From contig JACJNZ010000052.1 in assembly GCA_014695325.1 (NCBI GenBank), positions 62,001 to 126,000 on the forward strand: a stretch of 64,000 bases of DNA, in the 5' to 3' direction. Below the pieces are notes generated by a model. That model was given only the letters and a program-made list of their open reading frames with translations. It did not search any database and was not told where the DNA came from. The translations under genes and the position numbers were made by a program. Origin of the DNA: Cyanobacteria bacterium FACHB-502. GTDB taxonomy: Bacteria > Cyanobacteriota > Cyanobacteriia > Elainellales > Elainellaceae. Below are positions 1 to 64,000 of this stretch, piece by piece (within the stretch, counting starts at the first letter, position 1; every line of letters starts with the position of its first letter).

Positions 1-906
1 GGCAACCTTCGTCCGGACGAAGAATCGCCTGCGGCAGCAGAGTTTTATGCCCAGGCAGGCGTCACGCCTACGTTTGGCAACCTGCACCCGCTAGAAGGAA
101 TGCGTCCCATTCTGCATGAAGAAGAAGCCATTACCGTTCTCGTTGCGCTGAAGGCACTGCACCGATTCTTTCAAAAGTCGCTCTCTCGTTTAGAACAGGA
201 AGACTTTCCTTCTGTTTCAGGAAACTATCGCATCCCGAATCCCACGCACCCCGACCAAAAGATATCGGTCAAGGTAGCAACGCTGCCCAACCTCGCGGAT
301 GAACTATCGGAAATGACGATCGCCGCTGGATTTCCCGACGAAGATTTTCCGTTTGGTGCGCCGCCGCTGCTAAACAATCATCTAGTGCCGTCTGAATCCT
401 TCTACAGCCTAGGCGCGATGTCCTGGGATGTGCTGGAGCTCTTGCGGAGCAGCGTTAAGTTTTATCAGGAAGCTGGGGCAGAGTTTCCGACTGATGCTGA
501 TGGGTTTCCCGTGATCTTGATCCAAACTTCTCGCCCCAAAGCCGCCGAACTGATCGAAGCGATCAAAACTGCAGGCGGACTGAAGGCAATTTGCTTTAAC
601 CCCGGCGAAGACCCCTTTTCGGAAGAGCGATACGATTTGGGCGTGCTGCAAACCCAGGACGACGAACTCCACCTGTTTGGCGAGTTTCACGAAAATGACT
701 CAGTTCACATCCAGGCCCGCAAAAAGTGGGATCAACGCTGCAAGAAAACGAAGGGCTACTGTGGCTTGATTATTGCTAGAGGACTCAAGGGTGCATCGAG
801 CGGCAACCCGCAGTTCAACGACATGATGGCTCTGTTTGAAACGCGCTGCATCGCCGCACAGGATTTGGGATTGGGGGAGCTTCAGTTAATTCCGTATTTA
901 GAGTAG
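1..906 (+). CDS. Hypothetical protein, 5' end outside window
   Basis: An open frame runs from the first base of the window to a TAG at 904-906, so the gene starts upstream; 301 residues are visible. The first ATG in view (position 100) is internal, because the codons before it are open and of the same composition. The protein is soluble, acidic and mixed alpha/beta in look, without signal peptide, membrane segment or a motif I can name. Near the C terminus a cysteine- and lysine-rich patch (about residues 240-258) is followed by a stretch resembling a conserved domain end. I do not recognise the family; it looks like a conserved cyanobacterial protein of unknown function. The stop codon is followed by an in-frame copy of the last seven codons (see findings). 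psaD follows about 150 bases downstream on the same strand. Confidence 0.75.
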   Translation, partial: GNLRPDEESPAAAEFYAQAGVTPTFGNLHPLEGMRPILHEEEAITVLVALKALHRFFQKSLSRLEQEDFPSVSGNYRIPNPTHPDQKISVKVATLPNLADELSEMTIAAGFPDEDFPFGAPPLLNNHLVPSESFYSLGAMSWDVLELLRSSVKFYQEAGAEFPTDADGFPVILIQTSRPKAAELIEAIKTAGGLKAICFNPGEDPFSEERYDLGVLQTQDDELHLFGEFHENDSVHIQARKKWDQRCKKTKGYCGLIIARGLKGASSGNPQFNDMMALFETRCIAAQDLGLGELQLIPYLE

Positions 907-1058
907 CTGATTCCGGATTTAGAGTAAATGACCTGAGACAACCGCGCTCCCTCAGCCTGTTCCACTCTCTCTAAAGAACTATTACAGTTCCATACAAAAT
1001 TGAGAATGTGAAAAGGGTCGAATGATAGGATGCGTGAAAAATGTTCAGAGAAACGTTC

Positions 1059-1487
1059 ATGACAGAAACTCTTACTGGACAAACTCCTATCTTCGGCGGC
1101 AGCACGGGCGGACTGCTCACGGCTGCGTTTGAAGAAGAAAGATACGCCATCACCTGGACTAGTCCGCAAGAACAGGTGTTTGAAATGCCTACTGGTGGGG
1201 CTGCGGTAATGCGGCAGGGTGATAACCTGCTGTATTTTGCCCGGAAAGAGCAATGTATCGCTCTCGGTGCGCAGTTCCGCAACAAGTTCAAGCCCAAGAT
1301 GGACAACTTCAAAATCTACCGAATCTATGCGAACGGCGAGATCCAGTATCTCCACCCGTCGGATGGAGTCTTCCCTGAGAAGGTGAACCAGGGACGGACT
1401 TACTTCGGTAAGAACGATCGCAGTATCGGTCAAAATCCTGAAGCTGCATCACTCAAGTTCACGGGCAAAAACACCTACGATTCGTAG
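1059..1487 (+). CDS. psaD: Photosystem I subunit II (PsaD)
   Basis: PsaD is the stromal extrinsic subunit of photosystem I that docks ferredoxin and holds PsaC in place. The 142-residue product has the family's start ([19 protein letters not shown]), the conserved core with [22 protein letters not shown], and the basic region [22 protein letters not shown] that contributes to ferredoxin binding. Length equals the usual 139-142 residues. An in-frame ATG six codons upstream (1041) would add MFRETF, which is not part of the family, so 1059 is chosen. It appears monocistronic, with a strong hairpin terminator 28 bases after the stop. Identification is very secure. Confidence 0.97.
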
Positions 1488-1515
1488 CGTTGCATTCACC
1501 GAAAGATAAATTTGG

Positions 1516-1540
1516 GAGCAGATTCGTCTGCTCTTTTTTT
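1516..1540 (+). terminator. Rho-independent terminator of psaD
   Basis: A perfect 7-bp stem GAGCAGA / TCTGCTC (1516-1522 with 1527-1533) closes a TTCG tetraloop and is followed directly by seven T. It lies 28 bases past the psaD stop codon. Confidence 0.9.
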
Positions 1541-1657
1541 GTTTCTTCTAATTTGAAACCATAGGAAGCCGAGTTTTCTGCAGCATTAGCGGCTAGAAGT
1601 TTAAGTGACGATCGCAACTGTTCAAACCGCTTCCCCCACGCTACCAAAGTTTCAATC

Positions 1658-1986
1658 CTATAGAAAAATTTCTGGATCAATGCGATGGTTTACACACCAT
1701 TCGTTTACCTTTGCTTGAATCTGTGCAGCTTGATTCGCAGCAAGATCTTGCTGCCATTGTCTAAGCTTTCCCGATCGAATGTGATTGATGTGCAGCAGAA
1801 TTTCTCGATCGTAGTAATCAAACAGGTTTCGACGAATCCCTCGTTCCAGAGCGACTCAAACGGCTTTTCCTGCTGCTTCAAATACGAGGCAAAGACATCT
1901 CGAATATCGCAGTAGATGGAAATCCCTTTTGCATTGTTTTGTCTGAATTCTGCTGCGATCGTCTCACAGCACGTTGCTGATCCCAT
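1658..1986 (-). pseudogene. Possible frameshifted remnant of an unknown gene
   Basis: On the minus strand one frame is open from an ATG at 1986 down to about 1850 and a second frame is open from 1855 to a TAG at 1660-1658. Each reads like coding sequence only in its own part: the first contains IYCDIRDVFASYLKQQEKPF, the second ERGIRRNLFDYYDREILLH and ends in VNEWCVNHRIDPEIFL. Joining them needs a single one-base shift near 1850. The second part has no usable start codon after its upstream in-frame stop. I do not recognise the protein. It could be a decayed gene, or a chance open stretch of intergenic DNA, so confidence is modest. Confidence 0.35.
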
Positions 1987-2073
1987 GTATGAATTTTGAA
2001 GGGGGTTTTAGAAACCGACCCTAGCAGAGAACTTTCTATCCAAGAATCCGATTTCCATTCAGCAATGCCGGCT

Positions 2074-2127
2074 CCTGTCAAGCGGATTCTGTCAAAGCTA
2101 ATCTTATCAAAGCGAATCCTGTCGAAT
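2074..2127. repeat. Imperfect short tandem repeats
   Basis: About four degenerate copies of a 14-17 base unit resembling CTGTCAAAGCGAATC lie end to end just past the stop of the thioredoxin-TPR gene. No hairpin or T-run that would make this a terminator is evident. Confidence 0.5.
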
Positions 2128-2954
2128 TAATACAGCGTCTGCACCAGTTTCTTGCGATAAACCGGCGTGAGGGGATGCTCGTCGCCCATCAGTTCAAACA
2201 CCAGCAGCATCGCTTTTCTGGCCCCGTCATTGCGATATTTGCGGCTCTGAGCCACGATCGCCAAAAAACCTTCCAGCGCGGCTTCGTTGTCTTCCTGCAA
2301 CGCCTGATTGACTGCTGTAAAAAAGGCGCGATCGCGATCGGTTTGATCGGTATCAGGCATTTCCTGACCTTCCTGCTGAAGCTGCACCAGATCTCGCAGT
2401 GCCTTTGCCTGAGCATAAAAGGGCTTTTCGTTTTCCTGAATATTGCTCAGCAGCTTTTCGGCAGACTCTTGCTTGCCCTGACCCATTAGGAACCGTGCGG
2501 CAGAAATCACCAGCTTGCCGTTCTTGGGATATTTCTCAATGAGCCGCGCAAATAATACCTTCGCTTCTTCGACTTCGCTTGCTGCCATTGCTACGCGAAT
2601 CGCGTCGAGTCCGGCATCCAGCTCAGACTTCAAATTCAGGTTTGCAAGCAACTGACGCAGTTTCGGCTCAGGTAACACTCCCACAAATCCGGGATGCACT
2701 TCTCCCTGGTTCACCACTCGCACATCCGGCACACCTTCAACGTGATACTGATTCGCCAACTCCGGGCTTTGATCAATGTCTACCTTTGCCAGCACAAAAT
2801 TATATTCCTGCGCCAGCTTTTCCAGCATTGGCTTCAGCATCTGACAGGGACCGCACCACGTTGCGTAGAAATCAATGAGAACGGGGCAATCGTAGGACGC
2901 CTGAACGACTTCAGTATCGAAATTGGTGGTATTGATGTCGAGAGAAGTGCCCAT
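2127..2954 (-). CDS. Thioredoxin-TPR protein (CnoX/YbbN-like)
   Basis: The product has 275 residues. Residues 1-110 are a thioredoxin fold with the complete active site WCGPC (Cys34, Cys37) and a cis-proline in GVPDV. Residues 115-275 are helical, TPR-like repeats such as AKVLFARLIEKYPKNGKL. This is the arrangement of CnoX/YbbN, which in proteobacteria is a chaperedoxin that holds stressed proteins for GroEL and DnaK; here both active-site cysteines are kept, so disulphide reduction or mixed-disulphide protection is possible. It is cytoplasmic (no signal peptide). It lies downstream of coxC on the same strand, but a terminator-like hairpin separates them, so it probably has its own promoter within the pyrimidine-rich 2955-3030 leader. 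The family call is firm, the precise role is inferred. Confidence 0.88.
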   Translation of the reverse strand: MGTSLDINTTNFDTEVVQASYDCPVLIDFYATWCGPCQMLKPMLEKLAQEYNFVLAKVDIDQSPELANQYHVEGVPDVRVVNQGEVHPGFVGVLPEPKLRQLLANLNLKSELDAGLDAIRVAMAASEVEEAKVLFARLIEKYPKNGKLVISAARFLMGQGKQESAEKLLSNIQENEKPFYAQAKALRDLVQLQQEGQEMPDTDQTDRDRAFFTAVNQALQEDNEAALEGFLAIVAQSRKYRNDGARKAMLLVFELMGDEHPLTPVYRKKLVQTLY

Positions 2955-2956
2955 AG

Positions 2957-3005
2957 TGTGGTGAGGGGTAATGGAGTGAGGGGATGGGGAGATGCGGCGG
3001 GTAAT
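2957..3005 (-). repeat. Pyrimidine-rich heptamer-like tract before the thioredoxin gene
   Basis: Read on the coding (minus) strand this leader is almost only C and T, with repeated ATCTCCCC / CCTCACT-like units ending a few bases before the ATG at 2954. Similar tracts precede several other genes in the window (see findings). Confidence 0.6.
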
Positions 3006-3029
3006 TGAAAAGGAGTAAGGGGAGGAATC

Positions 3030-3070
3030 AAAAAAAAGGGCGAAGGTTATGTGAATAAACCTCCATCCCT
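3030..3070 (-). terminator. Terminator of the cox operon
   Basis: Read on the minus strand, AGGG...AGGTT pairs with AACCT...CCCT (3038-3070) around an A/T-rich loop and is followed by a run of eight T (3030-3037 on the plus strand are A). It lies about 140 bases past the coxC stop. Confidence 0.65.
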
Positions 3071-3207
3071 TTATTTTTGCAAATGTTTTTACATCTGACT
3101 GTGCCTGCTTCGAGTTTCAAAGTCCCCCGTTTATGAATGATTTAGGGGGTAATAAGGGGCAATACAGAATGTTAAACATTCCTCAAATAAATGATCAGGC
3201 AATGGTT

Positions 3208-3831
3208 CTAAAGCAGATAAAGCAGGACAAAGAGAACCACCCACACCACGTCAACGAAGTGCCAGTAGAGTTCAGCCGCTTCGATGCCAAAGTGATGTTC
3301 GCTGGAATAGTGGGCGCGGTTTCTCGATCGCCACAATACTGACAGAATCAGCACCAGCCCGAACAAAACGTGCAGACCGTGGAAGCCTGTTAGCACATAA
3401 AAGGTACTGGCGTAGAGGTTTGTTTTCAGCCCGAATTCCAGGTGAAAATATTCGTAGAGCTGACCGATCAGGAAAATGACGCCCATCAGCCCTGTAGCTG
3501 CAAACCAGGCGCGGAATTTAGCAACGTTGTTTTGCTTGATGGCAGTGTCAGCGTTGTGAATTACAAAACTACTCGACACCAGCAAAATGGTGTTAATTCC
3601 GGGCAGCAGCAGTTCCCGTTCCGGCGTACCTTCAGGGGGCCAATTCGGATAAACCGCGCGGAAGGTGAGATAGGCCACAAACAGCCCCAGGAAGATCATG
3701 CTTTCTGCAACCAGAAAAACGATGATCCCAAAAATGCGGAAGTCGGGATGCTCTTCGTGGGCGGCTGCGCTGGGGGTGTCGTAGTGCTGTCCAACCCGAT
3801 CGACAGCCGTTCCTTCGATTGATCCTTGCAT
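3208..3831 (-). CDS. coxC: Cytochrome c oxidase subunit III
   Basis: Subunit III (CtaE) of the aa3-type respiratory oxidase, 207 residues, the usual length of the short cyanobacterial form with five membrane helices. The N terminus is soluble and His/Glu-rich, followed by GIIVFLVAESMIFLGLFVAYLTFRA-type helix I with the family's conserved glutamate, and the C-terminal stretch with EAAELYWHFVDVVWVVLFVLLYLL, where WHFVD is a family signature. It is the last gene of a coxB-coxA-coxC operon; the gap to coxA is 27 bases. It has no redox centre of its own and is known to stabilise subunit I. Confidence 0.95.
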   Translation of the reverse strand: MQGSIEGTAVDRVGQHYDTPSAAAHEEHPDFRIFGIIVFLVAESMIFLGLFVAYLTFRAVYPNWPPEGTPERELLLPGINTILLVSSSFVIHNADTAIKQNNVAKFRAWFAATGLMGVIFLIGQLYEYFHLEFGLKTNLYASTFYVLTGFHGLHVLFGLVLILSVLWRSRNRAHYSSEHHFGIEAAELYWHFVDVVWVVLFVLLYLL

Positions 3832-3858
3832 AGAGTCTCCAGTTGCTAGGGTCTAGGG

Positions 3859-5559
3859 TTAAGACAGAGGCGAAGAGTCAGGCTGAAGCTGAGGCGACGT
3901 AAGTGGCGGCTCGTTTTCGCGGTTGTCCACTTCTGGGTCAACGCCGTAGTCATAAGGACCATGCGTCAGGACGGGCAGCACCTCGAAGTTTTCGATCGCC
4001 GGAGGAGAAGTCGTCATCCATTCCAGCGTCAGCGCATTCCAGGGGTTATCGCCTGCGGGTTTGCCTTTCCACCAGCTCCAAATCGCATTGATCAAGAAGG
4101 GAAAGGTGGAAACGGCGAGAATGTAAGCTCCCACGGTTGCCATTTGGTTCAGCGACGTAAAGCGCGGATCGTACATGGCAATCCGGCGGTTCATGCCCAT
4201 CATGCCAAGCTTGTGCATGGGCATAAAGGTGAGGTTCATGCCGATCAGCGTCAGGGCAAAGTGAATTCTCCCAAGCGTTTCGTTCATCATGCGTCCGGTC
4301 ATCTTCGGGAACCAGTGATAGACTGCCGCAAAGATGCCAAACACACTGCCGCCAAACAGCACATAGTGCAGGTGCGCCACGATGAAATAGGTATCGTGAA
4401 CGTGGATATCAAACGGAACGGATGCGACCATCACGCCGCTGATGCCGCCGATCACAAACATCCCCACAAAGCCCATCGCAAATAGCATCGCGCTATTGAG
4501 GGCAATTTTGCCGCCCCACATGGTGCCAAGCCAGCTAAAGATCTTGATCCCGGTGGGTACAGCGATTACCATCGTCGTGATCATAAAGAACATGCGCAGC
4601 CATGCCGGAGTGCCGCTGGTAAACATATGGTGCGCCCAGACCATTAGCCCCAGGAAAGCGATCGCCATACTGGAATACGCGACGGCTCGATAGCCAAACA
4701 GCGGTTTGCGCGAGTGAATCGGAATGATTTCTGAGATCGCTCCAAACAGCGGCAGGATCATGATGTACACCGCCGGATGGGAATAAAACCAGAACATGTG
4801 CTGATAAACGATCGGATCACCGCCGCCCAGCGGATTGAAGAATGCCGTGCCCACCAGCAAATCAAACGCCAGCAGAATCAGCGCACCTGCCAGAACGGGG
4901 GTCGAAAGCAAAACCAAGCCCGACGTTGCCAGCATTGACCAGCAGAACACAGGCATATCGTTTAAGCCCATGCTGGGGACGCGCATCTTCAGGATGGTCG
5001 TCAGGAAGTTAATCGCACCCAGGATCGAGGAGGTTCCCAGGATCAGCAAGCTAAAGATCCAGATGCCTTCACCCACTTTGCCGCTGACGATACTGAGGGG
5101 CGGATAGGATGTCCAGCCTGCCTGCGGAGCCTCGACCAGCAAACTACCCACAAGCAGAATGCCGCCGATCGGAATCATCCAGAAAGCGAGGGCATTCAGC
5201 TTGGGAAACGCCATGTCTCGCGCCCCAATCATCAGCGGAATTAAGTAGTTTGCCAGCCCCGCTCCGGCAGGAATGATCCACATAAAGATCATGATCGTGC
5301 CGTGCAGCGTCAGCAGGTTGTTGTACAGCTCTGGCGGAACCAGATCAGAAGCAGGCGTTGCCAGTTCGGTTCGCATGATGTCTGCCATCACGCCGCCGAT
5401 CAAATAGAAGATAAACGAAGTGACGAGATACTGAATCCCGATCACTTTGTGGTCCGTATTAAAACTGAAGTAGTCCCGCAAGCGACGCTCGGACTTGCCG
5501 TGCCCGTGTTGCTCAACGGCTGGAGAATTTGCAGTGATTGGCATTTCTGCGTTTGTCAT
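3859..5559 (-). CDS. coxA: Cytochrome c oxidase subunit I
   Basis: Catalytic subunit of the aa3-type haem-copper oxidase, with twelve membrane helices, reducing oxygen to water with proton pumping. All ligand motifs are visible: the low-spin haem His in LTLHGTIMIFMWIIP, the CuB site with the His-Tyr pair in WFYSHPAVYIMILP, AHHMF, and VHDTYFIVAHLHYV carrying the haem a3, haem a and Mg-site residues. 566 residues from the ATG at 5559; a TTG at 5589 would add ten residues but has no better ribosome site, and the next ATG (5544) is also possible. Lies between coxB (46-base gap) and coxC. In cyanobacteria this enzyme is the main terminal oxidase of the thylakoid and cytoplasmic membranes. Confidence 0.96.
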   Translation of the reverse strand: MTNAEMPITANSPAVEQHGHGKSERRLRDYFSFNTDHKVIGIQYLVTSFIFYLIGGVMADIMRTELATPASDLVPPELYNNLLTLHGTIMIFMWIIPAGAGLANYLIPLMIGARDMAFPKLNALAFWMIPIGGILLVGSLLVEAPQAGWTSYPPLSIVSGKVGEGIWIFSLLILGTSSILGAINFLTTILKMRVPSMGLNDMPVFCWSMLATSGLVLLSTPVLAGALILLAFDLLVGTAFFNPLGGGDPIVYQHMFWFYSHPAVYIMILPLFGAISEIIPIHSRKPLFGYRAVAYSSMAIAFLGLMVWAHHMFTSGTPAWLRMFFMITTMVIAVPTGIKIFSWLGTMWGGKIALNSAMLFAMGFVGMFVIGGISGVMVASVPFDIHVHDTYFIVAHLHYVLFGGSVFGIFAAVYHWFPKMTGRMMNETLGRIHFALTLIGMNLTFMPMHKLGMMGMNRRIAMYDPRFTSLNQMATVGAYILAVSTFPFLINAIWSWWKGKPAGDNPWNALTLEWMTTSPPAIENFEVLPVLTHGPYDYGVDPEVDNRENEPPLTSPQLQPDSSPLS

Positions 5560-5605
5560 AAGCTCGGTTGCCAATAAAAAGACCAACAAGAAAAAGGAAA
5601 GAACA

Positions 5606-6595
5606 TTAAGCCGCAGGCTGAAGCGACTTCAGGGTTTCGGCAGTGACGCCAAGCTCGGCAGCGACAGGAGCCAACCGGTCAGCATCCGTGCGATCGGTCA
5701 AACTCGCCACTGTTTGATCGCCCTCTTTTTGAGCGACCACCTGGGACTGAAGCCACTGATCAAACGCTTCCTGGCTTTCGACGTAGAGCTTCGCACCCAT
5801 TGCGCCGTGGTAAGGTCCGCAGAGTTCCGCGCAGACGATCGGGTATTCGCCCTCCAATCTGGGCTGGAATCGCAGCTCGGCAGGTTGACCGGGGATCGCG
5901 TCCTGCTTCAGACGAAACTCAGGCAGCCAAAAGGCGTGCAGCACGTCCTGCGCTTTAATCGTCAGCTTAATGTCAGAGTTCACGGGGATGTGCAGTTCTC
6001 CCGAAGTCACGCCGCTTTCTGGATAGGTAAAGATCCAGGCGTACTGAAGCCCCATTACATCAACGCTCAGGTCAGGCTCTTTGCCCTCTGTAGAGGGGTC
6101 TGCCCCAACGCCAAGGGCTAAATGATGATGCATGGAATGGGTCTTATGGCTTTGCTGTCCATCGACGATCGGCGTTGCCATATCGGTATCTGCCATTGCC
6201 ACCTGCACTTCTGGTGTACCCTCGATCGCGTCGGGATCAAAGCCACCCATATTGCGGTAGACATCAAAGCTGTAAACGCTGAGGAACAGGACGATAAACA
6301 CCGGGATCGCCGTCCAGACAATTTCCAAAGTGATGTTTCCAGCGATCGGTGGACCATCGGTGGTGTCTCCCTTACGGCGACGGAAGCGAATGGCACTGAT
6401 AATAATCGTGCCTTCCACCAGCAGGAAGATTCCGGTTCCCACAACCAGCATTGTGTTGAATAGCCCGTCGATTACTCTGGCATCGTCGGAAGCCTGAACG
6501 GGGAGCAATCCATGATTTTGTCCATACCAGATGCTCACCAGCGTTAGTGCAATGCCAGCCAGCATCGTCAGGATACTATTCGGAATGTTTTTCAC
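5606..6595 (-). CDS. coxB: Cytochrome c oxidase subunit II (CuA)
   Basis: Subunit II accepts electrons from cytochrome c or plastocyanin at its binuclear CuA centre. Two membrane helices (about residues 8-24 and 44-68, with a third hydrophobic stretch at 90-111 in the hairpin region) precede a cupredoxin domain on the lumenal/periplasmic side. CuA ligands are all present: His220, and Cys255, Cys259, His263 and Met266 in CAELCGPYHGAM. The start is GTG at 6595. An unusual insert between the last helix and the cupredoxin domain (about 120-177) contains HKTHSMHHH. First gene of the coxBAC operon, divergent from ctaA-ctaB across 1.2 kb. Assignment is secure; the role of the insert is unknown. Confidence 0.95.
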   Translation of the reverse strand: MKNIPNSILTMLAGIALTLVSIWYGQNHGLLPVQASDDARVIDGLFNTMLVVGTGIFLLVEGTIIISAIRFRRRKGDTTDGPPIAGNITLEIVWTAIPVFIVLFLSVYSFDVYRNMGGFDPDAIEGTPEVQVAMADTDMATPIVDGQQSHKTHSMHHHLALGVGADPSTEGKEPDLSVDVMGLQYAWIFTYPESGVTSGELHIPVNSDIKLTIKAQDVLHAFWLPEFRLKQDAIPGQPAELRFQPRLEGEYPIVCAELCGPYHGAMGAKLYVESQEAFDQWLQSQVVAQKEGDQTVASLTDRTDADRLAPVAAELGVTAETLKSLQPAA

Positions 6596-7819
6596 GGTGA
6601 GTCAGGAGAGTAGGAGAACAGATACATAGTCATTAACGGGATCACCACTTTATTTACGGGATAACCATTTCAGGAATAACTATTTACGGGATAACCATTT
6701 CAGGAATGACCACTTTAGGAATGACTATGATGGTTGGAGAAAGATGTTCAACGCTTCAAATCAGGAAATGGAGCCGAGCCTTTGGATCTCAAATCGGGAT
6801 GTCGAGAACTCTGATGTGAGGAATTCTTATGTTGCGACGGCAAGATTCAATGTGACGCTTAGCAAGATTAACTGGTTAAAACGCTGAAACATAGCCCAAC
6901 TCCCACGTTAGCGAAAGATTCTTCTTTTAACCAACTCAAAAACTAATAAGTTGCTAAAGAAATTACAGATCCAATAGGCACTCGACCGAACCGTAATAAC
7001 CGAACCAGTTGCATTAACTCTTAATGTTTTCTTTGGGATCATGTTTGCTGAATCTGTGCCTGAAGTCGATCGCCAAGGAAACCTTTCAAAATCGGTTCTC
7101 AATCCAGGTCTGAATCTAAATCTAAATCCAGATAAATCAAGTTTGAATCGCTAGAATGGAGAAAGTTAGAGACAAGGGAAAGAGTAGACTCTACCCTGAT
7201 CCCGCATCACTACCGCACTCTAACATCATTGGTGGAAACATCACTAGTAGAAATTCGAGTCAAAGTTTCTGCATTACTTGTGCATTTTCGTCTCGGTCGT
7301 ATGGCTAGCAATAGCACCCATCATTCTATAGACCAAGTTTTTTGATTGGTATTCCATTCGCCTGACCCCAAACGATCATTCAGATAATTTCCTCGCTAAA
7401 ATTGTTCTGCCGTCGAAGTAATTCATTGACAGAATAATCCAGAGCAATCTTCGTTGCCAAGCCTGGAAGAGTGAGAAGCGATCGTTCCTTAAGCATTTGT
7501 GTTAAATTTTTCATCTCAAGAATCAAAAGAAATTCCGAAGCATTTGCTCTTTCAAGATTTGTCTATCTACAGTAGAGACTACAGCAGCCTAAAGCGGATT
7601 TCACCGTTTGCAGCCGTCGTCGCTGACGAATCGAAAAACTGATATAAGGGTAAGGTTCAAGAATTTAATTTCACAACATTACATATTGGTCAGCATCAAG
7701 CTTCTCTCTTATGGCTTGGTGGCGATCTATCTTTTGGCAGATCATGCTGCAAAATCTGCATTTAGTCTTATTTCTCTCCTTAAGCTTAATGGTTTTAATG
7801 CGAAGAGGAGATATGGCAA
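6596..7819. other. Long intergenic region between coxB and ctaA
   Basis: The 1.2 kb between the two divergent operons is A/T-richer than the genes and must hold both promoters. Apart from the 30-base tandem repeat at 6631-6725, no convincing gene, tRNA or structured RNA was seen. A 64-codon minus-strand frame at 6908-7102 has no coding look. Confidence 0.5.
6631..6725. repeat. 30-bp tandem direct repeat upstream of coxB
   Basis: Two adjacent 30-base copies (6651-6680 and 6681-6710) differ at one position; they share TATTTACGGGATAACCATTT and the following CAGGAAT. Degenerate half-copies flank them (6631-6650 and 6711-6725). The array starts about 35 bases before the coxB GTG, so it sits in the coxB leader. 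Confidence 0.85.
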
Positions 7820-8821
7820 ATGCCTGATTCCCTCCACCCAGAACTGAAATCAGATATGCTCATCCCGATTCATTCAGAAGTCCCTGAACCCCCAACCGAA
7901 AAACCCACGGCTCAACCGCGTTTCACGCCCCAGGACCGAGTCCGCCGCCTGGTCTGGAAAATGGCGATCGCAACGCTAGTCCTGATGGCGATCGGCAGCG
8001 CGACCCGCGTGATGAATGCCGGACTGGCCTGTCCCGATTGGCCCCTGTGCTACGGCACGCTGTTTCCGGCTCAGCAAATGAATCTTCAGGTGTTCCTGGA
8101 GTGGATTCATCGCCTGGATGCTGCGCTGATTGGGCTATTGGCGATCGTCCTGGTCGGCTACTCCTGGTGGAAGCGTCAGGCATTACCCGGCTGGACTCCC
8201 TGGGTTGCCACCCTCGCGCTAGGTCTGATTCTGTTTCAGGGCGTACTGGGTGGACTGACCGTAACAGAGATGCTGCGGTTTGATATTGTGACTGCCCACC
8301 TGGGAACGGCACTCGCCTTCTTTATGACGCTGCTGGTGATGGGAACACTGCTTTTGCCCCATCAGCCCACGGGAACGGTCGGTAAGCTACCCTGGCTCAG
8401 TCTGACGGCAGCCGTTCTGATTTATCTCCAGAGTATTTCGGGTGCGCTGGTGGGTTCGCGCTGGGCACTGCACCAGTGTCTTGTGGTGACCCAGCTTTGT
8501 AGCGTCATGAATATTCATCTGCTTGGCATTATTCCCGCTACGTTAATAACGCTGGCAGTTGTGATTGCTGCATGGCGCACGCCTGCCCTCAGCGGATCGC
8601 TCCGGCAAATTTCTAACCTGGTCGGACTACTGCTGCTGCTGCAATTGACCCTTGGCTTTGCCACCTTCCGACTGCACCTCCAGGTCGAACTGCTGACGAT
8701 CGCCCACCAAATGGTCGGAGCCTCGCTGCTCGGATCACTGGTTTGCTTTACTGTGCTGGGACTCCGCGATCGAAAGCCAGTTCCAACTCCACTGCAAAAC
8801 GACTTCATCCAGCCTGCCTAA
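7820..8821 (+). CDS. ctaA: Haem A synthase (CtaA/COX15)
   Basis: CtaA hydroxylates haem O to haem A, the cofactor of the oxidase encoded divergently. The 333-residue protein has a soluble N-terminal 45 residues and then eight predicted membrane helices. Family marks are [21 protein letters not shown], with its Cys pair, and histidines in [13 protein letters not shown] and TIAHQ that bind haem. Start at ATG 7820, nine bases after GAGGAG (7805-7810); a nearer ATG at 7813 opens only four codons. ctaB follows after 80 bases on the same strand. Cyanobacterial ctaA-ctaB beside cox genes is a known arrangement. Confidence 0.94.
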
Positions 8822-8825
8822 CCCT

Positions 8826-8880
8826 TTATCCCTTTACCTCCTCATCTCCTCACCCCTCCACCCCGATCCTTCATTCCTTT
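8826..8880 (+). repeat. Pyrimidine-rich tract between ctaA and ctaB
   Basis: C/T-only stretch with CTCATCTCCTCACCCCTCC-like units in the ctaA-ctaB gap, ending about 20 bases before the ctaB ATG. Same type as the other leaders listed in the findings. Confidence 0.55.
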
Positions 8881-8901
8881 TTCGATACAGGTTCAAAAGT
8901 A

Positions 8902-9891
8902 ATGCAACAGACCACCTGGACAGAAACTCATAGACACCACCAAAACCTCTGGCAGGTGATGCAGAGTTACTGGCAACTGACCAAACCTCGGATTATTGTT
9001 CTCCTGTTAATCACCACCGCAGGCAGTATGTGGATCGCGGCAGAAGGCAAAGTTGATCCCTTCCTGCTGTTGGTGACTCTGCTAGGCGGCACACTGGCAG
9101 CCGCTTCCGCCAATACGATCAACTGTTTATACGATCGCGATATCGACTACGAAATGGAACGGACGCGCCATCGTCCCCTGCCATCGGGTCGAATTCAGCC
9201 GCTCCACGCGCTGCTGTTTGCGATCGGTTTAGCCGTCACTTCCTTTACGCTGCTGACGGTGTTTGCCAATCTGCTGAGTGCCTGCCTAGCGATGTCCGGG
9301 ATTGTCACCTACGTCCTGGTCTACACCCACTGGTTAAAGCGACATAGCACCCAGAATATTGTGATTGGCGGGGCGGCAGGTGCGATTCCGCCTCTGGTGG
9401 GCTGGGCAGCCGTTACAGGTGATTTGAGCTGGGCAGCCTGGGTCTTTTTTGCGATCGTCTTTTTCTGGACTCCGCCCCACTTCTGGGCACTGGCAATGAT
9501 GATCGAGAAAGACTATGCCAAAGTCGGCGTTCCGATGTTGCCCGTCGTCGCCGGACGCGAAGCAACCGCAAAACAAATCTGGCTCTACACGCTGCTGATG
9601 TTGCCGGTCACGCTGCTGCTAGTCTACCCCCTGCACGTCATGGGAACCTTCTACGCGATCGTCGCCCTCGCCCTCGGCGGACTCTTTCTTGCTAAAGCCT
9701 GGGAAGTACTCAAAGACCCGATGGATCAGCAAGCCGCCCGATCGCTGTTCAAATACTCCATTCTTTATCTGATGCTGCTCTCCGCAGGCATGGCGATCGA
9801 TAGTCTGCCTATTACCCAGGAAATCACCAGCACGATCGCCGAAAACCTGAACACGGTAATTAGCAGCCTGCCCATTCACCTGAGCCTGTAA
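8902..9891 (+). CDS. ctaB: Haem O synthase (protohaem IX farnesyltransferase)
   Basis: CtaB attaches farnesyl to protohaem to make haem O, the substrate of CtaA. 329 residues with a UbiA-type prenyltransferase fold. The first Asp-rich site [20 protein letters not shown], with NxxxDxxxD and the conserved RTRxRPLPSG tail, is intact, and the second region [11 protein letters not shown]...[10 protein letters not shown] matches haem O synthases. About eight or nine membrane helices. Translation could in theory begin as early as 8743, inside ctaA, but homology begins only at MQQTTW and LTKPRI, so ATG 8902 is used. Probably co-transcribed with ctaA. Confidence 0.95.
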
Positions 9892-10004
9892 TACTCATTC
9901 GCCATTTGTAAAGTCGCAATTTGGAATTGCAGAGCGCAGAAGTACCTGCAAGCTTGAACAATCGGCTGAAATAACAGGTTTGCTTGACATGATCGAACAA
10001 ACAG

Positions 10005-10026
10005 AGGTGGGACACCCCACCTTTTT
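10005..10026 (+). terminator. Terminator after ctaB
   Basis: A perfect 7-bp stem AGGTGGG / CCCACCT (10005-10011 with 10016-10022) closes an ACAC loop and runs into TTTTT. It is about 115 bases past the ctaB stop. Confidence 0.8.
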
Positions 10027-10181
10027 CTTGTCTTTTTTCTGGTTTTTTGTTTCTTTGTTGTGCTGTCCTTGTCCAATCCCCAAATCACGGGATCAGCCGA
10101 TCGCCTCTCGCAAACAGTAAACTATATCAGCTTCCTTATCCCCCTCTCCTCCTCTCCACCGCCCTTATTCGCCCCCTCCCC

Positions 10182-11111
10182 ATGCACGGCTTCCTCAACC
10201 TCAACAAACCTGCCGGACTCACTTCTCACGACTGCGTTGCTCGTCTACGGAAACTGCTGCGAACCAAAAAGGTTGGTCATGGGGGCACGCTCGATCCCGC
10301 AGCGACAGGCGTATTGCCGATCGCCGTAGGAAAAGCGACTCGCCTGCTGCAATATCTCAGCCACCAAAAATCCTATCGAGCTACAGTTCGGTTTGGGCTG
10401 CGAACCACAACCGATGATCTGGAAGGGGAAGTTCTATCCCAGTTTGATGCCTCTGGACTCACGCAGGATCAGGTAAAGGCAGCTCTGCCCAAATTTCAGG
10501 GCACGATCGCCCAAATTCCGCCCAGCTATAGCGCGATTCAGGTTGGGGGTAAACGGCTTTATGAGCTGGCGCGATCGGGCGAGACCGTTGAGGCTCCAGT
10601 GCGAACAGTGCAAATCGATCGGCTCGAAATTCTTGATTGGCGACCGGGCGAGTATCCCGAATTAGATCTGGCGATCGACTGCGGCACGGGAACGTATATT
10701 CGATCGATTGCGCGAGATTTAGGTGATGTTTTGGGAACCGGGGGAACGCTGGCAAAATTGCTAAGAACGCGCAGCAGCGATTTTTTTTTGCAGGACAGCC
10801 TTTCGCTAGAAGCGGTTGCGGCTCAAATGGAAGCAAATGCCTTATCTCTCATGCCGCCATCGATCGCTCTGGGTCAAATGCCGATCGCGGTTCTTAATTC
10901 TGACCAAACGTTAGCCTGGTCGCAGGGAAAGCGGCTGTCTCTGGAGCAAATCCAGATTGAGCAAGAATCTTCTTATTTTCAAGTACAGAATCAGTCAGGA
11001 CAATTTTTGGGCATCGGTCAGGTGCTGACTGAAGCCAATGCCCAGCCAAACGCTGTACAGGATCATCGCCTTTTGCAGCCAAAGCTCGTTTGGGATATAT
11101 CTACGCGATAA
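10182..11111 (+). CDS. truB: tRNA pseudouridine(55) synthase
   Basis: TruB makes pseudouridine 55 in the T-loop of tRNAs. 309 residues. The N-terminal MHGFLNLNKPAGLTSHDCVA and the catalytic motif GGTLDPAATGVLP (nucleophile Asp38) are unmistakable; RSYRATVRFG-like KSYRATVRFGLRT, YELAR and GTYIRSIARDLG follow in family order, and a PUA-like C-terminal part extends to the end. The true start is ATG 10182; the open frame extends further upstream through a C/T-rich leader that is not part of the protein. No ribosome-binding purine run precedes the ATG. Confidence 0.95.
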   Translation: MHGFLNLNKPAGLTSHDCVARLRKLLRTKKVGHGGTLDPAATGVLPIAVGKATRLLQYLSHQKSYRATVRFGLRTTTDDLEGEVLSQFDASGLTQDQVKAALPKFQGTIAQIPPSYSAIQVGGKRLYELARSGETVEAPVRTVQIDRLEILDWRPGEYPELDLAIDCGTGTYIRSIARDLGDVLGTGGTLAKLLRTRSSDFFLQDSLSLEAVAAQMEANALSLMPPSIALGQMPIAVLNSDQTLAWSQGKRLSLEQIQIEQESSYFQVQNQSGQFLGIGQVLTEANAQPNAVQDHRLLQPKLVWDISTR

Positions 11112-11123
11112 TCATGACTTTAA

Positions 11124-12467
11124 TCATTCAATCGATCGCTTTCGTTCTGCTAGAGCAATCCCAATCCCTTTACGCAGGTTTGCAGAAATTGCTGTATCCT
11201 GCGAGAATCTGACCAGCTCAAAATTTACTGCATCCTGGTCAAAAGCTTTGAGCGCAGCAATCACATGGAGTTGTACGCCTGCATCTGAATCTTCTAGCAG
11301 TCGGATCAGCGCAGTGATCACCTCACTAGATTGCTTTTGATTCGAGTGTTGATTCGCTGAAATGTTACTTTCTGAAATTGCTGCAAGCTGTCCCAGGCTG
11401 TGGCCGATCGTCTGTTTGCCTTTGCTGGTCTGGCTGATAGGGTGCTGAGTATGCAACAAATCGAGCAGGTTTTGTACAGCAGTTGGGCAAAGTTCTACTT
11501 GCTTGAGCCGTCCTAACACGGTAACGATTTCAATCTGGCTTTCATCGTTCAGAATTGCGGAATTGAAGAGTGCCTGCTGTAGACAAGCCATTGCCTCTGG
11601 TGTCCCAATCCAGCCGATCGCTCGAATGATTGCCTGCTGTAACGAAGCAGGAGTGTTACTGGATTGCAGAACTTTACCGAGCTCCGAGACTGCGTCGGCT
11701 GTACCAATTCGTCCTAGCGTCAAAGCCGTTTGACAGCAGACTTCCAGATCTAAATCCCACAGCAGCGGCTTCAGGGCATGAATGACTGCATCCATTAATG
11801 CATTGTTTTCCCCAGTCAGAACCTGCGCCTGAAATCCCAACGCGCCAACGGCTGATCGTCTGACAGAACTATCGAAATCCTGTAGCGCAGCAAACAGAGC
11901 GTCTTGAATTGCGGAACTCGAAAAACGGCTTAGGGCATCGATCGCCGCCGATCTCACCGCAGGCAGCGAGTCTAATGTAAGCGGCAACAAAATGGGTACA
12001 ACTTCAGGATGTTCAATCTGTGCCAGTGCCCGGATTGCCAGAAGCTTCATTTCAGGCTGATGCAGCAAATCGGTCAGCGAAGGAATCGCGGCTGCACCAC
12101 AGTTTGCCAGCGCGGTTGCTGCCATGCCTGCCACATCTACACTGCAGGAAGTCTGGAGCAAATGCGTCAAGCCTTGCACGGCAAGCGGATGGCCAAACGT
12201 GCCCAAAATTCGGGCGATGTACCAACTCACTTCTTCCTCAGAATCTTCTTGCAGCAGGTTAAGTAGTGGATTAATTACTTCTTCGGGGGAACCGCTTTGC
12301 GTCGCCTCAATGCCGCAGGCAGAGATTGTCTTTGCAGCTTCCCAGCGGGTGTAGAAGTCACCTGTCTCTAGCGCGATCAGGGCACAATGCAGAACAGAGC
12401 TAACGGAATTGCTGCAATTATCGGATTCAGAAAAAGGTTCGTTAATGAATTCGGAAAGATAAGGCAT
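11124..12467 (-). CDS. HEAT-repeat protein
   Basis: 447 residues consisting of about ten HEAT or HEAT-like helical pairs from residue 30 to the end, with typical spacing in AVQGLTHLLQ, AIPSLTDLLHQPEMKLLAIRAL, VVPILLPLTLDSLPAVRSAA, and DALFAALQDFDSSVRRSAVG. Such solenoids bind proteins; in cyanobacteria related proteins include phycobilin lyases and phycobilisome-degradation factors, but nothing here identifies a partner. A less repetitive insert (about 345-375) is rich in Gln/Ser. Convergent with truB (12-base gap). Cytoplasmic. Function unknown. Confidence 0.8.
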   Translation of the reverse strand: MPYLSEFINEPFSESDNCSNSVSSVLHCALIALETGDFYTRWEAAKTISACGIEATQSGSPEEVINPLLNLLQEDSEEEVSWYIARILGTFGHPLAVQGLTHLLQTSCSVDVAGMAATALANCGAAAIPSLTDLLHQPEMKLLAIRALAQIEHPEVVPILLPLTLDSLPAVRSAAIDALSRFSSSAIQDALFAALQDFDSSVRRSAVGALGFQAQVLTGENNALMDAVIHALKPLLWDLDLEVCCQTALTLGRIGTADAVSELGKVLQSSNTPASLQQAIIRAIGWIGTPEAMACLQQALFNSAILNDESQIEIVTVLGRLKQVELCPTAVQNLLDLLHTQHPISQTSKGKQTIGHSLGQLAAISESNISANQHSNQKQSSEVITALIRLLEDSDAGVQLHVIAALKAFDQDAVNFELVRFSQDTAISANLRKGIGIALAERKRSIE

Positions 12468-13530
12468 AGCGGAAACAGTAAAAGTGCAGGTCGGCGATCG
12501 GGTGGACTTCTAAGGCAGGGCAAAGCAGGGCAGGGCAAAGCAGATCGGAGCAAAACAAGTCAGAGCAAAGCTTTGGATCTCCAGGGGCAGAAGGCTAAAG
12601 AGCAATTTAGTTCACGCTGGAGGCTGTCGAAACAGTTTAGCGGCTGCGGCAAAGCAGTTTCTCTTTGGGGTGCAGTCTCTTGAGGGTTGAGTGGAAAAAG
12701 GGGCTTTCAGAAAGCGGTATATCCTGTATTTCAGCATCAAAGGCTTTGGAATGCGATCGCCTTCAGCCACAAAACGGGCACGAATTGTAAAAAACGCATA
12801 TCTCTGATGCAGTTGCTTCATGGCTCGCAACCGAATGTAGCTATCAATACGAAATAAAGCTTTGAATTTTTCTAGTTTGATTACATCAGCTCAAGGGTTT
12901 CTATCTTAGATTTGCTTATTTAAAGCTAGGCGAAATCCTGAGATTAGGGAAGGAGAGCGATTAGAACGAATTGAGATTATTTCATCATTGCTCGTTTGTT
13001 TTTATAACCAGGTGTTAAGGTCGGCTTGAAATTAATTTCCTTAGCAATTTATTTTGTAAGCCTTGCAATGTCTCAAAAAAGCTTGCCAAACCTTTTCCGA
13101 GAGCCAGCTCTGCGATTTTAAGACCTGTCTAAAAAAAGCTAGGTGTCATGAAACAGTGACAGTAATTTAGCAAGATTCAGTTAGATTGTAAGAATCGTGG
13201 AATTACCCAGGCAAGTTACGATATCGAGTCGCTCTTGAACGTTTGTAGAAGGTTATTAAACTTTCAAATTTTTAACTCTGGTTACTTCTCGGCGAATAGT
13301 TTTTGATTGCTTTTAGTGTTCATAAGCTCTGTTTATAAGGACCAAAATTGTGAGCTGAAGCACTTGTAAAGCAATACTTCAAAAAATAGTTACGTGGAAT
13401 ACAGAAATAGAAATATGGCTGATTTTCCACCCACATAAAAGTTTGTTCGATCGCCCGCAAGCTCCATCCTGAATACTTTTGAGCCTTCGGCGTCTTCTGC
13501 TTAAACCTGAATAATGCTCATAATTCGACC
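12468..13530. other. Intergenic region upstream of the nitrate cluster
   Basis: About 1 kb without a convincing gene. It opens with purine-rich imperfect repeats of a roughly 15-base GCAGGGCAAA unit (12514-12571) in the leader of the HEAT-repeat gene, then becomes A/T-rich. No tRNA, riboswitch or conserved small ORF recognised. Confidence 0.5.
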
Positions 13531-13532
13531 TT

Positions 13533-13569
13533 ATGCAAAAAACGCATCACTAGGATGCAAATTGCTCAT
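13533..13569 (+). promoter_or_regulatory. Two LysR-type motifs (possible NtcB sites) upstream of nirA
   Basis: ATGC-N7-GCAT (13533-13547) and ATG-N9-CAT (13555-13569) each contain a T-N11-A LysR-regulator motif with dyad symmetry. Their centres are 22 bases apart, two helical turns, at about -93 and -71 from the predicted start point. NtcB, a LysR-type activator, is known to enhance nirA operon transcription in cyanobacteria; assignment of these motifs to NtcB is inferred. Confidence 0.5.
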
Positions 13570-13584
13570 TGTCGGAAACAATTG

Positions 13585-13626
13585 GTAACAAAATGCACCA
13601 AATGATAGATGCATTCCCCCTACGCT
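13585..13626 (+). promoter_or_regulatory. NtcA-dependent promoter of nirA
   Basis: GTA-ACAAAATG-CAC (13585-13598) matches the NtcA consensus GTA-N8-TAC except for one base. Twenty-two bases later stands TACGCT (13621-13626), a TA-N3-T -10 box. NtcA-activated promoters have exactly this layout with the site centred at -41.5, which places the start point near 13633 and leaves a leader of about 40 bases. No -35 box is needed or seen. Confidence 0.75.
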
Positions 13627-13671
13627 ATGCCAATAGCAGGTTTCACCCCGCCATCCTGAGAGGATAAACCC

Positions 13672-15216
13672 GTGACCAGCGTGATTAGCCCTCAAGCCAC
13701 GAGCTTGAACAAGTTTGAAAAAATCAAAGCCGAAAAGGACGGACTGGCAGTTAAGCAAGACCTGTCTCACTTTGCCCAAATTGGCTGGGAGGCCATTGAC
13801 GAAGCCGATCGCGACTATCGCCTCAAGTGGCTGGGTGTGTTCTTTCGTCCGGTAACGCCCGGTGAATTTATGATGCGGCTGCGGATGCCTTCGGGTATTC
13901 TCACCAGCGCACAAATGAACGTGCTGGCAGACATTGTGCAGCGATACGGCGACAGCGGCAACGCAGATATCACCACCCGCCAAAACCTTCAGCTTCGCGG
14001 CATTCGGATCGAAGATATTCCCGATATCTTTAACCGCATGGATGCCGTGGGCTTGACCAGTGTGCAGTCTGGAATGGACAACGTCCGCAATATCACCGCT
14101 TCCCCGGTTGCCGGACTCGATGCCAGCGAACTGATCGACGTGCGCGATCTGGTACAGCAGGTGCAGGACATGATTACGGGCAACGGCAAAGGTAATCCTG
14201 AATTTACGAATTTGCCGCGCAAGTTCAACATTGCGATCGAAGGTGGACGCGATAACTCAGTCCATGCTGAAATCAACGATATTGCCTTTGTGCCTGCCTA
14301 CGCACCGTCGGGCGACCTGGGTTTTAATGTGGTGGTGGGCGGCTTCTTCTCGGCGAAACGCTGTGAGGCTGCTATCCCGATGAATGTCTGGGTTTCTCCC
14401 GCTGAAGTCGTTTCGCTCTGCCGCGCCATCCTGGAAGTCTACCGGGATAACGGACTGCGGGCAAACCGTCAAAAGTCGCGCCTGATGTGGCTAATCGACG
14501 AATGGGGACTCGATCGCTTCCGGGCTGAAGTTGAACAGCAGTTGGGACGATCGCTTGCGCCTGCTGCCCCCAAAGACGAAATCGACTGGGAAAAGCGCGA
14601 CCACATCGGCGTGTATCCGCAAAAGCAGCCCGGACTAAACTACGTGGGACTGCACGTTCCGGTTGGACGGCTCTTTGCTGCGGATATGTATGACCTAGCG
14701 CGATTGGCTGAAGTCTACGGCAATGGCGAAATCCGGCTCACAGTCGAGCAAAACCTGATCATTCCCCATGTGCCCGACTCTCGGCTTGATGCCCTGTTGC
14801 AAGAACCCCTGCTGCAAAAGTTTTCCATCCATCCCGCTCCGCTGAGCCGATCGCTTGTGTCTTGTACGGGCTCACAGTTCTGCAACTTTGCCCTGATCGA
14901 AACCAAAAATCGAGCCACGGCAATGATTCGCGAACTGGAATCTGAACTGGACCTTGCGCGATCGGTTCGCATTCACTGGACAGGCTGCCCCAACTCCTGT
15001 GGTCAGCCGCAGGTGGCGGAAATTGGATTGATGGGCACAAAGACTCGCAAGGACGGCAAAACCGTTGAAGGGGTCGATTTATACCTGGGCGGCAAGGTTG
15101 GCAAGGATGCTCATCTGGGCACTTGTGTTCGGAAAGGCATTCCCTGCGACGACCTTAAGCCTGTATTGCGCGAGTTGCTGATTCAGCAGTTTGGCGCAAC
15201 GCCGAAAACGCTTTGA
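13672..15216 (+). CDS. nirA: Ferredoxin-nitrite reductase
   Basis: NirA reduces nitrite to ammonium with six electrons from ferredoxin. 514 residues, the standard length of the cyanobacterial enzyme. The 4Fe-4S/sirohaem ligands are Cys398 and Cys404 (CTGSQFC) and Cys439 and Cys443 (GCPNSC). The N-terminal half has the nitrite/sulphite reductase ferredoxin-like domain (MMRLRMPSGILTSAQ) and the sirohaem pocket with TTRQNLQLRGI. Start is GTG at 13672, preceded by GAGAGGAT about eight bases away. First gene of the nitrate cluster. The encoded order nirA-nrtABCD-narB is the classical cyanobacterial one, induced by nitrate and repressed by ammonium. Confidence 0.97.
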   Translation: MTSVISPQATSLNKFEKIKAEKDGLAVKQDLSHFAQIGWEAIDEADRDYRLKWLGVFFRPVTPGEFMMRLRMPSGILTSAQMNVLADIVQRYGDSGNADITTRQNLQLRGIRIEDIPDIFNRMDAVGLTSVQSGMDNVRNITASPVAGLDASELIDVRDLVQQVQDMITGNGKGNPEFTNLPRKFNIAIEGGRDNSVHAEINDIAFVPAYAPSGDLGFNVVVGGFFSAKRCEAAIPMNVWVSPAEVVSLCRAILEVYRDNGLRANRQKSRLMWLIDEWGLDRFRAEVEQQLGRSLAPAAPKDEIDWEKRDHIGVYPQKQPGLNYVGLHVPVGRLFAADMYDLARLAEVYGNGEIRLTVEQNLIIPHVPDSRLDALLQEPLLQKFSIHPAPLSRSLVSCTGSQFCNFALIETKNRATAMIRELESELDLARSVRIHWTGCPNSCGQPQVAEIGLMGTKTRKDGKTVEGVDLYLGGKVGKDAHLGTCVRKGIPCDDLKPVLRELLIQQFGATPKTL

Positions 15217-15438
15217 TCATTGCTATGACGATCGCCGACAGCATCACAGATTAATTCACGGCTTAATTCGCGCTTAGTCATTGATTGCTGCTTCGATTCG
15301 GTTCACGGATTGTTCTAGGTCAAGGGTCATGATGCGATTGTCTGGTGTTGCAGGATAGTCTGCTCCTGCGATCGGATCAGTTCGCTTGCTTTAACTCCTT
15401 GAATTTCACTCAACTTTCATTCATAGGGTATTGAATCC

Positions 15439-16758
15439 ATGTCCAAGATTTCGAGACGCAACTTCCTGGTAACAGCAGGTGCAACGACGGCAGCAACGCT
15501 ACTAATGCACGGCTGTAGTTCCTCAGCGTCAAAGACGGATACTCAGGCGACCACCAGTGCGGCTGCTCCGATTTCGGCAGCGGATGCGCCAGAAGTAACC
15601 TCGGCTAAACTCGGCTTTATTGCCCTTACCGATGCGGCCCCCCTGATCATCGCGAAGGAAAAAGGCTTGTTTGCCAAGTACGGAATGCCCGATGTCGAAG
15701 TGACCAAGCAGGCATCCTGGGCTGTCACCCGCGACAACCTGGAACTGGGTTCTCAAGGGGGCGGAATTGACGGCGCACACATCCTCACGCCGATGCCCTA
15801 CCTGATGACCACCGGCAGAATCACCAAAGGCAATAAGCCTGTGCCAATGTACATCCTGGCGCGGCTGAACGCCAACGGACAGGGCATCACGCTGGCAAAT
15901 GACTACAAAGGGCTGAATGTCACTGCTGATAGCTCTCCCCTGAAGGATGCTTTTGCAAAAGCCAAGGCAGGCGGTAAGGAAATTAAGTGTGCAGTCACCT
16001 TCCCCGGCGGAACCCACGATCTTTGGATGCGTTACTGGCTGGCTGCAGGCGGCATTGACCCGACGAAGGATGTCTCGGTGATTGTGGTGCCGCCGCCTCA
16101 GATGGTTGCCAATCTTAAAGTCGGCAACATGGATGCCTTTTGTGTGGGCGAACCCTGGAACGCGCAGAGTGTGAACCAGAAAATCGGCGTGTCTGCTTTT
16201 ACAACAGGCGAGATGTGGAAAGACCACCCCGAAAAAGCGCTGTCTCTGCGGGCTGACTGGGTGGATCAGAACCCGAAGGCGACCAAGGCTCTGCTGATGG
16301 CAGTTCAAGAGGCACAAATGTGGTGCGAGAAGGCTGAGAACAAAGCGGAAATGGTGGACATCGTTTCGGGTCGCCAATGGCTGAAAGTGCCCAAAGATGA
16401 CATCCTCGGACGCCTCCAGGGCAACTTTGATTTCGGCGATGGTCGCAAGCTCGAGAACAGCGATCTGCTGATGAAATTCTGGGAGAATGGCGCGTCCTAT
16501 CCCTACAAGAGCCACGACCTCTGGTTTGTCACTGAAGATATGCGCTGGGGCTACCTGCCGGGTGATACTGACGCGAAGAAGCTGGTGGATCAAGTAAACC
16601 GGGAAGATCTCTGGCGTGAAGCTGCTAAGGCGATCGGTCAAGATGCTGCCATTCCCAAGAGCCCCTCACGCGGCGTTGAAACCTTCTTCGATGGCGTCAA
16701 GTTCGACCCCGAAAATCCAGAGACCTACCTCAACGGCCTGGCAATCAAGAAAGCATAG
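15439..16758 (+). CDS. nrtA: Nitrate/nitrite-binding lipoprotein NrtA
   Basis: Periplasmic-side solute-binding component of the nitrate/nitrite ABC transporter. 439 residues. The N terminus carries a twin-arginine signal (SRRNFLV) and a lipobox-like LMHGC, so export in folded form and lipid anchoring at Cys26 are likely. The mature part has the family's opening AKLGFIALTDAAPLIIAKEKGLF and later FPGGTHDLWMRYWLAAGGIDP and FCVGEPWN. The 222-base gap after nirA holds no gene. Homologous to the C-terminal half of NrtC encoded next door. Confidence 0.96.
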   Translation: MSKISRRNFLVTAGATTAATLLMHGCSSSASKTDTQATTSAAAPISAADAPEVTSAKLGFIALTDAAPLIIAKEKGLFAKYGMPDVEVTKQASWAVTRDNLELGSQGGGIDGAHILTPMPYLMTTGRITKGNKPVPMYILARLNANGQGITLANDYKGLNVTADSSPLKDAFAKAKAGGKEIKCAVTFPGGTHDLWMRYWLAAGGIDPTKDVSVIVVPPPQMVANLKVGNMDAFCVGEPWNAQSVNQKIGVSAFTTGEMWKDHPEKALSLRADWVDQNPKATKALLMAVQEAQMWCEKAENKAEMVDIVSGRQWLKVPKDDILGRLQGNFDFGDGRKLENSDLLMKFWENGASYPYKSHDLWFVTEDMRWGYLPGDTDAKKLVDQVNREDLWREAAKAIGQDAAIPKSPSRGVETFFDGVKFDPENPETYLNGLAIKKA

Positions 16759-17003
16759 TTTCAGATGTCTGACGCGGGAACGGTTCAGTTTTGAATCGCT
16801 GCGATCGTTCCCTTTCCCATTCTTTTTCCATGATCTCCTGAAACCTAGACCTGTCTTTCACGATTCTGTAAGGGCGTTTTGCAAAATGCTCCTACACGAT
16901 CTGCGGTTCCTCTTCAGGAAATCTAAAACAGGAAATCTAGAATTACTTTTCCCGATCGTTCACGACCCTATCCCCCTTATCGTTTCTTTTTCTACCACTC
17001 CTC

Positions 17004-17840
17004 ATGGCAGTTATTACCAATCGCTCCCGAAATTCGCTTGCAGCCCAGCTTCCCTCGCGAATCGCTCAATTTTTCAAGCGGGCAATTCCGACCGTGATTG
17101 CGATCGCTGTATTTCTAACCGTCTGGCAAGTTCTTTGTTCTGGAGCGGATGCAACGCTGCCTAGCCCGACCAAAGTGCTGCAAGAAACCTGGGACCCGCT
17201 GATTATCGATCCGTTCTTTCAGGGCGACGGCACAGACCAGGGCTTGTTCTGGCAGCTTGCGGCAAGTTTAAAGCGGGTGGCGGTAGGCTATACCCTGGCA
17301 GCAGCAGCGGGAATTGGTTTAGGAATTGTGATCGGCGTTAGCCTGTTCATGTTTCGCGCCCTTGACCCCATCTTTCAGGTGTTGCGAACGATTCCCCCCC
17401 TGGCATGGCTGCCGATTTCTCTGGCGGCGTTCCGCGATTCCCAACCTGCTGCCATTTTCGTGATTTTTATTACTGCGATCTGGCCCATCATCATCAATAC
17501 GGCAGTGGGGGTTCGCAATATTCCCCAGGACTATAACAACGTGGCAAAGGTGCTTCAGTTATCGCGCATCGAGTATTTCTTTAACGTCCTGCTGCCTGCG
17601 GCTCTCCCCTACATCTTTACTGGACTACGGATTGCGGTCGGTCTATCGTGGCTGGCGATTATTGCAGCAGAAATGCTCACAGGCGGCGTCGGCATCGGCT
17701 TCTTTATCTGGGATGCGTACAACAGCGGCAGCTTGAGCGAAGTAATCTTGGCAGTCTTTTACGTGGGTCTGGTGGGTCTATTACTCGATCGCCTGATTAG
17801 CTTTATCGGTCATCGCATCGTCCCCGACGAACAAAACTAA
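17004..17840 (+). CDS. nrtB: Nitrate ABC transporter permease NrtB
   Basis: Inner-membrane permease of the nitrate transporter, 278 residues, with six predicted membrane helices of the BPD_transp_1 fold. The EAA-type loop that contacts the ATPases is visible near residues 185-205 (VAKVLQLSRIEYFFNVLLPA). ATG 17004 follows a C/T-rich leader without a clear Shine-Dalgarno run. It lies 245 bases after nrtA and 61 before nrtC. Confidence 0.95.
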   Translation: MAVITNRSRNSLAAQLPSRIAQFFKRAIPTVIAIAVFLTVWQVLCSGADATLPSPTKVLQETWDPLIIDPFFQGDGTDQGLFWQLAASLKRVAVGYTLAAAAGIGLGIVIGVSLFMFRALDPIFQVLRTIPPLAWLPISLAAFRDSQPAAIFVIFITAIWPIIINTAVGVRNIPQDYNNVAKVLQLSRIEYFFNVLLPAALPYIFTGLRIAVGLSWLAIIAAEMLTGGVGIGFFIWDAYNSGSLSEVILAVFYVGLVGLLLDRLISFIGHRIVPDEQN

Positions 17841-17841
17841 C

Positions 17842-17900
17842 CCCTTATTTCTCGCTCCCCGTATCTCCCCACCCATCCACTCCTTCACTCCTCAACCTGC
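17842..17900 (+). repeat. Pyrimidine-rich tract before nrtC
   Basis: The whole nrtB-nrtC gap is C/T-rich with CCCATCCACTCCTTCACTCC-like units, ending at the nrtC ATG with no purine-rich ribosome site. One of the recurring leaders described in the findings. Confidence 0.6.
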
Positions 17901-17901
17901 C

Positions 17902-19899
17902 ATGTCTTCTTTTGTTCACATCGACCATATCGATCAAGTCTTTCCGCTTCCCGGCGGCGGTGAATATATCGCCCTCAAAAACATCAACCTGCAAATCAAA
18001 AAAGGTGAATTTGTGACGCTGCTCGGGCATTCCGGCTGCGGTAAATCGACCCTGCTTAACATTGTTGCCGGGCTCGCAAAACCTGCGGCAGGTGGCGTGG
18101 TTCTGGAAGGGCGACAAGTGACAAAACCCGGACCCGATCGCATGGTGGTGTTTCAAAACTATTCGCTGCTGCCCTGGCTCACGGTGCGTCAAAACATTGC
18201 CCTGGCAGTGAATCGAGTGCTGCGCGACAAACCGGAATCAGAGCGACAGGCGATCGTTGAAGAACACATTGACCTAGTGCATTTGCGTCATGCGGCAGAC
18301 AAGCGACCCGGACAGCTTTCCGGTGGCATGAAACAGCGCGTGGCAATTGCTCGTGCTTTGGCGCTGCGCCCGAAGGTGCTGCTGCTGGATGAGCCGTTTG
18401 GTGCGCTCGATGCCCTCACCCGAAGCGGATTGCAAGATCAGCTCATGCAAATTGCTCAGCAAAACGAGTTGACCTGCATTATGGTGACCCACGATGTCGA
18501 AGAAGCCCTGCTGCTGTCCGATCGCATTGTGATGCTCACTAACGGCCCCGAATCCCATATCGGACAAATTCTAGAAGTGCCGTTTGAGCGTCCGCGTGAA
18601 CGATTGGCAGTCCTGGGGCATCCCAGCTTTTATGGTCTGCGAAACGAAGTCAATTATTTCCTGAACCAGCAGAAGCGAGCAAAGCAGCGTCAGGTGATTC
18701 CGGTGATTGCAGGCAACGGGCTGGAAAAAATCAACCTGGAAATTGGCTTTATTCCCCTGACAGACTGTGCGCCGCTGGCAGTGGCAAAAGAAAAGGGCTT
18801 CTTCCAAATGCACGGACTGGAGCAAGTCACTCTGTCGCGTGAACCGGGCTGGAAAGCGATCGCCGATGGCATCATGAGCGGTCGTCTGGATGCGGCGCAA
18901 ATGGTCGCGGGTATGCCGCTCGCCCTTAGTTTGGGGATGAAAGGAATGCAGCCCACGCCCATCGTCACGGGAATGGTGCTGAGCCGCAACGGAAACGCGA
19001 TTACCCTCAGCAAGCGGTTTTACAACGAAGGTGTGCGATCGCTAGCAGATCTGAAAGCGGCAATCGATCGCAACCGGGACAAAGTGCTGACGCTGGCAGT
19101 GGTTCACCCGGCATCAATGCACAACCTGATGCTGCGACACTGGCTGGCTTCGGGCGGCATTGATCCCAACCAGGACGTGAATATTGTGATGATTCCGCCG
19201 GCTCAGATGGTGAGCGCGCTAAAGACCGGGGCGATCGACGGCTATTGTGCAGGCGAACCCTGGAACTCGCGAGCGGTGCAGGAAGGCTTGGGCTTTGTAA
19301 TTGCCACTGACCTTGATATCTGGTCGGGACACCTGGAAAAGGTGCTGGGTGTGCGCGAAGACTGGGCAAATCGCTATCCGCAAACCCATATTGCGCTGGT
19401 CAAGGCACTGCTCGAAGCCTGCGAATACTGCGACGATCGCCGCAACCGCGAAGAAATTGCCGAAATCCTTGCCCGTCCTGAATACATTGGCGTATCGGTC
19501 GATTACATTCGTCCGGGTCTGGTGACGCCCTACGATCGCGGCATGGGCGAAGCTCCCAGCTCTTTGCTGCGCTACAACCAGTTTTACGTTGATCGGACAA
19601 ATTGTCCCTACCGGGTCGAAGGACTGTGGGTCATGACGCAGTTGGCACGCTGGGGAATTACTCCTTTCCCGCGCAACTGGGTAGACGTGCTAGAGCGGAC
19701 GCGTCGCGTAGATGTATTCGGCGCAGCAGCACGGGATCTCGGAATGCTTGATATTGAACCTAATCGCCGTCCGGTCACGCTTTCTGATGGCACAGTGTTT
19801 AATCCCGATGACCCGATCGGCTATCTCAATAGTCTGACGATCAAGCAGAACATTCGGATCGAAGAAGTCAACCTGGATCAAGTCCCTGTTACTCCGTAA
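17902..19899 (+). CDS. nrtC: Nitrate ABC transporter ATPase with NrtA-like domain, NrtC
   Basis: 665 residues in two parts. Residues 1-255 are an ABC ATPase with Walker [10 protein letters not shown] (42-50), signature LSGGMKQR and Walker B LLLDEP. Residues about 280-650 resemble NrtA ([43 protein letters not shown]). In Synechococcus the C-terminal domain is known to be dispensable for transport but needed for inhibition of uptake by ammonium. It pairs with NrtD to form the ATPase heterodimer. Domain fusion is normal for this family, not an assembly artefact. Confidence 0.97.
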
Positions 19900-20018
19900 C
19901 TTCTTTCATCTTGCTTGCGGGCTAGCTTCCTGCTTCCCCAGTTCAAACAGTAATTCGACGCTCCGCCCAGCTAATTAAGCTGCACAGCGCATTATTTGCT
20001 CTTTCCTGACACCCCCCT

Positions 20019-20855
20019 ATGCAAACTCTCAACTCCAAGAATCTCGAAATCACACCGCCCTCGGTTCAAGAACCGTTTCTGACAATTGAAAACGTCTCGA
20101 AGTCCTATCCTACCCAGGACGGTGAACCTTATCTGGTGCTGAAAGATGTGAATCTGACGGTGCGGGAAGGCGAGTTTATCTGCGTCATCGGTCACTCTGG
20201 CTGCGGTAAATCGACGCTGCTCAATATGGTGGCAGGCTTTAATCAGCCCACCGAAGGCGAAATCCGGCTGCAACAAAATCGCATCACCAAGCCTGGACCC
20301 GATCGGATGGTGGTGTTTCAAAACTATTCGCTGCTGCCCTGGAAGACCGCATTCGAGAATATCTATCTGGGCATTAACTCGGTGTGGCGCAAAAAGCCCA
20401 AAGCCGAGAAAGAAGCGATCGCCCGCGATCACCTGAATATGGTGGGCTTGGGCGAAGCCGCAGACAAAAAGCCAAAAGCCTTGTCCGGCGGCATGAAGCA
20501 GCGCGTCAGTATTGCCCGTGCTCTGGCACTGCGTCCCCAAGTGTTGATTCTGGATGAGCCGTTTGGCGCACTCGACCCGATTACCCGCGAAGAACTCCAG
20601 GACGAACTGCTGAAGATCTGGACGGAACACCGCACCACGGTTCTCATGATTACCCACGATATTGACGAAGCTCTGCTGCTTGCCGATCGCGTCGTGATGA
20701 TGACCAACGGACCCGCTGCGACGATCGGCGAAATTCTGGAAGTGCCTTTTGCCCGTCCGCGCAACCGAGTCCAGGTGATCGAAGACCCGCGCTACTACGA
20801 TCTGCGGGCTCAGGCGATGGAATTTCTCTACCGCCGCTATGCTCACCTCGACTAG
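20019..20855 (+). CDS. nrtD: Nitrate ABC transporter ATPase NrtD
   Basis: Second ATPase of the nitrate transporter, 278 residues, single domain. Walker [10 protein letters not shown] (58-66), signature LSGGMKQR, Walker B LILDEP and the H-loop MITHDIDEA are intact. It is closely related to the ATPase half of NrtC (both share [17 protein letters not shown]). The gap from nrtC is about 120 bases and narB starts about 150 bases later. Confidence 0.96.
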   Translation: MQTLNSKNLEITPPSVQEPFLTIENVSKSYPTQDGEPYLVLKDVNLTVREGEFICVIGHSGCGKSTLLNMVAGFNQPTEGEIRLQQNRITKPGPDRMVVFQNYSLLPWKTAFENIYLGINSVWRKKPKAEKEAIARDHLNMVGLGEAADKKPKALSGGMKQRVSIARALALRPQVLILDEPFGALDPITREELQDELLKIWTEHRTTVLMITHDIDEALLLADRVVMMTNGPAATIGEILEVPFARPRNRVQVIEDPRYYDLRAQAMEFLYRRYAHLD

Positions 20856-20859
20856 CTGT

Positions 20860-20880
20860 AGGGTGGGCACTGCCCACCAA
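20860..20880. repeat. Palindromic element between nrtD and narB
   Basis: GGTGGGCACTGCCCACC (20862-20878) has 8-base arms around one central base, within TAGGGTGGGCA. It lies six bases after the nrtD stop, without a T-run. It resembles a dispersed palindromic element I recall from other cyanobacterial genomes; only one copy is in the window. Confidence 0.6.
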
Positions 20881-21002
20881 TTTCTGTCCTTGCTTGCTAC
20901 CAATCCTGATGTAAGGACGGTTCGCGAACTGCCCTTATGAAATCTGCGGTTCTTCCTCCGCGAACTGAGATTATTCGTCCAGAACTCCCTGCCGCCTTCC
21001 CC

Positions 21003-23213
21003 ATGTCTACCCCGATCAAAACCCTCTGCCCCTACTGCGGCGTAGGCTGCGGTCTCGAGGTTGTCTCTAGCGAAGCCTCCCAGCCGTCTGCCCCTGCTTC
21101 TACCTACAAAGTCCGGGGCGATCGATCCCATCCTTCAAGTCAGGGCATGGTGTGTGTCAAAGGCGCGACCGTTATGGAGGCGATCGACCGCGATCGGTTG
21201 CTGTATCCTCTGTGGCGCGAATCGCTGGATCAGGAATTTCGGCGGATTAGCTGGGAAGAGGCATTTCAAAAGATTGTCGATCGGATTCAGACCATCCAGC
21301 AAACCCAGGGCAAGGATGCGATCTGTGTGTATGGCTCCGGGCAGTTTCTCACGGAGGACTACTACACGGCGCAAAAGCTGGTGAAAGGCTGTCTTGGCAC
21401 GAATAACTTTGATGCCAATTCGCGGCTTTGTATGTCGTCAGCGGTGGCGGGTTATCTACAAAGTCTGGGTTCCGATGGTCCGCCCTGCTGCTACGACGAT
21501 CTAGAGCTGACGGACTGCGCTTTTATCGTGGGCAGCAATGCCGCCGAGTGTCACCCAATCGCCTTTAATCGGTTCCGCAAACACCACAAACGCAATCCAA
21601 ACGTTAAACTCATTGTCGTTGATCCCCGCTGCACAGAAACTGCCGAAGCTGCCGATCTGCACCTGCCCATTCGACCGGGAACAGATATCGATTTGTTTAA
21701 CGGCATGGCGCATTTGCTGAAGCAGTGGGGCTATGATCAGCCGGAATTCATCGCTCAGCATACGGCTGGTTTTGCGGCATTCGAGGAAGTGATGCAGCAC
21801 TATTCGCCGCAGGTCACTGCCGAGCGCTGTGGCATCTCGGTCGAGCAACTAGAGCAGGCGGCTCGGATGTGGGGCGAGTCCAATCGCGTCCTGTCGCTCT
21901 GGTCGATGGGCATGAACCAGTCTAGCGAAGGCACGGCGAAAGTTCGCAGCCTGATTAATCTGCATTTGCTCACCGGACAAATTGGCAAACCTGGAGCCGG
22001 ACCCTTTTCGCTCACTGGGCAGCCCAACGCAATGGGCGGACGCGAAGCAGGCGGACTGTCTCATTTGTTGCCGGGCTATCGCTTTGTGATGAGCGATCGA
22101 CATCGGGCGGAAGTCGAGCAGGTCTGGAAATTGCCTGCCGGGAGCATTTCACCTCACCCCGGACGCACGGTTTGGGACATGATCACCGGGCTGGAAACCG
22201 GCGAGGTGGGTTTAGTCTGGATTGCTGCGACCAATCCGGTCGTCAGTCTACCCGATTTGGAACGGGCTAAGTTTGCCTTGCGTCGATCGCCCTTCACGAT
22301 TTATCAAGAGGCATATTACCCCACTGAAACCGCCGCCTATGCTCACCTGCTGCTGCCTGCCTGCCAATGGAGCGAAAAAACAGGCACCATGACCAACTCC
22401 GAGCGGCGGGTTACTCTATGTTCAGCCTTTCGTTCTGCTCCCGGTGAGGCAAAGCCCGACTGGGAAATTTTTACAGAAGTGGGGCGGCGGCTCGGCTTTA
22501 AGGAGCAGTTTGCGTTTGAATCGGCGGCTGACGTTCACGCAGAATTTGTACGGCTTACCCGAAATCGCGTGTGTGACATGACGGGCATTAGCCACGATCG
22601 CCTGCAAACTGAAGGACCGCTTCAGTGGCCCTTGGCTGAGGGACAGTTGGTTTCAACGCCGCGACTCTATCACGATTTACGCTTCCCCACCCCCGACGGA
22701 CGCGCCCGCTTCGGAGCATCCTATTCGCGAGGTTTAGCAGAACCACCCGACGAAAATTTTCCTTACGTGCTGACCACCGGCAGGCTCTACGGTCACTGGC
22801 ATACCCAGACCCGCACCGGACGCATCGAAAAAATCCGTCAGATGCACCCTGCGCCGTTTATTGAAATCCACCCCCGCGACGCGGCTCAACTCGAAGTGAA
22901 TGACGGTGAATGGGTCGAAGTTCGATCGCGCCGAGGCATGGCTCGTTTTCCCGCTAAAGTGACCAAGGCGATCGCCCCAAGAACGCTGTTTGTGCCAATG
23001 CACTGGGGCGAACTCTGGGCAGACCAAGCCGAAGCAAATGCCCTTACTCACCCAACTGCCTGCCCCGACTCAAAACAGCCGGAGCTAAAAGCCTGCGCCG
23101 TGCAGCTTATTCCCATTCGCCAAGCCGAATCTTTGCATCCATTAGAAGCAGCTACAGATCTTCTTTCCGCAACATCACCTCTGACTCCTTCCCCATTGCC
23201 CAGTGTTCACTAA
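21003..23213 (+). CDS. narB: Ferredoxin-nitrate reductase NarB
   Basis: Assimilatory nitrate reductase carrying bis-MGD molybdenum and one 4Fe-4S cluster; it reduces nitrate to nitrite for NirA with electrons from ferredoxin. From ATG 21003 it has 736 residues, close to the usual length. Cluster ligands are Cys9, Cys12, Cys16 (CPYCGVGC) and Cys51 (GMVCVKG). The expected Mo-ligand Cys lies in [10 protein letters not shown]. The C-terminal molydopterin dinucleotide-binding domain begins near [13 protein letters not shown]. An ATG at 20937 would add 22 residues unlike the family. Last gene of the cluster. Confidence 0.96.
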
Positions 23214-23650
23214 TCACTAATATTGATTGTCATTTGCGGCATACCGGGGAAGGAGGTTCAGGGAAATTACAGTTCCCTTAACTTCGCGTCAGATACAAAT
23301 CGGTTTTGCCCTAATAGGATGAGCTATTAGAGGTTCTGTAATTTCAACTAATTTTAAGTATCAATTACACAAGAAAGTTCTGTTTTTTTCATCGAATTTT
23401 TGTTGACTCTAGGCTTAGGTTTATTCTTTCTAGCTATTAATGTCCCTAAACTAAACGGTAGGCAGAATAACAAGTTGCCTAGCCGAATGGATTAAAACAT
23501 CTGTTTTTACAGATCTGCTTGAGTGCCCTCATTCCTTTGCCTTTATTCCTCTGATTGTTGAAGTCGTAAGTCAGGTGTTTACCCGCCCCAGAACCCTGAA
23601 CTTTGGCTCAAATCTACGCATACAACTTGTAAAATTTGGAGATATTCGGT
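23214..23650. other. Intergenic region after narB
   Basis: About 440 A/T-rich bases with no gene or recognisable structured RNA. The leader of the PEP-CTERM gene ends in GGAG (23638-23641), nine bases before its ATG. Confidence 0.5.
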
Positions 23651-24520
23651 ATGGCAATTGCTATCAAACAAATTTTGTTAGGGGCGGCTGTATGCCTAAG
23701 TGCAGGGGCAATTGTTAGCCCCTCTAACGCTGCAACGTTGACTCCGAGAAATATCATTTTCGACACATCTAACTACAGGACTTATACAGGTGGCTCTAAC
23801 GGGATTTTTTCTAGCAATCATGCTGGTGCTGCCATCGCAGCCCTACAGGACAGCAACCCCACTTCTAACGTAGAGCTATGGGCTTCCACTGAAAATCCCA
23901 CTGCTAATGTTGGTTTCAGCAGCACACTGGGCAAATACAATGTCACCGTTCAAAGCGTTACAGCAGCCGACTGGGCAGTATTTGGGAATCAGTGGCTCAC
24001 TGATTTTCTTGCATCGAGTGCTCAAATCACCCAGATGTGGTCAATGCTAACCTTGTCTCAACAACGAGATGCCCGGTCTTCTCTGCTCTCATTGGGTTTG
24101 CCTAGTTCTGGCGATCCAAATGTAGGATCGCTCACCCTGGATAGTCTGACAGGGCAGTTGAAGCTAGACCTGATTGGGCATCTAGACCTGAGACCACGAA
24201 TTTTGGCAAGGCAATACAGCACGGGGAACACTACCTGGGACAATATTTTGCTTAGGTTTGCCGGCAGAACCCAAAGTGCTATCCAGGCTAGTGAAATTGC
24301 GAAGGTGACGATCGGTAAGGATACGTACTACGCCTACAGCTTCAATGCAACTTCAACCGGAGTCTCTACCAATGACGGCAGCGAGTCCTACACAGGTCGC
24401 TACACCTGGACAAAGACCTTAGCTCCTTCCCCCAAATCGACCCCAGAACCTTCTGTAATTGGATCGCTGATCGTTGCGGGTGGTCTTGTTGCCTCACGTA
24501 AGCTGAAGACTGCCGCATAG
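23651..24520 (+). CDS. Secreted PEP-CTERM protein
   Basis: 289 residues. A signal peptide (about 1-29, ending PSNAA) and a C-terminal PEP-CTERM sorting signal (STPEPS, hydrophobic GSLIVAGGLVAS, then basic RKLK) mark it as an exosortase substrate, delivered to the cell surface or extracellular matrix. The mature part is Ser/Thr/Asn-rich and has no enzyme motif that I recognise; it lacks cysteines. The start is ATG 23651 with GGAG upstream; a TTG at 23636 is less likely. The exosortase gene is not in the window. Isolated between narB and mfd. Function unknown. Confidence 0.8.
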   Translation: MAIAIKQILLGAAVCLSAGAIVSPSNAATLTPRNIIFDTSNYRTYTGGSNGIFSSNHAGAAIAALQDSNPTSNVELWASTENPTANVGFSSTLGKYNVTVQSVTAADWAVFGNQWLTDFLASSAQITQMWSMLTLSQQRDARSSLLSLGLPSSGDPNVGSLTLDSLTGQLKLDLIGHLDLRPRILARQYSTGNTTWDNILLRFAGRTQSAIQASEIAKVTIGKDTYYAYSFNATSTGVSTNDGSESYTGRYTWTKTLAPSPKSTPEPSVIGSLIVAGGLVASRKLKTAA

Positions 24521-24563
24521 GTAAACGGCAATAGCCTACATCTCGCTCAAAACAGGTTGAAAC

Positions 24564-24610
24564 ATGGGTTGTGAGAAATGCACCATCGAGGTACGTTTTT
24601 CGCAACCCAT
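24564..24610. terminator. Long bidirectional hairpin between the PEP-CTERM gene and mfd
   Basis: ATGGGTTGTGAGAAA (24564-24578) pairs with TTTTTCGCAACCCAT (24596-24610) over 15 positions, including two G-T wobbles, around a 17-base loop. It lies between two convergent genes (stops at 24520 and 24629); the stem carries A-rich and T-rich sides, so it can end transcription in both directions. Confidence 0.65.
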
Positions 24611-24628
24611 TCGTTTTTGATTCCTACT

Positions 24629-27600
24629 CTACGCAGTCACCTCAGACGGGGAACTGTTTCGCACGGTTGTATCTGGCAGTCCACCCTGCATTCGGCTGAA
24701 ATAGCCTAGCAAGTTTTCAAGCTGCTGATCGGGTTTGAGAATACCCAACCCGCGCACCGTCACTTTGCCGGGAGTGTAGACAAAGCGGGTTTGCAGGTGG
24801 GCAGGCAGATTTTCGCGCAGCAGATTCCAGGCGGGTTCCTCCATTGGGGTTTCCAGGACGACGTGCTGTTTGCCTTCGGGTTTGATGCGGCTAAAGCCGA
24901 GCGATTTTGCTACCTGTTTCAGTTCCATTACTTTGAGGAGCTGCTGGGCGGCGGAGGGAATGGCTCCGTAGCGATCGACCCAATCCGCTCCGATTCTTTG
25001 CAGTTCCAGCGGAGACTGGGCGGCTGCCACCATGCGGTAGGCACTCATTTTTTGATCGAGATCGGCGATGTAGTCAGCGGGAATGAATGCCGTGATGTTG
25101 AGATCAATTTGGGTATCGTCGACCTGCGGGATTTCCTGACCGCGAATTTCTTTGATTGCTTCTTCCAGCATTTCCATATAAAGGTCAAAGCCGATCGCAT
25201 CCATTTGTCCCGACTGCTCTGCGCCGAGCAGATTACCCACTCCCCGGATTTCCATATCGCGGACGGCAAGCTGATAGCCCGATCCGAGCTGGGTGAATTC
25301 CTGAATGGCGCGGAGTCGCTGTCTTGCGGTATCAGTGAGGGCAGACTGACGCGGATACAGCAGCCAAGCGTGTGCTTGAATTCCGGCGCGTCCCACCCGT
25401 CCCCGAAGCTGATAAAGCTGGGACAAACCGAACTTTTGCGCGTCTTCGATCACGATCGTATTCACACGCGGAATATCCAGTCCAGACTCGATGATTGTGG
25501 TACAGACCAGAATGTCGGCTTCGGCGTTGTTGAACGTCACCATCATCGCTTCCAGTTCGCCTTCCTGCATTTGACCGTGGGCGATCGCAATTCGCACCGA
25601 GGGAATCATTTCCCGCAGTTTGCCTGCCACTTCTTCGATGCCTTCTACCCGCGGAACGACATAGAAAACCTGACCCCCACGATCGAGTTCCTGCCGAATG
25701 GCAGTTCGTACGACTTCAGGATCGTATGCCGCAAGGTGAGTTTTGATCGGGCGACGAGAAGGGGGCGGCGTGGTAATCAAGCTCATTTCGCGCACGCCAG
25801 AAAGAGCCATGTACAGAGTACGCGGAATCGGAGTCGCGCTCAGCGTCAGCACATCGACCTGAGTTTTGAGGGATTTGATTTTCTCTTTCTGGTTGACGCC
25901 AAATCGCTGTTCTTCATCCACCACGAGCAAGCCCAGCTCCTTGAACTGAATGCCTTTGCCCAAAAGCTGATGCGTTCCTACCACAACATCAATTTCCCCA
26001 GTCGTGAGCCGCTGCTGAATCCCCTTGCGTTCTTCGGGACTACGGAAGCGGTTGAGCAAGCCCACCTGGATTGGGTAGGGAGCGAAGCGTTCCTTGAGCG
26101 TGTGGTAATGCTGCTGCGTCAGGATGGTGGTGGGGGCGAGAAGGGCGACCTGCTTTCCGGCAGTGACCGCCTTGAAGATGGCGCGGATTGCCACTTCAGT
26201 TTTGCCAAAGCCGACATCGCCGCAGACCAATCGATCCATCGGGCGATCGCTTTCCATATCGCGCTTGACATCCTGGGTTGCCTTAAGCTGATCGGGCGTG
26301 GGCTGATAAGGAAACGACTCTTCCAGTTCTTCCTGCCAGGGCGTGTCGATCGGATAAGTGAATCCCTGCTGCTGGGCGCGCTGGGCATAAAGCTGGAGCA
26401 GATCGACAGCCACTTTTCTGACGGCTTTTCTGACCTTGCTCTTGGTCTTTTCCCAGGCTTTGCCCGACATTTTATTCAGTTCAGGAGCCTGATCTCCCGC
26501 TGTCCGATAGCGTGACAGAGCGCTGAGCTGGTCGGCAGCGATTCTTAGCAAGCCGTCTGCATATTGCAGCACCAAATACTCGCGGGTTTCACTATTGATC
26601 GTCAGGCTTTCCAGCTTTAAAAAGCGACCGACCCCATGATTGCGGTGAACGACATAATCGCCCAGCTGAAGCTTATTCGGGTCTACCTGCTTGGAAGCTG
26701 CCTGTCTGCGCTTGCGGATGTAGGTCGGCGTGGTAAGGCTCTGCTGTCCAAAAAACTCGCGATCGGTGACAACTACAAGGCGAAATGTCGGCAGAATAAA
26801 GCCTTCCAGCTCCGCCAGACCGGAATACTTGACGGCAACCGGAGTGCGCTGCGTTTGAAGCTTGTCGATCGCCAGAAAATCCCTTGGATTCGGAACAAAC
26901 TGCGCCGGACAGTCGTGCTCCTGCAACAACGCCACCGATCGCGACGGCTGCGCCGACACCAGCCACACGGCAAACCCCCGATCGCGTTCTTGCCGAATCG
27001 TTTCTGCTAGCCTGCCAAACTGATGCGGAATTGCCGGAACCGGCCGACTCGCCAGATTCAGCGTTGAGGATGCCCCGTCTTCTGCCAGTTCGGTCAGGTG
27101 CAGGCGATCGAAGGATTCCAGTAACACCAGTGAATCTTCAAACGATCGGTGGATTTTGGGCAGTTCATATTCTGCCTCTTCCTTAGAATTGACTTCGCGC
27201 CACAGTTCCTCGGCGTGTTCGTACCAGCGATCGCTGTGTGCCCGACACAAATCCGGCTCATCGATGCCAATCAGCGTATCGGGCGGCAGATAATCAATCA
27301 GCGAAGCAGGCTGATCGAATGCGACTCCCAGAAAGCGACGAATTCCTTCGGGAGCCTGTCCCTGCTCTAGCCGCTCCAGTTCTTCTACCGATAGAAAGGG
27401 CGCGATGTGGGTCAGTTTGTTCGAGGTGGAGTTGCCAATCTCCAGTGCGCCCAGAATTATCGGTGTGAAATTGGTTGCGGTGAGCAAGAGGCGATCGGTG
27501 CCCTCAAGGGATCGCTGTGTGGCGGGGTCAAATTCGCGGATTTGATCGAGTTCGTCGCCGAATAGTTCCAGGCGCACGGGCAACTCTGCCGCCACCGGAA

Positions 27601-28171
27601 AGATATCAATAATGTCTCCGCGACGGCTCCACTGTCCCTCAGTTTCTACCAGCGAAACTCGCTCATAGCCCAGTTCTGCGACCTGTTGGCTGAAATCTTC
27701 CAGGCTCAGATCCATGCCCTTCATCAGCGTCAGGCAATAGGGACGGAAAGCTTCTACAGGGGGAAGATGGGGTTGTAAAGCACGTTCAGTAGTGACGATC
27801 GCTACCGGGGGATGCTGTTTCCCAGACTGCATCTGCTCCTGCAAATCGGCAAGCACCTGGAGCTGACCCCAGAGCATTTCGGCTTCCGGGTCAAATGGGT
27901 CATAGGGAGCCGCCTCCGAGGTGGGATAAAAATAAACCGACTTCCAGCCCATCGCCTCAAGCTGCGCCGCCCAGCGTCCTGCCTCTTCCAATGTTCCGGC
28001 AATCATAACAAGACTGCGATTCTGCGCTTGTGCCAGAGCCGAGGACACCAAGCCTTTCGGCAGGCGTGAAATCCCACTGAGGCGAACGAGGTGCTGCTGG
28101 TCGAGCTTGGTCAACAGGTCAGCGGTGAGGGGCGATCGTCCGAGGGCGCGGGTAATAGAAGAGAATGCCAT
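24629..28171 (-). CDS. mfd: Transcription-repair coupling factor
   Basis: Mfd removes RNA polymerase stalled at lesions and recruits UvrA. 1180 residues, near the family's usual size. In order: UvrB-like N-terminal modules (about 1-400), RNA polymerase-interacting domain with [15 protein letters not shown] near 500, then RecG-like translocase with Walker [10 protein letters not shown] near 640, DEEQ box ([10 protein letters not shown]), [13 protein letters not shown], and motif [10 protein letters not shown], and a C-terminal TRCF domain. All motifs intact. Stands alone, convergent with the PEP-CTERM gene. The 520 bases upstream hold its promoter. Confidence 0.97.
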
Positions 28172-28586
28172 AGCAGGTCGGTGAAAGCGGATGGGTGCAA
28201 GAAGAGCGGAGCAGAAAATCGAATCGACAGGTGCAGTTTCGATCTCTACTATTGTAGAAGTCTGTAGAAGTCTGGATAGGCGAAGGCTGAGAGATTCTCC
28301 TAGCTTCTCTCCGACGGTACAAATTCTGTCCTCGATTTATGCCTTCGATTCATGCCCTCGATCTGAGAATGGTAAGTTTTATCTATTACAGTACGCTTTG
28401 CGATCGGAAAATTTGCTTCTAAGAAAATTTTTGATGAGTTGGAAATCTCTTGCGTTGTCCCCTAAATCCGCTAATTTTGGAAGACTTGGAGACCGGAGGA
28501 AGTTTTAGATTTTGTATCTCCCAGAGAACTCGTTACCCTACCTTGATCCAAACTGTGCAAGCATTCTCATCCCCCGATAAACGATC

Positions 28587-28613
28587 GGTTACGCTGCGCT
28601 AACACATCCTACG
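28587..28613. repeat. Remnant of a dispersed cyanobacterial repeat
   Basis: The sequence GTTACGCTGCGCTAACACAT and the next seven bases match, from memory, an element scattered through many filamentous cyanobacterial genomes. A partial copy only; the inner GTTACGCTGCGCTAAC part is a near-palindrome (GTTA-CGCTGCG-CTAAC). Confidence 0.45.
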
Positions 28614-28618
28614 ATTCC

Positions 28619-28693
28619 CGTTCCCCTTCTTCCCATTCCCTCATCGCTTCACCCACTTGCCCCGCCACTCATCCACCCCTCCTTCCCCGAAAC
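28619..28693 (+). repeat. Pyrimidine-rich tract before the CBS-domain gene
   Basis: About 70 bases with almost only C and T plus scattered A, with CCCTCATCGCTTCACCC-like units, ending eight bases before the ATG at 28695. There is no purine-rich ribosome site. Confidence 0.6.
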
Positions 28694-28694
28694 A

Positions 28695-30017
28695 ATGCTG
28701 CTCGAAGTCCTGACCATCCTCCTGCTTATACTGGCAAACGGCGTTTTTGCGATGTCAGAAATGGCGATCGTTTCTGCTCGTCGTGCCCGCTTGCAGGAAC
28801 TTGCTGAACAGGGCGATCGACAGGCGCGGGCGGCGTTGGCTCTCGCAAATTCACCGAATCGCTTTTTATCCACGGTGCAGGTCGGCATTACCCTGATCGG
28901 AATTCTAGCGGGTGCATTTGGAGGAGCAACGCTATCGCGCAGTTTTGCCGGATACATCGCACAAATTCCTGGCGTCGGGCAATACAGCGAGGCGATCGCC
29001 TTTGGGCTGGTGGTGATGGTGATTACCTACCTGTCGTTGATTGTGGGCGAACTGGTTCCAAAACGGCTGGCACTGCATAGCCCCGAAAAGATTGCCTCCT
29101 CGATCGCCCAGCCGATGCAGTGGGTAGCAAAACTCGCTTCGCCGATCGTCACCCTGCTCACAAGTTCAACTGAATTGGTGCTGCGGCTACTGCGGGTCAA
29201 CCCTAATGAAGGCGAGCCGCTCGTCACTGAAGAAGAAATTAAAGTGCTGCTGCGGCAGGGGGCACAAGCAGGCACGTTTGAAGCCTCTGAGCAAGACATG
29301 GTGGAGCGAGTGTTTAGCCTGGGCGATCGGCAGGTGAGTGCGATCATGACGCCGCGCCTGGATATCATCTGGCTGGATATGAATGACTCTTATGAGATCA
29401 ATCGCCGCAAGATGATAGAGAGCCACCACAATCGCTTCCCCGTTTGCCTGGACTCGCTCGACAACGTGCTGGGCGTGGTCTACGTCACAGATATTTTGAA
29501 TCGCAGTCTCTCCAATCACCCGATCGACTTTACTGCCCTGCTGCGTCCGCCCCTATTTGTGCCCGAAAGCACCCGCGCTCCCCGCGTCCTGGAACTATTT
29601 AAGCAGCTCGGAACTCACATCGCTTTTGTGGTAGACGAATACGGCATCACCCAGGGCATTGTCACCCTGAATGACGTCATGGAAATCATCATTGGCGATA
29701 TTCCCTTTGCCGATCAGCCCCAGGAAGCCGAATTCATTCAGCGCGAAGACGGTTCCTGGCTCATTGATGGAATGCTACCCATCCACGAACTGAAGGAACT
29801 GTTTGAAATCAACGAGCTGCCCGGAGAAGATCGTGGCAACTACCAAACGATGGGCGGCTTTATCATCACCCAACTCGGACACATCCCCAAATCATCCGAT
29901 CATTTTGAGTGGGAAGGCTTCCGGTTTGAAGTGATGGATATGGACGGAAACCGGGTGGATAAGGTGCTAGTGATACCGCCGGGGAAAGTGGGCGAGCCAG
30001 GAGCAGGAGGTGAGTAA
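28695..30017 (+). CDS. Hemolysin-family CNNM/CBS/CorC membrane protein
   Basis: 440 residues: a DUF21/CNNM membrane domain with three or four helices (about 1-190), a tandem CBS pair (about 205-330: VSAIMTPRLDIIWLDMN and GTHIAFVVDEYGITQGIVTLNDVMEIIIGDI), and a C-terminal CorC_HlyC domain (about 345-430). Members are annotated TlyC/CorC-like; CNNM relatives take part in Mg2+ export or divalent-cation homeostasis. The haemolysin name is historical. Faces fcl tail to tail with eight bases between the stops. Role by family only. Confidence 0.88.
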   Translation: MLLEVLTILLLILANGVFAMSEMAIVSARRARLQELAEQGDRQARAALALANSPNRFLSTVQVGITLIGILAGAFGGATLSRSFAGYIAQIPGVGQYSEAIAFGLVVMVITYLSLIVGELVPKRLALHSPEKIASSIAQPMQWVAKLASPIVTLLTSSTELVLRLLRVNPNEGEPLVTEEEIKVLLRQGAQAGTFEASEQDMVERVFSLGDRQVSAIMTPRLDIIWLDMNDSYEINRRKMIESHHNRFPVCLDSLDNVLGVVYVTDILNRSLSNHPIDFTALLRPPLFVPESTRAPRVLELFKQLGTHIAFVVDEYGITQGIVTLNDVMEIIIGDIPFADQPQEAEFIQREDGSWLIDGMLPIHELKELFEINELPGEDRGNYQTMGGFIITQLGHIPKSSDHFEWEGFRFEVMDMDGNRVDKVLVIPPGKVGEPGAGGE

Positions 30018-30025
30018 GGGACGAC

Positions 30026-30976
30026 CTACCCTTCCTGCCCTCTCACTTTGCCGTAATGGGCTTGAAACCATTTATAGGTTTGCTCAATGCCTTCCTTAAG
30101 GGAAGTCTTGGGCTGCCAGCCAAGCTGCTGTAAGCGAGTGGTGTCCAGCAATTTACGAGGCGTGCCGTCGGGTTTGGTACTGTCGAATTGCAGTTCGCCT
30201 CTATAGCCGACGATCGCTTGAATCGTCATTGCCAGTTCCCGGATTGAGACTTCTTCACTAGTACCGACGTTGATAAAGTCCTGCTCGTCATAGTGCTGCA
30301 TCAGAAACAGCAGAGCATCGGCCAGATCATCAACAAACAGAAACTCGCGCAGGGCAGTTCCCGTGCCCCAGATTTCGACAGCGGGAGCATGGTTGAGCTT
30401 GGCTTCGTGAAATTTGCGAATCAGGGCAGGCAAAACGTGGGAATTTGCCAGGTCAAAGTTATCGTTGATGCCGTAAAGGTTGGTGGGCATAGCGGAGATA
30501 AAGTTAGCTCCGTACTGACGGCAGTAGTTTTCGCAGAGCTTCAGTCCGGCAATTTTGGCGATCGCATACGGTTCATTCGTCGGCTCCAGGAAGCCGGTCA
30601 GCAGATAGTCTTCGCGCATCGGCTGGGGGCAGAGTTTGGGATAAATGCAGGACGACCCCAGAAACAATAATTTCTTCACGCCTGACTGGTAAGCACTGTG
30701 AATCACGTTGGCTTCCAGCATCAGATTGTCATACAAAAACTCGGCGCGGTAGGTGTTATTTGCCCCAATGCCGCCCACCTTGGCAGCCGCCAGGAAAACG
30801 TATTCGGGACGCTCCTCCGCAAAAAAGGCTTCAACCTCGGTCTGTCGCCGCAAATCGAGTTCTCGACTTGTTTTCAGCAGCAGGTTGGTGAAGCCATTGG
30901 CTTGCAGCACCCGCACGATCGCACTTCCAACCAGTCCGTTGTGTCCGGCAACGTAGATTTTTGCGTCTTTATTCAT
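30026..30976 (-). CDS. fcl: GDP-L-fucose synthase
   Basis: Fcl (WcaG) converts GDP-4-keto-6-deoxymannose to GDP-L-fucose for surface polysaccharide. 316 residues of extended short-chain dehydrogenase type: NADP site GHNGLVGSA (11-19), catalytic Ser108/109, Tyr137 and Lys141 in EPYAIAK, and the family stretch [16 protein letters not shown]. The start is ATG 30976; the frame stays open to 31072, but homology begins at [11 protein letters not shown]. gmd, its usual partner, is not adjacent. Confidence 0.94.
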
Positions 30977-31156
30977 CACATTCACGGCAGTTAGCGAGAG
31001 ATTCACCTGGCAGTTTTCGTTCCAGTCAAAACTAACACAGCCTTTTATGCAAATCCGGAAATTGACCTGCATGTACTGACTGGGAAAGCCATGAACGGAA
31101 ACTACAGCGCATCTCCAGAGTTCCCAGGGATTGCTGAAATCGCTCTTGGCTTATAC

Positions 31157-32827
31157 CTAGATTTGATTGGCAATTGCCCCTGCCAGAGCTGCCGAAATGG
31201 CTCCCGTTGAGACCGTCAAAAACAGCCACCAAGCGGCAATCGTCGCTGCTTTTTGAGTCGCCTGAAGCTGCTCTTGGGTTTGTGTCTTGAGCGTGTCGGC
31301 AGTTGCTTGAAGGGTTTGCTGCACTTGCTCAATCTGCTGCATTGATCGATCGCGCAAATGATCGACCTGATCCACAACCGTTCGATTGAGATCTGCCATA
31401 CCAGACTGATTCACCAGGCGATCGAGAGTTTGGCGAATGTGCAATGAGTCTATCCCGTCTTCGGGCAACAGGTCTTTTCCTCGCATCAGCGCCATTGCCA
31501 GCATCGCTAAACCTGTTCCGGCAGGAAGCTGATTGCCCACTTGCTGAAGCAGTTCGGGGAGTTGCTGCATTACCCGCTCAACGGCAGCATTGTCTGTGAA
31601 GGAGTTGGGAAGCTGTTCGGCTAGCGTCTTTAAAGCGGTCTCCGTAACCTGTTGAATCGCTGGATTGGATGCAGCAGAATGTTCACCAACACCGTTTCTT
31701 TCATTCTCTTCAATTCGATCCTCACGATCATCCTGATTCGATCGCCGGAATTCATTCCAGGTCTTCTCAATCTGATTCAAAATCTTTTCGCGCTGCTTTT
31801 CGCCCAGGTCTTCACGATCCATTAGCAAACGCATTGCTGTCGTTCGATCGACCTCAGGAATCAGGGCTAAATCAGGCAGGACAAATTGGGCAGCGTCCAG
31901 GATTTCTCGCAAGCGGCGATCGACTCGTTTCGCGGTCAGTCTATCCGTATGCTGAAGGAATTGAATAAGCTGCTGCTGAACGAGGGTCAGGGTCGAATCG
32001 GTTTTCGACAACTGCAAGGCTGTTTTTTCTTGAACAGTTTTTTCTTCCGCTTTTTCTTGAGCGGTTGGTTCTTGATAATGCAGTCCTGGAACCGCCGATT
32101 GCTCCGCAGTTTCCGCAAGCGTGAATCGTTGAAGCTCCGCTCGAATTAAAGACTGGAGCTGTTCTGGCTCAAAGGCTGCCTGAATTTCCTGACGAACCGT
32201 TGCCAGCATCTCAGTTTCGGTTACAGGGACGGGTTCCGCTGGGGTAAACAGCGCGCCGATCGGATGAATCAGTCGCCGAAATCCGCCCGTCGTGATGCTC
32301 AGCAGCGACCCAACAACAGAACTTACCGCCGTTGAGCTAAGCCAGATCAAAATCAGTAAATAGGCAGACCAGATCACAATCCCCTCGATCGCCCCAGTTA
32401 TCGGACTTTGAGCCTGACTAAATCGCGCTGCTAAAAAACAGGCGGCAAACAAAACCGTATTCACCGTCAGCAAAACGCCAAAGCCTGCCCAAAATCCAAG
32501 CTGAACCCCAGAGGATTCCGCAGACGCTGGCTCACTCGCGATTTCTGGCTCTATGGCGTTGGATTCAGCAGAATTCAGTTCTAATTCCTGGCTGAGATCT
32601 TGCTCTAACTCCTGATGTGCAGCTCGATGAGCACTGGCTCGAATGGCTAAAACCGACATTCCGATCGCCACGCCTAAACTGGTCAGCAAAACCTGAAGCG
32701 CAAACGCGACCAGCAACCCAACAACGATCGCGGTTAAAAGCTGCGTCCAGACCGAACCGCCAAATAGGATTGTTTGACTGCCCTCAATCACGATCGCCAC
32801 GCTCCACAGATCAAGCTTCCAGACCAC
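31157..32827 (-). CDS. Membrane protein of unknown function
   Basis: 556 residues, GTG start at 32827. Membrane segments are predicted at about 25-60, 110-135 and 150-185, and a final hydrophobic region at 520-556. Between them is a long acidic, Gln/Glu-rich helical section (about 215-510) with coiled-coil character and repeated paired helices such as DRRLREILDAAQFVLPDL. Residues 455-520 look like an amphipathic helix (QQIEQVQQTLQATADTLKTQ). No enzyme motif. Topology suggests a large soluble helical domain anchored at both ends. I do not recognise the family. Same strand as fcl, 180 bases apart. Confidence 0.7.
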   Translation of the reverse strand: MVWKLDLWSVAIVIEGSQTILFGGSVWTQLLTAIVVGLLVAFALQVLLTSLGVAIGMSVLAIRASAHRAAHQELEQDLSQELELNSAESNAIEPEIASEPASAESSGVQLGFWAGFGVLLTVNTVLFAACFLAARFSQAQSPITGAIEGIVIWSAYLLILIWLSSTAVSSVVGSLLSITTGGFRRLIHPIGALFTPAEPVPVTETEMLATVRQEIQAAFEPEQLQSLIRAELQRFTLAETAEQSAVPGLHYQEPTAQEKAEEKTVQEKTALQLSKTDSTLTLVQQQLIQFLQHTDRLTAKRVDRRLREILDAAQFVLPDLALIPEVDRTTAMRLLMDREDLGEKQREKILNQIEKTWNEFRRSNQDDREDRIEENERNGVGEHSAASNPAIQQVTETALKTLAEQLPNSFTDNAAVERVMQQLPELLQQVGNQLPAGTGLAMLAMALMRGKDLLPEDGIDSLHIRQTLDRLVNQSGMADLNRTVVDQVDHLRDRSMQQIEQVQQTLQATADTLKTQTQEQLQATQKAATIAAWWLFLTVSTGAISAALAGAIANQI

Positions 32828-32967
32828 CTTTCCATGCTAGCTAGTCTAAACGCGGGTGTCGTCTGGCAGAATGCAGATTTCAGCGTTCCTGATTCGCATT
32901 GCCGCCTTCTGACCACCACCCTGTAAAATAAAAAACGGTCAATCGGCAGGTTTGGGGTAGGTTCAGC

Positions 32968-33771
32968 ATGGTTTCAATTTCAGACTGCATGGAGAAATTA
33001 CGCGATCGAGGCGAATGTGCGCTGATTCCCTTTATTACCGCAGGCGATCCCGACCTGGACACCACCGCAAAAGCACTGCAAATTCTCGATCGCAGCGGAG
33101 CCGACTTGATTGAACTAGGCGTTCCTTACTCTGACCCGCTTGCTGATGGTCCTGTCATCCAGGCGGCAGCAACTCGTGCCCTGGCAAACGGAGTCCGGCT
33201 AGAGCAAGTGCTGGAGATGCTCAAAACTGTGCGTCCTCAGCTTCGGGCACCGATCGTCCTGTTTACCTACTACAACCCAATTTTGAATCGCGGCATTGCC
33301 AACTTCATGCATCAAGCAGCAGCGGCAGGCGCAAATGGACTGGTGATTCCCGATTTGCCGCTCGAAGAAGTCGATGAAGTCTTAAAAGCCGCCGCTGATG
33401 CCGGAATCGAAGTCACTTTGCTGGTCGCCCCCACCACGCCCAAAGACCGGATTGCCACGATCGCGGATCGCTGCCAGGGCTTTCTTTATCTGGTTAGCGT
33501 CACCGGCGTCACTGGAGTTCGCACCACAATCGAATCCCGGGTGCAGGAACTCTTAACCCAGCTTCGTGAAGTCACCGATAAGCCGATCGGAGTCGGGTTT
33601 GGCATCTCCCAGCCCGAACATGCCCGCCAGGTCATGGAATGGGGCGCAGATGCCGTGATCGTCGGCAGTGCCTTTGTCAAGCGCCTCAGCGAAGGCTCCC
33701 CCAAACAGGGTTTACAGGCGATCGAATCTTTTTGCCGCAGCTTAAAGCAAGTCATTAAAAATCGAGACTGA
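32968..33771 (+). CDS. trpA: Tryptophan synthase alpha chain
   Basis: TrpA splits indole-3-glycerol phosphate to indole, which is channelled to TrpB. 267 residues, TIM barrel, standard length. Seen: [13 protein letters not shown], the catalytic Glu and Asp in [17 protein letters not shown], and the phosphate-binding GVGFGIS and [13 protein letters not shown]. trpB is not adjacent, as is common in cyanobacteria. The ATG has no strong ribosome site. Confidence 0.96.
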
Positions 33772-33799
33772 TATTCTGTATCCTCATGCGGTAGAAATG

Positions 33800-33850
33800 G
33801 TGTTCGATCTCCCGATTCCCTCATCCCCTACCCATCCACCTTCAACAAAA
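33800..33850 (+). repeat. Pyrimidine-rich tract upstream of purB
   Basis: C/T-rich stretch (CCCTCATCCCCTACCCATCC and neighbours) in the trpA-purB gap, ending about 60 bases before the purB start. Less tightly placed than the other tracts. Confidence 0.5.
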
Positions 33851-33907
33851 CCGATCGCCCCTTGCACGAGAGCAGTAAAATAGATCGGTCGCATTCTCCA
33901 CAAAGCC

Positions 33908-35203
33908 TTGATAGAACGGTACACCCTGCCCGAAATGGGCGAAATTTGGACAGAAACCTACAAGCTCAAAACCTGGCTTCAGGTTGAAATCGCCGCCTGT
34001 GAAGCGCAGGCAGAGCTAGGCTACATTCCGGCAGAGGCAGTCGAGACGATCAAGGCAAAGGCAAATTTTGACCCAAAGCGCGTCCTCGAAATCGAAGCTG
34101 AGGTCAAGCATGACGTGATCGCCTTCCTGACGAACGTGAATGAATATGTTGGCGACGCAGGACGCTATATTCACCTGGGCATGACCAGTTCGGACGTGCT
34201 GGATACTGCACTTGCGCTTCAGTTGGTTGCCAGTTTGCAGATTATTCAGTGCCGCGTCGAGGATTTAATTCAGGCGATTCGCTATCAGGCACAGCAGCAT
34301 CGCGATACGGTGATGATCGGTCGATCGCACGGCATTCATGCTGAACCGATTACGTTTGGCTTTAAGCTAGCGGGCTGGCTGGCAGAAATGCTGCGGCATC
34401 GCGATCGCCTCTCACAGCTTTATCCTCGGATAGCAGTAGGCAAAATTTCGGGCGCGGTCGGAACCTACGCCAACGTTGACCCGCAGGTAGAGGCGATCGC
34501 CTGTCAGAAACTTGGCCTGGAGCCTGATCCCGCTTCGACCCAGGTCGTTTCCCGCGATCGTCATGCGGAGTTTGTGCAGGTGCTGGCGCTGGTTGCCGCG
34601 TCGATCGAGCGATTTTCTGTTGAGATTCGCAACCTTCAGCGCACCGATGTGCTGGAAGTGGAAGAGTTTTTCTCAAAGGGACAGAAAGGCTCTTCTGCCA
34701 TGCCCCACAAGCGCAACCCGATTCGATCGGAGCGGTTGACCGGAATGGCACGCATTATTCGGGGTCACGCTGTTGCCGCGCTGGAAAACGTCGCCCTCTG
34801 GCACGAGCGAGATATCTCTCACAGTTCGGTGGAGCGGGTGATGCTGCCCGACTGCTGCACTCTGATGCACTTTATGCTCATGGAAACGATCGATCTGGTG
34901 AAAAATCTGCTGGTCTACCCGGAGAATATGCAGCGCAACATGAACCGCTATGGCGGCGTAGTGTTTAGCCAGCGAGTTTTGCTTAAGCTGGTCGAAAAAG
35001 GCTTAAACCGGGAAGCTGCTTATGCGATCGTCCAGTCCTGCGCCCATACGGCCTGGAACACCGAAACCGGAAACTTTCATGCCGTGATTGCCCAGGATTC
35101 GCGGGTGACAGAGCATCTCTCGCCGGAAGAAATCGAGGAATGCTTTAATCCGCAGCACCATCTGCAAAACCTGAACACGGTCTATCAGCGATTGAATATT
35201 TAA
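33908..35203 (+). CDS. purB: Adenylosuccinate lyase
   Basis: PurB makes AICAR and AMP in purine synthesis. 431 residues, the Bacillus-type length. It starts at TTG 33908, because the family N terminus is MIERYTLPEMGEIW and no ATG or GTG is in frame nearby. Visible: TSSDVLDTAL, the catalytic His in GRSHGIHAEP, and the fumarase/aspartase signature GSSAMPHKRNP near 261-271. It follows trpA after 136 bases. Confidence 0.95.
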   Translation: MIERYTLPEMGEIWTETYKLKTWLQVEIAACEAQAELGYIPAEAVETIKAKANFDPKRVLEIEAEVKHDVIAFLTNVNEYVGDAGRYIHLGMTSSDVLDTALALQLVASLQIIQCRVEDLIQAIRYQAQQHRDTVMIGRSHGIHAEPITFGFKLAGWLAEMLRHRDRLSQLYPRIAVGKISGAVGTYANVDPQVEAIACQKLGLEPDPASTQVVSRDRHAEFVQVLALVAASIERFSVEIRNLQRTDVLEVEEFFSKGQKGSSAMPHKRNPIRSERLTGMARIIRGHAVAALENVALWHERDISHSSVERVMLPDCCTLMHFMLMETIDLVKNLLVYPENMQRNMNRYGGVVFSQRVLLKLVEKGLNREAAYAIVQSCAHTAWNTETGNFHAVIAQDSRVTEHLSPEEIEECFNPQHHLQNLNTVYQRLNI

Positions 35204-35211
35204 ATCGGGTG

Positions 35212-35282
35212 GTAAAAGTAGGGCAGTAAAAGTGGGGCAGTCATAAAGGTAAGGGCGGTTTGCAAGCCGTCCCTATAGGGGC
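35212..35282. repeat. Tandem 14-mers followed by a palindromic element after purB
   Basis: GTAAAAGTAGGGCA and GTAAAAGTGGGGCA (35212-35239) are adjacent copies. They are followed by AGGGCGGTTTGCAAGCCGTC (from 35252), an imperfect palindrome with CCCTATAGGGG after it, resembling dispersed repeats of other cyanobacteria. It lies between convergent genes and might act as a weak terminator. Confidence 0.5.
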
Positions 35283-35307
35283 TATCACACTGCTCCATTT
35301 TTTTGAT

Positions 35308-36294
35308 TCAACTACTCACAACTCGATTGCGTCCCAGCGATTTAGCGCGAAGCAGGCGATCGTCTGCCCGTTGCAGCAGGCTAAGGCCTTTCGGATCATC
35401 TTCCGAATCCAGCGTAGCAGCTCCAATACTGACGGTGATCGTTAGATCCAGCGTGTCGTCGATCGCAAAGGGCTGAGCGTTGATGATTTGACAGATTCGG
35501 TTTGCAATCATGTCAGCTTCTTGGGCGCCCGTTTCGCTGAGGATAATCACAAATTCTTCGCCGCCATAGCGGAAGGGCGTATCGTAAAACCGCAGATTGT
35601 GCCGCAGCCGTGCTGCCAGGACTTTTAGAGCACGATCGCCAATTAAATGTCCATAGGTGTCGTTGATCGACTTGAAAAAATCTACATCCAGCATGATCAG
35701 GCTAATTAGCCCTCGGCGTTCGCGGGCGTTCTGGATCTGGCGCGGCAATTCCCATTCAAAAGCGCGGCGATTGTTCAGTTCCGTCAGCGGGTCGAGTAGG
35801 GCGATCGCCGACAGCACATCGTTAGCCCGAATTAGCTCTCGATAGTTTCGCACTTGCCGCAGTCCAACCTGAATTTGTGCCGTAATTAAAGAACGCCATC
35901 CGGCTTGCTGAGAAGTTTCCCGATTGAGCGGAATGTTCAGGTAAGCATCTGCTCCTGCGGCTAACGCTTCGGCTTGTTTTTTAGCGTAATGAACTGCCGC
36001 CTCGCCGTCAGCAGAATCGATCGTCATCTGGGAGACTGCATCAGAGCTATCCTCCAGCACAAAGCAATAAATCCAGGCAAGACGACTTTGCGATTTGAGC
36101 TGTTCACAGAGGGAAAGGCTTCCTGGCTGTCCGGCTTGGATTACGAGCAGATCGGGCTGCTGCGCCTGGATAAGCGGAAGTGCCTCCTGAGGATTTGGAG
36201 CAACTTCGATCGCAAACGCATTCAGCTCAGAAAGGAGACGAAGCAAGGCAAGTCGGAAAGCATCACTCCCAATTAAAAGTATTGAAGCGTCCAT
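35308..36294 (-). CDS. Diguanylate cyclase with degenerate receiver-like domain
   Basis: 328 residues from ATG 36294. Residues 1-125 resemble a response-regulator receiver (ILLIGSD opening; PDLLVIQAG where the phospho-Asp strand should be), but the phosphorylatable Asp is replaced, as VIQ. Residues 160-328 are a GGDEF domain with an active-site GGEEF (244-248) and an inhibitory site RFYD (235-238) five residues upstream. This predicts c-di-GMP synthesis with product inhibition, controlled by a receiver that does not take phosphate. The frame extends to 36372, but homology starts at MDASILL. Soluble. Confidence 0.88.
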   Translation of the reverse strand: MDASILLIGSDAFRLALLRLLSELNAFAIEVAPNPQEALPLIQAQQPDLLVIQAGQPGSLSLCEQLKSQSRLAWIYCFVLEDSSDAVSQMTIDSADGEAAVHYAKKQAEALAAGADAYLNIPLNRETSQQAGWRSLITAQIQVGLRQVRNYRELIRANDVLSAIALLDPLTELNNRRAFEWELPRQIQNARERRGLISLIMLDVDFFKSINDTYGHLIGDRALKVLAARLRHNLRFYDTPFRYGGEEFVIILSETGAQEADMIANRICQIINAQPFAIDDTLDLTITVSIGAATLDSEDDPKGLSLLQRADDRLLRAKSLGRNRVVSS

Positions 36295-36742
36295 CCCTGA
36301 ATCACGCGAAAACGCTAAAAAGTTTGGTAGGATGATGCACCCGTAACCTCCTAAATTCATACTGCACCACATTCCTCAGGTACGAATCCGGCTGCTGAAA
36401 ACCCAAAATCTGATGCTTATTCCTGTTCCCAGCTTACTCCGGCTGAATCAGTGATACATTCGAGATTTTGCTAATTTCGAGGATTAACAAATCTTCATCC
36501 GGCTCGTTGAACCGCTCCAAACAAATGTTGAATCAACTGAATCAACGGGCGAGTGCCAGGAATGGAAAACTTTGCTGCTCAAGTTTTGCGAATGGGTTTT
36601 GCCCAATCAGCCGAACGGTATAGCTGAATGAGTCCAGCCGAATCATGTCACCGAATTGGTTTTGCCGAATTGGTTTTGCCGAATCGGGCAGGATGAATAA
36701 GAATAGAGATCTTGAAGTCTACACCACGGCGGTCGAAAGTCC
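36295..36742. other. Intergenic region upstream of alaS
   Basis: A divergent promoter region of about 450 bases, with the small repeat at 36651-36687. No gene or tRNA-like structure seen. Confidence 0.5.
36651..36687. repeat. 14-bp tandem repeat upstream of alaS
   Basis: CCGAATTGGTTTTG occurs twice in tandem (36651-36664, 36665-36678) with a third partial copy to 36687. Confidence 0.7.
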
Positions 36743-39361
36743 ATGTCCACTCCTCTTAGCGGCGCACAAATTCGGCAAACGTTTCTTAATTTTTATCAGG
36801 AGCGCGGACACCAGATCCTGCCCAGTGCCTCCCTGGTTCCAGAAGACCCGACTGTGCTGCTGACGATCGCCGGAATGCTGCCGTTTAAGCCCATTTTCCT
36901 GGGACAGCGCACCGCTGAGTTTCTCCGCGCCACCACGTCGCAAAAATGTATTCGCACCAACGATATTGAGAACGTGGGACGCACCGCCCGCCACCACACT
37001 TTCTTTGAGATGCTAGGCAACTTCAGCTTTGGCGACTACTTCAAGGAAAAGGCGATCGCTTGGGCATGGGAGCTTTCGACTCAGGTGTTTGGACTGCCGC
37101 CGGAACAGTTGGTGGTCAGCGTCTTCCGCGAAGATGACGAGGCTTATGCCATCTGGCGCGATCAGGTTGGCGTTCCGACTCAGCGCATTATCCGCATGGA
37201 TGAAAAAGACAACTTCTGGGAATCGGGTCCGACGGGTCCCTGCGGTCCGTGCTCAGAGATTTACTACGACTTTCACCCAGAACAAGGCGATGAGGCGATC
37301 GATCTCGAAGACGACACCCGCTTCATCGAGTTCTACAACCTGGTGTTCATGCAGTACAACAAGGACATCCAGGGCAAACTCACCCCGCTTCAGGCGCAGA
37401 ACATCGACACTGGACTGGGACTGGAGCGAATGGCACAGATTCTCCAGCGCGTTCCCAATAACTATGAAACCGATTTGATTTTCCCGATTATCAAAACGGC
37501 GGCTGAAATTGCGGGAATCGACTACGCCACAGCAGACGAAGAAACGAAAGTTTCCCTCAAGGTGATCGGCGATCATATCCGGGCAGTGGTTCACATGATC
37601 ACAGATGGGATTAACGCATCGAACGAAGGACGGGGCTATGTGCTGCGGCGACTGATTCGGCGAGTGGTGCGACACGGCCGCTTGCTCGGGATCGATCGCG
37701 AATTCACAATCGACGTAGCAGAAACCGCGATCGCCCTGGCAGAATCCGCCTATCCGGGTGTGCGGCAGCGCGAAAAGTCGATCAAAGCTGAACTGCAATT
37801 GGAAGAAGCCCGGTTCCGCACCACGCTCGATCGCGGCGAAAAGCTTTTGGCAGATCTGATTGCCAAATCCACCGGCATAATTTCCGGCGAGGCTGCCTTT
37901 GTGCTATACGATACCTACGGTTTTCCGCTGGAGCTAACGCAGGAAGTCGCAGCCGAGAAAGGTTTAACGGTTGATGCGGCAGGCTTTGAAGCCGAAATGG
38001 AAAAACAGCGAAATCGATCGCGGGAAGCGCATGAAACGATCGATCTCACCGTGCAAGGTACGCTGGATACTTTGGCGGAGGATCTGCACGAAACCGAGTT
38101 TTTGGGCTATACAACATCAGCAAGTAAATCCACTGTGCGGCTTTTGCTGTTGGGCGGTCAGCCGATCGAAACGGCAACAGCGGGAACGGAAGTTCAAATC
38201 GTGCTGGATCAAACGCCGTTTTACGCAGAATCCGGCGGACAGATTGGTGATAAGGGCTACCTGACAAGCACAGATACCGTCATTCGCATTGAGGATGTCA
38301 AAAAAGACGGCGCGTTTTTTGTTCATTTCGGGCGCGTCGAGCGCGGCACGCTCAAGGCTGGTGATCTAGTAACCGCTCAAATCGATGTCTCCTGTCGGCG
38401 ACGGGCACAGGCAAACCACACCGCAACCCATTTGCTGCAGGCTGCGCTGAAAAAGCTAGTGGATGACAATATCGGTCAGGCAGGATCGCTCGTCGCGTTC
38501 GATCGCCTCCGGTTTGACTTTAATCTGAATCGTCCAATTACGCCGGAGGAATTGCAGCAAATCGAAGAGCAGGTGAATAGCTGGATTGCAGACGGTCACG
38601 CAGCGCACGTTGAAACCATGCCGCTTGCAGAAGCGAAGGCAAAAGGCGCAACGGCAATGTTTGGCGAAAAGTACGGCGACGAAGTACGGGTGATCGACTT
38701 TCCGGGCGTGTCGATGGAGCTGTGCGGCGGTACTCACGTTGCAAATACGGCGGAAATTGGCTTGTTCAAAATTATTTCTGAGTCGGGTGTTGCAGCAGGA
38801 ATTCGCCGAATCGAGGCGGTTGCTGGACCTGCGGTGCTGGAGTATCTCAACCTGCGCGATAAAGTGGTGCGGGATCTGAGCGATCGATTCAAAGTCAAGC
38901 CTGAGGAATTGCCCGATCGCGTCACTGCCCTGCAAACAGAACTCAGAACTACGCAAAAACAGCTCGATCAGCTCAAGTCCGAACTGGCTCTAGCAAAATC
39001 AGATCAGCTTTTGGGTCAGGCAGAAGCAATTGATGGATTTAAGCTGCTGGTGGCAGAACTGCCCGGAGTCGATGCCGAGGCACTGAAAACCGTAGCCGAA
39101 CAGCTTCTTCAAAAACTTGGTGAAGGCGCGATCGTCCTGGGCTCGGCTCCCGAACCGAATAAAGTAAGCCTGGTGGCAGCTTTCAGCAAAGGCGTCAACG
39201 ACAAAGGACTTCAGGCAGGCAAATTTGTGGGAGCGATTGCCAAAATCTGCGGGGGGGGCGGCGGCGGCAGACCCAACCTTGCTCAAGCAGGCGGACGCGA
39301 TGCCAGCAAACTTCCCGAAGCTTTAGCAACTGCCCGTCAAGAGCTGAAGTCTGCGCTGTAA
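36743..39361 (+). CDS. alaS: Alanyl-tRNA synthetase
   Basis: AlaS charges tRNA-Ala. 872 residues, full length. The class II aminoacylation core occupies the first 400 residues ([16 protein letters not shown]). The editing domain has its zinc ligands His559 and His563 (HTATH) and Cys661 and His665 (CGGTH). The C-Ala domain ends with the glycine-rich [16 protein letters not shown]. No frameshift. A hairpin follows the stop. Confidence 0.97.
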
Positions 39362-39382
39362 TCGGTCAGAAAACCTTAAATC

Positions 39383-39417
39383 AGCCATCCTTCTTTTGGT
39401 GGGGTGGCTATTCTTTT
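39383..39417 (+). terminator. Likely terminator of alaS
   Basis: AGCCATCC (39383-39390) pairs with GGGTGGCT (39402-39409) with one wobble around an 11-base loop, followed by ATTCTTTT. It lies 22 bases past the alaS stop. The T-run is interrupted. Confidence 0.6.
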
Positions 39418-39751
39418 GAACGGTTCTTAGAGGATCAGAAGATTAGCTTGCTTCCTATGCCTGCTTTCCAGGAATGACGATCGCCGCTGCTCATCCGCAA
39501 ATAATCAGCAAAACCACAACAAAACGATCGCTCCTGATAAAAATGCGGCAACTTCTGGGCAAGCTAACGTGAAGTTTATTCAGAGAGCGGACGAGACTGG
39601 GCTGAAGGTTCTGCCGCCTGGAAAATTCCTTGAATCTGGCTGACTCCCTCTATAGAATGAGCTGAGGTCAGGATTTGGACTCACTTCGATTTCAGCTCGA
39701 TCCGGCATCTCGGATGATCTTTACGGCTCTGCTCTTTACGGCAAGTGGTTT
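39418..39751. other. Leader region of the PilT-like gene
   Basis: About 330 bases after the alaS terminator with no gene or RNA that I can support; the promoter of the PilT-like gene is presumably here. Confidence 0.4.
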
Positions 39752-41098
39752 ATGACTGAAGCACAACGTCCATTCACCCCGCCTTCTGCTCCGCGTGTGC
39801 CGCCGCCGCCCCCGCCCCGTCCTGCTGCCCCGCCTGCTCAGCCCCATCTTCAACCGCCTGCTGAAGCGACACAGCAAATTCCCGCGCAGACCATGCCGCT
39901 GCCGCCTGCCAATCCTGCCGCGCCCGGAATGCCTCAAGCCCGTCCTGTAGCTCCGCCTCCTCCTAACCAGCCGCCCCGTGTCCCGCCTGCGCCACCGCCA
40001 GGTATGAAAGGAGCAACCCGCAGCAAACTGGCTCCCGGACAGCCTACCCTGGCGCAAATCGTACGGGAAGCGTTTGACAAAGGCTTTTCGGATATTCATG
40101 CCGGCGTGGGAGAGTCGCCGCGCTTCCGCAACCGGGGTGAAATCGACAAAACAGACTATCCCGTTACGGATCAGGAAACCTTCTTTAGCTGGCTGAAAGA
40201 GATTCTCAGCGACGAAGAAATTCAGCGATTTCAGAACACGCTCGACTTTGACGGCGCAACCCAGTACGAGTTTGCCCGCGTCCGAATTAACATTTTCGAT
40301 TCGCTGCGCGGTCCGTCAATGGTGATGCGTCTGATTCCGCTCAAGATTCTGACGATCGATCAGTTAAACCTGCCGCCTGTATTCCGCGACGTTTGCCACT
40401 ATCACAAAGGGTTGATCCTAATCACAGGACCAACCGGATCGGGTAAATCAACGACGATGGCGGCAATGATCGACTACATCAATTCTGAGATGCCCAAAAA
40501 CATCATCACCATCGAAGACCCGGTGGAATTTGTGCATCAAAGCAAACGATCGCTCATTAAGCAGCGCGAAGTCGGCATTCATACCCACCAGTTTGATACC
40601 GCTCTGAAAGCTTCGCTGCGGGAAGACCCGGATCTGATTTTGATCGGAGAAATGCGCGACAAGGAAACCGTCAACACTGCGCTAAAAGCAGCCCAAACCG
40701 GACACCTGGTGATGGGAACGCTGCACACGAACAGTGCCGTGAAGACGATCGAGCGGATTCTCAACCTGTACGAACCTGATCAGCAGGCTCCGATGCGAAT
40801 TGCGATCGCCGAATCTCTGGTTGCCGTCATCGCGCAAGGACTGTGCCGCACTACGGACGGAAAACGCGCCGCCTTTCACGACATCATGATCAACACCGAC
40901 GCGATTAAGGACTACATTCGTCGGGGCGAAATTGATGAAATCGAGGCAATTATTCCGCGCTGTACGTTTGACGGGATGTGCTCGATGAATCAGTCGCTCT
41001 ACAAACTGTACGAAGCCGGGCGAATCACCGAAGAGACTGCCCTGGAACACTCGCCGAAACCCAATGAAATGGCGCAAATCCTGCGCGGACGGGTGTAG
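39752..41098 (+). CDS. PilT-family pilus retraction ATPase with Pro-rich N terminus
   Basis: 448 residues. The first 90 are a disordered Pro/Ala-rich extension (runs such as PRVPPPPPPRPAAPP). The rest is a PilT/VirB11 ATPase: N-terminal PAS-like part, Walker A GPTGSGKST starting at Gly226, Asp box TIEDPVEF, Walker B DLILIGEMRDKET, and the His box GTLHTNSA. PilT proteins power type IV pilus retraction and twitching motility. The C terminus (ITEETALEHSPKPNEM) differs from classical PilT, so it may be the second cyanobacterial paralogue, pilT2. No pilus genes adjoin it. Confidence 0.85.
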   Translation: MTEAQRPFTPPSAPRVPPPPPPRPAAPPAQPHLQPPAEATQQIPAQTMPLPPANPAAPGMPQARPVAPPPPNQPPRVPPAPPPGMKGATRSKLAPGQPTLAQIVREAFDKGFSDIHAGVGESPRFRNRGEIDKTDYPVTDQETFFSWLKEILSDEEIQRFQNTLDFDGATQYEFARVRINIFDSLRGPSMVMRLIPLKILTIDQLNLPPVFRDVCHYHKGLILITGPTGSGKSTTMAAMIDYINSEMPKNIITIEDPVEFVHQSKRSLIKQREVGIHTHQFDTALKASLREDPDLILIGEMRDKETVNTALKAAQTGHLVMGTLHTNSAVKTIERILNLYEPDQQAPMRIAIAESLVAVIAQGLCRTTDGKRAAFHDIMINTDAIKDYIRRGEIDEIEAIIPRCTFDGMCSMNQSLYKLYEAGRITEETALEHSPKPNEMAQILRGRV

Positions 41099-41186
41099 CG
41101 CAAATAACGATCCTCTGAAACCAGGGCGATCGTCATTTGAGGGGGTGGCATGATGGAGAGGCAGAGCATTCCCAACAGAAACACCA

Positions 41187-42563
41187 ATGACTTTGCCTCC
41201 CGGCCCCACCACTCCCCGCGTTGTGCGAATGATTCGGCTGATCACGCAGCCGCTTGACTATCTGGAAGCGTACTATCGCGCTTACGGAGATATTTTTGCA
41301 GTGGGCTGGCAAAAGCCGCCTGCCGCCGTGTATGTGAATCATCCAGAAGGCATTCAGCAGATTTTTACTGCTAGTCCTGCGCTATTTCAGGCGGGTTCTG
41401 GAGGGGCAGTGCTGCGCGATTTGCTGGGAGATTCTTCGGTGCTGCTGCTGAATGGCGATCGTCATACCCATCAGCGCAAACTCTTGATGCCTCCGTTTCA
41501 TGGCGATCGGCTCAAGGCATACAGCAAACTGATTTGTCAGATTACCGAAGAAGTTGCTGCATCCTTGCACAGCAGGCAGTCTTTTCAAGTACGACCCCTG
41601 ATGCAGGAAATCACACTGCGCGTTATTTTGCAGGCAGTATTTGGCTTACAGTCGGGTGAGCGATTCGATCGGCTAAGGGTATTGCTGAATGAACTGCTGG
41701 AATCGCTAGGTTCTCCGATCGGGGCGGCATTGCTGTTCTTTCCGGCTCTGCGGCAGAACTGGGGACGCTGGACACCCTGGGGCAAATTTTTGTGGCTCAA
41801 GCAGCAGGTCGATCGCCTGTTGTATGACGAAATCCACGATCGCCGGAAAAATCCTGACCTCACCCGGACCGACGTTCTGACGCTGCTGCTCTCTGCCCGC
41901 GACGAAGCCGGACAGCCAATGAGCGACACGGAACTGCGTGACGAACTGATTACGCTGCTACTGGCAGGACACGAAACGACGGCTTCCGCACTCACCTGGG
42001 CACTCTATTGGATTCATTCACTGCCGGACGTGGAACGCAACCTGCGATCGCAACTCCAATCCCTCCATGGGGATGACCTGGGGGATGACCCGGAGCAGAT
42101 CGGTCGTTTGCCCTATCTCACTGCCCTTTGTCAGGAAACGCTGCGGCTCTATCCCGTCGCCTTAACTGCCGGAGTGCGGATACTGAAGGCTCCTTATAAA
42201 ATCATGGGCTACGAGCTGCCTGCGGGAACGGCGCTGTTTCCCTGTACCTACCTGGTGCATCACAACGAGGCAATCTATCCACAGTCCAAGCAGTTTCGCC
42301 CAGAGCGGTTTCTGGAGCGATCGTTTTCCTCGTCTGAGTTTTTGCCCTTTGGCGGCGGACACCGCTACTGCATCGGCGCAGCACTGGCACTGCTGGAAAT
42401 GAAGCTAGTTCTCGCGACGCTGCTGCAAGGGCGGAGGTTTGAGCTGCCGCCTCAAAAAGCGATCGAGCCTGTGCGCCGGGGGTTGACGCTTGCGCCTCCG
42501 GGTCATTTCAGACTGCGCGTTCAGAACTTGGTCGATCTTGAACGAGAAGTTTTGATTCGGTGA
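41187..42563 (+). CDS. Cytochrome P450, CYP110-like
   Basis: 458 residues. The haem-binding loop is FLPFGGGHRYCIG with the thiolate Cys395; helix I has AGHETTAS; helix K has ETLRLYP; and PERF is present. The N terminus (LPPGPTTP...LDYLEAYYRAYGDIF) resembles cyanobacterial CYP110 proteins, some of which hydroxylate fatty acids, alkanes or terpenes. There is no N-terminal membrane anchor. Electrons would come from ferredoxin. No terpene synthase or partner gene is adjacent, so substrate is unknown. Confidence 0.92.
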   Translation: MTLPPGPTTPRVVRMIRLITQPLDYLEAYYRAYGDIFAVGWQKPPAAVYVNHPEGIQQIFTASPALFQAGSGGAVLRDLLGDSSVLLLNGDRHTHQRKLLMPPFHGDRLKAYSKLICQITEEVAASLHSRQSFQVRPLMQEITLRVILQAVFGLQSGERFDRLRVLLNELLESLGSPIGAALLFFPALRQNWGRWTPWGKFLWLKQQVDRLLYDEIHDRRKNPDLTRTDVLTLLLSARDEAGQPMSDTELRDELITLLLAGHETTASALTWALYWIHSLPDVERNLRSQLQSLHGDDLGDDPEQIGRLPYLTALCQETLRLYPVALTAGVRILKAPYKIMGYELPAGTALFPCTYLVHHNEAIYPQSKQFRPERFLERSFSSSEFLPFGGGHRYCIGAALALLEMKLVLATLLQGRRFELPPQKAIEPVRRGLTLAPPGHFRLRVQNLVDLEREVLIR

Positions 42564-42673
42564 GACAAATTAATTCTTCCGGGGAACCGTACCTACAAAA
42601 AGGTATTTGATGGGATAGCCCTATGTGGGCTGTTTGCCCTATTGTTAACTTGATTTTGGTGACGATCGCTACA

Positions 42674-42687
42674 GGAGTGAACACTCC
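42674..42687. promoter_or_regulatory. Short perfect palindrome upstream of the riboswitch promoter
   Basis: GGAGTGAACACTCC has perfect 6-base arms around AA. It sits about 65 bases before the -35 box of the riboswitch promoter. It could be an operator or a remnant terminator stem of the P450 gene, though no T-run follows. Confidence 0.3.
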
Positions 42688-42752
42688 GCGAAGCATAGGT
42701 CTTGAGGTAGAGAAGGTAAAGAAAAATCATTCTTTTGTTAAATCTCCTGAAA

Positions 42753-42788
42753 TTGTTTTTCTTAGAGCCAAAGGGTAAAATAAGATAC
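42753..42788 (+). promoter_or_regulatory. Promoter with NtcA site overlapping the -10 box
   Basis: TTGTTT (42753-42758), a 17-base spacer and TAAAAT (42776-42781) form a sigma-70-type promoter with an expected start near 42788. A perfect NtcA consensus, GTA-AAATAAGA-TAC (42775-42788), covers the -10 box and the start point. Sites in that place repress, as NtcA does at gif promoters, in contrast to activating sites near -41.5. Confidence 0.7.
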
Positions 42789-42802
42789 AGAAATAAATTT
42801 GA

Positions 42803-42907
42803 AAACGTTCATCTCCAGCGATACTGCTCACCCTACCCTCAACCCGTAGGGAAATCGCGAGAGACGGAAGTAGGGTCAATGACACATCAGTGACTTGAAG
42901 GAACGCG
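42803..42907 (+). promoter_or_regulatory. Glutamine riboswitch (glnA RNA class)
   Basis: The sequence follows the glnA aptamer order as I know it. CGTTC (42806-42810) pairs with GAACG (42901-42905) as P1. TCTC and GCGAT pair with ATCGC and GAGA as the P2 arm, which ends in a perfect CCCTAC / GTAGGG hairpin (42831-42836 with 42846-42851). Then come the conserved GACGGAAGTAGG (42863-42874), a GTCA / TGAC stem (42875-42878 with 42891-42894) and GAAGGAACGCG. The aptamer starts about 15 bases after the predicted start point. Its end is 40 bases before an ATG with AGGAG (42935-42939), so control of translation is plausible, as reported for the gifB switch. Confidence 0.85.
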
Positions 42908-42946
42908 CCTATTTCACGAAACCTGAGCAGTTTTAGGAGTAAATAT

Positions 42947-43363
42947 ATGAGACTTTCCTATCGTGGTACCGAGTACGAGCCTGAGCTAAGCACGGTTGAG
43001 ACGATCGATCGGGGCGTGATGGGTCAGTATCGCGGACAAGCTTATAGCGTTCGTTATCCCAGACATATTCCGGCTCAGCCTGTGCATACGCTCAACTACC
43101 GCAGCGTCACCTATGCCACGATGCCTGACGGAAGCCACATGAGTGTTCCGGGTCGTTTGCGGACGAATGACTTGCCCGTGCGGTGGGCATGTGACACGGC
43201 TTCGATTGGTTCGAGCTTTCATCGTGTCCAGCGCGACGAGATGGAGAACGTCCATCGGCAAAACATTCAGCGTCGATTAGTGCAGCGGATTCAAGCCGCA
43301 AAACAGCGAGGCGATCAGCAATTGCTTCAGCAGCTTGAACGCGAGATGAATCTGTTTGTCTAA
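42947..43363 (+). CDS. DUF4278 protein under glutamine riboswitch control
   Basis: 138 residues, soluble. The N-terminal half is the DUF4278 repeat seen twice (LSYRGTEYEPE with QYRGQAYSVRYPRH, then LNYRSVTYAT). A linker of about 30 residues is followed by a basic amphipathic helix (95-135: EMENVHRQNIQRRLVQRI, AAKQRGDQQLLQQL). AGGAG stands seven bases before the ATG. Its leader combines an NtcA site over the -10 box with a glutamine riboswitch, the logic of gifB, which codes for glutamine synthetase inactivating factor IF17 (about 149 residues, with a basic C-terminal inhibitory region). I cannot confirm sequence homology to IF17. The best inference is a small effector made when nitrogen is plentiful; the target is unknown. 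Confidence 0.8.
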   Translation: MRLSYRGTEYEPELSTVETIDRGVMGQYRGQAYSVRYPRHIPAQPVHTLNYRSVTYATMPDGSHMSVPGRLRTNDLPVRWACDTASIGSSFHRVQRDEMENVHRQNIQRRLVQRIQAAKQRGDQQLLQQLEREMNLFV

Positions 43364-43379
43364 TGAATTGATCTCTCGT

Positions 43380-43419
43380 TGAAAGGGGGCAAAGGGGCAA
43401 AATCCCGATCCCTCTTTCA
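43380..43419 (+). other. Stable hairpin after the DUF4278 gene
   Basis: TGAAAGGGGG (43380-43389) pairs with CCCTCTTTCA (43410-43419) over ten positions with one wobble. It starts about 17 bases past the stop codon. No T-run follows, so it may be an mRNA-stabilising structure or a factor-dependent end rather than a classical terminator. Confidence 0.45.
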
Positions 43420-43568
43420 GCTGGATCATTACATTAGCTTAATTCATTGGATTAGAGATTAGATTTCTCTATTTTCTAAATATGTCTCTCCGCTTTCGGG
43501 TAGTGTCGGAAATCAGTCCAGACCTGCCCGTTTTTATTGCGTCTTTTCCCAAACATTTATCAAAATCG

Positions 43569-44192
43569 TTAATCAAAATCGGTTGGCAGGTCAGGCTGTG
43601 TCTCGTGCTGAAATAGCCGATCGATTTGCGAAGGCACAACTCGACTCAGCGACAGTTCCGGGATTTGGTCGGGCGCAAAGAAATCAACTGCTTCGGTTTC
43701 TATACTGGGTGTCGGGCTGCCGCCGATCAGCTCACAGCGAAAAAACAGCTTGTAAATTTGCACGGGAAGGGGCGGGTGTCCGTGGCGCGGATGGTCACGA
43801 TCGTACAGAGCCAGCAATTTTGTGGCTTTCGTCTGATAACCCGACTCCTCAAACACTTCCCGCTCGATCGCCAAGCTGGGAGGCTCACCCACATCTACCC
43901 AGCCACCGGGCAGCGTCCAGCCGCCGTCCGATCGCTCTTTCACCAGCAAAATTTTCCCATCTTGAAACACAGCTCCTCGCGCATCGACTTTTGGTGTCGC
44001 ATAGCCCCGCTCATGCCGAAAAAAATTCAGCACCTTTTCGGGTTCGGTGTCTGTATAAGCTGCCATCATCTCCGCTGTAATTTGCTGAATCTGCCGATAG
44101 CGATCGACATCATAGGGATTTTCGGTGTAGGTCAGCCCGTTTTGGGCGAGTGCCTGAAGCCTGCGCCCCCACTCTAACCACTGAGTATTCAT
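43569..44192 (-). CDS. NUDIX hydrolase
   Basis: 207 residues. An N-terminal helical domain of the NUDIX_N type (about 1-65) precedes a NUDIX fold with the complete box GWVDVGEPPSLAIEREVFEE (97-116, followed by SG), which has the metal-binding REVxEE. Proteins of this two-domain type are often annotated as ADP-ribose or nucleoside-diphosphate-sugar pyrophosphatases. It is 17 bases downstream of the cobalamin adenosyltransferase gene and probably in the same transcript. Substrate unknown. Confidence 0.88.
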   Translation of the reverse strand: MNTQWLEWGRRLQALAQNGLTYTENPYDVDRYRQIQQITAEMMAAYTDTEPEKVLNFFRHERGYATPKVDARGAVFQDGKILLVKERSDGGWTLPGGWVDVGEPPSLAIEREVFEESGYQTKATKLLALYDRDHPRHGHPPLPVQIYKLFFRCELIGGSPTPSIETEAVDFFAPDQIPELSLSRVVPSQIDRLFQHETQPDLPTDFD

Positions 44193-44209
44193 TTCTCAAA
44201 ATCATCCTG

Positions 44210-45343
44210 CTAGAAATCTACGCCCCGCTTCAGATCCACACCTTTTTCTGCATAATGCTTGTGGTTAAACACCTCCGAGTGTGTACTGGCAAAGTCAAAA
44301 TAGTCCGGCGGATGTTTGCAGCGTCCGGTGATAACGACTTCCGTGTCGCGTGGCTTTCGCAAAAGTGCCTGAACGATCGGCTGTTGGGGCAATAGCTCTA
44401 GATCAACGGTGGGGTTCAGCTCATCTAGAATAATGGTTTTATATAAACCTGAGGCGATCGCTGCCCGGGCAATTTCCCAGCCTCGCTCCGCTTCTACATA
44501 ATCTAATTCCTGCTGCTGTCCGCGCCAGACGATCGCATCTCGCCCGCATCGCTGATGATCGACCAGATTGGGGTAGATTTGGCGCAGTGCCGCAATTGCT
44601 GCATCTTCGGTATAGCCAGAGCCGCCTTTGAGCCACTGCATAATCAGCACCCGGTGAGATTTGTCCTGACTGATGCCTTTGCCGATCGCTTGCAGAGCCT
44701 TTCCTAACGCACTTGTAGATTTGCCTTTGCCCGAGCCCGTATAAATTTCGATGCCTTCGATGCCGTGGGCAACGGCGTTAGCATGCAGATGTGCCCGCAT
44801 CTCGGAATGGAGATCCGCAATATCGAGCAATGCTTGCGGTGCGCCTCGTCCGGTCGCGATAATCTCCAGCTCCTCTGGCTTGCGCTTCAGCGTTTGCACC
44901 ACTTCATCCACAGGTAGCAATCCCAGATCCAGCACTGGATTTAGCTCATCCAGCACCACCACGGAATACAGCCCCGAAGCGATCGCCCCCTTTGCCACAT
45001 CCCAGCCGCGCTGTGCCTCCATCCGATCGAAGCGCGTAATATCATCCGACCCAAAAAACTCGGCTCGACCCGTCCGCACCTGATCGATCAAATGGGGAAA
45101 GCCTCGCCGCAGTGCCTCGATCGCCGCGTCTTCGTCGTAGGTGCGTCCTGGTCCCTTCAGAAATCGCAGCAGCAAGACTCGAGTTTGATTGCCCGTGTGA
45201 ATGCCCAGCCCGATCGATCGCAGCACCACCCCCAGAGCCGCCTGCGATTTCCCTTTGCCAACCCCGTCATAAATATGAATCTGCCCTGCCAGTCGTTCTG
45301 ATCGCGTTTGGGCAGTCCGAATCCCAATTCCAGTCCTTGTCAT
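44210..45343 (-). CDS. Tandem CobO-type corrinoid adenosyltransferase
   Basis: 377 residues made of two complete copies of the CobA/CobO fold (about 18-190 and 195-377). Each has a P-loop (DGVGKGKS at 26-33; TGSGKGKS at 202-209), a Walker B VVVLDELNP or TIILDELNP, and a TGR near the end. CobO adenosylates cob(I)yrinic acid a,c-diamide on the way to coenzyme B12; the normal enzyme is a dimer of roughly 200-residue chains. The fusion may form the dimer within one chain. Only copy two ends with the family's HYAEKGVD-type tail. The adenosylation role is inferred from the fold. Confidence 0.88.
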   Translation of the reverse strand: MTRTGIGIRTAQTRSERLAGQIHIYDGVGKGKSQAALGVVLRSIGLGIHTGNQTRVLLLRFLKGPGRTYDEDAAIEALRRGFPHLIDQVRTGRAEFFGSDDITRFDRMEAQRGWDVAKGAIASGLYSVVVLDELNPVLDLGLLPVDEVVQTLKRKPEELEIIATGRGAPQALLDIADLHSEMRAHLHANAVAHGIEGIEIYTGSGKGKSTSALGKALQAIGKGISQDKSHRVLIMQWLKGGSGYTEDAAIAALRQIYPNLVDHQRCGRDAIVWRGQQQELDYVEAERGWEIARAAIASGLYKTIILDELNPTVDLELLPQQPIVQALLRKPRDTEVVITGRCKHPPDYFDFASTHSEVFNHKHYAEKGVDLKRGVDF

Positions 45344-45704
45344 GACTTTAAGATGGTTCTTGTACCTTGGATTTTAACGAAGCTCTAGAAGTTCAGCCTG
45401 ACCCGAGTGAAACTTTTTAGCACGAGCCAGCTAACCCTCTCGCCAAAAAGTGATTCCCTGAAGAGTCTCTCAAACTGCCCTTTCCCCTGATACTCTAAAA
45501 CTCTATATATAGCGTCCTATGAAATATACATCGAATTCACACTCTACTAGTTGATTTATTCGCACTTCATCAAACTTCCGAGTCTAAACTCCTAGCCTCA
45601 AACTTTTCTCCGCAAATTAGCCTGTAATCGATGCAATAGGCCTCCCGCACGAACCGAAGCTCCCCTCACTCATCTACCCCTTCATCCCTCCATCCCCCTC
45701 TCCC
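45344..45704. other. Intergenic region upstream of fraC
   Basis: 360 bases between divergent genes. A/T-rich with CTATATATAG near 45505 and a C/T-rich leader (45660-45704) touching the fraC ATG. No cobalamin riboswitch is visible before the CobO gene. Confidence 0.5.
45660..45704 (+). repeat. Pyrimidine-rich tract before fraC
   Basis: CATCCCTCCATCCCCCTCTC-type C/T tract directly abutting the start codon, with no purine-rich ribosome site. Confidence 0.6.
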
Positions 45705-46277
45705 ATGCCCTCTGTCCTCCCCCTCCGAGCGATCGCCCTGCAAATCCTATTTCTGCTGATTGCGATCGCGATCGAATCCTCTATCCTGTATCGGCAGCTT
45801 AAGATTACGCCGCGAGAAGGGGTGCAGTACGCAGCCACTCTGAACCTCCTGTCCACAGTGATGGGATGGATTGTGATCTTTATCGTTTTGAATACTGGAG
45901 TAGGAGGGCAGATCAGGCGCAGTTTAGATGTGGAGATTGCCCTGATCAGTCTGGTGCTGTTCAATCAGGCAGTTTCGGTGGGCAGCAATGTGGTTGGTGT
46001 TCTGGTTCTGGGGGCACTTGCAGCGTTTCCTGCCAGCTTTGCCGTCAAGCAGTTTGGTTTAGTGCTGCTGAAATGGGTGCTTGATCCCAGCCTCGCCGAA
46101 GCCAAGCCGCTGCCCCAACCGGAAGTGCGATCGGTGATGCGAAATCCGCGAGAAGTTGTGCGTAAGGAAGCTTCTTCGCCAGTTCTGGCTGTTTTTCTAG
46201 CGAATTTGCTGAGCTATGGGGCGATCGTGCTCGTGTTGCTGCTGCTCATTTTTATTCAGGGGGGAATCGCGCTATAG
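45705..46277 (+). CDS. fraC: Filament integrity protein FraC
   Basis: 190 residues, close to the 179 of the Anabaena protein. LPLRAIALQILFLLIAIAIE at the N terminus and a first loop with GVQYAATLNLLSTVMGWIV match FraC as I recall it. About four membrane helices (7-26, 42-64, 75-115, 165-188) surround a basic cytoplasmic loop (125-160). FraC sits at the septa and is needed with FraD for septal junctions and filament integrity. fraD follows after 103 bases. Confidence 0.87.
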   Translation: MPSVLPLRAIALQILFLLIAIAIESSILYRQLKITPREGVQYAATLNLLSTVMGWIVIFIVLNTGVGGQIRRSLDVEIALISLVLFNQAVSVGSNVVGVLVLGALAAFPASFAVKQFGLVLLKWVLDPSLAEAKPLPQPEVRSVMRNPREVVRKEASSPVLAVFLANLLSYGAIVLVLLLLIFIQGGIAL

Positions 46278-46380
46278 CGGCGATCGGCACAAAGCGCAAT
46301 GCTCAAGGAATTGGGTTAGCTCGGTTGGAGTCCTGTTCTAAGTCGGGGGTTTCAGTGAACGCAATCGCGGGGATCTTTGC

Positions 46381-47439
46381 ATGATCGACTTTTTTCAGTT
46401 CTTGTTTGGGTTGAGCCTGTTTCGCAACCTGCGTGAGTCCTTGACAGAGCAGTTCAAGCAGACTCAGAGAAGCATTCGCCAGATCAAGCCTTTTTCCTGG
46501 CAAACCACGCTACTGCTCAGCCTGCTGTCGTGGCTGGTGTATTTGCTGCTGCAAGATGAGATGGCAAAGCGGTTTGTTTCCTTTTTTGGCTGGGTCTTTC
46601 TGATCCTGGGGGTGGATTGGGCATTGGTTAAGCGGAAGCTCACAGTTCCCATTCTTGGACTGCAATTTCGCTACGCGCCCTGGGTTACGGGAGCAATTCT
46701 CACGATCGCCCTCTACACCAATCGGCTACTGATCCTGGATCTTGCCAGTGCATTGACCAGCTATCCCATCTTTTCTGCCTTACTGGCGAGTATTCCAAAG
46801 TTTATCCATCCGGGTCCCACGTTTCGTCCACCCCATCGGGCTGGAAGGCAGGATATCGTAATTGTGCTGCTGCTGGGAAGCCTGTATAGCTGCTGGTTTC
46901 AGCTTTACTTTGATATGCAAAATTTACTGGATCAATACCCCAGCCTGCTGGCAGACGACATGAGCCGCAGTCGTTTTGTGGTGCAGCTAGAGTCCGATCC
47001 ACCGCTAACCAACGGGATTCAAATCCTGAATGTGGCAGAAGCCAACGTGCGAGAGACGCTGAACGGGCTTTCGACCTGGGTTGCGGTGCAGCAACAGCTC
47101 AGTAATATTCAAGCTGAAGTCCCTCGAATTGCGACGCTCGCCCGCTCCGAAATCTACGGCAGCCCGCCCAGAAGCAGAGAATATCGGCTGTGGCGACTGA
47201 ATGCCCAGAGTTTCCCTGATCCTTTACAGCCCGGTTCCCTTTTGCTTCAGCTCCAGGCCCTCTGGTATGGTCCTAGCTCAGATGGCAAAGGCTATATTTT
47301 GCAGCGATCGTGCCAGGTTCAGCCAGCAGGCAGCCAGATTCCCATTGCTCAGGCTCCGGGAACCCAGTCTACGGTGTATCAGATGCAGTGTGGAGCGATC
47401 GAGTCTTCGCTACCCGCCGTGTTGCCTCAGGAAAACTGA
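46381..47439 (+). CDS. fraD: Septal junction protein FraD (DUF5357)
   Basis: 352 residues. The N-terminal half has about five membrane helices (beginning FSWQTTLLLSLLSWLVYLL). The C-terminal half (from about residue 190) lies outside the cytoplasmic membrane and contains the FraD-like DQYPSLLADDMSRSRFVV and WYGPSSDGKGYILQRSCQV. In Anabaena FraD forms the plug of the septal junction that opens and closes cell-to-cell exchange. Only fraE of the Anabaena fraCDE operon is missing here; the next gene is on the other strand and overlaps nothing. Confidence 0.88.
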   Translation: MIDFFQFLFGLSLFRNLRESLTEQFKQTQRSIRQIKPFSWQTTLLLSLLSWLVYLLLQDEMAKRFVSFFGWVFLILGVDWALVKRKLTVPILGLQFRYAPWVTGAILTIALYTNRLLILDLASALTSYPIFSALLASIPKFIHPGPTFRPPHRAGRQDIVIVLLLGSLYSCWFQLYFDMQNLLDQYPSLLADDMSRSRFVVQLESDPPLTNGIQILNVAEANVRETLNGLSTWVAVQQQLSNIQAEVPRIATLARSEIYGSPPRSREYRLWRLNAQSFPDPLQPGSLLLQLQALWYGPSSDGKGYILQRSCQVQPAGSQIPIAQAPGTQSTVYQMQCGAIESSLPAVLPQEN

Positions 47440-47443
47440 ACTT

Positions 47444-47938
47444 CTACCAGCCCCAGCTTCCCAATCCACCCTTAAACGGACCCACAATATCTTTAGTGAT
47501 CCAGCCGCCGTAAAAGTCTCCGGGCTGGGTTGTTACCTGCTCATCGTCTATAAAGCAGGCATCCATCCGACTGGGATAAAAAGCAACATAGTGCTGAATT
47601 CCCGCAAAAGACGGAGTAGGGTTGGCATAAAACCAGGCAGCATTCTCAGCCGTTCGATCGCCCACTTGAATCGTGTAGTACCCAGCTTGCCCCTTCCACT
47701 CACAGAAGGTCGATCGTCTTTCCTGCGTCAGGTACTCCATCTGAATATCTTCCGGGGGAATGTAGTACACAGGCGGATGGCTCGTTTCCAGGACGCGCTT
47801 TGCCCGATGGGTATCGGCGATCGTTACGCCGTTAAACACCACCTGAATATGCTTTGCCGAATCCTCTAGTCGCGGCGGACGGGGATAGTCCCACACCGAT
47901 TCTTGTCCGGGCTGAGGAATAATGCGATCGATGGTCAC
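47444..47938 (-). CDS. DUF427 protein
   Basis: 164 residues from GTG 47938. The DUF427 domain fills it: ESVWDYPRPPRLED, HIQVVFNGVTIADT, HPPVYYIPPEDI, FCEWKGQAGYYTI and AWFYANPTPSF. An upstream ATG (48070) would overlap the neighbouring gene by 100 bases and add residues unlike the family. The domain is a small beta barrel of unknown biochemical role, common in cyanobacteria. It follows the YdeI-like gene with a 31-base gap. Confidence 0.85.
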   Translation of the reverse strand: MTIDRIIPQPGQESVWDYPRPPRLEDSAKHIQVVFNGVTIADTHRAKRVLETSHPPVYYIPPEDIQMEYLTQERRSTFCEWKGQAGYYTIQVGDRTAENAAWFYANPTPSFAGIQHYVAFYPSRMDACFIDDEQVTTQPGDFYGGWITKDIVGPFKGGLGSWGW

Positions 47939-47969
47939 AGTGGCTCCGTTGTTTGCTTGATCTGCTGTA

Positions 47970-48569
47970 TCACTCCTTCGATCGTGCCAGAGGATTTCGA
48001 TTTTGGGCAGCCGCCTTGATAGTTTGCTGAATCCGATTCGATCGAGTTTCGGGACGCCTCGCGCTGCCAATCCACGACAGGATGTTCTTTTTGACTGAAT
48101 TGCTAAATGCCTGAAAATTCTGCTGCGCCGCTTGATCTACCACAAGTGCCTGCTCCAGATCGATTGGAATGACTAACGCCTCAATCTCATCGAGCGCATT
48201 CCAGGAGCCGTCTTGCTGAGCGGCAATGATTTTTGCCATGCCTGCTTCGGTCATCAAGCCCTGCTCGATCAAATTGGCGACGTATTGTTTATTCAGCTTT
48301 GACCAGACGCTTCCCGGTTTGCGCGGCGTGAAAATCTGACGATAGCGATCGTCGTCCAGCGTTTGCACTTTGCTGTCAATCCAGCCAAAACAAAGGGCTT
48401 CCTGCACGGCTTCAGGGTAGCGGATGCTCGGTTTGCCGCTTCCGACTTTGTAATAGAGAAGCCAGATGCCGATCGCCGTTTGATGATGTTCTGCTAACCA
48501 CTGCCGCCATGCCAGGCGATCGATCGCTTCAACGATTTCAAGTTGGTCTTCAAATCTTGTCTGCTTCAT
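47970..48569 (-). CDS. YdeI/OmpD-associated family protein
   Basis: 199 residues. The N-terminal YdeI-type domain is clear: LAEHHQTAIGIWLLYYKVGSGKPSI, YPEAVQEALCFGWIDSKVQTLDDDRYRQIFTPRKPGSVWSK. The C-terminal region (130-199) has the second helical YdeI part with FQAFSNSVKKNILSWIGSARRPETRSNRIQQTI. Family members are called bacteriocin-protection proteins; the biochemical function is not known. Middle gene of a three-gene run with the SpoIID-like gene (16 bases) and DUF427 (31 bases). Confidence 0.87.
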   Translation of the reverse strand: MKQTRFEDQLEIVEAIDRLAWRQWLAEHHQTAIGIWLLYYKVGSGKPSIRYPEAVQEALCFGWIDSKVQTLDDDRYRQIFTPRKPGSVWSKLNKQYVANLIEQGLMTEAGMAKIIAAQQDGSWNALDEIEALVIPIDLEQALVVDQAAQQNFQAFSNSVKKNILSWIGSARRPETRSNRIQQTIKAAAQNRNPLARSKE

Positions 48570-48585
48570 TGAGCTTCATTGGGCT

Positions 48586-49662
48586 TCATTGCTGATCCAT
48601 CAAAATCTGCCCGATGCCCGTGCCTGGATAGTAGCGGCTGAGAATTTGCTGGTGAGAATAGCCCTGTTCTGCCAAATCCAGCGCACCGAGCTGACTCATG
48701 CCCTTTCCCTGAAACGCTTCCATCACAATGTCATCCGATGCGGCATAAAGCGACTCCACCACGCCACCCCGATAGCTGACAAACTGACCGCTCGTTTCAT
48801 CAACTGCTTGACTCGTCCGGTCTGCCTCTCGCTCAATGCCACGATAAACCTGATAATATTCCGTTGCGCCTAGGTCAAACAGTCCGCTCATGGGCTTGTA
48901 ATAATAGGTCAACGCATAGGAGCGGGCGGCGATCGCCTGTGCCTTCAGAGCTTCCATGTCCCAGCTTGGTGAAACTTCACTGCCAACGACGCTGTGCAAA
49001 TACTGCCGCATATTCACCTGATTCACTGCCCACAGTTTGCCGCCATCCACGGCTAAGATGAGATGCCCGTGATAGGTGCGCTCATTGAGGGTAAACAGTC
49101 CATCGGGCGGCAGGGAAATCATTACAATTCCCGGAAACGCTTTGCCATTGATGCGGATGCCGTCTCCCCCAACTTCCACACTGTAGGATTGGTTCGCGGC
49201 AAAATGACCGATCGCCTGTCCTTCTGGATTTAGCGCATCGGTAGCAGTTGAAAAGCTTACCGTGAGTGCCGGAACTTTCTCTCCGATCGCCACTTTCATT
49301 TCGATAAAGGAATCAACGGGCGCAGAGGATTGAAGAAGTTCTTGTTTCGCTTTCTCGTTGAGGGCACGTTCTTCCGGGGTGAGAGCAGAAGGGTCAATGG
49401 GCTGAGGGGCTGGAGATGGGGATGGGGTAGATAGGGGGATGGGTGAGGGTGCAGGAGCGGGGAGACTGGAGGAGAGTTTACCGGGAATTTGATTGAGGGA
49501 GGTGGAGGCTTGGAGGGGAGTTGGAGATGATTTCGCAAAGGCAACGAGGGTCAGGGCAATGATTCCGCCGATTGTTAAGCTCGCCCCGATCAGATAGGGG
49601 GGCTGAGTGAAGCGTTTGAGCCGATCCTTGGTTTGGGTAACGGATGTTGGGTCGATCGTCAT
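48586..49662 (-). CDS. SpoIID/LytB-domain protein
   Basis: 358 residues. One N-terminal membrane helix (about 22-42), a Ser/Pro-rich linker (about 50-95), then a SpoIID domain (about 185-355) with MRQYLHSVVGSEVSPSWDMEALKAQAIAARSYAL and YYPGTGIGQI at the end. SpoIID proteins of sporulating bacteria are lytic transglycosylases; cyanobacterial members are presumed cell-wall factors. The section before the end (VESLYAASDDIVMEAFQGKGMSQLG) is shorter than usual in sporulation proteins. Likely exposed to the periplasm. Confidence 0.82.
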   Translation of the reverse strand: MTIDPTSVTQTKDRLKRFTQPPYLIGASLTIGGIIALTLVAFAKSSPTPLQASTSLNQIPGKLSSSLPAPAPSPIPLSTPSPSPAPQPIDPSALTPEERALNEKAKQELLQSSAPVDSFIEMKVAIGEKVPALTVSFSTATDALNPEGQAIGHFAANQSYSVEVGGDGIRINGKAFPGIVMISLPPDGLFTLNERTYHGHLILAVDGGKLWAVNQVNMRQYLHSVVGSEVSPSWDMEALKAQAIAARSYALTYYYKPMSGLFDLGATEYYQVYRGIEREADRTSQAVDETSGQFVSYRGGVVESLYAASDDIVMEAFQGKGMSQLGALDLAEQGYSHQQILSRYYPGTGIGQILMDQQ

Positions 49663-49830
49663 AATTTCTGTCTGGTCTGAGGAAATTGTGTCAGCACCAG
49701 TGGCTTTTAACCGCGTGATTTAAAGGGCTGCAAGCTGCTCTTGAGATTTCATGTCCCTGCTGGCAATGTGCAAAACCAAGTGCTTCTGCATCGAGAAAAT
49801 TTGCAATTGCCAAAACTTTCACCGAAGATT

Positions 49831-50190
49831 TTAAATCTGCTCTAGCACTGCAACCGTTCGATCGCTTTGCACATTCCCCGTATTCAGCGTGGCGGTAGGT
49901 TCAAACAGCAGCACATGAACTTCCTCAAGGGCAATCGGCAAATGCTCGACCCCTCTGGGAACGATGAAAAATTCGCCCTCATTCAGCATCACATCGCGAT
50001 TGCGCAGCCGCATCGTGAGCTGACCTTTCAGCACCAGGAAAAGCTCGTCCTCATGGTCGTGGTGATGCCAGACAAACTCCCCTTTGAGCTTGACCAGCCT
50101 CACCTGCTGCCCATTAAGTTCCCCGACAATTTTGGGACTCCAATAGTCTGTAAAGGAGCTGAGTTTTTCAGTCAAATTGACCTTTTCCAT
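49831..50190 (-). CDS. Cupin-domain protein
   Basis: 119 residues: a single cupin barrel. The two metal-binding motifs are visible: HHHDHEDELFLVLKGQL (His, His, Glu) and GEFFIVPRGVEHLPIA (His). Such single-domain proteins may be isomerases, dioxygenases or sugar-binding regulators, and nothing narrows it down. It starts 38 bases after the glgA stop on the same strand, so co-transcription is likely and a carbohydrate link is possible, though speculative. Confidence 0.85.
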   Translation of the reverse strand: MEKVNLTEKLSSFTDYWSPKIVGELNGQQVRLVKLKGEFVWHHHDHEDELFLVLKGQLTMRLRNRDVMLNEGEFFIVPRGVEHLPIALEEVHVLLFEPTATLNTGNVQSDRTVAVLEQI

Positions 50191-50228
50191 CGCTGCGGGT
50201 TCCCGATAAAGATCAAGCCCAGCCTAGC

Positions 50229-51704
50229 TTACTTGTGGCGAATCAGTTCATAAATTGCCAGGTAATCTTCGCCCGGATGGTTCCAGGAGAAGTCATAAGC
50301 CATGCCCTGAAGCTGAAGCTTCTCGAGCTCTTCAGGGTAGTATCGCCACAGCCCGATCGCCCGATCGATTGCGGACTCCAGTGCTGGATAGTCCATCTGG
50401 TAAAACACATAGCCGTTGCGCTCTTCGGGGGGATGGGTTTCGTCGTAATCGCGATCGAACACGGTGTTCACCAAGCCGCCTACCCCTCGGACGATCGGCA
50501 CGGTGCCGTACCTCAAGCCGATCATTTGCGTCAGTCCGCAGGGTTCAAAGTTGCTCGGCACGACGATAAAGTCGGCTCCGGCATAAATCAGGTGAGACAG
50601 TTCCTCGTTGAAGCCAAGTTCCAGATGAATGTCGGGGTTGTCGTTGAGGAAGCTTTTCTCGTGCTGGAAGTGGGCATTAATTCCGGCTTCGGTAGCTGAC
50701 CCCAGCAGCACAAACTGAGCATTCCGCAGCATCGCGTGATAAATGGCGTGGTGAACCAGATGCACGCCTTTTTGCTCATCGAGTCGTCCGATAAAGGCGA
50801 TCAGGGGCTTGTCTTCGTGCTGAAGCAGCAGCCGATCGCGCAGAGCTTTTTTGTTTTTTTGCTTGTCGGGCAGGGTTTCCGGCGTGAAGTGGTGAGGAAT
50901 AAAACGATCGACTTCGGGGTTCCACACATCGTAATCAATGCCGTTGAGAATGCCGCCAAACTTGCCTTCGTGCAGGTGAATGGTGTGTCCCAACCCGTAG
51001 CCAAATTCGCCGTAGTGAGCTTCCCAGGCGTGATGGGGGGAGACGGTATTTACGAAGTTGGAATAGACGATGCCGCCCTTCATGAAGTTGATCGCAAAGG
51101 GGTTGAAGTTGTCTTGCAGGCGATCGTACTGGAAGTAGTATTCGGGGCGGTTCAGTCCAGTTGCGGTAAGAACCTGTTCGCCGCCGTGTCCCTGGTGCTT
51201 AAAGTTGTGAATGGTGTAGCAAACGCGCTGAAACTCCAGTCCGTGATGCTTATAAATTTCATACAGCATAACGGGGACGAGTCCGGTCTGCCAGTCATGG
51301 CAGTGCAAAATGTCCGGTCGCTTGTTAGTAATCAGCAAAAACTCCAGCGCCGCCTTGCTGAAGAAGGCAAACCGCATGTTGTCGTCATCGCAGCCGTAAT
51401 AGGTGCGGCGATTAAAGAAAAAGTCTTCCGAGTGAGGATCGATAAAGAAGCAAAGCCGCCCCTGTACCCAGCCGCAAAAGACATCGCACTTGATACTCGC
51501 GCCGTACCAGGGCACGTTGAGATCCCGGTATGCCTCGTGCCAGCCCCAAATCTGGTCGTACCGCATACAGTCGTACTTAGGCAGGATGATCTCAACGGCA
51601 TGACCCCGAATCTCCAGCTCACGGCTCAGCCCGTACACCACATCGCCTAACCCGCCTGCTTTAATGACCGGGGCGCATTCCGAGGCAATTTGTACGATGT
51701 ACAT
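50229..51704 (-). CDS. glgA: Glycogen synthase
   Basis: GlgA extends alpha-1,4-glucan from ADP-glucose. 491 residues, GT5 family, standard length. ADP-glucose-binding KAGGLGDV (15-22), LHCHDWQTGLVP, the C-terminal GRLDEQKGVHL and the acid-base region SNFEPCGLTQMIGLRYG are intact. Cyanobacteria usually have two GlgA paralogues; this one lacks features that would let me name the copy. Upstream lies a 460-base gap. Confidence 0.95.
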   Translation of the reverse strand: MYIVQIASECAPVIKAGGLGDVVYGLSRELEIRGHAVEIILPKYDCMRYDQIWGWHEAYRDLNVPWYGASIKCDVFCGWVQGRLCFFIDPHSEDFFFNRRTYYGCDDDNMRFAFFSKAALEFLLITNKRPDILHCHDWQTGLVPVMLYEIYKHHGLEFQRVCYTIHNFKHQGHGGEQVLTATGLNRPEYYFQYDRLQDNFNPFAINFMKGGIVYSNFVNTVSPHHAWEAHYGEFGYGLGHTIHLHEGKFGGILNGIDYDVWNPEVDRFIPHHFTPETLPDKQKNKKALRDRLLLQHEDKPLIAFIGRLDEQKGVHLVHHAIYHAMLRNAQFVLLGSATEAGINAHFQHEKSFLNDNPDIHLELGFNEELSHLIYAGADFIVVPSNFEPCGLTQMIGLRYGTVPIVRGVGGLVNTVFDRDYDETHPPEERNGYVFYQMDYPALESAIDRAIGLWRYYPEELEKLQLQGMAYDFSWNHPGEDYLAIYELIRHK

Positions 51705-52168
51705 CCCTTTTCCTCACCAGGTAGAAATAACTTGGTAATAACTTAACAAAAATATATTTATACGTTTTTGGTAGGCAAGCAACCTGAGAGGGAGTTTAAT
51801 TCCAAGAAAGGGGGTGAAAACTTCCAGAGCGTTGATGTCCCCCAAATTCCTCAACTTTAGGAGACCTTGCAATCTGCGAATAGGCAAGATTCTTCCCAAA
51901 ATTAGGTAGCCAGAGAGCTATTCAGGTTACGAATCTCTCCAAACATTCCCTTAAAGCTTTGTGGCGTGGCAGCTTGCAGGTGAGAGAGTAGCATGAGCTA
52001 TAAAGACTTTGAATCAAACCATAACTTTGAAGTAATCATCAAGAGCAGCACAAAGCTAGAACAAGTTTTAACAGGGGTGCGTCAATGGGAAGCAGTTCTC
52101 CGTGGGGGGTAATTGTCTCTCAGGAAACCAATCTGTATCGCCTTTATCCTCCAATCCCCTGAGTTCTT
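51705..52168. other. Intergenic region between glgA and the membrane protein
   Basis: About 460 bases, A/T-rich, with one supported small frame at 51993-52112. The remainder has no recognised motif. Confidence 0.4.
51993..52112 (+). CDS. Candidate small protein, 39 residues
   Basis: ATG at 51993 to TAA at 52110-52112. The protein starts MSYKDFESNHNFEVIIKS and ends QWEAVLRGG. It is hydrophilic with no membrane helix. The purine-rich GGTGAGAGAG (51979-51988) precedes the ATG by four bases. The codon choice looks natural, but a frame this short can be chance. I know no family. It lies 56 bases before the next gene on the same strand, so it could be a leader peptide of that gene. Confidence 0.35.
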   Translation: MSYKDFESNHNFEVIIKSSTKLEQVLTGVRQWEAVLRGG

Positions 52169-53197
52169 ATGCGTCAATCCCGATTTGCGCTCTATTTTTC
52201 CATCGGATTATTTTTGGTTACGCTTTGTACGATCGTCTTGCTAATGGTTGAGGTTGCCCCAGCACGATCGAATGCGCCGTTCATGGGAATCATGATCGAT
52301 CCGGGTTCTTCAGCTCCGATAGTGCATCTGCCGAATCGTCTTTTCAACTGCACAGATGAAAACCAGCAATTTCGCTGTCAGGCATCCTTAAAAGAGCAGC
52401 CCCTCCAGATCACGTTTGACCAAGGCAAAGACTATATTTACTTTCTGCAAAACTGCCGTGCGACCTATGCAGGTCAGGCAACAAACTGTCAGGCAGCGCA
52501 AGGCGGCAATATGACCCAGCGTGGCGTTCTATCTTATTATTCGCTCACCACCAATCTGGGACTGACAGTTCCTGAACTTAAGGCTCTCCAGCGACAATAC
52601 TGGCTGACTAACCTGGTGGGCACTAGCGCAGAAGGCTTTATCTGGATCGGGGGCTGGGCGATCGCAGCGATCGGGGCGGCACTTGCGATCGGGTTGAACT
52701 GGCTGGAGGATAACCTCCTCACTCGCAGTTTCACCAGCCTGAGCAGTGGCTTTGGTCTGGCTTTGTTGACCTGGTTTGTGCTTGCCAGAATTCCTTACAC
52801 AACGCTGGCGCAGTACGGCATTAACGAATCGACTTGGCGTTTTGTGCTTCCCATCATCACAATCGCGGCTGGCACGCTGGGGTCAATTCTGACAGGTTTT
52901 TATGTGAGTCGGCGCACCCGCCCAGCCCTGAAAGCAGTGACAAGTTTGCTGATGGGATTTGCCACTGCATTTCTCTCCTGGTTCTTTTTCCCAATCGTTC
53001 TTTCAGTCATTCCGGAAGGCTGGTGGCTGAGGATTCCCTTAACCGTGATGTTTGGAACAGCTACAACTATTCTGCTGCTGAAAGACACAGGGCGATCGAT
53101 CAAGTTCTTTTCCTGTAGCGTCAGTGCGCTAGGAGCGTTTGTGATGCTGCTGACGCTGATTACTCACCTTGGGCTAATTCTGGGATTTGCAGATTAG
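52169..53197 (+). CDS. Membrane protein with an extracytoplasmic Cys-rich domain
   Basis: 342 residues. An N-terminal signal or anchor helix (8-30) is followed by an extracytoplasmic domain (about 35-150) with four cysteines (FNCTDENQQFRC, NCRATYAGQATNC) that could form two disulphides. Six further membrane helices fill residues 160-340. I do not recognise the family. The next gene, marR, starts 51 bases later, and its promoter is in that gap. It might be a sensor or a transporter subunit, but there is no evidence for either. Confidence 0.7.
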   Translation: MRQSRFALYFSIGLFLVTLCTIVLLMVEVAPARSNAPFMGIMIDPGSSAPIVHLPNRLFNCTDENQQFRCQASLKEQPLQITFDQGKDYIYFLQNCRATYAGQATNCQAAQGGNMTQRGVLSYYSLTTNLGLTVPELKALQRQYWLTNLVGTSAEGFIWIGGWAIAAIGAALAIGLNWLEDNLLTRSFTSLSSGFGLALLTWFVLARIPYTTLAQYGINESTWRFVLPIITIAAGTLGSILTGFYVSRRTRPALKAVTSLLMGFATAFLSWFFFPIVLSVIPEGWWLRIPLTVMFGTATTILLLKDTGRSIKFFSCSVSALGAFVMLLTLITHLGLILGFAD

Positions 53198-53208
53198 TGG
53201 ATTGCCTG

Positions 53209-53227
53209 AACTCATATAATTTGAGTT
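53209..53227 (+). promoter_or_regulatory. Palindromic operator over the marR -10 box
   Basis: AACTCA-TATAATT-TGAGTT is a perfect 6-base inverted repeat (53209-53214 and 53222-53227) that encloses a consensus TATAAT -10 box (53215-53220), 20 bases before the marR ATG. Autorepression by MarR proteins at such sites is common. A matching -35 box is not obvious. Confidence 0.6.
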
Positions 53228-53247
53228 AGAACTATTCTGCTGCCGCC

Positions 53248-53703
53248 ATGACCGATTCTCCTCATCCCACAACTCAATATTCCTATCTGCCTGTTCTGAG
53301 AGAGCTTGTTCGCACTTATCAGGCTTTCTCTTCGATTGATGAGGCACAAATTCGCACCTATGGGTTGACGGCAAGCCAGTTTGACGTGATTGCTACCTTA
53401 GGCAACACAGACGGCATGACGATGAGCGATCTGGCAGAAAAAACGCTGGTCACAAAAGGAACGCTGACCGGAATTGTCGATCGTTTGGAAGCAAAGCAAT
53501 TAGTACGGCGAGAAGTCCCGGAAGGCGATCGTCGCTGCTTTAAAGTCGTGCTGACAGCGGCAGGAGAAGCCCTGTTCCACGACATCTTTCCAAACCACAT
53601 GGCGTTTCTTCAGGAGCGATTCGATCGTCTAGAAACCTCGGAATTAGAGCTATTGCGGGTTTTGTTGGGGCGTGTGCGATCGGCATTTACAGAGCGATCT
53701 TAA
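53248..53703 (+). CDS. MarR-family transcription regulator
   Basis: 151 residues, standard MarR length. A winged helix-turn-helix sits at about 45-110: LTASQFDVIATLGNTDGMTMSDLAEKTLVTKGTLTGIVDRLEAKQLVRR, with the wing EVPEGDRRCFKVVLT. The flanking helices form the dimer. There is a single Cys (DRRCFK), so a two-cysteine redox switch is not evident. The palindrome over its own -10 box suggests autoregulation; the CDGSH gene 128 bases downstream has a palindrome over its -35 box and is the likely target. Confidence 0.92.
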   Translation: MTDSPHPTTQYSYLPVLRELVRTYQAFSSIDEAQIRTYGLTASQFDVIATLGNTDGMTMSDLAEKTLVTKGTLTGIVDRLEAKQLVRREVPEGDRRCFKVVLTAAGEALFHDIFPNHMAFLQERFDRLETSELELLRVLLGRVRSAFTERS

Positions 53704-53734
53704 GCCTGGATAAGCAGTATTCTTTGAACAAGAT

Positions 53735-53767
53735 AGTTTGACACCAAACTAATTCATGCTAGATTAG
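53735..53767 (+). promoter_or_regulatory. CDGSH-gene promoter with palindromes
   Basis: TTGACA (53738-53743), a 16-base spacer and TAGATT (53760-53765) make a good sigma-70 promoter. AGTTTG-ACAC-CAAACT (53735-53750) is a perfect inverted repeat over the -35 box, and CTAAT-N9-ATTAG (53749-53767) overlaps the -10. These are candidate MarR operators. Confidence 0.6.
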
Positions 53768-53831
53768 CTTTAGTAGAAAGTACGAGTTCAAACTTTTTGG
53801 CTTTAAACAATTAATTTTAAGGAGAACTCCG

Positions 53832-54020
53832 ATGCCTGAACTGCCTCTAACCCTGCAACTTGATGCAGGAACCTACTGGCTCTGCACCTGCGGTAAGTCC
53901 GAAAACTTTCCCTATTGCAATGGCGCACACAAAGGCTCTGGCTTTACACCAAAGCAGTTTGAGCTGACCGCACCTGCCACCGTTGAAATTACGGCTCCGG
54001 GCGAGGCGATCGTTCGCTAA
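53832..54020 (+). CDS. CDGSH iron-sulfur protein
   Basis: 62 residues with one CDGSH-type motif: ligands Cys18, Cys20, Cys29 and His33 (CTCGKSENFPYCNGAH), which bind a 2Fe-2S cluster that is redox- and pH-sensitive. The canonical Asp is Asn in YCNGAH. GGAG lies nine bases before the ATG. Small bacterial members are electron carriers or cluster donors. It lies between marR and ndh-2, both on the plus strand, and may belong with them to a redox-stress unit. Confidence 0.92.
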   Translation: MPELPLTLQLDAGTYWLCTCGKSENFPYCNGAHKGSGFTPKQFELTAPATVEITAPGEAIVR

Positions 54021-54167
54021 AAGTCGCGCCTTTGCAAAGCACAATTCGATCGTCCCAAAATCGTCCCAATGAGGAATCTGCTTCCCCTGCGGCTGGGTTT
54101 TTGGCAGGGTTTCGGTTCAAAATGAAAGTAGCCTGTCTCAAATCCAGCCATTTCTGAGGAATTTGCC

Positions 54168-55562
54168 GTGAGTGCCAGAGGCTATCGCAGCGCAGGTGAT
54201 TCGGTGCGTGACCCGGTAGGTAATCCAGTTGTGATCGTGGGTGCGGGATTTGGCGGCATTCAGGCAGCACGCACTCTTGCCCGGCAGGGAGTTTCAGTTC
54301 TGCTGATCGATCGCCAGCCTTATCACCTTTTCACGCCGTTTCTGCATCAGGTGGCAATGGCAGAGCTAGAGCCAGATCAGGTGGGAATTCCGATTCGGCG
54401 ACTGCTGCGATCGTCCCCCAAGGTTCAGTTTCTCCAAGCCGACGTGCAGGCAATTCGCTGGGACAAACAGAGGCTTGAAACCTCAGCAGGACAGGTTTCT
54501 TTTGAGTATCTGGTTCTGGCAACGGGCAGTTTCACTCATGCAGAAGTTCCCGGAGCAGCACAGCACACGCTGCCGCTCAAAACTCTGCCTCAGGCGATCG
54601 AGCTTCGTAATCACATTTTGTCTCGTGTTGAACAGGCCGTGAATGAGCCTGATCCGGCGCATCAGCAGCGGTTACTCACGTTTGCCGTGATTGGAGGCGG
54701 CTCAACGGGTGTCGAAGTTGCCGGATCGCTTGCCGAGTGGATTCAGGAGGGGCTGAGCAAAGACTATTCTATGCTCGATCGATCGCCCCTCAAGGGGAAG
54801 GGCTTCGCATCGCAGTTTCGGTTAATGGTGCTGCATTCAGGCGATCGGCTCCTGGAAACAATGGCTCCTCGGCTTAGCCGCTATACCGAACGACAGCTTA
54901 AACGGCTCGGGGTAGAAGTGTGGCTGCATAGCAGGGTGACTCAGGTTAAGGCAGGTCGAATCACGGTTCAGACGGGCAATCTTCAGACGGACGATCTTCA
55001 GACAGGCGATCACGTGAATTTGATTGAGGCAGAAACGATCGTCTGGGCGGGCGGCATACAGGTGAAAGTGCCGGAGTTGTGGCGGCTTCCCACCGCACCC
55101 AGCGGCAGAGCAGCTACGTTAGCCTCGCTAAATTTGCCAGAGCACCCCAAAGTGTACGCGATCGGCGATCTGGCAGAAGTGGGCTGGAATGACCAGGCGT
55201 TACCCATGCTGGCTCCCACTGCTGATGCTCAAGGCAAAGCCGTTGCCCAAAACATTCTGCGCCAAATGCAGGGACAGCCTCCGCTTCCCTATCGGCACAA
55301 CGATCGCGGCACAATGGCAATTTTGAGCCGATTTCGGGCAGTGGTGCAGCGCGGCAAGTTCACCATGACCGGATTTCCCGCCTGGCTGCTGTGGCTTGGC
55401 TTTCACTGGTTTATTCTTCCCGGCATGCGCCAGCGCATTCTTGTTTTAATTCACTGGATGTCCAATCATTTGCGGCATGATCGCATTCCGGCTGCTGTTC
55501 TTCGCTCTTCGCTTCAGGATTCCTCAACGCAAAACAAAACTTATTCCGCTCGTTCTCGATAA
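54168..55562 (+). CDS. Type II NAD(P)H dehydrogenase
   Basis: 464 residues with two dinucleotide-binding folds: VIVGAGFGGIQAARTLARQG at about 18-37 (FAD) and FAVIGGGSTGVEVAGSLAEW at about 170 (NAD). YAIGDLAE near 325 completes FAD binding. The C-terminal 60 residues have an amphipathic or membrane-associated stretch (FPAWLLWLGFHWFILPGM). GTG start at 54168 with TGAGGA before it. NDH-2 passes electrons to plastoquinone without pumping protons, and in cyanobacteria is thought to sense redox state. Upstream gene is CDGSH. Confidence 0.92.
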   Translation: MSARGYRSAGDSVRDPVGNPVVIVGAGFGGIQAARTLARQGVSVLLIDRQPYHLFTPFLHQVAMAELEPDQVGIPIRRLLRSSPKVQFLQADVQAIRWDKQRLETSAGQVSFEYLVLATGSFTHAEVPGAAQHTLPLKTLPQAIELRNHILSRVEQAVNEPDPAHQQRLLTFAVIGGGSTGVEVAGSLAEWIQEGLSKDYSMLDRSPLKGKGFASQFRLMVLHSGDRLLETMAPRLSRYTERQLKRLGVEVWLHSRVTQVKAGRITVQTGNLQTDDLQTGDHVNLIEAETIVWAGGIQVKVPELWRLPTAPSGRAATLASLNLPEHPKVYAIGDLAEVGWNDQALPMLAPTADAQGKAVAQNILRQMQGQPPLPYRHNDRGTMAILSRFRAVVQRGKFTMTGFPAWLLWLGFHWFILPGMRQRILVLIHWMSNHLRHDRIPAAVLRSSLQDSSTQNKTYSARSR

Positions 55563-55636
55563 CGTTCTTTGTAATGTTCACGCTTTGTAATGTTCACGGT
55601 TCTGCCCTTCATCCGAGTTTGGTACAGGATTTTGAT

Positions 55637-56410
55637 ATGAGCTTCCCCAGCGTTTTCGTTTCCCACGGTTCGCCCGATTTGGTGTTGCATTCTGGTCGAT
55701 CGCTTGACTTTTATCGGCAGCTTGGAACCCAGATCGGCAAACCTAGCGCAATTCTCGTCGTTTCAGCTCACTGGCTTTCGACAGAACCGATCGTCAGCAC
55801 CGCAGCGCAGCCCCCGACAATTCATGATTTTGGCGGCTTTCCAGCAGAGCTGTATCAAATGCAGTATCCCGCTCCCGGTGCGCCTGCCCTGGCGGAAGCA
55901 GTGAAATCGCTGCTGATTCAGGCCGGATTTGCAGCCCAAACCCACCCCGATCGCGGGCTCGACCACGGAGCCTGGATACCCCTGATACTGATGTATCCCG
56001 ATGCGGAGATTCCGGTAACGCAGTTATCGATCCAGCCCCGCCGCGATCCTGCCTATCATTTCCAGCTCGGACAGGCACTCGCCCCCCTGCGTGACCAGAA
56101 TGTGCTGATTCTCGCAAGCGGCTCGCTGACTCATAATTTAGGAGCTTTGACCCGCAACAACTTTGAAGCAGAACCTACGGATTGGGCAGTTGCATTCGAC
56201 GAGTGGATCAGCAAGACGATCGCCCAACGCAAAATAGAAGACCTGCTGAACTATCGCCAGTTGGCTCCCTTTGCGATCGAAAACCACCCGACCGACGAAC
56301 ATTTGCTACCGCTTTTTGTGGCTGCCGGAGCAGGCGGGAATCAGCCCGTTCAGCTTCACTCGAATTTCACCTACGGTTCCCTCAGTATGGCAAGCTATGC
56401 CTTCGCCTGA
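55637..56410 (+). CDS. DODA-type extradiol ring-opening dioxygenase
   Basis: 257 residues, LigB superfamily, like YgiD (4,5-DOPA dioxygenase). His10 (VSHGSPD), His45 (SAHWLS), a third His in LDHGAWIPL and HNLG are the expected metal and active-site residues. The start is ATG 55637; the frame stays open to 55574, in the gap after ndh-2. It would cleave a catechol-type ring next to the hydroxyls. Its last 16 bases overlap the end of the convergent dienelactone hydrolase gene. Physiological substrate unknown. Confidence 0.9.
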   Translation: MSFPSVFVSHGSPDLVLHSGRSLDFYRQLGTQIGKPSAILVVSAHWLSTEPIVSTAAQPPTIHDFGGFPAELYQMQYPAPGAPALAEAVKSLLIQAGFAAQTHPDRGLDHGAWIPLILMYPDAEIPVTQLSIQPRRDPAYHFQLGQALAPLRDQNVLILASGSLTHNLGALTRNNFEAEPTDWAVAFDEWISKTIAQRKIEDLLNYRQLAPFAIENHPTDEHLLPLFVAAGAGGNQPVQLHSNFTYGSLSMASYAFA

Positions 56411-57171
56411 CCTGCGCCCAACAGGCGGCTAAATAGCTCCTGCACCTGATTCCAGGCATCTGCCGCCGCTTCTGGCTGATAGCTCGATCGTCGATCGCAA
56501 AAGAACCCATGCGCCGCATTCTCATAGCGAAAAATCCGGTGCGGAATCTGGGACTGCTGCAAAGCCGCCTTGATCTGATCCACATGAGCCGGCGGAATAC
56601 TGGCATCCGCTATGCCAAAAAATCCATAGAGTGTGCCTTTAATTTCTGGCGTATAGGCGATTGTTGGCTTACCGTTCTCTGAACTCATACCCGGACTCCA
56701 GACCGGAATTCCAGCGCCGTAAAAAGAAGCGGTTGCCTTGATTTCTGGCAGAGTTGCCGCCAGGTATGCTACTAGCCCCCCAAAACAGAAACCAATACAG
56801 CCAATCGCCGCCGAACTGACGTTAGGCTTTGCGCTCAGATAAGCGATCGTGCTGCTCAAATCGCTCAGCAGCTCATCTACCTGCGTTTGCTCTTTGTATT
56901 TGCGCCCAAGCTGAACGTCTTCTGCGGTATAGCCTGCCTCAAACCCCGGAGCCAATCGCTGATAAATGGCAGGCGCGATCGCCACATATCCCAGCCGTGC
57001 AAAGCGATCGGTGACATCACGGATATGACTGTTCACCCCAAAAATTTCCTGAATCACAATCACCGCCGGACGCTGACTTTCTGAACCTGACTCCGATACG
57101 GGTTCTGCCAGATAAGCTGCAATCTGCAAATCACCGTTCTTAATCTGAACTTGGTTTGTCTGAATCTCCAT
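56395..57171 (-). CDS. Dienelactone hydrolase-family protein
   Basis: 258 residues, alpha/beta hydrolase fold with the dienelactone hydrolase triad: Cys129 (GFCFGG), Asp189 (FGIADASIP) and His221 (AAHGF), with Glu42 in VIQEIFG that assists the Cys. The start is ATG 57171; the frame extends to 57222 without homology. Classic members open dienelactones in chlorocatechol breakdown; many others are esterases of unknown substrate. Ends overlap the dioxygenase gene on the other strand. Confidence 0.92.
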   Translation of the reverse strand: MEIQTNQVQIKNGDLQIAAYLAEPVSESGSESQRPAVIVIQEIFGVNSHIRDVTDRFARLGYVAIAPAIYQRLAPGFEAGYTAEDVQLGRKYKEQTQVDELLSDLSSTIAYLSAKPNVSSAAIGCIGFCFGGLVAYLAATLPEIKATASFYGAGIPVWSPGMSSENGKPTIAYTPEIKGTLYGFFGIADASIPPAHVDQIKAALQQSQIPHRIFRYENAAHGFFCDRRSSYQPEAAADAWNQVQELFSRLLGAGQAKA

Positions 57172-57289
57172 CTCACTCTTTACTGCTTGCGTGACTGCTT
57201 GCGAATATTTGAAAAGTAACAAAAGGCTTGTCCTGTGTCCCCCCGATTTCCCTTGCTGTCCCGCAATTCTGGAGAACTTTCAAACCTAC

Positions 57290-57356
57290 AGCTTCTTTAC
57301 CTCATCTCTCTATCTCTCTATCTCCCTATCTCCCTATCTCCTCCCCTTCCCATCTA
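57290..57356. repeat. C/T microsatellite-like tract
   Basis: CTCTATCT/CCCTATCT octamer-like units in tandem, from about 57300 to 57356. Here the pyrimidine strand is the plus strand, while both neighbouring genes are on the minus strand, so this copy does not fit the leader pattern of the others. Confidence 0.7.
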
Positions 57357-58421
57357 TCCATCTACCCGCACGATCGCTGCCACAGGTCCACCTCCCGGCA
57401 ATCCCTGATGCTCACTGCCCCCTGATACATACACCATCGGGTCTTGCACCACAGAAGCCACAACGGCTCCCACGACTGCACGCGCCATCCGGGTATGGTT
57501 AATATCGGAGTCATCGAGCATCGTGTGTCTGCGTCCCAAAATTGCGCCAGCGGGATCGGCTTCAGCTTTCGCAAAGATATTCACAATTCGATCGATCGGC
57601 TGTCCAGTTTGCTCGATCGCCCGCCGTACCGCATCCTGATCGAGCGCGTGAGCCATGACGCTGTGCCCAATTACAAACTCGCTGGCAGAATGGCTGGCAT
57701 TGCCCATCACAATAATCTCGCAGTTTTGCAGCTCCACCCCCGCAGAAGTCGAAGCGATCGAGGAGTAAAGGCTGTAATTTGAACAAATGTCTGCATCGCT
57801 TAACTGAGCCAGATCGACTTCTCCCAGAGCAACCGCCACGCCCAGCGCAGAAGCTCCCCGCGAATATGCCATCGACTGATAGCTGCTGCCCGCCTGCCCG
57901 GACTGTTCTCGCTGAGCGGCAGTGACCAAGGGACATTTGATCTGAACAAAATGCACGTCGGCTTTGTTTAATCCTGCGGAATCGATCGCTTGCTGCACCG
58001 CATCGGCAACTTCCTTCACCATTGCCACGGTTCCCACTTCCTGCGGCAAAAAGTCTCGCGTTCGGCTCACCCCCAGCACTAGACCCCAGCGGTGCGGCAT
58101 ATCTGGCTCAACCTGCTCCTGAGTAAAAATTGTCAGATGTGGACTCAGCACGCCTTCTGTGCCGCCCGACATCACATAAATAATTTCCTCGGCTGTCTTC
58201 TCAGCCATTTTCCCTTCGCCATCGCCAATCTGCTGGCTCAAAAATGTCTTCAGCGTTTGAACCGCGAAACCCCGTGTAAAATCATTAACACAGCCGTTGC
58301 CTTCGGTTTTTCCCATAATGGCAACGATCGTCGCCGGATTAACCTCGTCTTCAATTAACTTTTGTAACCCGGCCAAATCATCAGGGCTACTTTGCGGAAT
58401 TTTGTAAACTCCTACTTTCAT
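57354..58421 (-). CDS. Ring-opening amidohydrolase (cyanuric acid hydrolase/barbiturase family)
   Basis: 355 residues from ATG 58421, near the 363 of AtzD. Three repeats of the AtzD fold each supply a Lys-Ser pair. Visible are Lys38 (GKTEGNG) and Ser85 (SGGTEG), Lys162 (IKCPLVT) and the Ser cluster at 224-226, and Lys285 (FAKAEADP) and Ser333 (VSGGSEHQG). The family hallmark [12 protein letters not shown] is present. It should hydrolyse cyanuric acid, barbiturate or a related ring. Upstream ATGs at 58433 and 58481 are possible starts. Divergent from the GntR gene. Confidence 0.9.
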
Positions 58422-58602
58422 GGGTATTTTCATGGGGGTTCGCCTCACACTGATCGCCTTATATCTCACCCTCAACATCATCTCAGCAATTCCGCCGATT
58501 TTCGCCTCTGCGCTCTCCTGCCCGAAATGCCGTCTATCCTTTCTGTAGCTACCTTTCAGTGTTCTTCCTTCGTTAAACGCTTTACCCTCTTTGGAGACTG
58601 CT

Positions 58603-59595
58603 ATGGTTCAGTTCCGGATTCAACCCGATAGCGAAATCCCGGCATCGACCCAGCTCTATAACCAAATCCGCTTTGCGATCGCCTCACGGCAGTTTCCGCC
58701 CGGTCATCGGCTGCCCAGTACCCGCCAGCTTGCCATGCAAACTGGACTGCACCGAAACACGATCAGCAAAGTCTATCGCCAACTTGAGGATGACGGCATT
58801 GTTGATGCGCGAGCCGGAGCCGGAATCTATGTACGGGCGCAGGGTGACGAAGGCGGCAACATGGCAAAAGGACGATCGCCCCTGGTCGAGCAATACCCGC
58901 AGGCATATAAGCTAGTGCAGCGCAGCCTCGACGATTTGCTGAATCACGGCTGCTCCCTGACTCAGGCAAGAGAACTCTTCCTTGCTGAAATTGACTGGCG
59001 ACTCCGATGCAGTGCGCGAGTCCTGGTCACGGCTCCCCAGCAGGATATCGGCGCAGGCGAACTGATGGCACACGAACTAGAGCACGCTCTCCAGATTCCG
59101 GTGCAGCTTGTCCCCCTAGAAGAACTGGCTCAAGTGCTGGATCAGACCCGATCGGGCACGGTTGTTACCAGCCGCTATTTCATTGGAGCCGCTGAGTCGA
59201 TCGCCTCACCCAAAGCAGTGCGCGTCATTCCCGTAGACATCTACGACTATGGGCACGAAATTCAAAAACTGCTGAAGCTGCCCCAAGATAGCTGCCTGGG
59301 CTTGGTCAGTCTCAGTGGCGGCATTCTGCGCGCTGCCGAAGTGATTGTAAACAGCCTGCGAGGGGACGATTTGCTGATTATGACCACCCAGCCCAACGAT
59401 ACCTATAAGCTGAATGCGATCGTCCACAGTGCCCAAACGATTTTTAGCTTTGATCAGGCAAGCGGGGTCGCAGTCAAAGCAGCTGTCGCAACCGCCAGAG
59501 AAGATTTAATTCGCGCTCCGGTCATTATCTGCTGCGAGAACTATATCGGCGAAAAGTCCATTCATCTCTTGAAGCGCGAACTTGGCTTGGATTAA
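58603..59595 (+). CDS. GntR-family regulator with large effector domain
   Basis: 330 residues. Residues 8-78 form a GntR winged helix-turn-helix ([53 protein letters not shown], of the YtrA type). Residues 105-330 are a globular domain unlike the FadR or UTRA domains, with alternating beta strands and helices that could bind a ligand. GGAG precedes ATG 58603 by about eight bases. It is divergent from the ring-opening amidohydrolase gene (181 bases between starts), which suggests it controls it. Its last four bases overlap the convergent hydrolase gene. Confidence 0.9.
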
Positions 59596-60476
59596 GCCAC
59601 GACTTCCGGCTGTAAAAAGGCTTCAACTTCTTTGAGATAAGTTGCTTCGTCTTCTAGCATCGGGAAGTGACCCGTCTCGCGCATCACAATCTGTTTTACG
59701 TAAGTTGGGTTGAGGCTGGCAGCAGTCTGCCCCAGTGCGGCGGGAATAATCTGATCATATTCGCCAGAGACCAGCAGCGTCGGAATGTGCAGCTTGCGAT
59801 ACTCCTCTGGCATTTCGATCGAAGCCCGCTCGCTTACAGCCGTATAAATCGTGCCCAACGCTGCTTCCTGCTCTGCCATCAAATAATCTTCCAGAAAGGC
59901 GCGGCTTGCCTCACGCGGAATCGATCGCCGCAAAAACCGCTGCATAAATAATCGATCGGCTCCCGGAATCTTGCTCATCCAGGTCGGGCGAAACTTGACC
60001 ACATAGCCGCCAAACTGGTGAAACGCCTTAAACGATCGCTCATCATACTCAAACACGCCATGACAGGTGAGAATCGTGCGCTCCACCCGCTCTGGATGGC
60101 GGTTCATAAACAGCACGGCAACCGATGAGCCAGTCGAGTGAGCATTAAGAAACACTTTGTTCAACTGAAGCCGATCGAGCAATACTGCCAGGTCGTCTGC
60201 ATAGGTCTCTAGCTCATAGCCGAGCGCCACCACTGCTTCTGCCACCGGACGAGTAAAGCGCGATCGACCAAATCCCCGCAGGTCATAAAGCAGGCAGTCA
60301 AAACGGTCAGACATTGACTGCGCCGTCGTTTCCCAGTAGCGTGCCGAGCCACCCCAGCCATGAATAAACACCATCGTCGGTTTATCAGGATTCGGCTTTT
60401 GCTCAGAATTTGCGGTGGTGGGGCTGCTAATCCACTCGTAGTAGTGATTGACTCCCCGGATTTCAAGATAGGGCAT
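59592..60476 (-). CDS. Alpha/beta hydrolase
   Basis: 294 residues from ATG 60476. The oxyanion motif HGWGGSARYW, nucleophile Ser114 in AHSTGSS, the acid in SGEYDQIIP and the His in ETGHFPML form a complete triad. The nucleophile elbow SxSxG type is H-S-T-G-S, which is less standard than GxSxG (first Gly replaced by Ala112). Its neighbours belong to ring-cleavage families, so meta-cleavage hydrolase activity is one option, but the fold has many uses. Confidence 0.88.
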   Translation of the reverse strand: MPYLEIRGVNHYYEWISSPTTANSEQKPNPDKPTMVFIHGWGGSARYWETTAQSMSDRFDCLLYDLRGFGRSRFTRPVAEAVVALGYELETYADDLAVLLDRLQLNKVFLNAHSTGSSVAVLFMNRHPERVERTILTCHGVFEYDERSFKAFHQFGGYVVKFRPTWMSKIPGADRLFMQRFLRRSIPREASRAFLEDYLMAEQEAALGTIYTAVSERASIEMPEEYRKLHIPTLLVSGEYDQIIPAALGQTAASLNPTYVKQIVMRETGHFPMLEDEATYLKEVEAFLQPEVVA

Positions 60477-60606
60477 GGTCAGCAATATCAACGAACGTTT
60501 GATTTGTACTTTTTGTATTTAATATCCTAGAGGATGAGCGAACGGCTCCCTCCGAACGATGGAATTTCTTTAGCGATCGATTCCACTCACATTTGAATTG
60601 AAATCG

Positions 60607-60635
60607 AAAAAGGCTGAGTCCAACCAGACCCAACC
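60607..60635 (-). terminator. Terminator of clpX
   Basis: On the minus strand GGTTGGGTC pairs with GACTCAGCC (nine positions, two wobbles) around TGGTTG and is followed by TTTTTC. It lies about 48 bases past the clpX stop. Confidence 0.75.
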
Positions 60636-60682
60636 TTTCTTTGCAGCACAAACCTCAGAGAGAAATCAAAAACGCAATCTCC

Positions 60683-62017
60683 TTAAGCAGATTCCGGTTT
60701 CGGCAGCGACGACGGGTGCACCAGCAGTTCCGCAGTCGATCGCTTCTCAACCATTTCGCGGGTAATAGCGCAGCGCGTCACATCCTTACGGGAAGGTAGC
60801 TCGTACATGACGTCAAGCATCAGTTCTTCCACAATGCTTCGCAGTGCCCTTGCTCCGGTCTTACGACGGTAGGCTTCTTTGGCGATCGCACGAACCGCAT
60901 CCGGCTTGAACTCAAGCTGCACGTTGTCCATCCGCATCAGCTTCTGGTATTGCTTCACCAAAGCATTGCGCGGCTCGGTCAAAATTGCAGTTAGAGCATC
61001 TTCGTCCAGCGGCTCGACCACGGCCATGACAGGAACCCGTCCAATAAATTCAGGAATCATTCCAAACTTGACGATATCATCCGGCTCCAGGTGCTTCAGC
61101 ACATCCGAGGCACGCTTTTCCTTAGATTGACCTTCGCCTGGCTGGATAAAGCCCATCGTTTTCTTACCAATCCGCTGCTCGACTGCCTTATCCAGACCAA
61201 CAAACGCACCACCGCAGATAAACAGGATATTGCTGGTGTCGATCTGAATGCAGTCCTGATAAGGGTGCTTGCGTCCGCCCTGAGGGGGTACGTTAGCGAT
61301 CGTTCCTTCCAGCATCTTAAGGAGTGCCTGCTGTACACCTTCGCCGGATACATCGCGGGTAATCGAGGGGTTTTCGCTCTTACGGGCGATTTTGTCAATT
61401 TCGTCGATATAGATAATGCCGCGCTGGGCTGCTTCTACGTCCAGATCGGCCACTTGCAGAAGCCGCAGCAGAATGTTCTCAACGTCTTCGCCCACATAGC
61501 CTGCCTCGGTCAGCGTCGTGGCGTCGGCGACCGCAAAGGGTACATCCAGCATTTCTGCCAGAGTTTGCGCTAGCAGGGTTTTACCGCAGCCCGTCGGACC
61601 AATTAGCAGAATGTTGGATTTTTGGATTTCGATCGCATCATCACCCTTGCTGCCCTTCGACTGAGCATAGGTCAAACGCTTATAGTGGTTATAAACCGCG
61701 ACCGAGAGAATTTTCTTTGCCTCGTCTTGACCAATTACATGATCGTCCAGGTGATTTCTGATTTCCCTGGGTTTCGGAATCTGGCTCAAGTTAAGGCTAG
61801 ACGCACGCACCTGTCGCTTTTCGGGCGGACTCTCGCGACGGGCAGAAGGCTGAGGAACTGTCGCACTGGAGTCAAACAACTCCTCATCCAAGATCTCATT
61901 GCAGAGGTCTACACATTCGTCACAGATATATACTCCAGGTCCAGCAATCAGCTTACGGACTTGTTCCTGCGACTTACCGCAGAATGAACACTTGAGATGG
62001 GAGTCGTACTTTGACAT
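60683..62017 (-). CDS. clpX: ClpX protease ATPase subunit
   Basis: ClpX unfolds substrates for ClpP. 444 residues. The zinc domain has Cys10, Cys13, Cys32 and Cys35. The AAA+ part has Walker A GPTGCGKT, Walker [14 protein letters not shown] and pore loop GYVGED; the IGF-type ClpP-docking loop is in the region [16 protein letters not shown], which carries GKKTMGF. The gap from clpP is nine bases, so they are one transcript. Confidence 0.97.
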
Positions 62018-62026
62018 ATTTTCCCC

Positions 62027-62746
62027 TTACTGCACAGCGGCAATCGATTCACCGGGCATCGGCAGATTTTGACGCGCAATCACCTGATCGATCAGACCAT
62101 AGTTCTTGGCTTCTTCGGCAGACATAAAGAAATCGCGCTCCGTGTCCGCTTCAATTCGTTCGAGCGGCTGTCCAGTATGATAAGCCAACAGCTCGTTGAG
62201 CGTACGTTTGTGGTAAAGAATTTCCTTCGCCTGAATCTCGATATCCACCGCCTGACCCTGTGCCCCACCGAGCGGCTGGTGAATCATGATGCGGGAATTG
62301 GGCAGTGAAAGCCGTTTCCCGGCTGCGCCCCCGCAAAGCAGAAACGCCCCCATACTGGCAGCTAGACCGTAACAGATAGTCACGACATCAGGACGAACCT
62401 GCTGCATTGTGTCATAGATAGCCATCCCCGCCGTTACAGAGCCACCCGGCGAGTTGATATAAAGCTGAATATCGCGCTCCGGGTCTTCCGCATCGAGGAA
62501 CAGGAGTTGAGCTACGATCGCATCGGCAATCGTATCGTCTACCTGAGTGCCCAGGAAGATAATCCGCTCCCGCAGCAACCGTGAGTAGATGTCAAAGGCT
62601 CGCTCACCGCGCCCAGACTGCTCAACCACCATCGGCACAACGCCGCCAGAGATGGATGCGCTCGTTACAGGATGGCTGCCAAGCGATGTAATTTGAGGAG
62701 TCCGAATGCTGAGCAGATCGGAGTGAGGAAGTTGAGGTTTAGCCAT
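62027..62746 (-). CDS. clpP: ATP-dependent Clp protease proteolytic subunit
   Basis: 239 residues from ATG 62746. Catalytic triad Ser131 (LAASMGAF), His156 (IMIHQPLGG) and Asp205 (DTERDFFMS). The N-terminal 30-40 residues are an extension relative to E. coli ClpP and may be processed. Two earlier in-frame starts (62773, 62800) are possible, none with a good ribosome site. With clpX and tig it makes the usual tig-clpP-clpX order, the clpP2-type locus of cyanobacteria. Confidence 0.95.
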
Positions 62747-63292
62747 AGCAGGAATGAAGTGTCGTGAGTTCATTCTGACAAATTCAAGCACAATTGGCAC
62801 GTGACAGGCTCAACAACTCTTATCAACGGTAGACCAAGACGCTCTCGAAGCAAACCCTGTGAATCTCCCGACAGTTGACTTTTGAGCACTCATCTCACCA
62901 ATAAATATGGGCAATCCGGCTCCAAGGAAATCGAACTTTGAGCGATGCGAAGCAATTTCCCCTATCAATTTCCCCTAGAAGCAATTTCCTCTATAAGGTA
63001 ATCGATCGTGATGCTACTGCCATCCTACATTCAATCTAAAGCGATGTTACAAAACAGCCTCAGCGACTGCTTTAACGCAATGCTCTGCTGACGCAATGGA
63101 TAGCAGGGGTTAGGATTCTCTCAGCTCGGTTCCTCCAGTGGAACGGTAGAAGATTTGCCAACAACGCTGACTCCCCTTCACCCGTTCCGAGAAAACATAG
63201 AGGAAAATGAGGACTACCGTTTCAGGGCTTATCGTTTCGCAGGATTACGCTTAAGCATAAGGTAAAACGATCGAGCGCCCATTGCTCCTCAA
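62747..63292. other. Intergenic region between tig and clpP
   Basis: About 490-545 bases with degenerate CAATTTCCCCTA-type repeats at 62947-63000. No gene, tRNA or riboswitch recognised. The length suggests clpP has its own promoter here as well. Confidence 0.5.
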
Positions 63293-64000
63293 CTATTTCT
63301 TTGACTTTCCTGACTGAGATTTTTTAGGCTCTGCGTCAGGAGCAGCGGCGGCTGCACTTTCCGCCGTGGCTTCTGGTGTAGCTTCAACTTCCGGTTCGGC
63401 TTCCGGTTCGACGGTTGATGCTTCGACCTCGATCGTTTCTTCTGCTGCCGAGGTTTCCTCAGTAGGGTCTTCCTCGGAAAGCTCAAGATCTTCGTCGTCT
63501 CCGTCCTTCTTCAGGGTTCCTTCTGGCACAAGCTCAACTGTATTGTTTTGCTCCAGCCAGTCGATAATCTTGTCCTTCAGCAGGTCTTCTTCCACGACTT
63601 CGCGCAGTTTTTGCATATCGACGCCTTCCGTAGATTGACCCTCGATCAACTCAGCGACTTTTGCATCGACTTCTGCTGCCTCGACCTTAATCGAGTGTGC
63701 TTTCGCGACTTCTCCCAGCGTCAGGGTTCGCATCAGCCGCTTGATTGCCTCTGGACGCGCCTGCTGCCGCAGCATATCAACGATTTCAGGGGTGAACATT
63801 TTTTTCACGTCCATTCCCTGCTGGCTCATTTGCATTGCCGTCTGGGTAATCGAGTGGTCAACTTCCCGCTTGACCAGGGTTTCAGGCAGCTCTACTTCGA
63901 TATGGTTCACCAGCTCGTTCAGCAGTGCTTCCTGTTTGTTGTCCTTAGTTTTGCGATCGGCTTCTTCCTGAAAACGCTTTTCGAGCGATTGGCGCAGCTC
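63293..64000 (-). CDS. tig: Trigger factor, C-terminal part
   Basis: The last 236 residues of trigger factor; the open frame continues beyond the window's right edge, so the apparent GTG at 63910 is internal. Visible are part of the C-terminal chaperone domain (ELRQSLEKRFQEEADRK, VNHIEVELPETLVKREVDH) and a long acidic tail (from about 63500 down) rich in Glu, Ala and Ser, ending in PKKSQSGKSKK. Such tails are usual in cyanobacterial trigger factors. The peptidyl-prolyl isomerase and ribosome-binding domains are outside the window. Confidence 0.95.
   Translation of the reverse strand, partial: ELRQSLEKRFQEEADRKTKDNKQEALLNELVNHIEVELPETLVKREVDHSITQTAMQMSQQGMDVKKMFTPEIVDMLRQQARPEAIKRLMRTLTLGEVAKAHSIKVEAAEVDAKVAELIEGQSTEGVDMQKLREVVEEDLLKDKIIDWLEQNNTVELVPEGTLKKDGDDEDLELSEEDPTEETSAAEETIEVEASTVEPEAEPEVEATPEATAESAAAAAPDAEPKKSQSGKSKK

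What the first reader, a model, noticed from the sequence alone, without database searches (positions are those of the whole stretch)
53197..54168. MarR gene with -10 box inside a palindrome, next to a CDGSH gene with palindromic promoter
AACTCA-N7-TGAGTT surrounds the marR TATAAT, and AGTTTG-N4-CAAACT covers the -35 of the CDGSH gene. This suggests an autoregulated MarR that senses a signal and controls an Fe-S protein, with NDH-2 immediately downstream: a small redox regulon not known to me.
Basis: partly seen in the sequence, partly recalled or inferred. Interest (0 to 1): 0.55.

Follow-up and report, generated by a model that had tools for sequence, protein, structure and literature searches.

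The report
MarR-controlled quinone-response operon in cyanobacteria
A small repressor gene in a cyanobacterium appears to control itself and a neighbouring iron-sulfur (CDGSH) gene through short mirror-image DNA sites that recur beside related genes in other cyanobacteria and some acid-loving bacteria, which suggests an undescribed response to toxic quinones.

Summary
Alone they are weak: a 6-bp repeat falls in 127 of 1279 windows of 50 nt. Comparison gives the evidence. A matrix from 13 CDGSH-promoter sites of 9 other loci (window and congener left out) ranks three sites of this locus 1st, 2nd and 4th in 64 kb: 53778-53795 and 53734-53751 around the CDGSH promoter, 53217-53234 over the marR -10. 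The motif lies upstream of marR in 47 of 91 loci, against 6 of 242 other upstream regions, and in 12 of 14 gaps between marR and dioxygenase, hydroquinone-reductase or DoxX genes (shuffles 0.7). The closest solved protein is MhqR, a quinone-sensing repressor. Best reading: an MhqR-like autorepressor, released by quinones or related aromatics, controlling CDGSH-(NDH-2)-(LigB). Operators: strong computational case. Ligand: inference. Against: 49 of 91 marR loci lack these partners; the four-gene relative L022 has no clear CDGSH site. Nothing was tested at the bench.

The parts
53248..53703 (+). marR-family regulator gene, 151 aa
   Evidence: PF12802/PF01047 above cut-off; best solved relative S. 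aureus MhqR 9qdr/9smz
53217..53234 (+). predicted MarR operator at the marR promoter, TAATTTGAGTTAGAACTA, overlapping the -10
   Evidence: 15.5 bits, 2nd best in the 64-kb window with a matrix trained without window and congener; identical in the congener L021
   Evidence: present; left arm not kept in the congener; 6-bp repeats common by chance
53215..53220 (+). marR TATAAT (-10), no clear -35
   Evidence: sequence; no promoter called there
53734..53751 (+). operator site 1 of CDGSH, TAGTTTGACACCAAACTA, over the -35
   Evidence: 12.5 bits, 4th best in window; kept in the congener
   Evidence: 16.6 bits, best in window; kept in the congener at the same 44-bp distance with one changed base
53738..53765 (+). 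CDGSH promoter TTGACA-16-TAGATT with TG extension, bracketed by the two sites
53832..54020 (+). CDGSH (NEET-type) iron-sulfur protein gene, 62 aa, single motif with CNGAH in place of CDGSH
   Evidence: PF09360 36.4 bits over cut-off 29.5; the only match in the genome; three Cys and one His invariant
54168..55562 (+). NDH-2-type NADH:quinone oxidoreductase gene
   Evidence: PF07992; best solved relative 9mqy, named NADH:ubiquinone reductase
55574..56410 (+). LigB-type extradiol dioxygenase (4,5-DOPA dioxygenase-like); likelier start at 55637
   Evidence: PF02900; NF007914 220 bits, below its cut-off of 233

Best explanation
The locus is an autoregulated MarR repressor with a short downstream operon, CDGSH-NDH-2-LigB. 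Without inducer the MarR dimer sits on 18-bp AGTT-N8-AACT-type operators: one over the marR -10 (53217-53234) and two that bracket the CDGSH promoter (53734-53751 over the -35, 53778-53795 just past the -10), and keeps RNA polymerase off. A quinone, catechol or similar aromatic electrophile binds the pocket between dimerisation and DNA-binding regions, not by a cysteine switch, and releases the DNA. The induced proteins then reduce or cleave the compound: NDH-2 reduces quinones with NADH, LigB opens catechol rings, and CDGSH acts as a one-electron redox or cluster-transfer partner. Shown by computation: genes, operator motif, its conservation, recurring gene partners, kinship to MhqR. Inferred: binding itself, repression as the sign, the ligand, read-through into NDH-2 and LigB, and the work of CDGSH.
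For: Operators: matrix from 13 sites of 9 other loci ranks the three window sites 1st, 2nd and 4th in 64 kb. marR upstream regions, not used in training: 47 of 91 at 9 bits or more, against 3 of 507 random stretches and 6 of 242 upstream of other ORFs; of 200 permuted matrices the highest reached 13 loci at 10 bits, against 37. CDGSH upstream: 12 of 15 linked loci have a site with at least 7 of 8 core bases, or 6 with a perfect 7-bp repeat, against a shuffle mean of 1.7 (highest 5 in 300 rounds) and 25 of 244 other upstream regions (9 of the 12 gave the training sites); 7 of 15 have a pair 33-44 bp apart, Acidithiobacillus included. Gaps between marR and LigB, hydroquinone reductase or DoxX: 12 of 14 hold the site, shuffles 0.7 (highest 3). 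Partners: at least one of CDGSH, LigB, Xi-class glutathione transferase of the hydroquinone-reductase kind, DoxX, NDH-2, YceI near 42 of 91 marR genes. Sensor: MhqR is the best of 177635 solved sequences for the protein and for its profile; its pocket residues F39 and H111 match F45 (90 of 91) and H117 (83 of 91); 33 of 91 members have no cysteine.
Against: 49 of 91 marR loci have none of the six partner families within the range looked at. L022, with the same four-gene order, has no clear site before CDGSH; L126 and L136 neither. In the unbiased dyad count the exact AGTT-N8-AACT was not among the 25 best, and only L026 holds it without mismatch upstream of marR. 23 of 31 genomes with both the MarR subfamily and a scanned CDGSH gene had no site. 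MhqR pocket residues F11 and E43 are L17 and A49 here, and F39 or H111 also occur in urate or salicylate binders. The MhqR operator (TATCTCGAA-aTCGAaATA) differs. NDH-2 and LigB of the window have no site of their own. The two hydroquinone reductases of this genome lack the motif. Loci are related by descent, so the counts are not independent.
Confidence: 0.6

Rival explanations
1. Same repressor and operators, but the inducer is a non-quinone aromatic (a phenolic acid, urate or a plant or lichen phenolic), and CDGSH, NDH-2 and LigB serve its breakdown or redox balance.
For: The pocket residues shared with MhqR also occur in salicylate and urate binders; best NCBIfam match is HpaR, the homoprotocatechuate regulator, though only 58 bits against a cut-off of 121; LigB and a DLH-family hydrolase lie downstream.
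Against: Glutathionyl-hydroquinone-reductase-like proteins and NDH-2, both quinone-related, recur beside the family.
Confidence: 0.25
2. The palindromes are bound by another regulator, such as a LysR protein like PirR of Synechocystis, and the MarR controls something else.
For: In Synechocystis the pirAB operon is repressed by the LysR regulator PirR, encoded divergently next to it (passages of PMC5318462); a CDGSH-pirin-(hydroquinone reductase) order with the same motif but without this MarR in the fetched flanks occurs in other cyanobacteria.
Against: The motif lies in marR promoters themselves in 47 of 91 loci; among 77 CDGSH genomes counted it was upstream of CDGSH in 8 of 31 with this MarR subfamily and 2 of 46 without, the two being the weakest (9.3 and 10.2 bits) (Fisher p 0.012; p 0.0004 if only sites of 11 bits or more count, a cut made afterwards; genomes are related).
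Confidence: 0.1
3. The marR palindrome and the CDGSH palindrome are chance repeats and the MarR does not regulate its neighbour.
For: Palindromes of these arm lengths are common.
Against: The held-out comparisons.
Confidence: 0.05

Closest known systems
MhqR of Staphylococcus aureus and Bacillus subtilis (MarR-type quinone repressor; mhqRED, mhqNOP, azoR2)
   Same: Autoregulated MarR; best sequence match among solved proteins; non-thiol sensing (passages of PMC6798810, one from its abstract), agreeing with the lack of a conserved cysteine here; 18-bp inverted repeat near the start of transcription; a dioxygenase gene among the targets.
   Different: Operator letters differ; the dioxygenase here is of the LigB family, MhqE is of another (recalled); CDGSH, NDH-2, hydroquinone reductase and YceI are not among the MhqR targets named in the passages read; pocket residues E43 and F11 not kept.
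YodB/CatR and QsrR (thiol-based quinone-sensing MarR/DUF24 repressors; recalled)
   Same: Control of catechol dioxygenase, DoxX and quinone reductases (recalled).
   Different: They use conserved cysteines (recalled); here 33 of 91 members have none.
pirAB-PirR of Synechocystis sp. PCC 6803
   Same: Small operon next to its repressor; the CDGSH-pirin order with this motif occurs in other cyanobacteria; that pirB is a CDGSH gene is recalled and unchecked.
   Different: PirR is of the LysR family (passages of PMC5318462).
NEET/CDGSH proteins (mitoNEET, CISD3/MiNT)
   Same: PF09360, three Cys and one His ligand pattern; best solved relatives 3tbn and 6avj (CISD3).
   Different: One motif only, with Asn for the Asp of CDGSH; next to a MarR gene.

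Membership tests
MarR family | MarR winged-helix domain | tested here: met
   PF12802 60.7 bits and PF01047 59.1 bits over cut-offs 27 and 24.6
MhqR | closest relative among known regulators | tested here: inconclusive
   best of the solved proteins but only 55 bits; solved structures only, no MhqR model among the 15 NCBIfam hits
MhqR | MhqR operator TATCTCGAA-aTCGAaATA | tested here: not met
   the sites here follow AGTT-N8-AACT; operator as read
MhqR | quinone pocket F11, F39, E43, H111 | tested here: inconclusive
   F45 90 of 91 and H117 83 of 91 kept; position 17 is M/L/V/I and position 49 A in 68 of 91
MhqR | release from DNA by quinones | not testable with these tools
   needs protein
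Thiol-switch MarR (OhrR, QsrR, YodB) | conserved sensing cysteine | tested here: not met
   33 of 91 members without any cysteine; the window protein has one, C97, which is Cys in 34 and Ser in 50 of 91
CDGSH/NEET | 3-Cys 1-His cluster ligands | tested here: met
   C18, C20, C29, H33 invariant in 9 of 9
CDGSH/NEET | literal C-D-G-S-H | tested here: not met
   CNGAH in window and congener, CNGSH in L022
NDH-2 | homology to NADH:quinone oxidoreductases | tested here: met
   9mqy 3e-55, 4nwz 4e-28
NDH-2 | NADH:quinone activity | not testable with these tools
   needs enzyme

The most novel reading that the evidence does not exclude
A lineage of MhqR-like repressors, shared by cyanobacteria and acidophilic proteobacteria, uses a pair of AGTT-N8-AACT operators around the promoter of a NEET protein: in this reading bacterial CDGSH proteins are dedicated parts of a quinone or electrophile defence, passing electrons between NDH-2 and quinones, and the family would be the first regulon built around a NEET protein.
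Probability: 0.35. Interest if true: 0.7.

Novelty: new variant of a known kind. Interest (0 to 1): 0.52.

Why it matters
To my knowledge bacterial CDGSH proteins have little functional context. A repressor, an operator and a recurring set of partners (LigB, hydroquinone reductase, DoxX, YceI, NDH-2, pirin) over distant lineages give a testable role: handling of quinones or aromatic electrophiles. Phototrophs carry large quinone pools and meet plant, lichen and algal phenolics, yet the listings of the searches made here showed no described MarR-CDGSH system.

Tried and rejected
An unbiased dyad count over 91 marR upstream regions gave TCTA-N2-TAGA (12 loci, 0.53 expected) and TAGA-N5-TCTA (11, 0.17 expected) among the top, plus dyads unrelated to this motif such as GCGA-N0-TCGC (13, 0.50 expected); the exact AGTT-N8-AACT was not among the 25 listed.

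Wider regulon in this genome: pattern searches gave fewer hits than the reversed-pattern control (16 against 56; 64/59 against 74/88; 12 against 37), so no sign of many further targets. One perfect core elsewhere (G000:C34:1134892) lies inside a 425-aa coding frame. Both hydroquinone reductases of the genome lack the motif in the fetched loci. The viral collection held no relative. Paper searches for MarR with CDGSH, NDH-2, DoxX-pirin and hydroquinone reductase, judged by their listings only, showed nothing on this system. No structure was predicted.

Limits: the 13 training sites were picked by me output on the AGTT/AACT core. The regions upstream of marR, LigB and unlinked CDGSH genes were not used in training, but the loci are related. 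One search took 83 of the 95 CDGSH genomes (12 left out, among them window, congener and five of the family with linked or fetched loci); 8 of its 90 loci gave no frame with the CDGSH pattern and fell out, two of them (L165, L256) from genomes with the MarR, so that 77 genomes were counted; 'not adjacent' there means no MarR in the fetched flanks, mostly about 1.5 kb. Neighbour clusters are single-linkage; in the CDGSH cluster of 17, L135 is not a CDGSH frame, L138 is broken and L071 lies by another MarR, so tblastn gives 15 linked loci, L077 among them. The LigB/hydroquinone-reductase gaps include 60 nt past the first possible start.
Full report
WHAT IS THERE. The window is a stretch of a 6.6-Mb genome whose relatives by this MarR are mostly cyanobacteria of Leptolyngbya-like groups. 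Around the finding lie, all on the + strand, marR (53248-53703), a CDGSH gene (53832-54020), an NDH-2-type oxidoreductase (54168-55562) and a LigB-type extradiol dioxygenase (55574-56410); a DLH-family hydrolase and an AtzD-type amidohydrolase follow on the other strand. The CDGSH gene is the only match to its family in the genome, and there is one member of this MarR subfamily: its score is 253 bits, and the next MarR scores 60.

THE OBSERVATION. Both palindromes are present at the stated places, and each perfect form occurs once in the genome. The CDGSH palindrome covers the -35 of the best promoter-like site in the region, TTGACA-16-TAGATT with a TG extension. As repeats they are not remarkable: 6-bp inverted repeats with a spacer of up to 20 occur in 127 of 1279 windows of 50 nt and in 6.5% of shuffles of the marR upstream region, 7-bp repeats in 33 of 499 windows of 128 nt and in 21.6% of shuffles of the CDGSH upstream region.

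COMPARISON. In 15 of these a CDGSH gene follows marR within 2.5 kb. Twelve of the 15 carry, upstream of CDGSH, an 18-bp site with at least 7 of the 8 core bases of AGTT-N8-AACT, or 6 with a perfect 7-bp inverted repeat; shuffles give 1.7 on average and at most 5, and 25 of 244 upstream regions of other ORFs pass. L022, L126 and L136 do not. Seven of 15 carry a pair of sites 33 to 44 bp apart: the window and its congener L021 (44 bp), L077 and L082 (36), two Acidithiobacillus loci (35) and a proteobacterial MAG, L125 (33); 'pair' is my reading, and in the window it brackets the -10. In others a single TAGTTCTA-N2-TAGAACTA-like site is seen (L064, L116, L134, L034).

HELD-OUT TESTS. A symmetrical matrix from 13 sites of 9 loci, window and L021 excluded, was run over the window: 53778 scores 16.6, 53217 15.5, an unrelated place at 31017 14.0, and 53734 12.5 bits, the four best of 64 kb. 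On the 200 nt upstream of marR, which were not used in training, 47 of 91 loci reach 9 bits, against 3 of 507 random stretches and 6 of 242 regions upstream of other ORFs in the same loci; with 200 permutations of the matrix columns at most 13 loci reach 10 bits, against 37 with the real one. Between marR and a following LigB (11), hydroquinone reductase (2) or DoxX (1) gene, 12 of 14 gaps hold the site, against 0.7 on average and at most 3 in shuffles. In 77 genomes with a CDGSH gene the site stood before it in 8 of 31 that own this MarR subfamily and in 2 of 46 that do not, although in 7 of the 8 no MarR lies in the fetched flanks (Fisher p 0.012; threshold and sampling are mine). In 23 genomes with both genes there was no site, so the link is not general. 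In some unlinked cases CDGSH is followed by pirin and a hydroquinone-reductase-like gene.

THE marR SITE. The matrix places the operator at 53217-53234, TAATTTGAGTTAGAACTA, over the 3' part of TATAAT (53215-53220). With only one congener this is good but not final evidence.

WHAT THE GENES SAY. At least one of six families (CDGSH, LigB, Xi-class glutathione transferase, DoxX, NDH-2, YceI) lies near 42 of 91 marR genes. The transferase, one representative of which was searched, matches solved proteins named glutathione transferase, YqjG and glutathionyl hydroquinone reductase (4uss); that YqjG is such a reductase is recalled. The full order marR-CDGSH-NDH-2-LigB is seen in the window, L021 and L022. 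49 of 91 loci have none of the six in the range looked at, so other members may serve other genes.

THE SENSOR. The best match of the MarR among 177635 solved sequences, alone (6e-14) and as a profile (1e-17), is 9qdr/9smz, which PMC12893000 identifies as S. aureus MhqR, apo and bound to methylbenzoquinone (passages and one results section read). On the ungapped alignment its pocket residues F39 and H111 fall on F45 (90 of 91) and H117 (83 of 91), F11 on L17 and E43 on A49; the numbering follows from the spacing of F39, E43 and H111 in the printed alignment. The same paper says that F39 and H111 are each shared with some salicylate or urate binders, so this supports a ligand pocket more than it proves quinones. 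MhqR acts without a thiol switch and binds an 18-bp inverted repeat at -6 to +12 (passages of PMC6798810). Here 33 of 91 members lack cysteine.

MECHANISM. I take it to be an autorepressor that blocks its own -10 and clamps the CDGSH promoter from both sides, released by a quinone or related aromatic; NDH-2 and LigB would follow by read-through since they have no site of their own. Roles: NDH-2 two-electron reduction of quinones, LigB ring opening, CDGSH a redox or cluster-transfer helper; these come from family knowledge, not from tests. Sites placed over promoter elements point to repression, but the sign of control was not shown.

STATUS. The operators and autoregulation are strong computational predictions (I would put them near 0.85), the quinone ligand near 0.6, the CDGSH function open. 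Membership in MhqR proper is not claimed: operator and two pocket residues differ. It would work like MhqR, with a different operator and a different set of partners.

Noticed in passing
57354-58481 (-): AtzD-type ring-opening amidohydrolase, NF052395 468.6 bits over a cut-off of 360; homologues lie near the MarR block in L021 and L022. Its regulation and substrate were not studied.
   Followed up: no
58591-59595 (+): GntR-type regulator, 96% and 90% identical in the two relatives L021 and L022 where the MarR is 85% and 70% identical: a slower-changing protein of unknown role.
   Followed up: no
55574-56410 (+): The LigB frame has a likelier start at 55637 (MSFPSVFVSHG), so the gap to NDH-2 would be 74 nt and not 11.
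   Followed up: no
L150, L151, L156, L158, L159, L169: CDGSH genes without this MarR in the fetched flanks, some followed by pirin and a hydroquinone-reductase-like gene, carry the same operator motif, at times as a pair 30-44 bp apart, in genomes that own the MarR elsewhere.
   Followed up: partly
L101, L110, L115, L125, L128, L135, L136, L138: In Acidithiobacillus and other proteobacteria the MarR lies upstream of a YceI-like gene and a recurring protein without Pfam or NCBIfam match that looks membrane-bound; in L101, L110, L125 and L136 also of CDGSH.
   Followed up: partly
L071: Two MarR genes of this family about 3 kb apart, one before CDGSH-NDH-2 and one before hydroquinone reductase-LigB.
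   Followed up: no
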